Assembly (NCBI GenBank): GCA_030606215.1
Contig: JAUWGW010000022.1
Coordinates: 1 to 28,118, forward strand
DNA length: 28,118 nt
Reading direction: 5' to 3'
Source: a bacterium
Lineage (GTDB): Bacteria > NPL-UPA2 > JAUVJM01
The position numbers were made by a program, and so were the translations under genes. The notes beneath the pieces were generated by a model that saw only the letters and a list, made by a program, of their open reading frames with translations, made no database searches and was not told the origin of the DNA. This document shows, piece after piece, positions 1 to 28,118 of the stretch (position 1 is its first letter; the number at the start of each line of letters is the position of its first letter).

Positions 1-1
1 A

Positions 2-469
2 GCCTGGTGGCTATCAACTTTTAGGGGGAAATTAAAATACTTGATATTGCTACTGATTTTCATAAATAATATGACATATATCTCACATCATCTATTATAC
101 TTTGGAGAGAGAGAGATTGAGCGAACTGAACTAATATCTAAACTAAATGAGATGGAGATCAAATATGTCGGGACAGGTTACTGGCAGGCTTACCCTATAA
201 CGTTTATAACAAAAGAACAGATTATCTGCACCGGGCGCTACGGTGTATCGTCCCGGCATGCCAGAAAAGGTGATCCAGTTACATTTGATAGGTATGACCC
301 TTATCATGAAAAGTTTCGCGAGGCACTAAGAAATAATCCTCGAAGTTGTGCATTTGTATTTGAAGACTCATCTGATTATGAGAAGAATTTTATTAATTCG
401 CTGGAAATTCCATTGGACAGAATGACTGTTGGAAGATATAAAATATATACTTTGCAAGGGGGGACATAA
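2..469 (+). CDS. GT-C membrane glycosyltransferase-like protein, 3' end only
   Basis: The reading frame is open from the left edge, so this is the C-terminal part of a longer gene. It begins in a hydrophobic stretch (LILLLIFI at 41-64), the last membrane segment, followed by about 125 soluble residues. That tail contains YVGTGYWQAYPITFIT near 160-215, a pattern I associate with the C-terminal extracytoplasmic part of GT39/PMT-like polytopic glycosyltransferases (YxxxYWxAYxxTF). The catalytic N-terminal half lies outside the window, so the substrate cannot be judged. The stop at 467-469 lies 7 bases before the next gene, which suggests one transcript. A start inside the window, for example TTG at 41, is unlikely because the frame continues upstream with membrane-like residues. 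Confidence 0.65.
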   Translation, partial: AWWLSTFRGKLKYLILLLIFINNMTYISHHLLYFGEREIERTELISKLNEMEIKYVGTGYWQAYPITFITKEQIICTGRYGVSSRHARKGDPVTFDRYDPYHEKFREALRNNPRSCAFVFEDSSDYEKNFINSLEIPLDRMTVGRYKIYTLQGGT

Positions 470-476
470 TACTTAA

Positions 477-1907
477 ATGAAAGCATACCTTTTAAGCCCG
501 CCATCGTCCCATGGGATAAAAATGGTGCGGGAAGGGCGATGTATGGCGCAGGAAGGTGTCTGGACCACTTTGTGGCCTCCTGTTTCCATGGCTGGGATGG
601 GAGCAATTCTTGAGGAGAGAGGGTTCACTGTCAAAATCACTGATGCCGGCGCTGAAGAAATAGACCTGGAAGCTCTCAAGAAGATATTCAAGGAATTCCA
701 GCCCGATTTTTTAGCTATCAATTCTACAACTCCAACAATTGAAAACGACCTTTCCATGGCGAGAATAGCAAAAGAGATTGTTCCCGGGGTAAAAACAATT
801 GCTTTTGGGATACATGTTAGCGAGCTGCCGGAAGAGTCAATGGAGATGGAGAAAGCTCTTGATTTCATTGTTCGCAATGAACCGGAGTTGACGATAGGAG
901 AACTCCTATGTACCGTGCGCGATAAAGGGGATTTATCTTCTGTTCTCGGAATCAGTTATCGCTCCGGTGGGAAGGTAGCAAATAATCCGCGAAGACCTTA
1001 CATTGAAGACCTTGACTCCCTTCCATTCCCTGCGTGGCATCTGGTAGACAGGACGAGATATACCATGCCCTACACCAGGAGACAATATCTCCTTGTTACG
1101 CCGGCGCGCGGTTGTTTTAACCGCTGTATATTCTGTGTGGGTAAAAGTTATTATGGGGCTAAACTTCGGATACGTTCTGTAGATTCTGTAATTGAGGAGC
1201 TTAAATGGATAGGTAAAGAGTTTGATATCAAAGATTTTCTATTGTGGACAGAGTCTTTTACCCTTGACAGAAAATTTGTAATGGACCTGTGTGAAGCAAT
1301 GATGGAGAGAAATTTGGGAATAAGATGGGTCTGCAACAGTCGTGTAGATGATGTGGACATGGAAATGCTTAAGACTATGAAAAGTGCCGGGTGCTGGATG
1401 GTTGGATATGGGATAGAATCCGGCAGTCAGGAAATACTAAATAATGTGAAAAAAGATGTTACTGTAGAGCAGATAAGGGAAGCCTGTAAGATGACAAGGG
1501 AAGCCGGTATTGAGGTGTCAGGCCACATCGTTTTTGGCCTCCCGGGAGAAACAAAGGAAACTGTTAGGCAGACAATCAAATTTGCTAAGGAACTTGATTT
1601 GGACTATGCTTCTTTCTATTGTGCGACTCCATGGCCCGGGACAAAACTCTATAAAATAGGTAAAGAAAAAGGGTGGTTGAGGGAAGATGCTCCATGGTCA
1701 ATGTATGAGCAGAATACCTGTATTCTTGACATCGGAGATATGAAAGCTGAGGAAATAACTAAAGCGAGAGAAGAAGCGTTTCGTTCGTTTTATCTTTATC
1801 CAAGGACAATCTACAAAACGATTAGAAAGATAAAAACATTCACGCACTTGAGGGATTTTCTGAGGATGCTAAGAACTTTCCTCGTATGGGTCAGGCGGGG
1901 ATACTAA
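477..1907 (+). CDS. B12-binding-domain radical SAM protein
   Basis: A 476-residue protein. Residues 1-150 look like a cobalamin-binding fold (start MKAYLLSPPS; FGIH near 110-113 where relatives have GGxH), but the DxHxxG cobalamin ligand motif is absent. That absence is common in this subfamily. The radical SAM motif CFNRCIFC gives C213, C217 and C220 (CxxxCxxC), ligands for a 4Fe-4S cluster. WTESF near 258 and VGYGIESGSQEIL near 310 are typical later strands of the barrel. Family members perform methylations, ring contractions or rearrangements using SAM radicals; the substrate cannot be read here. Its place among glycosyltransferases suggests a lipid carrier or a sugar, but this is inference. 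A purine-rich run at 456-463 could serve as a distant ribosome site. Confidence 0.85.
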   Translation: MKAYLLSPPSSHGIKMVREGRCMAQEGVWTTLWPPVSMAGMGAILEERGFTVKITDAGAEEIDLEALKKIFKEFQPDFLAINSTTPTIENDLSMARIAKEIVPGVKTIAFGIHVSELPEESMEMEKALDFIVRNEPELTIGELLCTVRDKGDLSSVLGISYRSGGKVANNPRRPYIEDLDSLPFPAWHLVDRTRYTMPYTRRQYLLVTPARGCFNRCIFCVGKSYYGAKLRIRSVDSVIEELKWIGKEFDIKDFLLWTESFTLDRKFVMDLCEAMMERNLGIRWVCNSRVDDVDMEMLKTMKSAGCWMVGYGIESGSQEILNNVKKDVTVEQIREACKMTREAGIEVSGHIVFGLPGETKETVRQTIKFAKELDLDYASFYCATPWPGTKLYKIGKEKGWLREDAPWSMYEQNTCILDIGDMKAEEITKAREEAFRSFYLYPRTIYKTIRKIKTFTHLRDFLRMLRTFLVWVRRGY

Positions 1908-1932
1908 CCCCTGCCCCTTCATCCGGTATAGT

Positions 1933-3723
1933 ATGAAGAGACGTAAATTTCTATGGATATTGATTCTCATATGTTTTTTTACGGGATTAAGGTTCGTTTA
2001 CCTTCCTGCTGACCCTCCGTGGGATATAAGCACAAGTGCTGCCATATTTACCGATGAATGTCACAATGTTCATTGTGTCAGAAACAAGCTCCTTTTTGGC
2101 GAGTGGCAGATGGACAAATATAATAGCTTCATTTACAGTCCGTTGTGGACTATCCTGCAGTATCCTGTTCTTCGATTGTTAGGAATTGGACTGGCGCAGA
2201 TAAAGGTTCTTGGAATCATTCTGAGTTTTCTTGGGATGATTCTCATATATAAATCATTCAGGGAATATTTTGGCTATGGTTACGGAATTCTGGCAGTAAC
2301 CTTAACCGGGTTAAACTATATACTGATAATGTACAATCGTCTTGGGCTTTACGAAAACCTTATCATATTTTTCATGGTCTTGACTCTTTTTCTGTGGCAG
2401 AGAGCTATCCGAACGAAAAGGTACGTATACTTTTTTCTTACAGGATGCGCAGCATTTTTGGTTTTAGTTTCTAAAGGCATGACAGCTCATTTCCTTGTTG
2501 CTTTCTTAATCACGCTCGTGTTTTCCCACGCATTTAGGAGAGGCGGATGGAGGACCTGTCTGAAATGTTTGGGATTCAGTATTCTTGGTATCATCGCGGT
2601 AGCAGGAGTGTGGTATCTATTCTTTTACCATCCAAACATAGAAGAGATACAGGTTCTGAAATCCGGCTGGCTTCGGCGTTTCATGTCGCCGCATCCAGTA
2701 AAAAAAATCTTGATAGGCACAAATCCTGTTTTTCATCGTTTGAGATTTATGCCGGCAACACTTATTGTGTGCTGGTTTTACTGCATTGGCCTTTTGAATC
2801 GCAGACCCATGAAGCTTGAGCCAGTAGAAATGCTAATTTTCCTGTGGTTGGTTGGAGCAGCAACTTTCCCGAATATGCTCACCTACAACCCACTGCGTTA
2901 CTATCTACCAGCTATTCCTCCTCTGATATTCTTATCAGTTATCTTTATAATGCGCCTTGCTGGAGAGTCCGATGGTGCGCAAAGAATGATACCATCCTGT
3001 CGATTTTATACTCTCAATTTCCTGTTTTTGTCAGGGACTTTTTTTTATTTTGTAATTCCTTACACGCGTCACTATGTGCATCGGATTGCAGAAATAGCGC
3101 ATATACAGGAGCTCAATATACTCCAGACCTTAACGCTTTCTCTGTTTTTGGGAGCAGGATTAACCTTCGTCATTGCTTTTATTGTGCGTCTCCGAAAAAC
3201 CCTTTCCTTAATCTCCTCTTTTAATCCCCCTATCCCCCCCTTTACTAAAGGGGGGGATAGAGAGATTGGGGGAGGATATAGGTGGGGGTGTGTCTTAAGA
3301 AGACTCGTGGCTGTCTTTATAACTGTAGCCATTTTAGTCATCAATGCAAATTTCTATTTGCAATGGGTGTTAGAACCGGGCTATATAATCCGCGATACAT
3401 CAAGAAAGCTTGGTTCAATGCTTGAACCGGATTCTCTTATTGTTGGACAGGGGGTTATGCCACTTCTTATAGAAACCAAAGTACGATATGTGCAATATCC
3501 AAACTGGTATGAAGATGGAAAGAAAATATTCTATGATTATCCGGTAACTCATCTCTATCTTCCGGATTATGCCGGGCATTTAAGATGGTTTAAGAAACAT
3601 TATCCAGTTGTCTTGAAATATTCAAAGAAAATGGCAACTTACAAAATCTGGGAAAAAAAATTCTATCTTTTTGAGTTGAATGTCCCTCCCGAGAAGAGGG
3701 AAACCGCTTTTAGATACCGTTGA
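1933..3723 (+). CDS. GT39/PMT-family membrane glycosyltransferase
   Basis: A 596-residue polytopic protein with a first membrane helix at residues 5-20 and about ten further hydrophobic segments. The first outer loop carries D41-E42 (TDEC), the position of the acidic catalytic residue in GT39/ArnT-like GT-C enzymes, followed by YSPLWTILQYPVLRLLG. Such enzymes move a sugar from a polyprenyl-phosphate donor to an acceptor on the outer face of the membrane. The C-terminal 120 residues are soluble. Residues about 430-452 (NPPIPPFTKGG and onward) are encoded by a palindromic repeat and are hydrophilic, unlike the flanking membrane segments. No clear ribosome site precedes the ATG at 1933. The acceptor is unknown. 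Confidence 0.8.
   Translation: MKRRKFLWILILICFFTGLRFVYLPADPPWDISTSAAIFTDECHNVHCVRNKLLFGEWQMDKYNSFIYSPLWTILQYPVLRLLGIGLAQIKVLGIILSFLGMILIYKSFREYFGYGYGILAVTLTGLNYILIMYNRLGLYENLIIFFMVLTLFLWQRAIRTKRYVYFFLTGCAAFLVLVSKGMTAHFLVAFLITLVFSHAFRRGGWRTCLKCLGFSILGIIAVAGVWYLFFYHPNIEEIQVLKSGWLRRFMSPHPVKKILIGTNPVFHRLRFMPATLIVCWFYCIGLLNRRPMKLEPVEMLIFLWLVGAATFPNMLTYNPLRYYLPAIPPLIFLSVIFIMRLAGESDGAQRMIPSCRFYTLNFLFLSGTFFYFVIPYTRHYVHRIAEIAHIQELNILQTLTLSLFLGAGLTFVIAFIVRLRKTLSLISSFNPPIPPFTKGGDREIGGGYRWGCVLRRLVAVFITVAILVINANFYLQWVLEPGYIIRDTSRKLGSMLEPDSLIVGQGVMPLLIETKVRYVQYPNWYEDGKKIFYDYPVTHLYLPDYAGHLRWFKKHYPVVLKYSKKMATYKIWEKKFYLFELNVPPEKRETAFRYR
3230..3260. repeat. In-frame GC-rich palindromic repeat
   Basis: A perfect inverted repeat with 15-base arms around one central C at 3245: the left arm is CTATCCCCCCCTTTA and the right arm is its exact reverse complement. 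Further C-rich (3226-3230) and G-rich (3268-3273, 3282-3288) tracts flank it. It lies inside the GT39 gene and is translated in frame as PPIPPFTKGG, within a loop between membrane helices. It resembles the dispersed miniature palindromes often translated as NPPIPPFTKGG in uncultured and thermophilic bacteria (from memory). The two arms can form a very strong hairpin in the mRNA. Confidence 0.85.
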
Positions 3724-3784
3724 AGCTCAGGAATTTCAAATCAATACTGATCGCTGAACACCGACCGCTGGTTACTGTATTCTG

Positions 3785-5257
3785 ATGAAAGTCATAAATT
3801 ATCTTATTGTTATCACACTTATTATCATTGTTCTTTTCTTGAAAACAGGCGGATTTTCTATCTCCGGCTGGAATGCACTTTCATTTAATCACATAGATAA
3901 ACCACTTGCTATTTTTCTGCTTCTTTGGGCTGTAAGGCTTATCAAAGTCAGGCGTTCTGTGCCGCTTGGTGGGGCGGATAAACCTACCCCTTCCTCAATT
4001 TTCCCCCTTGCTCCCACCTATTCCCCAAAAGTTTTCTTATGTGTGTACTTACTATGGCTTGGGATGAAGCTTAACAGTTTTAGCATCAATTTACTTACTC
4101 TCTATTTGCCACGTCAGGAAAATGTCTTTCATCCAGCGCTAACTTTCATTCTCTCCGCTTTTCTTGTCGGGGGGATAGCTTTTCTTATCTATGCACTTAC
4201 CAGAAATTTGCTTGGGGAGCTCACAGCATTTTTTGCTGCTGGTATTTTTTTGCTTTCTCCGCTTTCCAGAGTAAACACATCTCAATTATTCCCCGGGCAG
4301 ATAATAGTTCTCCTTTCGCTCGGTTCACTCATCTTTTTCATGGAGTGTCTTGAGAGATATAAAAAGGGTGCTCCCGGAAGAAGGAAGTTCTTAGGGGTGA
4401 GTGTTGGTCTTTTAGCCCTTGCCTTTTTGGTGAAATGGGCATTGCTCGGGATAGAGTTTAAACTGCAGGGGGTTCGGGACTGGATTCTGATTCAAAGCCG
4501 ATTGAAGCTTGCTCTACCCGTTGTCTGGCATTATTTACTGTGGGTTGCCGGGGGGATGATTCTCTTTATCTTGAAAAGGAGAATACTTCTTGCTTTACTA
4601 TTTCTCATAACTTTCCTATGGACTTTCTTCGTTGCCAAAAACAATACTGTGGATGTATATATGCCTTTAATTTGCACACTCTCCATTATGATTGCTTCCT
4701 GTTTAGTGTGGCTGATTCAGAATAAATTCACTAACAGAACCATTTTTGACAAGAACCTTTCTTTTGCGATAGTGGTAACGTTCTTTGTTCTGTCCTACTT
4801 TTCCACAGTTTCTAAATTCGTTAATACACCGAGACGAGGTGGTTATGAAGCAGAAAAGTCGCACCATCTTACCAGAAATGTGAGTGTAGTTGATGACGAA
4901 AATGTATCTTCTGGAAGAACTGTGCTCATGGAAAAGACCGAGAGAAAAGAGAAAAGTCTGGTAATGTATGGTCCCTATGATTTACTTCTTCCTGGTAATT
5001 ATGAAACAAGTTTCCGTCTGCTCGTGAAGGATAACACGTTGCCAGTGCCTGTGATTAATATAGATGTTGCAACGGATGGCGGAGACAGGCTTCTGGCGTG
5101 GAGAGACATAAAAGGGAGCGATTTTAGACAGAACAACTCATATGAGACCTTTTCCCTCAAGTTCTCATTGAAGGAGACTAAACAGGTGGAATACAGAGTT
5201 TGCACCTATGGATATACTGACATAAGGATTGACAGGATAGATATAAGACAATTATGA
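3785..5257 (+). CDS. GT-C-like membrane protein with C-terminal beta-rich module
   Basis: A 490-residue protein with about nine hydrophobic segments in residues 1-345. The part around RNLLGELTAFFAAGIFLLSP (about 137-160) matches the central helices of GT39 proteins. However, the first loop lacks the Asp-Glu or Asp-x-x-x-Tyr catalytic signature of its two neighbours, and residues about 60-80 are proline-rich (GGADKPTPSSIFPLAP). It may therefore be catalytically inactive or diverged. Residues about 355-490 form a soluble module with GPYDLLLPGNYETSFRL, INIDVATDGG and YRVCTYGYTDIRIDRIDI. This module is homologous to two copies at the end of the minus-strand protein encoded at 9420-12020. The gene ends in an ATGA overlap with the next one, so the two are translationally coupled. 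Confidence 0.7.
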   Translation: MKVINYLIVITLIIIVLFLKTGGFSISGWNALSFNHIDKPLAIFLLLWAVRLIKVRRSVPLGGADKPTPSSIFPLAPTYSPKVFLCVYLLWLGMKLNSFSINLLTLYLPRQENVFHPALTFILSAFLVGGIAFLIYALTRNLLGELTAFFAAGIFLLSPLSRVNTSQLFPGQIIVLLSLGSLIFFMECLERYKKGAPGRRKFLGVSVGLLALAFLVKWALLGIEFKLQGVRDWILIQSRLKLALPVVWHYLLWVAGGMILFILKRRILLALLFLITFLWTFFVAKNNTVDVYMPLICTLSIMIASCLVWLIQNKFTNRTIFDKNLSFAIVVTFFVLSYFSTVSKFVNTPRRGGYEAEKSHHLTRNVSVVDDENVSSGRTVLMEKTERKEKSLVMYGPYDLLLPGNYETSFRLLVKDNTLPVPVINIDVATDGGDRLLAWRDIKGSDFRQNNSYETFSLKFSLKETKQVEYRVCTYGYTDIRIDRIDIRQL

Positions 5258-7071
5258 GGCAAAGAAGAGTTTCTTGGAATCAATGCTGGCCCTGGATTAT
5301 TTTTCTCGTTGCCTTCTCCCTGAGACTGGCATTACTGTGTGCCCACGATTTCAAATTGGGGTGGGAAGGTGATGGATTCCCCAAGAGTGATGCAAAAGTA
5401 TATGATATTGTTGCAATGAACATATTGGATGGGAGAGGATTTGGTATTTATCTTCTGGGTTTTAAATACAGTTCGATTAGTTCTCCGCTGTATCCTTTAT
5501 TCCTGGCATTTATCTATTCCTTCTTCGGTCACAGTTATATGGCTGTCAAGATTGTTCAACTTGTTATTGGCTCTTTGAATGCAGTACTTGTTTATGCAAT
5601 TGGCAAGAGACTATTCACGAGGAGAAGTGTGGGAGTAATTTCCGGTTTTATCTTTGCCTGTTATCTACCGCATATGTGGTGGACATCCGCACTCATGAGA
5701 GAATTGTTTTCTACATTCATGTTTGCCTTAGCGTATTTGACTATGATAAAAGCGATAGATGAATCTTCACTCAAAAACTGTGTTTTAGCAGGTATCTCCA
5801 TTGGTCTTGCAATTCTCACAAGAGGACAGGCTCTTGTTTTCCTGCCGGTTCTGGTAGTATGTGGTTTTATCAGACATGTCAGAAGACAACACTTCTCAAT
5901 CCTTCTCTTTGCACTGCTTACAATCTCGCCATGGATTGTCAGGAGTATGATTGTGCACAATGGCGCGATCATATTTGAAACGGCTGCTGCAAGACAGTTC
6001 TGGACAGGGGCTAATCCGAAATATAGAGGCTTTTTCTATTCGAGAGCCGCACGGCATGAAGCTTTATGGGATGAACCTTTTCAGTCTGAGGCGCAGAGAT
6101 GTAGAAGGCTGAATCGCGATGCAATAAGACTCATAAAGGAAAATCCACAACGCTACTTTGGATACGTTAAAACGAGGTTGAGACGTTTCTGGAATGTTCA
6201 TAGATTGAAGGTAGTGAGTTTTGATTTTAAAGGAATTGAAAGATTGCTTCCATATGTAGTTATGTTCTTTGGGTTTATAGGAGCGGTGCATGCTTTCTTT
6301 CTGTATCCAAGGAGTGTACCACTCATATTGATTATTCTATTCTATTCACTTGTGTCAGGGGTTTGTGGGTCGCTTACCAGGTACAGGCTGCCATTAGAAC
6401 AATTCCTTATGATCTTTACTGCGTATACAATTTACCTCGTCAGTCAAATTCGCTCAAGAGACTGGCGAAAGCTACACCCCCACTTATCTCCTCCCCCTTC
6501 AAGGGGGAGGAGTGAGGAGGGGGACAGGTTTCCTGAGAAATCTGCCCCGTTAGGATTTCGAATGGGGTTGGCGAAGTTCTTAAAAGTCTGTGGTGTTCTC
6601 CTGGTTTTAGTATTTTCTATCCGCCTTTGCATTGCATACTGGGGTCCGGGAGAGAGGATTATTGAGCCTCAGGTTAGTGAGGAGAAAATTCAACTTGCTT
6701 TGAAGGAGCATAATCTCCTTACAAGATGGGAAGAACAGAATCAGGAACTAACTTATAAGGATATTTTTCTTGACCAGGCACAGAGTGGTGGATATGTTAC
6801 AAGATACGATGGCGCTATTGTCATCTGGAAAGGAAGGATGGAATACATTATCAAAGATGTAAATGGCAGCATTAAGCATTCCGGGTTTGTTTTGAATCCG
6901 TCGCCCCACGATTTTGGGAAAGAAGCTTTTGGAGTCGTACCTGTGCCTGGAGTTGAAGTAAAAGCAGAAAACTTTCAGGGTGGAGATATTGTTTTTATCA
7001 TTGCAAGAGTCAAGACTACAGGTAGGGTCCTCGGGGACCCAGTGGTCGAGTTTTATGAAATTCTGAAGTAA
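5254..7071 (+). CDS. GT39/PMT-family membrane glycosyltransferase
   Basis: A 605-residue polytopic protein whose ATG overlaps the previous stop (ATGA). The first outer loop has SDAKVYD (D46, Y50, D51), followed by NILDGRGFG and SSPLYPLFLAFIY. This is the classical GT39 pattern of an acidic catalytic residue and a loop leading to helix 2. At least ten membrane helices follow up to about residue 400. A further helix near 435-460 is followed by a 140-residue soluble C-terminal domain with beta-type segments. A palindromic repeat encodes HPHLSPPPSRGRSEEG (about 407-422) just before the last helix. The predicted role is transfer of a polyprenyl-phosphate-linked sugar outside the cytoplasmic membrane. 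The acceptor is unknown. Confidence 0.8.
   Translation: MRQRRVSWNQCWPWIIFLVAFSLRLALLCAHDFKLGWEGDGFPKSDAKVYDIVAMNILDGRGFGIYLLGFKYSSISSPLYPLFLAFIYSFFGHSYMAVKIVQLVIGSLNAVLVYAIGKRLFTRRSVGVISGFIFACYLPHMWWTSALMRELFSTFMFALAYLTMIKAIDESSLKNCVLAGISIGLAILTRGQALVFLPVLVVCGFIRHVRRQHFSILLFALLTISPWIVRSMIVHNGAIIFETAAARQFWTGANPKYRGFFYSRAARHEALWDEPFQSEAQRCRRLNRDAIRLIKENPQRYFGYVKTRLRRFWNVHRLKVVSFDFKGIERLLPYVVMFFGFIGAVHAFFLYPRSVPLILIILFYSLVSGVCGSLTRYRLPLEQFLMIFTAYTIYLVSQIRSRDWRKLHPHLSPPPSRGRSEEGDRFPEKSAPLGFRMGLAKFLKVCGVLLVLVFSIRLCIAYWGPGERIIEPQVSEEKIQLALKEHNLLTRWEEQNQELTYKDIFLDQAQSGGYVTRYDGAIVIWKGRMEYIIKDVNGSIKHSGFVLNPSPHDFGKEAFGVVPVPGVEVKAENFQGGDIVFIIARVKTTGRVLGDPVVEFYEILK
6488..6512. repeat. In-frame GC-rich palindromic repeat
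   Basis: A perfect inverted repeat with 12-base arms (CTCCTCCCCCTT and its reverse complement) around a single C at 6500. It is bordered by a C tract (6476-6481) and a G tract (6519-6523). It is translated in frame as part of HLSPPPSRGRSEEG within a GT39 gene, between membrane helices. The sequence class (cccct..ctc / gag..agggg) is the common miniature palindrome translated PHLSPPPSRGR in many bacteria (from memory). It differs in sequence from the palindrome at 3230-3260 but has the same architecture and the same kind of insertion position. Confidence 0.85.
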
Positions 7072-7096
7072 AACTACGCAGCCTACGGAGACGTGC

Positions 7097-8323
7097 ATGA
7101 GCAAAGAGTGGCTTAAGAAGTCGATTATTGTCTTACTGTTTTTGTATTGCGTAAGCCTTGTAGTTCATATATCAACTCATAGTGACCAGTTGCAGTGGGA
7201 CTTTGAGGTATACTATTATGCCGCCAAAGCCTATGCCGCCGGACTAAATCCTTATGACGTTAAAACTGTGTCAGAGGTAGCTCAGAGTCCGAGAATCTGG
7301 CGTTTAAAACTGAGGTTCGTCTATCCACTAATTACTCTATTGTTCTTCCGGCTCTTTTTATTGGTAGATTATAACACAGCTTTCTATTTGTTTCTGGCTC
7401 TTAAATGCATATTATTGGTCGGGCTTATCTTTTTGTGGAGAAAGGAATTTCTTAAGGGAGAGAAAGATTTACTCTTCTACTTTTTCTGTTTGTTAGCTTT
7501 TAACGGTGCCATTTATCTTGATATGAGGGCGGGTAATATTTCCATTTTGGAACAATTCTTAATCTGGCTTGCCTTCTATTTCTTTTTGAGACGCAGGGTG
7601 TTACTGTTCTGCCTTTTTATCCTTATTGCGGCAGTGTTTAAGATTACGCCAATACTATTTCTGTTCCTGTTGTGGTTTTCAAAAGAGAAAAAGAAGTATA
7701 TATATTCCCTCGGGTCGTTTATTCTTTTTGGAGCCATTCTGTTAATGCCTTATATAACCACTCCTCATCTATTTGCAGATTTTGTAGATAATGCTCATGG
7801 TCTATCTGGCTATGGCATGAAAAATCCTTCAACTCTCACTCTAATAAGGCATTTGCTCCACTTATTAGCGAATAAGACCGGCATAGTTATGACCCCTAAA
7901 ATTGAGTTGGCAGTATTTTTCGCCATAATTGCGGCTATAGTTTTTGTGAGCTGGCGAGCATGTATGGTATTGAGGTCGGTTGAAGTGAAAGATAAAGGAA
8001 GGATAATTTTATTTTTTGCTTGTTTGGTCTATGCTCTGAGTGTTCCACGCTTTAAAGATTACTCTTACATTTTGCTGATTGTTCCAACATATTTTATACT
8101 GAAGAAAGCCAATTACATGGGAGCGTTTCCTTTTCTTTTTGTCTTGGCAACCCTTTCTTCTCGTCATATAATGTTGCCGGGGCTCGGTGCAATTTTCGGC
8201 ACTTTGTGGGAATACTACCCATTGGTGATAGCTTACTGTGTATGGATTTTATACTTATATGACATCTTTGTTATTACCCGGAATCGGGAGAAAATTGAGA
8301 TTGAGACTAAAAATTGTAGTTGA
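7097..8323 (+). CDS. GT87-like (DUF2029) membrane mannosyltransferase
   Basis: A 408-residue polytopic protein. After the first helix it has WDFEVYYYAAKAYAAGLNPYD (about 34-54). This is the hallmark first loop of GT87 polyprenol-phosphate-mannose-dependent alpha-mannosyltransferases, with the catalytic Asp in DFxVYY. The later motifs RAGNISILEQ (near 150) and AVFKITPILF (near 178) are also typical. It would transfer mannose or a related sugar from a polyprenyl phosphate carrier on the outer face of the membrane. GGAG at 7087-7090 is a well-placed ribosome site for the ATG at 7097. It lies 25 bases after the preceding GT39 gene and is probably in the same operon. The donor sugar is inferred from the family. 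Confidence 0.8.
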   Translation: MSKEWLKKSIIVLLFLYCVSLVVHISTHSDQLQWDFEVYYYAAKAYAAGLNPYDVKTVSEVAQSPRIWRLKLRFVYPLITLLFFRLFLLVDYNTAFYLFLALKCILLVGLIFLWRKEFLKGEKDLLFYFFCLLAFNGAIYLDMRAGNISILEQFLIWLAFYFFLRRRVLLFCLFILIAAVFKITPILFLFLLWFSKEKKKYIYSLGSFILFGAILLMPYITTPHLFADFVDNAHGLSGYGMKNPSTLTLIRHLLHLLANKTGIVMTPKIELAVFFAIIAAIVFVSWRACMVLRSVEVKDKGRIILFFACLVYALSVPRFKDYSYILLIVPTYFILKKANYMGAFPFLFVLATLSSRHIMLPGLGAIFGTLWEYYPLVIAYCVWILYLYDIFVITRNREKIEIETKNCS

Positions 8324-8368
8324 TGTGGGAAGGCAAACAAAAAATAGGTGTATTTGAGGAGATAAGTT

Positions 8369-9412
8369 ATGAATGCAAATTTTTGGAAGGGTAAGAAGTG
8401 TTTAATTACAGGGATAACCGGGTTTGTTGGATCCCATCTTGCAAGGAGACTCGTTAAGTTAGATGCGGAAGTCATAGGAATCACCAGGAGGAAAACTCTT
8501 CCTGAGACTGTGAAGGATATTTCGGGAAGTATTGGATTGGAGATTGGAGATATTGAAGATTATGATTTTCTCCATAAACTGTTTGAAATGTACAGGTTTG
8601 ATACCTGTTTTCATCTGGCGGCTTCTGCGATTGTTAAATTTGTGCAAGAAAATCCTTTAACCGCCTTTAAAACAAATATTACCGGAACATGGAATATGCT
8701 CGAGGTTTCACGCAGGCATATGACTACACTGGAAAGACTGATAGTTGCTTCAAGTGACAAAGCTTATGGACAGGAAAAGGCACCTTATGATGAGAAGCAT
8801 TCTTCTCTAATAGGTCTTCATCCGTATGATTGCTCAAAAGCGTGCGCTGATTTGTTAGCCCAGACATATTTTGTCACTTATGGGTTGCCGGTAAGGATTA
8901 CAAGGTGCTCCAATATTTACGGGGAAGGCGACCCAAACGAGTCCCGCGTAATACCTAGCACCATTCTCAGAATTTTGAGAGGAGAAAAACCTATTGTTCA
9001 TAAGGGACGTGAAAATTATGTCCGTGAATGTATGTATGTTGGGGATGCAGTTAACGCTTATTTGATGCTGGCGGAAAAAATGACGAATAATAAAGATATT
9101 GAACGTGAAACGCTTGACCCGATACATCACGCTTTTTGTGCGTATAATGTTGGTGCAGGAGAGGAGTCAAAAATAAGCGTAATAGATTTGGTGAGGAAAG
9201 TTCTTAAGTTAATGGGAAAAAAAGGTGTGGATTCGGAGATAGATTTTAGACAAAGCCGCGAACCTTTTTATGAAATTAAGGAGCAATTCCTGAGTACTAC
9301 AAAATTCAGGAGAGTGTTTGAGGGCTGGGAACCGATGAATTTAGACGATGGCTTGAAATTAACGATTGAATGGCATAAGGACCGATATAAAAAGACCTTT
9401 GGGGAAAAGTAA
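8369..9412 (+). CDS. NAD-dependent sugar-nucleotide epimerase/dehydratase
   Basis: A 347-residue short-chain dehydrogenase of the extended type. The NAD-binding motif is GITGFVGSHL (residues 15-24). The active site shows SSDKAYG followed by YDCSK (the YxxxK pair), and the strand FHLAAS is present. The SSDK signature and overall pattern fit CDP-glucose or GDP-mannose 4,6-dehydratase relatives better than plain 4-epimerases, because dehydratases carry Ser/Thr-Asp at this place. It makes an activated deoxy or epimerised sugar for the surrounding glycosyltransferases, in the cytoplasm. A clear ribosome site (GAGGAG, 8356-8361) supports the ATG at 8369. Its stop is 7 bases from the stop of the convergent minus-strand gene, with no hairpin terminator between them. 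Confidence 0.85.
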   Translation: MNANFWKGKKCLITGITGFVGSHLARRLVKLDAEVIGITRRKTLPETVKDISGSIGLEIGDIEDYDFLHKLFEMYRFDTCFHLAASAIVKFVQENPLTAFKTNITGTWNMLEVSRRHMTTLERLIVASSDKAYGQEKAPYDEKHSSLIGLHPYDCSKACADLLAQTYFVTYGLPVRITRCSNIYGEGDPNESRVIPSTILRILRGEKPIVHKGRENYVRECMYVGDAVNAYLMLAEKMTNNKDIERETLDPIHHAFCAYNVGAGEESKISVIDLVRKVLKLMGKKGVDSEIDFRQSREPFYEIKEQFLSTTKFRRVFEGWEPMNLDDGLKLTIEWHKDRYKKTFGEK

Positions 9413-9419
9413 TCCCGTT

Positions 9420-12020
9420 TTATTCGCGTAAAACATCCACTTTATCAATTGCAAGGTCAGTTTTCCCGGTAAAGAAAACAAGGAATTCCAGTATTTCCGG
9501 TTTGCGAAGTTTAAAGGGAAGGGCAAATCTTTGATAGGTGTTCTCATCCCCGAAATCAATTCCCTTGATAATTCTGGAAGCAATAATTTTTTTCCTATGC
9601 GATGAACTCACTTCAACCCTTGCGATTTCAGAAGATGTAATGTCCTTTATCTTGAGGTGGAAAAAGGCATTATATTTCCCTTCCGAATATCTCCTGTAGG
9701 GTCCGGAGATGAGATAATCACGAGGCTCTCTATTAACTTCAGCAAAAAGTGCTTGTCCACCAGAGGCGAGCTTATCTGGTTTTATCCGTCCAATGTGAAA
9801 AAGTTCCTCTGCTTTATAGCAATTTCCCGGGTCTTTTTTATCCCCGGAAAGAATATATACATAGTCAGCCCAGGAACTAACATTTCCATAAAAGTAAACT
9901 CTGAACTCCAATCTTTGAGGTTCATTTAAATTAAGAGACAGGATAAAGTCCTGGTATTTGTTGGGTGAAGAGAAATGAGTTCCCCTGAGTATCTTTTCAA
10001 CAAGAATGGTTCTCCCCTTGTCTGTGCTTATGTCTATCTTGAGTGCCTTTGCCCGGGTAGTGGCATCACTTACCTTCAATCTGAAAATTACCTTATATTT
10101 CCCTGTAGGAAATGTTCTATAGGGACCGAAGAGTAAATAGTCTTCCCTGTCTTGATTTGCCTTTCCAAAAGCAGCAGATTCCCCTGACGCCTGCAAATCG
10201 TTTATGCGGGTTCCAATCCTGCGTGGTAACCTTTCACTCTCGTAAATAGCTCCTATAACGGAGGACTGATGGAACCTGTCGGGAGAACTACGGGAAGGTC
10301 GCTCGAGTAATTCAAATAGCCAGATGGGATGGTCATGAGCAACAAATTTCAGGTATCTTGACCCTTTTAAATTTTTGAGAGAGAAATTGTGAGGATAAGG
10401 ACTGACTTTGTAGGGAAAAGCGTCCTCATGCAATGTTACATATTTTACGTTCAGGTTTTTAAGTAGTTCGTACTGACTCTCCCTCATTTCTCCAAAATCC
10501 AGATTATATAGGGGAAAGAATATATTCTGTACGTAGTCCCTGGGGGTTGTGGAGGAATATCCATTAACTATCTTAGCTCTTGTTTTTGTCGCATGGTACA
10601 GGTAAATGGCTGACCAGGAAGAATCGCCCGGCCAGATAGGTAGTTCAAGCGATTTTTTCTCCCCTGCATTGTCCCTTATGGTTTCATAGACCTTATTGCT
10701 ATTCGGGCTCAGACTTATGCCAATCGGTTTCATTGGATGGTAGTCTACCAATATCCCAACGAGAAGAACTGCCAAAATGGTATATCTAACACCTGCTTTA
10801 CATTTTATTTCTTTTATGCATCTTATTCCAAAACCGGCAAGTATCGACATGCTCAAAAAAGCAAGCACCATTATCCGTCCCGGCGTGCGAGAAAAATTGA
10901 AATAGGGGACGTATTTATAGCAAAGTTTGTACAGAGGGAGAGTATGACTCAGGCTTGGTCCAAGAGCCAGGATAAAACTGATGAGAAGTATGGCTGTATA
11001 GAATATGTTTGTCGCCAGCTTCCTGTAATCAATTTTTCCCTTGAAGAGCCCTGAGAAAAATCCAACAAAAACCAATAACAGGGTAGCCATCCCTGGATAT
11101 ATGTATTTCTCAATCATTTTATTATTTCTTTTCAGGATATCGCCGATGCCGGGTGAAAAAAGGCGTATCTCTGTCCATTCTCTCCCGCTGCCAATCGTAG
11201 AAGTGGCAAGTTTATCACTCCTCAGAAGGAGAACAGAAACGAGAGACAGAAACATAAGGAATAAGACAGGCAGCAATCCTTTCCACCAGCCATTTTCTTT
11301 TCTATACAGAAATGCTCTAAACAATATGAAAATGGATATAAGGAGGAAAACGTAATAAGTAAGGTGCAATTCTAAGAAGGCCAGCGACAGAATGCACAGC
11401 CCTGAGAATATACCGTATTTGTAAGATTTCTTAGAAAATCCCATCTCAAGAAAGTATATAGAGAATGGCAGGAGAGAAACCAGAAACCCTCCCGGGTGTC
11501 CTGCCAGTAAATGAGCAACTCTGAATGGGGCAATGGAAAAAATTATTCCTCCAAAAATAGCTGATATTTTGTCCTTTGTATAGAAATGAACAAGCAGGTA
11601 AACTCCAAGCCCTGAAAGGATGAAGGAAAGAATCACCATTGAATTGTAGGCAAAGATATCCCCGAATACGGAAAACACGAGAAATAAGAATGACATTGGC
11701 AGGAACTGTGTAGAAAAATTCTCTTCTCCATCTTTCACATTAAACTGATATGGGTCTGAAAAGAGAGGTGTCTTCCCGGTAACGGCATCCTTGAAAAGCC
11801 ACAGTTTGTAGTAAAGTTGCAGGTAGTCTCCCTGAATAAGAGGGGTAACCTCATACCCTGGTGCAGGCAGGTAGGTATACGGCATGCCTTTATTAAAGTA
11901 AGAAATAAGTGGGTATGTGTATATTATTCCGAGAATAATAAACACCAGGCTTAAAACTAAAATTGTCTTTCCGCTTGTGACTTGTGCCTCTCTGGTCTGT
12001 GTTTTTCCCTGTTTACTCAT
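9420..12020 (-). CDS. Large GT-C-like membrane protein with two C-terminal beta modules
   Basis: An 866-residue protein on the opposite strand to all its neighbours. Helix 1 is at residues 18-38 and about 12 hydrophobic segments extend to about 415. The first outer loop contains QGDYLQLYYKLW, an acidic-residue loop like that of large GT-C/YfhO-type glycosyltransferases. Residues 430-585 are a soluble domain (ELPIWPGDSSW; NLNVKYVTLHEDAF). Two tandem modules follow (about 588-710 and 730-866), each with a GPYR plus GKY plus F(R/H)LK core and a conserved (K/T)YQ(D/R)F strand. Both match the C-terminus of the 3785-5257 protein and are probably carbohydrate-binding or lid domains outside the membrane. 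A TATAAT box at 12064-12069 on the minus strand gives it its own promoter. Confidence 0.75.
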   Translation of the reverse strand: MSKQGKTQTREAQVTSGKTILVLSLVFIILGIIYTYPLISYFNKGMPYTYLPAPGYEVTPLIQGDYLQLYYKLWLFKDAVTGKTPLFSDPYQFNVKDGEENFSTQFLPMSFLFLVFSVFGDIFAYNSMVILSFILSGLGVYLLVHFYTKDKISAIFGGIIFSIAPFRVAHLLAGHPGGFLVSLLPFSIYFLEMGFSKKSYKYGIFSGLCILSLAFLELHLTYYVFLLISIFILFRAFLYRKENGWWKGLLPVLFLMFLSLVSVLLLRSDKLATSTIGSGREWTEIRLFSPGIGDILKRNNKMIEKYIYPGMATLLLVFVGFFSGLFKGKIDYRKLATNIFYTAILLISFILALGPSLSHTLPLYKLCYKYVPYFNFSRTPGRIMVLAFLSMSILAGFGIRCIKEIKCKAGVRYTILAVLLVGILVDYHPMKPIGISLSPNSNKVYETIRDNAGEKKSLELPIWPGDSSWSAIYLYHATKTRAKIVNGYSSTTPRDYVQNIFFPLYNLDFGEMRESQYELLKNLNVKYVTLHEDAFPYKVSPYPHNFSLKNLKGSRYLKFVAHDHPIWLFELLERPSRSSPDRFHQSSVIGAIYESERLPRRIGTRINDLQASGESAAFGKANQDREDYLLFGPYRTFPTGKYKVIFRLKVSDATTRAKALKIDISTDKGRTILVEKILRGTHFSSPNKYQDFILSLNLNEPQRLEFRVYFYGNVSSWADYVYILSGDKKDPGNCYKAEELFHIGRIKPDKLASGGQALFAEVNREPRDYLISGPYRRYSEGKYNAFFHLKIKDITSSEIARVEVSSSHRKKIIASRIIKGIDFGDENTYQRFALPFKLRKPEILEFLVFFTGKTDLAIDKVDVLRE

Positions 12021-12063
12021 ATCCTATCTGTCCCCTTACACTACTCAACCCTTAATTCTGGTC

Positions 12064-12069
12064 ATTATA
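12064..12069 (-). promoter_or_regulatory. -10 box for the minus-strand GT-C-like gene
   Basis: Read on the minus strand this is a consensus TATAAT, about 44 bases upstream of the ATG at 12020. The best -35 candidate, TTGGGA, sits 19 bases further up, which is slightly long, so the promoter may be weak or may rely on the perfect -10 box. It explains how this gene is expressed although it lies between two plus-strand operons. Confidence 0.5.
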
Positions 12070-12099
12070 CCATGGAATTATGTCATTCTCCCAAAAATT

Positions 12100-12119
12100 T
12101 TCCGAGGCCCTACTCGGAA
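12100..12119 (-). terminator. Inverted repeat, possible minus-strand terminator
   Basis: The arms TTCCGAG and CTCGGAA pair perfectly around a six-base loop. On the minus strand the stem is followed by AATTTTT, the form of a factor-independent terminator. It lies just upstream of the promoter of the minus-strand gene, so it could stop antisense transcription coming from the right. No gene requiring it is visible, so it may instead be a regulatory dyad. Confidence 0.35.
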
Positions 12120-12305
12120 CAGCTTCCACATCTTATCGCTGTTTGAATCGCAGTGCTTTACTTATGAGGTTTTCTTATGGAAATTTGAGAGAGATTGTTG
12201 TATCATTGCCTGAAGCGGTTATCGATTTTCGGTTAGCGGTCAGTGGGAAGAAAGAAGAAGGTGGACCAAACACCGACAACCGAGAATTTGTGAGGGGGTA
12301 TCTTA

Positions 12306-12830
12306 GTGTCGACTCCGGTTGGGCATTCACTTGTAGGTGTAAGTATATGTTTTCTGGTCCTTAGAAAATTCAGTGACTGGAAAACTCTATTATTTTGTGC
12401 CATTGCTGCCTGTTTACCTGATATTGATTTTCTACCCGGCATCTTTGCAGGGAATATGAATTATTATCATCACAGGGGAACTCACTCAATTTTTTTTGCA
12501 TTTATCGTATCGTTAGCTGTGTGGGCTCTTGCGAAGAAGAAAAACGGCTTTAAATTGGGGAGTATTGCTTTTATATTGGTCCTATCACATCTTGCCATTG
12601 ATTACATTGCAATTGATCGTGCTGCTCCATTTGGGATACCTCTCCTCTGGCCTTTTAGCGGGAAATATTTCTATTTCAGATATGCATTCTTGCCGGAAGT
12701 TTTAAGAGGGGATTCAGTGATAAGTATCTTCAACTGGCATAATCTGCGAACGATGATTGTTGAACTATTCATTTTTCTGCCAATTGCTCTTCTACTTTAC
12801 AAGCGAGTTCTTAAGAAAGGCTGCTCTTGA
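12306..12830 (+). CDS. YdjM-like membrane-bound metal-dependent hydrolase
   Basis: A 174-residue protein of the PF04307 (YdjM, formerly LexA-regulated) family. It has H7 in TPVGHSL, D39 and D41 in LPDIDF, the cluster HHRGTHS (55-61), SHLAID near 95 and PFGIPLLWPFS near 110. These His and Asp residues form the predicted metal site at the membrane face. The membrane segments are at about 10-35, 60-80, 88-105 and 155-170. The start is GTG at 12306, with GAGGGGG about 9 bases before it. The biochemical substrate of the family is not established. It is the first gene of the second operon, and its stop overlaps the TTG start of the GT4 gene (TTGA). No strong promoter was found in 12120-12290. Confidence 0.85.
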   Translation: MSTPVGHSLVGVSICFLVLRKFSDWKTLLFCAIAACLPDIDFLPGIFAGNMNYYHHRGTHSIFFAFIVSLAVWALAKKKNGFKLGSIAFILVLSHLAIDYIAIDRAAPFGIPLLWPFSGKYFYFRYAFLPEVLRGDSVISIFNWHNLRTMIVELFIFLPIALLLYKRVLKKGCS

Positions 12831-14008
12831 GAATACTTTTTCTTGCTCCAGAACCGTTTTTTGAAGTAAGGGGGACGCCTATAAATATAAGGCAGCTTCT
12901 ATATTTTATAGGCGATATGGGACATCAAGTTGACCTTCTTACATACCATATTGGGAAAGATGTCTCATTGAACAATGTGAATATCTATAGAATAGCAAAA
13001 ATACCATTTATAAAATATGTTCCAATAGGGCCATCGTTTGCCAAAATAATACTTGACCCTTTTCTCTTTTTAAAAACAATTAAAATGGTTATCTCAAAAA
13101 GATATGATTTAGTACATGCGGTTGAGGAATCCGTATTTATTGCATTTATAATCAAGAAGGTGTTTAAAATTCCCTATATTTATGATATGGATTCCTGCAT
13201 TTCCGACCAGCTCGCCTACACCGGCAAACTTAAAAACAGATTGCTTTTGAAATTTATAAGGAGCCTGGAGGAGATTGTGATTAGGAATTCACTTACTGTT
13301 CTGACAGTATGCTCTGCGCTCACTGAATTGGCGGCTTGCGCTGCTCCCGGTAAGAAAATTTTTCAGGTTGAGGATTGCGCTATTGAATTTCCCGAAAAGA
13401 AAATCGAGCCCGCCAGGGAGAAACTTGGTGTCAGCGAAGATAGTGTTACTGTTATGTATGTTGGTAATTTTGAGATGTATCAGGGAATCGAGATGCTTTT
13501 AGAAAGCATCTCACTTGTATTGGAAAACGGGAAAAGTGTAAAACTTTTGCTGGTTGGCGGGGAACCGCAGCAGATTCAGAAACTTAAAGCATATGCTGAG
13601 CGAGTTGGTATCCTTGATTCAGTCTTATTCCAGGGAAAGAAAGCTTTTGAAGAAATACCATCTTACCTTGAAACTGCAGATATTCTTGTTTCTCCCAGGT
13701 TGAAGGGGACAAATACACCAATGAAAATATTTTATTATCTTACTTCAGGTAAACCAATAGTTGCAACAGACCTGCCGATGCATAACCAAGTTCTGAATGA
13801 TAAGGTTGCAATACTGGTAGAACCTGATGCTCAACATTTTTCTGAAGGTATTTTACATCTCATAGAGGATAGCCATGCGCGTGATAAAATTGGTGAGGAG
13901 GGGAGGAAACTGTTTGAATCAAAGTATAGCGCTTCAATTTTCAGGGAGAAAGTAAGAAATGTATACAAATTTGCCGCCGATTTTCTTGAGAAGGAGCAAT
14001 ATTCATGA
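12827..14008 (+). CDS. GT4-family glycosyltransferase
   Basis: A 393-residue GT-B-fold enzyme. The N-terminal Rossmann domain starts MRILFLAPEP with the nucleotide-sugar/acceptor loop RGTPINIRQL (15-24). The C-terminal domain has VMYVGNFEMYQGIEMLLES (about 207-225), LLLVGGEP and GTNTPMKIFYYLTSGKPIVAT. The last of these is the EX7E-type donor-binding region, with Lys and Tyr-Tyr in place of the usual acidic pair. It transfers a sugar from a nucleotide donor in the cytoplasm, probably onto a lipid-linked glycan. Translation starts at TTG within TTGA, overlapping the previous stop, with AGAAAGG 7 bases upstream. It overlaps the next gene by ATGA, which indicates tight coupling. Confidence 0.88.
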   Translation: MRILFLAPEPFFEVRGTPINIRQLLYFIGDMGHQVDLLTYHIGKDVSLNNVNIYRIAKIPFIKYVPIGPSFAKIILDPFLFLKTIKMVISKRYDLVHAVEESVFIAFIIKKVFKIPYIYDMDSCISDQLAYTGKLKNRLLLKFIRSLEEIVIRNSLTVLTVCSALTELAACAAPGKKIFQVEDCAIEFPEKKIEPAREKLGVSEDSVTVMYVGNFEMYQGIEMLLESISLVLENGKSVKLLLVGGEPQQIQKLKAYAERVGILDSVLFQGKKAFEEIPSYLETADILVSPRLKGTNTPMKIFYYLTSGKPIVATDLPMHNQVLNDKVAILVEPDAQHFSEGILHLIEDSHARDKIGEEGRKLFESKYSASIFREKVRNVYKFAADFLEKEQYS

Positions 14009-15105
14009 AGGTGGAATTTCTTGATTTAAAAGCGCAGTATGAAGGGATAAAGGATGAGGTAGATTCTGCTATTGCAGATGTTCTAAGGGGAGGCAAATTC
14101 ATCCTCGGTGAGGAAGTCTTGCGGCTTGAGGAGGAAATTGCTTCTTACTGTGGAGTTAAATATGCGGTTGGGGTTGCCTCTGGAACAGATGCTCTTGTTT
14201 TAGCTCTCAGAGTTTGTGGTATTGGGGAAGGGAGCAGCGTTATTACAACTCCGTTTACTTTTGTTGCCACTGTAGAGGCAATCTTCCGGGTTGGTGCAAA
14301 AGTTATCTTTTGTGATATTAACCCCCAGACTCTTAATATTGATGTGAGTAAACTCCATGAGAAGATAACCGGTGATACAAAAGCTATTTTACCCGTTCAT
14401 CTTTACGGACATTCAGTTGAGATGATTTCTCTCATGGAGGCGGCTCGGAAGCATAATCTCATTGTAATTGAAGATGCGGCTCAGGCTTTGGGGGGGGAGT
14501 GTGAAGGAAAGAAACTTGGCTCTTTCGGGAAAGCGGGTTGTCTCAGTTTTTTTCCTACAAAAATTCTTGGAGCATACGGAGATGGCGGGATGGTGGTTAC
14601 GGATGATGAAAAGTTGCAGGATATGATAAGACTTTTGAGGGCTCACGGCTCAAAACAAAAATACAACTGCGAAACACGCGGTTACAACAGCAGACTGGAT
14701 GAACTTCAGGCGGCTATCTTAAGAGTGAAGCTGAAGAAAGTGGATACCTGGATAACTCTTCGTCGCAATATCGCTAAACTTTACAGGGAGCAGCTTGAAG
14801 ATACAGGAGTAATCGTGCCTTTTGAGGCAAAATATGCAAAGCATGTGTATAACTACTACTGTCTGCGGTGCAGGCAGAGAGATAAGCTTAAGAATTATCT
14901 CGCTTCTAAGCAAATTCAGACAGCTATATATTACCCGGTTCCATTACACTTGCAGGATGGATTTAAGTCTCTCGGGTTTAAGAGAGGAGATTTTCCCGTT
15001 GCGGAGAAGATGGCAGAAGAAGTGCTTGCAATTCCAATTTTCCCGGAGCTCTCAGATACCCATGTGCATTGTGTAGCAGATGCAATAAGGAGTTTTTACA
15101 GATGA
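14005..15105 (+). CDS. DegT/DnrJ/EryC1-family PLP-dependent sugar aminotransferase
   Basis: A 366-residue fold-type I aminotransferase of the DegT/DnrJ/EryC1 family. It has FLDLKAQYEGI at the N-terminus, VASGTDALVLAL near 57-68, the PLP-contact motif EDAAQALGG (156-164) and SFFPTKILGAYGDGG with the PLP lysine K186. The C-terminal part contains YNSRLDELQAAIL and YPVPLHLQ, as in family members that aminate 3- or 4-keto sugars bound to UDP, dTDP or GDP. It would act after a sugar-nucleotide dehydratase, for example that at 8369-9412, to make an amino sugar. That pathway link is inference. It overlaps both neighbouring genes by ATGA. Confidence 0.9.
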   Translation: MKVEFLDLKAQYEGIKDEVDSAIADVLRGGKFILGEEVLRLEEEIASYCGVKYAVGVASGTDALVLALRVCGIGEGSSVITTPFTFVATVEAIFRVGAKVIFCDINPQTLNIDVSKLHEKITGDTKAILPVHLYGHSVEMISLMEAARKHNLIVIEDAAQALGGECEGKKLGSFGKAGCLSFFPTKILGAYGDGGMVVTDDEKLQDMIRLLRAHGSKQKYNCETRGYNSRLDELQAAILRVKLKKVDTWITLRRNIAKLYREQLEDTGVIVPFEAKYAKHVYNYYCLRCRQRDKLKNYLASKQIQTAIYYPVPLHLQDGFKSLGFKRGDFPVAEKMAEEVLAIPIFPELSDTHVHCVADAIRSFYR

Positions 15106-16163
15106 GGATACTTCATACAGCAGACATACATTTGAGGGGGTATGAGGATGAGAGGTGGGAGACTCTGAAGAAATTGATTGAAATTGGCAGGGAAGAAGGC
15201 ATTGAGCTTTTTGTAATAAGCGGGGACCTTTTTGATAGAGGTATTGACGCTGAAAACTTAAGAGATAAGATAAGGGAGATTTTCTCCAATAATGGATTTA
15301 AAATCTGCTTAATTCCTGGGAATCATGATAGTGATTCATACAAGGGGGGTAAGTATTTCGGGGAGGATGTCCTTATCTTAAGCGATTTAAATGCTCCTTT
15401 TGAATGCGGGGATGTAAGAATATGGGGAATGCCTTTTGAACCTATAGAAGGAGAAAAGATCCTTGATAAGCTCTATTCCTTGAAAAACAATTTGACTGCT
15501 GATAAGAAAAACATTCTCTTCTTCCATGGAGAACTGCTTGATGCTTTCCGCTCCAGATGGGATTTTGGAGACGAGGGCGAAGAAAGATATATGCCGATTA
15601 AGATTTCTTATTTCAAAGATTTAAATATTGATTATGTCCTTGCAGGTCATTTCCATTCAAGATTTGATGTCTGGAAGTTAGAAAATGGAGGATATTTTGT
15701 TTATCCGGGCTCTCCTGTTTCAATAACTAAAAGAGAAACGGGGCAGAGAAAAGTGAATATCTTCGAAGTCGGAAAGCCGCCTCAGGAATACCTCCTTGAT
15801 ACCCCTCACTATGAAGAAGTAGTTATAGAACTTAATCCTTTTGAAGACAAAAGTCCCGTGGAGGTTGTGGAGAGGCGATTCAGCAATCTTCATCCTAATG
15901 CAAGGGTTATTCTTAGAGTTAGCGGGTTTGTAAACAGTGAAACCATCGGAATGGATGAAGAAGAGTTTGTAAAACAAATAAAGGAATTGACTTCTAACAA
16001 ATGCATTGAGGAACACTACGAGTTCAGAGATATCCGTGAGGTAATTGAAGATGCCTTATTTAAAAGATTCCTAAAAAAACTTGAACGAGCTGATTATGAG
16101 GAAGGGAAGAAAAAACAGATGCGCGATATAGCAATTAAAGCAATGATGTCCGCACGAGCATGA
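15102..16163 (+). CDS. SbcD/Mre11/YhaO-like exonuclease-type phosphoesterase
   Basis: I place the start at ATG 15102 (ATGA overlap, TAAGGAG at 15086-15092), giving 353 residues. A longer frame from 15069 would add 11 residues that read through the end of the upstream gene. All calcineurin-like metal motifs are visible: HTADIH (D8, H10), ISGDLFDRG (D42), IPGNHDSDS (N73-H75 region), FHGE (His in a later strand) and AGHFHSRF (the GHxH pair). This is the Mn-dependent nuclease core of SbcD/Mre11. The C-terminal 100 residues are a capping domain rich in charged residues. It is followed by the SbcC-like ATPase gene with an ATGA overlap, so the two probably form a complex acting on DNA ends, like Bacillus YhaO-YhaN. 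Confidence 0.88.
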   Translation: MRILHTADIHLRGYEDERWETLKKLIEIGREEGIELFVISGDLFDRGIDAENLRDKIREIFSNNGFKICLIPGNHDSDSYKGGKYFGEDVLILSDLNAPFECGDVRIWGMPFEPIEGEKILDKLYSLKNNLTADKKNILFFHGELLDAFRSRWDFGDEGEERYMPIKISYFKDLNIDYVLAGHFHSRFDVWKLENGGYFVYPGSPVSITKRETGQRKVNIFEVGKPPQEYLLDTPHYEEVVIELNPFEDKSPVEVVERRFSNLHPNARVILRVSGFVNSETIGMDEEEFVKQIKELTSNKCIEEHYEFRDIREVIEDALFKRFLKKLERADYEEGKKKQMRDIAIKAMMSARA

Positions 16164-18181
16164 AAATCAGGGAATTTGCAATAACACGATATGGGCCTTT
16201 GCCGGATACAGGTAGGATTTCGTTGAATAATTTCAATCTATTCTTCGGTAAAAATGAGGAAGGGAAAACCCTTACGATAGATGCTCTTGTGAAATTATTG
16301 TTAGGGCGGAAAGTTAGGGATTTTGAACATATAGACAGGGTAGAGGAAAATCCGGAAGGCTATGTAATCCTAAAAGATGAGAATGGTGAAGAAATCAAAC
16401 TACCGGAGAGAGGGGACTTAATGAAAGTTGCAGGGTTTACTCCCTCGGAGTGCCGCAATATTTTCATTGTAAGGAATAGCGACCTGTCTATTGCCCGTGA
16501 AAGTGAGTTTTATACTAATGTAACAGATCGTCTTACAGGCTTAAGGACAAAGGATATAGCTTCTATAAAAAAGAAACTTCAGGAGCTGGGAAAGTTGACA
16601 CGGGCGGATAGCGAAGCAGAACTTTCCGACAGGGATGAGTTTGGAAAAATGAAGACGAGAGTAAATGGAGCTCGGGGTTTAATTGAAAAAATGAATAAAT
16701 TGCAAAGCAAAATTAAAGAAGAAAAAATTGACAAGCTTGAAGAAGAGTTGGTAAGATACAGCCAGGAGCTAAAAAGGACTAAGAGAGAAATAGAAAATTT
16801 TGAAGCAGCCAGAAAGAGAGAGAAATACGAGAAGGGAAAAGGGGCGCTGAGAGAGCTTAAAGAAGAAGAACAATCTCCGGAAGCAGAAGAATTGAGAAAG
16901 AAAGAACAATATCTACAGATTCTCAGGGATAAAAGGAGAAAAATAGATGAAAAAATTAGACCGGAGATGAGTGTCTATGAAATGAGGAAAGAAGAAACCG
17001 CGGGGCAGGAGACAAAAGGTAAATTTTTCACTTTTGTGGCAATAATTTCTCCAGTACTCCTCGGGCTATCTCTGCTTGGAATTATCACTGTTTCTTCATT
17101 CTTATTTTATGCATTATCTGTATTATTCGCGATTTTCACTGTGACTTCGTGGATATTCAAGTTCCAATTTATGAGAAATAGAGCTTCACTTGCAAAAGCA
17201 TTTGCAGGAATTAAATCATATGCTTCAGGGCTTGAGTTGGACGCAGAAAATATTGAAGGAATTATTTCAAATATTCAGGAGTTTGAAAAGAAATATTTTA
17301 GTGAGGGCAGGGAAGTAGAAGGGATGAAGGAAAAAAGGAGGGAGTTAATAGGGATACAAAAGGGTATTTTGAAAAATCTTTTTGAAGCGAAGGGGGAAAC
17401 ATTGGAGGAAAATATTTATCACTGGGATGAAGAAATAAAAAACATTCAAGAGTATAAGGGAAAGGCTGAGGATATAGAATTTGATGAAGAGATCCTTTCA
17501 AAATTGAAGGAAGAGAGAAAAACACACGAAGGGAGATTGAATGAGATAAATTGGGAAATGAGGCGATTTCAGAAGGACCTGGAGGAGATAGAGAGAGAAT
17601 CAAATAGAATTCTACAGTTGGAAGATTACTTGCATTGCAAAACATCTGTGGATTTAGACGCGGTTAGAAATAGGCTGCAGGAATTCATAGTGGAAAATGA
17701 GAGTAATAAGAATGCGGCTTTAGAAGCCATAGAAATTTTTGAAGAGATAGAAATGGAAGAGAAAAGGAGAGTTTCCGAACTTTTTGGCAAAGATAGCGCT
17801 GTTTCAAGGTATTTTAACGAAATAACAGCGGGTCTTTACAAAGAAGTGCTCTTCCAACAAGAGATAGGAGAAATTCAAGTTGAACGCAGGGACGGAGAAA
17901 TGTTGCCTGCAGAGAAACTGTCTGGAGGTGCTTATGACCAGTTATATCTTTCTATTCGGCTTGCTCTCGGGGAAAAGCTCTTAAAGGGCAGAGAAGGGTT
18001 CTTCATCATGGATGACCCCTTCATAAAAGCTGACCCGGACAGGCTGAAGGAGCTCACACGCGTCTTGAAGAAGATTTCCGAATCAGGTTGGCAGATTATC
18101 TACTTCAGTGCAAAAGGTGAAATTATTGAAGCTTTTAAAAAAGATATAGATAGTGGCACAATCAATTATAGGGTGATATAA
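16160..18181 (+). CDS. SbcC/Rad50/YhaN-like ATPase with membrane hairpin
   Basis: A 673-residue SMC-like ATPase. Walker A is GKNEEGKT (30-37). The signature motif is KLSGGAYDQLYLS near residue 588, and Walker B is FFIMDDPF near 613, followed by a D-loop-like KADPDR. Charged coiled-coil stretches lie at about 125-275 and 360-530. Between them residues about 287-335 are strongly hydrophobic, giving two membrane helices instead of the CxxC zinc hook of true Rad50/SbcC. This is the YhaN arrangement, so the apex of the coiled coil would be anchored in the membrane. It is shorter than Bacillus YhaN (over 900 residues). With the upstream nuclease it should form a membrane-tethered DNA-end processing complex. 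Confidence 0.85.
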   Translation: MKIREFAITRYGPLPDTGRISLNNFNLFFGKNEEGKTLTIDALVKLLLGRKVRDFEHIDRVEENPEGYVILKDENGEEIKLPERGDLMKVAGFTPSECRNIFIVRNSDLSIARESEFYTNVTDRLTGLRTKDIASIKKKLQELGKLTRADSEAELSDRDEFGKMKTRVNGARGLIEKMNKLQSKIKEEKIDKLEEELVRYSQELKRTKREIENFEAARKREKYEKGKGALRELKEEEQSPEAEELRKKEQYLQILRDKRRKIDEKIRPEMSVYEMRKEETAGQETKGKFFTFVAIISPVLLGLSLLGIITVSSFLFYALSVLFAIFTVTSWIFKFQFMRNRASLAKAFAGIKSYASGLELDAENIEGIISNIQEFEKKYFSEGREVEGMKEKRRELIGIQKGILKNLFEAKGETLEENIYHWDEEIKNIQEYKGKAEDIEFDEEILSKLKEERKTHEGRLNEINWEMRRFQKDLEEIERESNRILQLEDYLHCKTSVDLDAVRNRLQEFIVENESNKNAALEAIEIFEEIEMEEKRRVSELFGKDSAVSRYFNEITAGLYKEVLFQQEIGEIQVERRDGEMLPAEKLSGGAYDQLYLSIRLALGEKLLKGREGFFIMDDPFIKADPDRLKELTRVLKKISESGWQIIYFSAKGEIIEAFKKDIDSGTINYRVI

Positions 18182-19129
18182 ATGGATATTTCAGTTGTAA
18201 TTCCGGTTATGGATGAGGAAGAAAGTTTAGAAGAACTCTATTCTTCATTAAAAGGAGTTCTTGATAAACTGGGCAAGAGTTATGAAATCATCTTTATTGA
18301 TGATGGGAGTAAGGATGATAGTTTCAAAATCCTGAAAAATCTTGCTGAAAAAGATAGAGATGTCCTTGTAATAAGATTTCGTGCAAATTTCGGTCAGACT
18401 GCGGCTTTGTCTGCCGGGTTCAAATATGCTAAGGGCGACATAATTGTAACCCTTGATGCCGATTTGCAGAATGAGCCTGAAGATATTCCAAAACTGCTTG
18501 AGAAAATTGAAGGGGGGTATGATGTTGTAAGCGGATGGCGTAAGGAGAGGAAGGACAAACTTCTTACGAGGAGAATACCGTCTTTCCTCGCTAATAAAGT
18601 CATCTCAAGAATAACAGGAGTCTATCTCCATGACTACGGATGCACCCTGAAGGCATATCGCAGAGAGATTATTAAAAATATTGATCTTTATGGACAGATG
18701 CACAGATTCATCCCCGCCCTTGCAAAATGGCTTGGGGCATCAATAGGTGAGGTTGTAGTGAAACATTCCAAACGAAAGCACGGCAGGTCAAAATATGGTC
18801 TTTCAAGAACAATCACAGTTATTCTTGACCTTATAACGGTAAGATTCCTCCTAAGTTTCTCAACAAAACCAATACAGATTTTTGGTCTTTTAGGTATCAT
18901 TTCAGGGGCAATTGGTTTTGTTATTGGTGTCTTGCTTGTTATACAAAGACAGTTTTTCAGGATTCCGCTCGGGAATCGGCCGATGCTATTTCTATCTGTA
19001 CTTCTTATTTTTGTGGGGATACAGTTTATCAGTATGGGATTGCTTGGTGAAATGCAGGCTAGAACCTATCATGAATCCCAGAATAAGCCAACTTATGTGG
19101 TAAAGGAAATTATTGGGGGAGGGGAATAA
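18182..19129 (+). CDS. GT2 polyprenyl-phosphate glycosyltransferase (DPM1/ArnC-like)
   Basis: A 315-residue protein. The GT-A domain has SVVIPVMDEEESLEELY at the N-terminus, FIDDGSKDDS (nucleotide-binding D40-D41) and LDADLQNEPEDIP (metal-binding D92-x-D94), with RANFGQTAALSAGF between them. YGCTLKAYRREI and KHGRSKYGLSR follow, which are typical of dolichyl/undecaprenyl-phosphate hexose synthases. Two C-terminal membrane helices lie at about 232-255 and 268-290. It transfers a hexose from a nucleotide sugar to polyprenyl phosphate on the inner face, making the donor that the GT39 and GT87 enzymes of this window need. The ATG follows the previous TAA directly. Confidence 0.9.
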   Translation: MDISVVIPVMDEEESLEELYSSLKGVLDKLGKSYEIIFIDDGSKDDSFKILKNLAEKDRDVLVIRFRANFGQTAALSAGFKYAKGDIIVTLDADLQNEPEDIPKLLEKIEGGYDVVSGWRKERKDKLLTRRIPSFLANKVISRITGVYLHDYGCTLKAYRREIIKNIDLYGQMHRFIPALAKWLGASIGEVVVKHSKRKHGRSKYGLSRTITVILDLITVRFLLSFSTKPIQIFGLLGIISGAIGFVIGVLLVIQRQFFRIPLGNRPMLFLSVLLIFVGIQFISMGLLGEMQARTYHESQNKPTYVVKEIIGGGE

Positions 19130-20167
19130 GTGAAAATAGGGATGATGACTGCGTGGAACACGGATAGTGGAGTTGCAGTCCATGCTGAACCAGTTGCGAA
19201 AGCATGGATTGAGATGGGGCACCAAGTTACAATCTTCAGTCACATAAAAGAGGATTTTCACGGTGAAGGTTTCACGGATAAAGATGAAGATTATGTGAGA
19301 AGATGTTTTGGGACAAGGAAAACAAATTATTTTGACCCAACACCTATATTGACGAGACAATTTGATATTTTCGTCGTCCAGGACCTTAGCATGCTCCCGG
19401 TGGATAATCTCGCAAAAATCTTCCCGCTTATTCGCAGGACTGCAAAAACTGTACATATTGCCCATGAGAATGCACTTCCAGAAGAAGCCTGGTTTTACCA
19501 GTTTGAATGGGATAAGGTGGTTCATTTCTGTAGAAGGCAGACTTTCCTGGATACCGTCTATCCGGATGGCGAGTTGATACATTTCCCCTGTTTCCCTATA
19601 AGGAAGAAGGATAAGGTTGAAGCAAGGAAAAAGCTTAATTTACCTCTTGATAAGAAGATAGTTTATCAGTTCTGTCAAAGGGGATATAGACCATTCCTGA
19701 GAGAACTGCCCGGTGAGTTAAAAGAGCAGGATGTGCTTGTTATTCTGATACCGCCGGATTATGAGTTTCTGGAAGAGGAGAATCCTCCAAGGTGGATGAT
19801 TGTGCGGAGGGAGGAACCTCTGTCTCGTGAGAGATTTGACGATTATCTGTTTGCATCTGATGCTGTGGTACTTCATAAGTTCCAGAGCAGATATCGAGCA
19901 GTTGTCTCGTCAACCGTATTCCAGGCGCTGGGAGCAGGTTGTCCTATTCTTGTTCCCGGACAGTCGGATTTCTTTTTCCCTTTCAAAGAAGAAGTAATCA
20001 GGTATGCTGATTTTGAGGATTTAAAGGAGACACTTACCGACCTTTTTAAAGATGGGGAAAGATATAAGATGCAGAGGGAAAGAGCTGAGAGTTTCGCCAG
20101 AGAGAATTCACCTGAGGTTATAGCAAAAAAATTCATTGAGGTATTCAATTCGTTAGAACATGCTTGA
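19130..20167 (+). CDS. GT4-like glycosyltransferase (GT-B fold)
   Basis: A 345-residue protein starting at GTG directly after the previous stop, with a G-rich ribosome site (GGGGGAGGGG) just upstream. The N-terminus MKIGMMTAWNTDSGVAVHAEPVAKAW resembles the glycine loop and helix of GT4 enzymes. FDIFVVQDLSML and HIAHENAL lie in the acceptor domain. The C-terminal domain is weaker, with ASDAVVLHKFQSRYRAVVSSTVFQALGAGCPILVPGQSD, where the usual Glu of the donor site is replaced. It is likely a diverged GT4 mannosyl- or glucosyltransferase. Its 8-base overlap with the GH130 gene (ATGCTTGA) suggests both act on the same, probably mannose-containing, glycan. Confidence 0.7.
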   Translation: MKIGMMTAWNTDSGVAVHAEPVAKAWIEMGHQVTIFSHIKEDFHGEGFTDKDEDYVRRCFGTRKTNYFDPTPILTRQFDIFVVQDLSMLPVDNLAKIFPLIRRTAKTVHIAHENALPEEAWFYQFEWDKVVHFCRRQTFLDTVYPDGELIHFPCFPIRKKDKVEARKKLNLPLDKKIVYQFCQRGYRPFLRELPGELKEQDVLVILIPPDYEFLEEENPPRWMIVRREEPLSRERFDDYLFASDAVVLHKFQSRYRAVVSSTVFQALGAGCPILVPGQSDFFFPFKEEVIRYADFEDLKETLTDLFKDGERYKMQRERAESFARENSPEVIAKKFIEVFNSLEHA

Positions 20168-21035
20168 GAAATTTGAAGGAAACCCAATACTTAAGCCGAT
20201 TCCTGAAAATTCGTGGGAATCGAGATGTGTTTTTAACTGTGCCTCATTTTATGATGGGGGGAGAGCGCATATTGTTTACAGAGCTATGGGGGATGACAAT
20301 ATTTCCAGGTTCGGGTATGCCTCATCTTCTGATGGTTTCCATATAGATGAGAGGCTGCCGCAGCCAATATTTTCCCCGGATAATGAGTTTGAGGCGAAAG
20401 GATGTGAAGACCCAAGGATAACAAAAATTGGGCAGGAATATTTCATGTTCTATACCGCATTTGGAGAAACTGCTCAAATCGGGCAGGTTACAATAAAGGT
20501 TGATGATTTCCTTAACAAGAGATGGGACTGGGGTAAGAGAAGATATCCTTTCCCGGGAGTTAACAATAAGGATGTGGTTATATTACCTGAGAGAATAAAT
20601 GGTAGATGGGTGATATATCACAGAATCCCGCCGCATATCTGGGTTTCCTATTCTAATGACCTCCACCACTGGAGAGATTCAAATATTATTATGATGCCGA
20701 GAGGAAATAGCTGGGAGAAACTGAAGATAGGAGGAGGAGCTCCACCTGTGAAGGTGCCAAGAGGGTGGCTATTCATCTATCATGCAGTGGATGAAACAAA
20801 AATTTACAGACTTGGTCTTGCTCTGATTGCGCTGGATGACCCGGAAATGATAATTTATCGTTCAAGAGAACCAATCCTGGAACCTGATAAGGAATACGAG
20901 AGAGAGGGAGATGTTCCCAATGTTGTTTTCACATGCGGCGCATTTGTAAAGTGTGAGAGACTATTTGTCTACTACGGTGGGGCTGATAAAGTCATCTGCG
21001 TCGCAACACAGAAACTTGATGAGATTCTGCCATAG
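20160..21035 (+). CDS. GH130-family mannoside phosphorylase/mannosidase
   Basis: A 291-residue five-bladed propeller-type enzyme. The diagnostic motifs are FNCASFYDGGRAHIVYRAM (25-43), CEDPRIT (82-88, with D84 the predicted catalytic acid), KDVVILPERINGRWVIYHR (about 136-155), GGGAPP (193-198), YHAVDETKIYRLG and DVPNVVFTCG near the end. Members phosphorolyse or hydrolyse beta-mannosides. The two-residue phosphate clamp that separates phosphorylases from hydrolases cannot be judged without alignment. No signal peptide is present, so it acts in the cytoplasm. It is the last gene of the nine-gene operon that begins at 12306, and a mannose-containing product or intermediate is therefore plausible. 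Confidence 0.88.
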   Translation: MLEKFEGNPILKPIPENSWESRCVFNCASFYDGGRAHIVYRAMGDDNISRFGYASSSDGFHIDERLPQPIFSPDNEFEAKGCEDPRITKIGQEYFMFYTAFGETAQIGQVTIKVDDFLNKRWDWGKRRYPFPGVNNKDVVILPERINGRWVIYHRIPPHIWVSYSNDLHHWRDSNIIMMPRGNSWEKLKIGGGAPPVKVPRGWLFIYHAVDETKIYRLGLALIALDDPEMIIYRSREPILEPDKEYEREGDVPNVVFTCGAFVKCERLFVYYGGADKVICVATQKLDEILP

Positions 21036-21086
21036 TCCGGATTTATTCCCCACTTTTGAGACTTTCCCGGAAGGTTAGCTTGGCCG

Positions 21087-22128
21087 TTCGCGCATGAAAC
21101 AGACAACTTACAGAATCATCGGGGTCGCAATGTGGGCCGTTCTGTTGCTGGTTCTTGGCTGTGGTACCGATGCCCCTAACGAAAGAAAAGAGACGGAGGA
21201 GCTCAGCAGACGGGTGACTCAGTGGCACGAGGCTGTGGAAGCGGGAGCTGCTAGCGCCGCAGTGCAACTGGCCACCGAAATCTGTGGCAGTATACCGTCT
21301 TCCCCTTTGCAGCCAGCATATCTCAGGCTATGCAAGGAGAACGGCATAAACCCTGACTACCTGGAGGCTGGCTTCAATGTGTGGGACTTCCAATCTTGGA
21401 GGCACGCTTTTTTCTTCAAGAAACTTGCTCACCGTATCGTGAGCGAAGCCGAGGAGGATCATCCTCCAATCTCTGCACTGTTTACGGCAGTCCGTGGACG
21501 GATAGAGCCTTTGGAACCGCCGAAGGGAAATATATTATGGCCTTATACAATATGGCATTTGAAGAAAGGCGTGTGCGACCGACAGGCATGGGTCTTGTGT
21601 GAGTTAGCATATCAGTTTGGATACGAAACCCAGATTGTGTACCTCCGGGACCCCAAAACGTTGGTTTCACCACACACAATCTGCGAGATCAGAAAAGGAA
21701 ACGAAAAATGGGTTGCCGATCCGTATTCAGGTAAGCTCCTCCCAAACGTATCCGTTGCGGATCTGGCTGCTGATACACAACTGGCTGCGTCTACTTGGCC
21801 AGACAAAAATGATTGGCAAGAAGCAATCAAGAAATCAGCCTATTGGCTCCCTGCATGTCCACAGGATTATTGCCAGAGAAACCAACTGCTACGACACAAA
21901 GTGCAGCGCATATTGGGAGAGCACTGTCCTCGCTTTGGTCAGTTTCCTGCTGACCGACTGAATAAGTACGTGTCGCTGACAAGACAGAAGGATCGATCTT
22001 TTCCGTACCAGTTCTGGTTCTATCCTTTTCGTTTGCTGCGCTCTCAGATGGCTATGACGATGAACAGAAAAGTGCGCGAACAAGGCACTCCAGCGGACGC
22101 GGACAAGCCGCGCCGCTGAGCTCAAGCG
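21087..22128 (+). mobile_element. Solitary integron gene cassette
   Basis: The unit is a single gene followed by an attC-like site, bounded by G^TT junctions. At the left, GTTCGCGC (21086-21093) stands directly before the ATG. At the right, the R'' core is GCGCGAAC (22074-22081), its exact reverse complement, and the right core is GTTAGGG (22128-22134). This is what integrase-mediated insertion predicts: in the circular cassette the left end joins the attC and completes a matching R' core. The gene has no clear promoter or ribosome site and is visibly richer in G+C than the AT-rich DNA to its right. No integrase gene or second attC site was found in the window. Confidence 0.78.
21094..22119 (+). 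CDS. Transglutaminase-like lipoprotein (cassette-borne)
   Basis: A 341-residue protein. A lipoprotein signal peptide ends in LVLGC with the lipidated Cys at 23. The central part shows the papain-like transglutaminase triad in order: VCDRQAW (C161), SPHTICEI (H194) and KWVADPYSG (D209), with normal spacing for the family. This suggests a peptidase, transglutaminase or related acyl-transfer activity outside the cytoplasmic membrane. The N-terminal (25-150) and C-terminal (220-341) regions are not recognised. The gene lies inside an integron cassette, its ATG directly follows the left junction, and its TGA (22117-22119) lies inside the attC hairpin, as is common in cassettes. Base composition differs from its neighbours, which supports horizontal transfer. 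Confidence 0.82.
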   Translation: MKQTTYRIIGVAMWAVLLLVLGCGTDAPNERKETEELSRRVTQWHEAVEAGAASAAVQLATEICGSIPSSPLQPAYLRLCKENGINPDYLEAGFNVWDFQSWRHAFFFKKLAHRIVSEAEEDHPPISALFTAVRGRIEPLEPPKGNILWPYTIWHLKKGVCDRQAWVLCELAYQFGYETQIVYLRDPKTLVSPHTICEIRKGNEKWVADPYSGKLLPNVSVADLAADTQLAASTWPDKNDWQEAIKKSAYWLPACPQDYCQRNQLLRHKVQRILGEHCPRFGQFPADRLNKYVSLTRQKDRSFPYQFWFYPFRLLRSQMAMTMNRKVREQGTPADADKPRR

Positions 22129-22134
22129 TTAGGG
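22074..22134 (+). other. attC: attC recombination site
   Basis: The site is about 61 bases long. The cores are GCGCGAAC (R'') and GTTAGGG (R'). Between them an inner stem pairs CAGCGG (22091-22096) with CCGCTG (22113-22118) and CGCGG (22098-22102) with CCGCG (22108-22112) around the loop ACAAG. One unpaired A at 22097 sits where attC sites carry extrahelical bases. The right flank CTGAGCTCAAGCGTTAGG strongly resembles the right half of known attC sites such as that of aadA cassettes (from memory). The outer L boxes pair poorly, which is the main weakness. Confidence 0.78.
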
Positions 22135-22143
22135 ATATATAAT

Positions 22144-22254
22144 ATGACAACAAGACAACTGAAAAGAACACCTGATTTTAAGCAGTTTATTAAGGTTTTG
22201 AAGCGGGAAGGGAAACCTGCTTATGAGACAGTTTGGTATTCAGGAAGCTGTTGA
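22144..22254 (+). pseudogene. 5' remnant of a URO-D-family gene
   Basis: A 36-codon frame begins 16 bases after the cassette junction with a good ribosome site (AGGGA). Residues 7-25, KRTPDFKQFIKVLKREGKP, match the N-terminal helix pattern of uroporphyrinogen-decarboxylase-family proteins (about PDFxxxLxVLRREGxPDxVPxYE). After GKPAYE the match ends and a stop follows in the tail ETVWYSGSC. No continuation was seen in the other frames. The gene was therefore cut off, probably by a deletion or insertion that brought in the AT-rich DNA to the right. The call rests on a short pattern recalled from the family. Confidence 0.5.
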
Positions 22255-22271
22255 AAAATAGAAAATTTATT

Positions 22272-22796
22272 ATGGAAAGAGAAAAAATATTCGATAGAAA
22301 AAGACATGAAAATAGACAGGATTTAACAGGTGAACATTTTTTAGGTGATTTAGGACAGATTATACTTTTAATTATATTTTTAGCATTATGGATAGTTGAT
22401 TCATTTTTCATCAACTATTCAAACTTTATTTCAAAGTATATTCCATTATTTGTAAAAACACCATTATCAATTATAATTCTGTTCAGTGCAGGATATTTAG
22501 CAAAAACTGGTCTAAATATAGTATTTGGCGAAATTCGAGAGGAGCCAAGCGTTATTAAAAAAGGAGTTTTCGGTGTAGTTCGCCATCCTATATATCTTGG
22601 ATCTATATTATTTTACCTTGGTTTGTTAATATTCACTTTTTCTATTATGGCAACAATTATTTGGATTATTATTATTGCCTTTTATTGTTTTATCTCAAAA
22701 CATGAAGAAAAATTACTTTTAGAAAAATATGGGAAAGATTATGAAGATTATATGAGAGAAGTTCCAATGTTGATTCCTCGAATAAAAAGAAAATAA
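22272..22796 (+). CDS. ICMT/PEMT-family membrane methyltransferase
   Basis: A 175-residue membrane protein. I start it at ATG 22272 (MEREKIFDRKRHENRQDL) rather than at TTG 22233, because the first 13 residues of the longer form overlap the upstream remnant and fit no family pattern. Hydrophobic segments lie at about 28-48, 60-80 and 112-140. The catalytic C-terminal motif is GVFGVVRHPIYLG (about 98-110), followed by KHEEKLLLEKYGKDYEDYM (SAM and product site). This is typical of isoprenylcysteine carboxyl methyltransferase-like and phospholipid methyltransferase-like proteins. The substrate in bacteria is usually unknown. The gene is strikingly AT-rich, unlike the cassette beside it, so it may have a separate origin. 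No clear ribosome site is visible. Confidence 0.82.
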   Translation: MEREKIFDRKRHENRQDLTGEHFLGDLGQIILLIIFLALWIVDSFFINYSNFISKYIPLFVKTPLSIIILFSAGYLAKTGLNIVFGEIREEPSVIKKGVFGVVRHPIYLGSILFYLGLLIFTFSIMATIIWIIIIAFYCFISKHEEKLLLEKYGKDYEDYMREVPMLIPRIKRK

Positions 22797-22892
22797 CTTA
22801 ATATCGATTTTCAAGTAAGAGACAATATATGTTTAATGGTACATTAAGTTTATTGCACTTAAGCCCTGTCATGTCTTTCTGACCGAATCTTC

Positions 22893-22921
22893 TTGACATA
22901 TAACTACAATATATTTACACT
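22893..22921 (+). promoter_or_regulatory. Sigma70-like promoter of the brnT-brnA locus
   Basis: TTGACA (22893-22898), a 17-base spacer and TACACT (22916-22921). Predicted transcription starts near 22928, at the ATG of the brnT remnant itself, so brnT would be read from a leaderless or nearly leaderless transcript and brnA from an ordinary one. Confidence 0.65.
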
Positions 22922-22927
22922 GTATGT

Positions 22928-23023
22928 ATGAAAGTGCTTAAGTTCACATGGGATATTAGAATTATTTCAGCGAGGAAAGCAACGAAAAAGGAACAAAAAG
23001 TATATACAGGGGGAAGACAATGA
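22928..23023 (+). pseudogene. brnT: brnT toxin gene with internal in-frame deletion
   Basis: A 31-residue frame joins the two ends of a BrnT toxin. The N-terminus MKVLKFTWD matches the start of BrnT proteins (about MxxxFEWDxxK). It is followed directly by IRIISARKATKKEQKVY, the conserved C-terminal segment. Full BrnT proteins have about 90-100 residues, so roughly 60 central residues, including the HGVSFEEA-type helix and most of the RelE-like ribonuclease fold, are missing without a frameshift. The stop overlaps the brnA start in an ATGA, the usual brnTA junction. The toxin should be inactive, although the short peptide could still be made and might bind BrnA. Confidence 0.72.
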
Positions 23024-23238
23024 GAAAAGAATATGATTTCTCAAAAATGAAAGGGTGGAAAAATCCCTATGCCAGGAGACTGAAGAGACAGATCACTATT
23101 CGAATGGGAATCGACATAATTGATTACTTTAAGCAATTGGCAAAGGAAACCGGGATCCCGTATCAGAATCTGATCAACTTGTACTTGAGGGATTGTGTCC
23201 GGTCGCATCGCAAGATTTCTATAAAGTGGGCATCATAG
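23020..23238 (+). CDS. brnA: BrnA-family antitoxin
   Basis: A 72-residue protein. It begins MRKEYDFSKMKGWKNPYARRLKRQITIRMG, the standard BrnA start, and continues with IDIIDYFKQLAKETGIPYQNLINLYLRDC, a ribbon-helix-helix-type segment. BrnA neutralises the BrnT ribonuclease and represses its own promoter. The family ending (about HRKxxxxW) is present as SHRKISIKW. GGGGGA at 23009-23014 is a strong ribosome site. The gene looks intact and full length, although its toxin partner just upstream is internally deleted, so it now stands as an orphan antitoxin and DNA-binding regulator. Confidence 0.85.
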   Translation: MRKEYDFSKMKGWKNPYARRLKRQITIRMGIDIIDYFKQLAKETGIPYQNLINLYLRDCVRSHRKISIKWAS

Positions 23239-23256
23239 AATGGCCTGCATAACAAA

Positions 23257-23466
23257 TTACTTTTTTACTAAATATTCGGTTGGAATATCAAGAGCCTTTG
23301 CGATTTTCTCAAGATTCTTCAAGCCTATGTTTTTCTCCCCTCTTTCTATCTGTCCAACATAGGCTCTGTGGAGGTCTGCTTCAAGAGCAAGCTGCTCCTG
23401 GCTCCAGCCATATTTCGCACGACATTCTCTTATTTTAAAACCTACCCGCTTGTTAATTTCAGACAT
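23257..23466 (-). CDS. XRE-family helix-turn-helix regulator
   Basis: A 69-residue protein that is almost entirely one HTH domain: VGFKIRECRAKYGWSQEQLALEADLHRAYVGQIERGEKNIGLKNLEKIAKALDIPTEYL. The WSQEQLA helix and the RAYVGQIERGEKN recognition helix are of the type found in restriction-modification controller (C) proteins and small phage-type repressors. It probably binds as a dimer to the dyads just upstream (23503-23600) and controls its own promoter and the divergent plus-strand promoter. No restriction or methylase gene is present nearby. It is convergent with brnA, with an 18-base gap. Confidence 0.9.
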   Translation of the reverse strand: MSEINKRVGFKIRECRAKYGWSQEQLALEADLHRAYVGQIERGEKNIGLKNLEKIAKALDIPTEYLVKK

Positions 23467-23502
23467 CTGGACTCACATCTGTAACCAAATGTAATATCTT
23501 TA

Positions 23503-23521
23503 CACTGTCAACCTGACAGTG
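23503..23521. promoter_or_regulatory. Operator-like dyad at the XRE transcription start
   Basis: A perfect inverted repeat CACTGTCA-ACC-TGACAGTG. It covers the expected start site of the XRE transcript (about 23517). It also contains a TTGACA on the minus strand, but no -10 box at the right distance serves it. The half-site ACACTGT also occurs at 22917-22923, over the -10 box of the brnTA promoter, so the XRE protein might act at both. Confidence 0.55.
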
Positions 23522-23523
23522 GA

Positions 23524-23552
23524 ATTTTATTCCTATGCAATCAACAAGTCTA
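23524..23552 (-). promoter_or_regulatory. Promoter of the XRE regulator gene
   Basis: On the minus strand TAGACT (23547-23552), a 17-base spacer and TAAAAT (23524-23529). Both boxes differ little from consensus, and the predicted start falls inside the CACTGTCA dyad, as expected for autorepression. Confidence 0.5.
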
Positions 23553-23566
23553 CTGCCTATAGGTAG
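23553..23566. promoter_or_regulatory. Operator-like dyad A between divergent promoters
   Basis: CTGCCTATAGGTAG is palindromic in 6 of 7 pairs. It abuts the -35 box of the XRE promoter. It shares the core TACCTATWGG with the dyad at 23589-23600, 35 bases away centre to centre, so the two look like paired binding sites of one dimeric regulator. Confidence 0.5.
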
Positions 23567-23575
23567 CGAAAATTC

Positions 23576-23604
23576 TTGACATAGATACTACCTATTGGTA
23601 TCAT
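23576..23604 (+). promoter_or_regulatory. Divergent plus-strand promoter with embedded dyad B
   Basis: TTGACA (23576-23581), a 17-base spacer and TATCAT (23599-23604). The dyad TACCTATTGGTA (23589-23600) occupies the spacer and touches the -10 box, so a bound regulator would block it. The expected transcript starts near 23611 and leads, after about 200 bases, to the CFI-box protein gene. Confidence 0.6.
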
Positions 23605-23638
23605 AAAAAGAAATTTAATGGAAGCTACTGCAGATTAA

Positions 23639-23794
23639 ATGCGAACTCGACGAAATCCCTTTGAGGAGCTTAAGTGCTCGCCAATGTTTTTCTCTGGGAG
23701 CTGTACTCAGGACATGTTTCGCAATAGTTTTAAAGCAAAAGTCTCTGTCTCAGCAATAGAGGAAGGGGAAAGCAGTTGTCGTAAGACTATGTAG
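23639..23794 (+). CDS. Doubtful small ORF, 51 codons
   Basis: It begins MRTRRNPFEELKCSP and ends 15 bases before the CFI-box gene. It directly follows a six-codon frame (23618-23638, TAA-ATG junction) just downstream of the divergent promoter. I recognise no family, no ribosome site is obvious, and the residue mix (four Cys, many Ser) is unremarkable. It could be a leader peptide, a remnant of a gene once regulated by the XRE protein, or noise. Confidence 0.2.
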   Translation: MRTRRNPFEELKCSPMFFSGSCTQDMFRNSFKAKVSVSAIEEGESSCRKTM

Positions 23795-23809
23795 AAGAGG
23801 GGAAAGGGA

Positions 23810-24583
23810 ATGAACATAAGTAGAATTTCATGTCGGCCTTTGTTAAGAATAACAGGATTGCTTCTGATTATAGGAGTTTTAGGTTTCGTATTAGTCAGAT
23901 TCTTGCCTGGGATTGGCGTAGCAGCCCCAAATGACATAATAGTAACCTTAACTGCTAGCTGTAATCTATATTCTGGTAGCTCACGCGTTTTGGACCTAAT
24001 GATTACTGAGCCTACTGGAGAGGTGTGCTCTTGCTGGAATGATACGACTGCAATAGGGGGATGGATGAGTTGCAGTACAGACCAGCAGCAATACAACTTA
24101 GCTGATGCCATGGATGGGTATTATTATATTCAAGTTCTAGTCCCGTCAGGTAGTAGCGTAATAGGGGATACAAGCATCTTATGTCAAGTTACTGTATTAC
24201 TGTATGAGGGCACAAGCAACGAAACAATTATTGCTTATGGGCCATTTATGTTTACTGAGACATGGACAGAAGTTGGCTGCTTCAAAATGCCAGAGGCAAT
24301 AGAAGTTTCGTGGGGTGACATAGTGGAAGGTGGTGGTTGTTTTATAGCAACAGCGGCTTATGAGACATCGTTTGCTGAAGAGGTTAAGACGCTATCAAGA
24401 TTTAGAGATGAATTTTTGTTAAAAAATACATTTGGGAGATTCTTTGTTAAGACCTACTGCAGAATATCCCCGCGCATTGCCAGGTCTATTAAGAATACGC
24501 CTTGGTTAAGAGGACTCGTTCGATTGCATCTGAAACCGGTAGTACTCATTGCCAATTTGTTTGTTTCAGATGACACAAATTAA
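23810..24583 (+). CDS. Exported protein with C-terminal CFI-box domain
   Basis: A 257-residue protein. A signal peptide or anchor lies at residues 10-32, followed by GVAAPND, a possible cleavage region. Residues 40-160 are beta-rich with many Ser and Thr and several Cys (CSCWND, CFKMPE), resembling an extracellular domain, but I recognise no named fold. From C177 it carries GGGCFIATAAYETS, then FRDEFLLKNTFGRFFVKTY and SPRIARSI, and ends with LRGLVRLHLKPVV. This is the CFI-box C-terminal domain, about 80 residues, found at the ends of many exported bacterial proteins and thought to be a sorting or attachment region. AGGGGAAAGGG gives a strong ribosome site. The next gene starts inside its end (14-base overlap), so the two are coupled. 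Confidence 0.8.
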   Translation: MNISRISCRPLLRITGLLLIIGVLGFVLVRFLPGIGVAAPNDIIVTLTASCNLYSGSSRVLDLMITEPTGEVCSCWNDTTAIGGWMSCSTDQQQYNLADAMDGYYYIQVLVPSGSSVIGDTSILCQVTVLLYEGTSNETIIAYGPFMFTETWTEVGCFKMPEAIEVSWGDIVEGGGCFIATAAYETSFAEEVKTLSRFRDEFLLKNTFGRFFVKTYCRISPRIARSIKNTPWLRGLVRLHLKPVVLIANLFVSDDTN

Positions 24584-25472
24584 CTATTTAAAAATCTACT
24601 CAATTTTCGCCTTATCCCTTCTATCTTCTTGTCACTTTGCTCGTGTTCAATCCAATATTAACAATGTCTCCTTTGATGTGATTTACAAATTCTCTCTAAC
24701 AGGGAAGACTTCTAAGATAAAATTTATCTGTCTCATCCCCAAAACCATAGAAGATAGACAGTCAATACTTGATGTAAACTATTCGGTAACCCCTTCAAAA
24801 ATCTATGACGTAGAGGGAAATAGATACGCTGAATTTGTCTTTTTGAATCCAGAACATGATTTTGAAATTAAGATAAGCGTGAAGGCACAACTAATTAGAT
24901 ATGATTTGGATACTGCCCTTAACAATTTCAAAGCAACTGATGGAATGATTCCAATAAAATATTTAATTGAGGAAAAGTATTTAGAGAAAAACAATCCATC
25001 TATATTAGAAGCTTCTAAAAGGAGCACTGGAAAGACTCAAATTGATACTATAGAAAATATTTATTATTACGTATTAGAAAATATTGAATATGCAGGGTAT
25101 AACCCAACAGATCTGGGAGCAGCAAAGGCTCTCAAATTGAAAAAAGGCGATTGTAGTGAATTTACTGACCTTTTCGTGGTTATTTGCAGGACAAAAGGCA
25201 TTCCTGCCAGGGTTATTGTAGGTTACAACATTGAATGTGAGAACACTCCTAAACATGCTTGGGCTGAAATTTATATAAAAGGATGTGGGTGGGTTCCTTT
25301 TGACCCTACATTGGGTGAGTTATGGTTAGCATCTTTTGAGAGATTATCCCCAGAATATATATATCTGTCAAATGTCCGAAATGATAAAGTTCTCAATAAT
25401 CGTCACTATTATACATGTCGGTATTGGGGAGGTCCTGTCAAAGTAACAGATTCTTTCTCAACAAGGCAATAA
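24570..25472 (+). CDS. Transglutaminase-like lipoprotein
   Basis: I choose ATG 24570 (MTQINYLKIYSIFALSLLSSC) because it gives a clean lipoprotein signal with LSSC and C21. The longer frame from TTG 24549 would place extra residues before it. The mature protein has an N-terminal beta-rich region (30-150), then the transglutaminase core with triad C195 (GDCSEFTDLF), H229 (PKHAWAEIY) and D245 (PFDPTLG). ARVIVGYN and GCGWVPFDPT are typical of the bacterial transglutaminase-like peptidase/amidase group. It acts outside the cytoplasmic membrane. Because it overlaps the CFI-box gene, it may process or anchor that protein, which is inference. A few residues after the triad (LSPEYIYLSN; HYYTCRYWGG) are also normal for the family. 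Confidence 0.85.
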   Translation: MTQINYLKIYSIFALSLLSSCHFARVQSNINNVSFDVIYKFSLTGKTSKIKFICLIPKTIEDRQSILDVNYSVTPSKIYDVEGNRYAEFVFLNPEHDFEIKISVKAQLIRYDLDTALNNFKATDGMIPIKYLIEEKYLEKNNPSILEASKRSTGKTQIDTIENIYYYVLENIEYAGYNPTDLGAAKALKLKKGDCSEFTDLFVVICRTKGIPARVIVGYNIECENTPKHAWAEIYIKGCGWVPFDPTLGELWLASFERLSPEYIYLSNVRNDKVLNNRHYYTCRYWGGPVKVTDSFSTRQ

Positions 25473-25524
25473 AACTCTGGGGCAAAATTTCTACATTTAT
25501 TCCCACCATTATTTTCATTTTCTC

Positions 25525-25553
25525 TTGATTTCTGCCCTCCCGCTTGTTAAAAT
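25525..25553 (+). promoter_or_regulatory. Sigma70-like promoter of purL
   Basis: TTGATT (25525-25530), a 17-base spacer and TAAAAT (25548-25553), about 45 bases before the purL start. I see no purine riboswitch or obvious PurR-like dyad in the 37-base leader. Confidence 0.6.
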
Positions 25554-25597
25554 CCGAGCGTAGAACGTTTTGATGAGTATTTACTGGAGAAAAAAGG

Positions 25598-27970
25598 ATG
25601 TTGGAAAAGGTATTTCCTATAAGTCAGTTTAAAGAAGATAAGCTTCTTGAGAAGGAGTTGAGGAAGAGGAAGTTTGGTTTGACTCCACAGGAAGCAAGGA
25701 AGATTGTCTCCATCCTTGGCAGAGACCCAACAATTGTTGAGTGTTTCATATTTGATATTGAATGGAGTGAACACTGTTCATATAAGAGCAGCAGGAATGT
25801 GCTCAAGAAATATCTCCCCCTGAAAGCTCCAAATGTCATACAGAGTATAGAGGAGGATGCCGGAATTATTTATCTTACGACAATTGACGGGAAAAGATAT
25901 GGTGTTGTGATTGCGCATGAGAGTCACAATCATCCTTCACAGGTTCTCCCCGTAGAGGGTGCGGCAACCGGTATCGGCGGCATTGTCCGCGATGTTGATT
26001 GTATGGGTGCGAGGGTTGTGGCGGTAGCTGACCCGCTGCGGTTTGGAGACCCTGAGGGGGAGAATAGCGCGAGGGTAAAATGGATTGCAAGTGGTGTTGT
26101 GGATGGAATATGGGAGTATAGCAACGCACTCGGGGTTCCGAATATTGGTGGGGATGTCTATTTTGATAAATCGTTTGATGATAACTGTCTTGTCAATGTT
26201 GTCGCTGTTGGGATTATCAGGGAAGATGAGATAATTCACAGTTGCGCTCCGGAAGGAGCCGGCGAGAATGGATATGATGTCATTCTGGTTGGCAAACCTA
26301 CGGATGACAGCGGTTTTGGCGGCGTAACATTTGCATCAGAAATACTGGATGGAGAGAAGGAAGAAGAGAAAAAAGGAGCTGTCCAGGTTCACGACCCGTT
26401 TCTCAAGAATGTTTTGCTTATGCGCAAAGCAAATGAGTCAGTATGGAAACTTGCGCGGGAGAGAAGATTTGAGATTGGTTTTAAGGATTTAGGTGGTGGG
26501 GGATTAGCCTGTGCTTCGTCTGAAATGGGAGCCTCAGGAAACTATGGAATTGAAATAGACCTCGAAAAAGTGCATGTTTCCCTATCTGATATGCCACCTG
26601 AAGTGATAGCCTGTGGTGAGACTCAGGAGAGGTATCTTCTCATTGTTCCGCCTGAGTTGACGCAGGGAGTCCTTAAAATTTATAATGAGGATTGGGACCT
26701 GCCAAATATATATGAAGGAGCGAGAGCAGGGGTGATAGGGAAGGTTGCGCCGGGAGATAGATACATCCTCCGTTTCAAAGGTGAGAAAGTATGCGATATT
26801 CCTATACATGAGGTTACAAAAGGTGTTTTCTATGAGAGAGAAGCGAAGCCTGTAGTGAGACATTTGGCTGAACCGGAGTTTGAAATGCCGGCTGAGTTAG
26901 GGGATGTCCTTCTGAAAATATTGGGAAGTCCAAATGTCTGCTCTCGTGAGGGAATCTATCGTTTTTATGATACAGAGGTTCAGGGGAATGCAGTGATAAG
27001 ACCAGGAGAGGCTGATGCAGGAGTAATTGCCCCTCTTGAGGAAGAGGGGAGTATGGTTGGTGTGGCTTTAGCTGCTGATGGGAATCCTGTATATGGTTTG
27101 ATTGACCCATACTGGGGAGGGGCAACTGCAGTAGCTGAAGCAATGAGAAATGTGGCTTGTGTTGGAGCTGCACCAAGCGGGCTTACTGACTGTCTCAATT
27201 ACGGTAATCCGGAAAGAGGAGAATCCTTCTGGCAGTTTGAAAGAGGGGTTCGCGGTGTAAGTGATGCGGCTAAGAATTTGTGGCTTAAGGGGCATTGTGA
27301 AGTTCCTGTCCCGATTGTGTCGGGAAACGTGAGTTTTTATAACGAATCTGCACGAGGTGTGGCAGTAGCTCCATCTCCTATAGTGGCCTGTATCGGCATA
27401 ATTGAAGATTACAGTCACGCAATAACAATGAGGTTCAAGGAGAGTGGTAGCCGGATATACCTCGTCGGGCAGAGATATGATGAGCTTGGGGGTTCTGAAT
27501 ATTATCGCAGAGTATTCGGTGAACTCGGGAAAAATGTCCCGAAAGTTCGTTATGAGGAGGAAAGAGGGGCGATATATGGAGTCATAGATTGCATTCATAA
27601 AGGCTGGCTCAAATCTGCGCATGATATATCAGGCGGAGGACTTGCAGTAACACTCTCGGAGATGCTGGTTTGTGGGAGACATCCCCAGATGTCGACATAT
27701 AAAGGGGCCGAAATTGACCTCGAAAAGATAGATTCTCCTCTAAGAGATGATAAGAAGCTTTTCTCCGAATCCAGTGGTTTTGTCCTGGAAGTTCCACCTG
27801 AACACAGTTCGGGCGTTGAGAAGATTTTTGCGGATTATGGCTTAAAACTTTTTCATCTCGGTGGTGTGGTAGAGGAACCGTTTCTTACAGTCAAATCGGG
27901 GAAGGGGCAAATTCTGAGACTGTCCTTATCTGCAATGGAAAAAGCCTGGAAGAGCGGCTCCGCACTTTAG
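25598..27970 (+). CDS. purL: Phosphoribosylformylglycinamidine synthase subunit PurL
   Basis: A 790-residue cytoplasmic enzyme that turns FGAR, glutamine-derived ammonia and ATP into FGAM in purine synthesis. It has the N-terminal linker-like FGLTPQEARKI, the catalytic DIEWSEHCSYKSS (about 52-64), the ATP-site IAHESHNHPSQVLPVEGAATGIGGIVRDV (about 107-135) and a duplicated AIRS-type layout. KDLGGGGLACASSEMGASGN (about 298-317) and its C-terminal counterpart HDISGGGLAVTLSEM show the two pseudo-symmetric halves. This is the small form that works with separate PurQ (glutaminase) and PurS subunits, neither of which is in the window. The length is slightly above that usual for small PurL. GGAGAAAAAAGG gives a ribosome site for ATG 25598. 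It is a housekeeping gene standing at the end of accessory DNA. Confidence 0.95.
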   Translation: MLEKVFPISQFKEDKLLEKELRKRKFGLTPQEARKIVSILGRDPTIVECFIFDIEWSEHCSYKSSRNVLKKYLPLKAPNVIQSIEEDAGIIYLTTIDGKRYGVVIAHESHNHPSQVLPVEGAATGIGGIVRDVDCMGARVVAVADPLRFGDPEGENSARVKWIASGVVDGIWEYSNALGVPNIGGDVYFDKSFDDNCLVNVVAVGIIREDEIIHSCAPEGAGENGYDVILVGKPTDDSGFGGVTFASEILDGEKEEEKKGAVQVHDPFLKNVLLMRKANESVWKLARERRFEIGFKDLGGGGLACASSEMGASGNYGIEIDLEKVHVSLSDMPPEVIACGETQERYLLIVPPELTQGVLKIYNEDWDLPNIYEGARAGVIGKVAPGDRYILRFKGEKVCDIPIHEVTKGVFYEREAKPVVRHLAEPEFEMPAELGDVLLKILGSPNVCSREGIYRFYDTEVQGNAVIRPGEADAGVIAPLEEEGSMVGVALAADGNPVYGLIDPYWGGATAVAEAMRNVACVGAAPSGLTDCLNYGNPERGESFWQFERGVRGVSDAAKNLWLKGHCEVPVPIVSGNVSFYNESARGVAVAPSPIVACIGIIEDYSHAITMRFKESGSRIYLVGQRYDELGGSEYYRRVFGELGKNVPKVRYEEERGAIYGVIDCIHKGWLKSAHDISGGGLAVTLSEMLVCGRHPQMSTYKGAEIDLEKIDSPLRDDKKLFSESSGFVLEVPPEHSSGVEKIFADYGLKLFHLGGVVEEPFLTVKSGKGQILRLSLSAMEKAWKSGSAL

Positions 27971-28059
27971 ATATTGACAAGCCTTTTTCGCCACTTTTTT
28001 TACGCATAGGATATCTTATTGACGCTGTAGGAATATAAAGAAGTGGATTTTTAGCACTA

Positions 28060-28118
28060 ATGGTTGTTTTCGACCTTCGGGAGCAAAGTTGGGAGCAAAC
28101 TTTAGACTTTCCTAAATA
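28060..28118 (+). CDS. Possible 5' end of an ORF running off the right edge
   Basis: An ATG at 28060 opens a frame (MVVFDLREQSWEQTL) that is still open at the window end, only 19 codons. It includes a direct repeat GGGAGCAAA (28079-28087 and 28091-28099). No ribosome site is clear. The rest of 27971-28118 holds a few T-runs but no convincing terminator hairpin for purL. Confidence 0.2.
   Translation, partial: MVVFDLREQSWEQTLDFPK

Follow-up and report, generated by a model that had tools for sequence, protein, structure and literature searches.

Integron gene cassettes can settle away from attI. Three later papers (PMC12901181, PMC12444791, PMC11023631) credit Loot et al. 2024 with showing that cassettes integrate at chromosomal attG sites. 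Scattered CALINs that followed integrase loss have already been published for Xanthomonas (PMC12444791), and IntegronFinder 2.0 (PMC9024848) defines a CALIN as attC sites lacking an integron-integrase, with single-attC cases treated as possible true positives. The case described here is a known phenomenon in a new instance, one that is rarely this clear in so poorly known a lineage. It is a stray single-attC cassette of the CALIN/SALIN type, with no integrase or second attC nearby. The cassette lies in a window of 28,118 nucleotides, the whole stretch of DNA that was analysed (G000:C32:1-28118, forward strand), from a draft genome of 1.52 Mb in 34 contigs that is 93% complete. The lineage is uncultured, and our sample of the phylum consisted of nine genomes.

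The cassette sits behind a GH130-family phosphorylase-like gene (20160-21035, + strand; Pfam PF04041, E=1.8e-60), the last gene of a glycosyltransferase cluster, whose stop codon ends at 21035. The next host gene is purL (25598-27970, + strand), and the cassette forms the first quarter of the 4.5-kb gap between the two. Placed by the G^TT rule, the edges of the mobile unit delimit 1042 bp on the + strand (21087-22128), with a G+C content of 51.6% against 40.7% upstream. The remaining variable stretch (22135-25597; G+C 35.9%) carries PEMT-like, CopG/BrnA-like antitoxin and second transglutaminase-domain genes. The PEMT-like methyltransferase gene and the antitoxin gene, which is without an obvious toxin partner, share a very A+T-rich segment at 22233-23240 (G+C down to 26%). 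The second transglutaminase-domain gene (24549-25472; PF01841, E=2.3e-26) lies 2.4 kb behind the cassette. A URO-D remnant, which a first-pass annotation of this DNA had named directly downstream of the cassette (22144-22253, 36 residues), was not confirmed: it matched neither Pfam nor NCBIfam.

An Rfam scan of the window matched nothing, so we made a covariance model of our own; its 20 attC training sites belong to class 1 plasmid cassettes and to a single chromosomal array, with none drawn from G000. The model scored a site at 22075-22134 (+ strand) at 29.8 bits. The E-value is 1.4e-5 for the window and 7.6e-4 for the whole of G000, where the site ranks first of five attC matches. Placed downstream of the gene, it has the R''/L''/L'/R' architecture of an integron cassette (R'' CGCGAAC, L'' CAGCGG, L' CCGCTG, R' GTTAGGG), and its L''/L' helix shows the standard asymmetric bulge (CAGCGG-AC / G-CCGCTG). 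The bottom-strand fold was beaten by 5 of 200 shuffles (z -2.16). The stop codon of the cassette open reading frame (22117-22119) falls inside the attC, the left arm of which encodes the last residues of the protein. A hairpin ending in GTTAGGG and a lone cassette without an integrase had both been claimed from the sequence alone, and both claims hold: the hairpin ends at 22128-22134, no integron-integrase was found in the window, and the next attC match there is 18 nt long and scores 10.9 bits (E=0.88).

The two edges of the cassette match one another. The left edge, G^TTCGCGC (GTTCGCGC, 21086-21093, + strand), abuts the ATG at 21094 and is the exact complement, at all eight positions, of R'' (GCGCGAAC, 22074-22081). 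This is the match expected of a circular junction, and it bears out the eight-base correspondence across about 1 kb that had first drawn attention to the locus. GTT occurs just twice between the GH130 stop codon and the ATG, and an exact five-base extension of either occurrence would arise by chance with a probability of about 2/1024 (about 0.002). Removing the cassette leaves a left target half, TTGGCCG, cut after the G (21080-21086, + strand), and a right target half, GTTAGGG (22128-22134, + strand), which now serves as the R' of the attC. No more than 5 of 7 positions pair between this R' and R'', compared with 8 of 8 for the cassette's own left edge, which is what a circular arrival would give, with R' supplied by the target site. 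The left flank is unlike the attI edge found on contig C13 (see below), and the nine nucleotides before the GTT (AGCTTGGCC) stand among the highest-scoring 2.8% of GTT sites in likeness to an attC right arm while scoring below all arms in the model. On the right flank a start codon stands 9 nt behind GTTAGGG, as in a following cassette. For insertion at an attG, then, the G^TT edges are as expected, but the left flank bears a faint resemblance to an attC.

Neither outcome that the first-pass annotation had named as refuting it came about: the covariance search does give an attC score, and the nearest relative lacks the gene instead of carrying it with flanks but without the G^TT boundaries. 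In that relative, the sister genus G001, the GH130 orthologue is 79% identical and purL adjoins it behind a short GIY-YIG-like gene (named by eye); the cassette gene is missing. In G005, G006 and G003 different genes lie behind GH130, and the exact empty site, an uninterrupted TTGGCC-GTTAGGG (TTGGCCGTTAGGG), was not seen at the GH130-purL locus of the relatives examined. Judged by these comparisons, the cassette is absent from the relatives, yet the gap itself is variable and G001 has a different insert there.

We scanned the genome for a resident integrase with TIGR02249 and found no complete intI in G000. The sole integron-type match is a fragment on contig C13 that covers profile positions 251-314 (E=1.4e-29); the remaining tyrosine recombinases fall far under the cut-off, as they do in control genomes. 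G001 encodes a full-length intI (405.6 bits), to which the C13 fragment is 86% identical over 200 bp, after which about 1.1 kb is skipped in G000. The alignment resumes upstream of the intI start codon and ends ...TGTATGTTC in both genomes (...ATGTATGTTC), an end that is most simply read as the attI crossover point. The alignment thus indicates that an internal deletion inactivated the resident integron. What lies in the window is not a complete integron, which would place an intact intI and attI beside the cassette, and the fragment is on another contig.

The resident locus (G000:C13:62900-65350) retains the intI fragment and the conserved attI edge, and it has cassettes in two places, by this edge and past the intI 3' end; in G001, too, an attC-like site lies beyond the intI 3' end. 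The C13 cassettes carry a HicB-like antitoxin, a HepT-like toxin with a nucleotidyltransferase-like partner and, at the attI edge, an unassigned 201-aa open reading frame; in some of the attC sites of these cassettes, stem pairing or R' bases have gone. We looked into a particular relationship between the attC of the window and one on C13 near 63491-63550 and gave up the idea, as other attC sites align equally well or better.

The search for an integrase and further attC sites elsewhere in the genome, as the first-pass annotation had proposed, thus yielded the C13 fragment and four attC matches besides that of the window. Contig C9 holds two cassettes in tandem, for an Mrr-like nuclease and an unknown 333-aa protein, with edges matching at 7 of 8 and 8 of 8 positions; gene order upstream of the protease there differs in G001. 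On C19 a HAD-hydrolase cassette (edge 7/8) begins 5 nt behind the stop codon of an inositol-monophosphatase-like gene (named by eye), for which we sought an empty-site comparison and found no orthologue in the phylum's other genomes. Single-mismatch 8-mers are common over 3 kb, and the C9 and C19 edges count because they are positioned just before the open reading frame that ends at the attC. The HAD-hydrolase cassette is followed by a 201-aa open reading frame and a partial copy of the attC of the C13 HicB cassette; at G000:C19:750-900 this partial second copy runs into the left half of a different attC, as in a fusion of two cassettes.

The cassette gene (21094-22119, + strand) encodes a predicted lipoprotein of 341 aa, with the lipobox LVLG-C23 recognised by eye. 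It had been described as a transglutaminase-like lipoprotein; the match to PF01841 is weak (E=0.0084, 16.8 bits), under the Pfam cut-off of 23. Its likeness to the transglutaminase-like superfamily lies in an intact Cys161-His194-Asp209 triad in the expected order (GVC161DR, SPH194T, VAD209P), the positions of which are conserved across four domains from G037 that are homologous to it (E-values reaching 5e-12). It differs from that superfamily in its sub-cut-off score and in having homologous domains in only two other genomes of the 386 searched, G037 and G319, which belongs to the same family as G037. Wider searches of genome contigs and viral contigs, a PDB sequence search and a defence-family scan returned no match to the protein, and a single-sequence AlphaFold2 model (pLDDT 42.7) was too poor for a fold search. 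The product is probably a periplasmic transglutaminase-like lipoprotein, a function suggested by the triad, and through it a non-resistance cargo has joined a cell-surface polysaccharide locus.

We think it probable, short of firmly so, that a genuine integron gene cassette occupies 21087-22128, having entered as a circle, by integrase action, at an attG-like G^TT outside attI, and that the integrase was later lost. The folded attC of a circular cassette would have been recombined by an integron integrase with a G^TT behind GH130 rather than with the resident attI. The lineage's integrase would then have been lost, leaving on C13 the fragment with its 1.1-kb internal deletion, and with that loss the cassette would now stay in place unless an integrase acted on it in trans. 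There is no promoter room before the cassette ATG, so transcription of the gene most likely depends on read-through from the glycosyltransferase/GH130 operon. What the sequences show is the attC, the two edges, the broken intI, further cassettes in the genome and a relative that lacks this one; the circular form, the attG-type targeting, the succession of events, the read-through and the activity of the protein are inferred. Some caveats bear on this reading, besides the empty site not seen in a relative and the two flanks that would suit an array. The gap between GH130 and purL is wholly variable, and the cassette could therefore have come with other DNA; and the draft, at 93% completeness, may have missed an intact intI.

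The first-pass annotation had offered insertion at a secondary site and the relic of a lost array as alternatives, and both still stand. If a small array once occupied the locus, with its neighbouring cassettes and any integrase since decayed or deleted and one complete cassette left, the rank of AGCTTGGCC among GTT sites, its identity to the end of attC arms in G003 C1 and G029, and the start codon 9 nt after GTTAGGG would all be accounted for, and cassette decay is evident in this genome on C13. Against such an array stand the want of a second attC in the window, a left flank below every arm in the model, and a locus free of integrase fragments. We regard a relic of this kind as the main rival, though an unlikely one; the dispersed cassettes on other contigs favour insertion outside attI.

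It is improbable, in our judgement, that the cassette was carried in within a larger insertion spanning the whole 4.5 kb, with no integrase action here. The entire gap is indeed absent from G001, which has its own short insert. Differences in composition between parts of the gap (51.6% and 35.9% G+C) can be cited for that idea, and they also argue for separate arrivals; we noticed neither long terminal repeats nor a gene for a transposase or recombinase there. That the attC is a chance hairpin beside an ordinary gene, with no cassette at all, we consider extremely improbable. The bottom-strand fold alone lies merely 2.2 s.d. beyond shuffles, but the covariance score in the window, an independent 8/8 edge match right before the open reading frame, and the other attC matches and intI fragment in G000 all speak against coincidence.

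Stray cassettes are widespread, and the window case is not exceptional. Among the phylum genomes, six of nine have attC matches at E up to 0.1, and a full intI was found in G001 only. In a survey of 117 genomes, 22 had attC matches with E no higher than 0.02, against about 2 expected by chance, and 18 of those 22 were without an intI match at 1e-60. A genome of another phylum assembled as one contig (G066 C1) carries two stray single cassettes with edges matching 8/8 and open reading frames of 270 and 290 aa; it gave no intI match at 1e-60, and its stray cassettes mean that draft assembly alone is insufficient to explain the pattern. In G006, where no full intI was found, two cassettes at unrelated loci (C135 and C84) are both preceded by the same 11 bases, GTATATTAATT, before the G^TT, and G003 C1 has the similar TATTAATTAATT; these sequences could be a lineage-specific attI/attG core.

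Across the phylum, cassettes may usually become permanent genes by being inserted singly at many places in the chromosome, with the integrase lost afterwards, a suggestion we advance tentatively and rate as possible rather than likely. If it is true, the window represents one case of a genome-wide pattern. The value of the locus is as a natural, edge-resolved stray cassette in a genome with a broken integrase and a conserved attI edge, alongside an integrase-bearing sister genus. The putative order of events, from active integron through cassette scattering to integrase loss, becomes testable by strain comparison.

Like the CALIN and single-attC elements of IntegronFinder (PMC9024848), the window locus combines an attC and a cassette without an adjacent integrase; it adds matched edges and a broken resident intI, and it falls below the default two-attC threshold. 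With the attG insertions of Loot et al. 2024, to the extent that citing papers (PMC12901181, PMC12444791) describe them, it shares a chromosomal G^TT outside attI. As portrayed there, that work consisted of experiments in E. coli, whereas the window event is reconstructed from sequence in a lineage whose intI is broken. The scattered CALINs of Xanthomonas (PMC12444791) have in common with it the placement of cassettes at several loci away from intI and a progressive loss of integrase activity; they are clusters of two or more, whereas the window holds a single cassette, in an uncultured bacterium whose phylum was sampled here by nine genomes.
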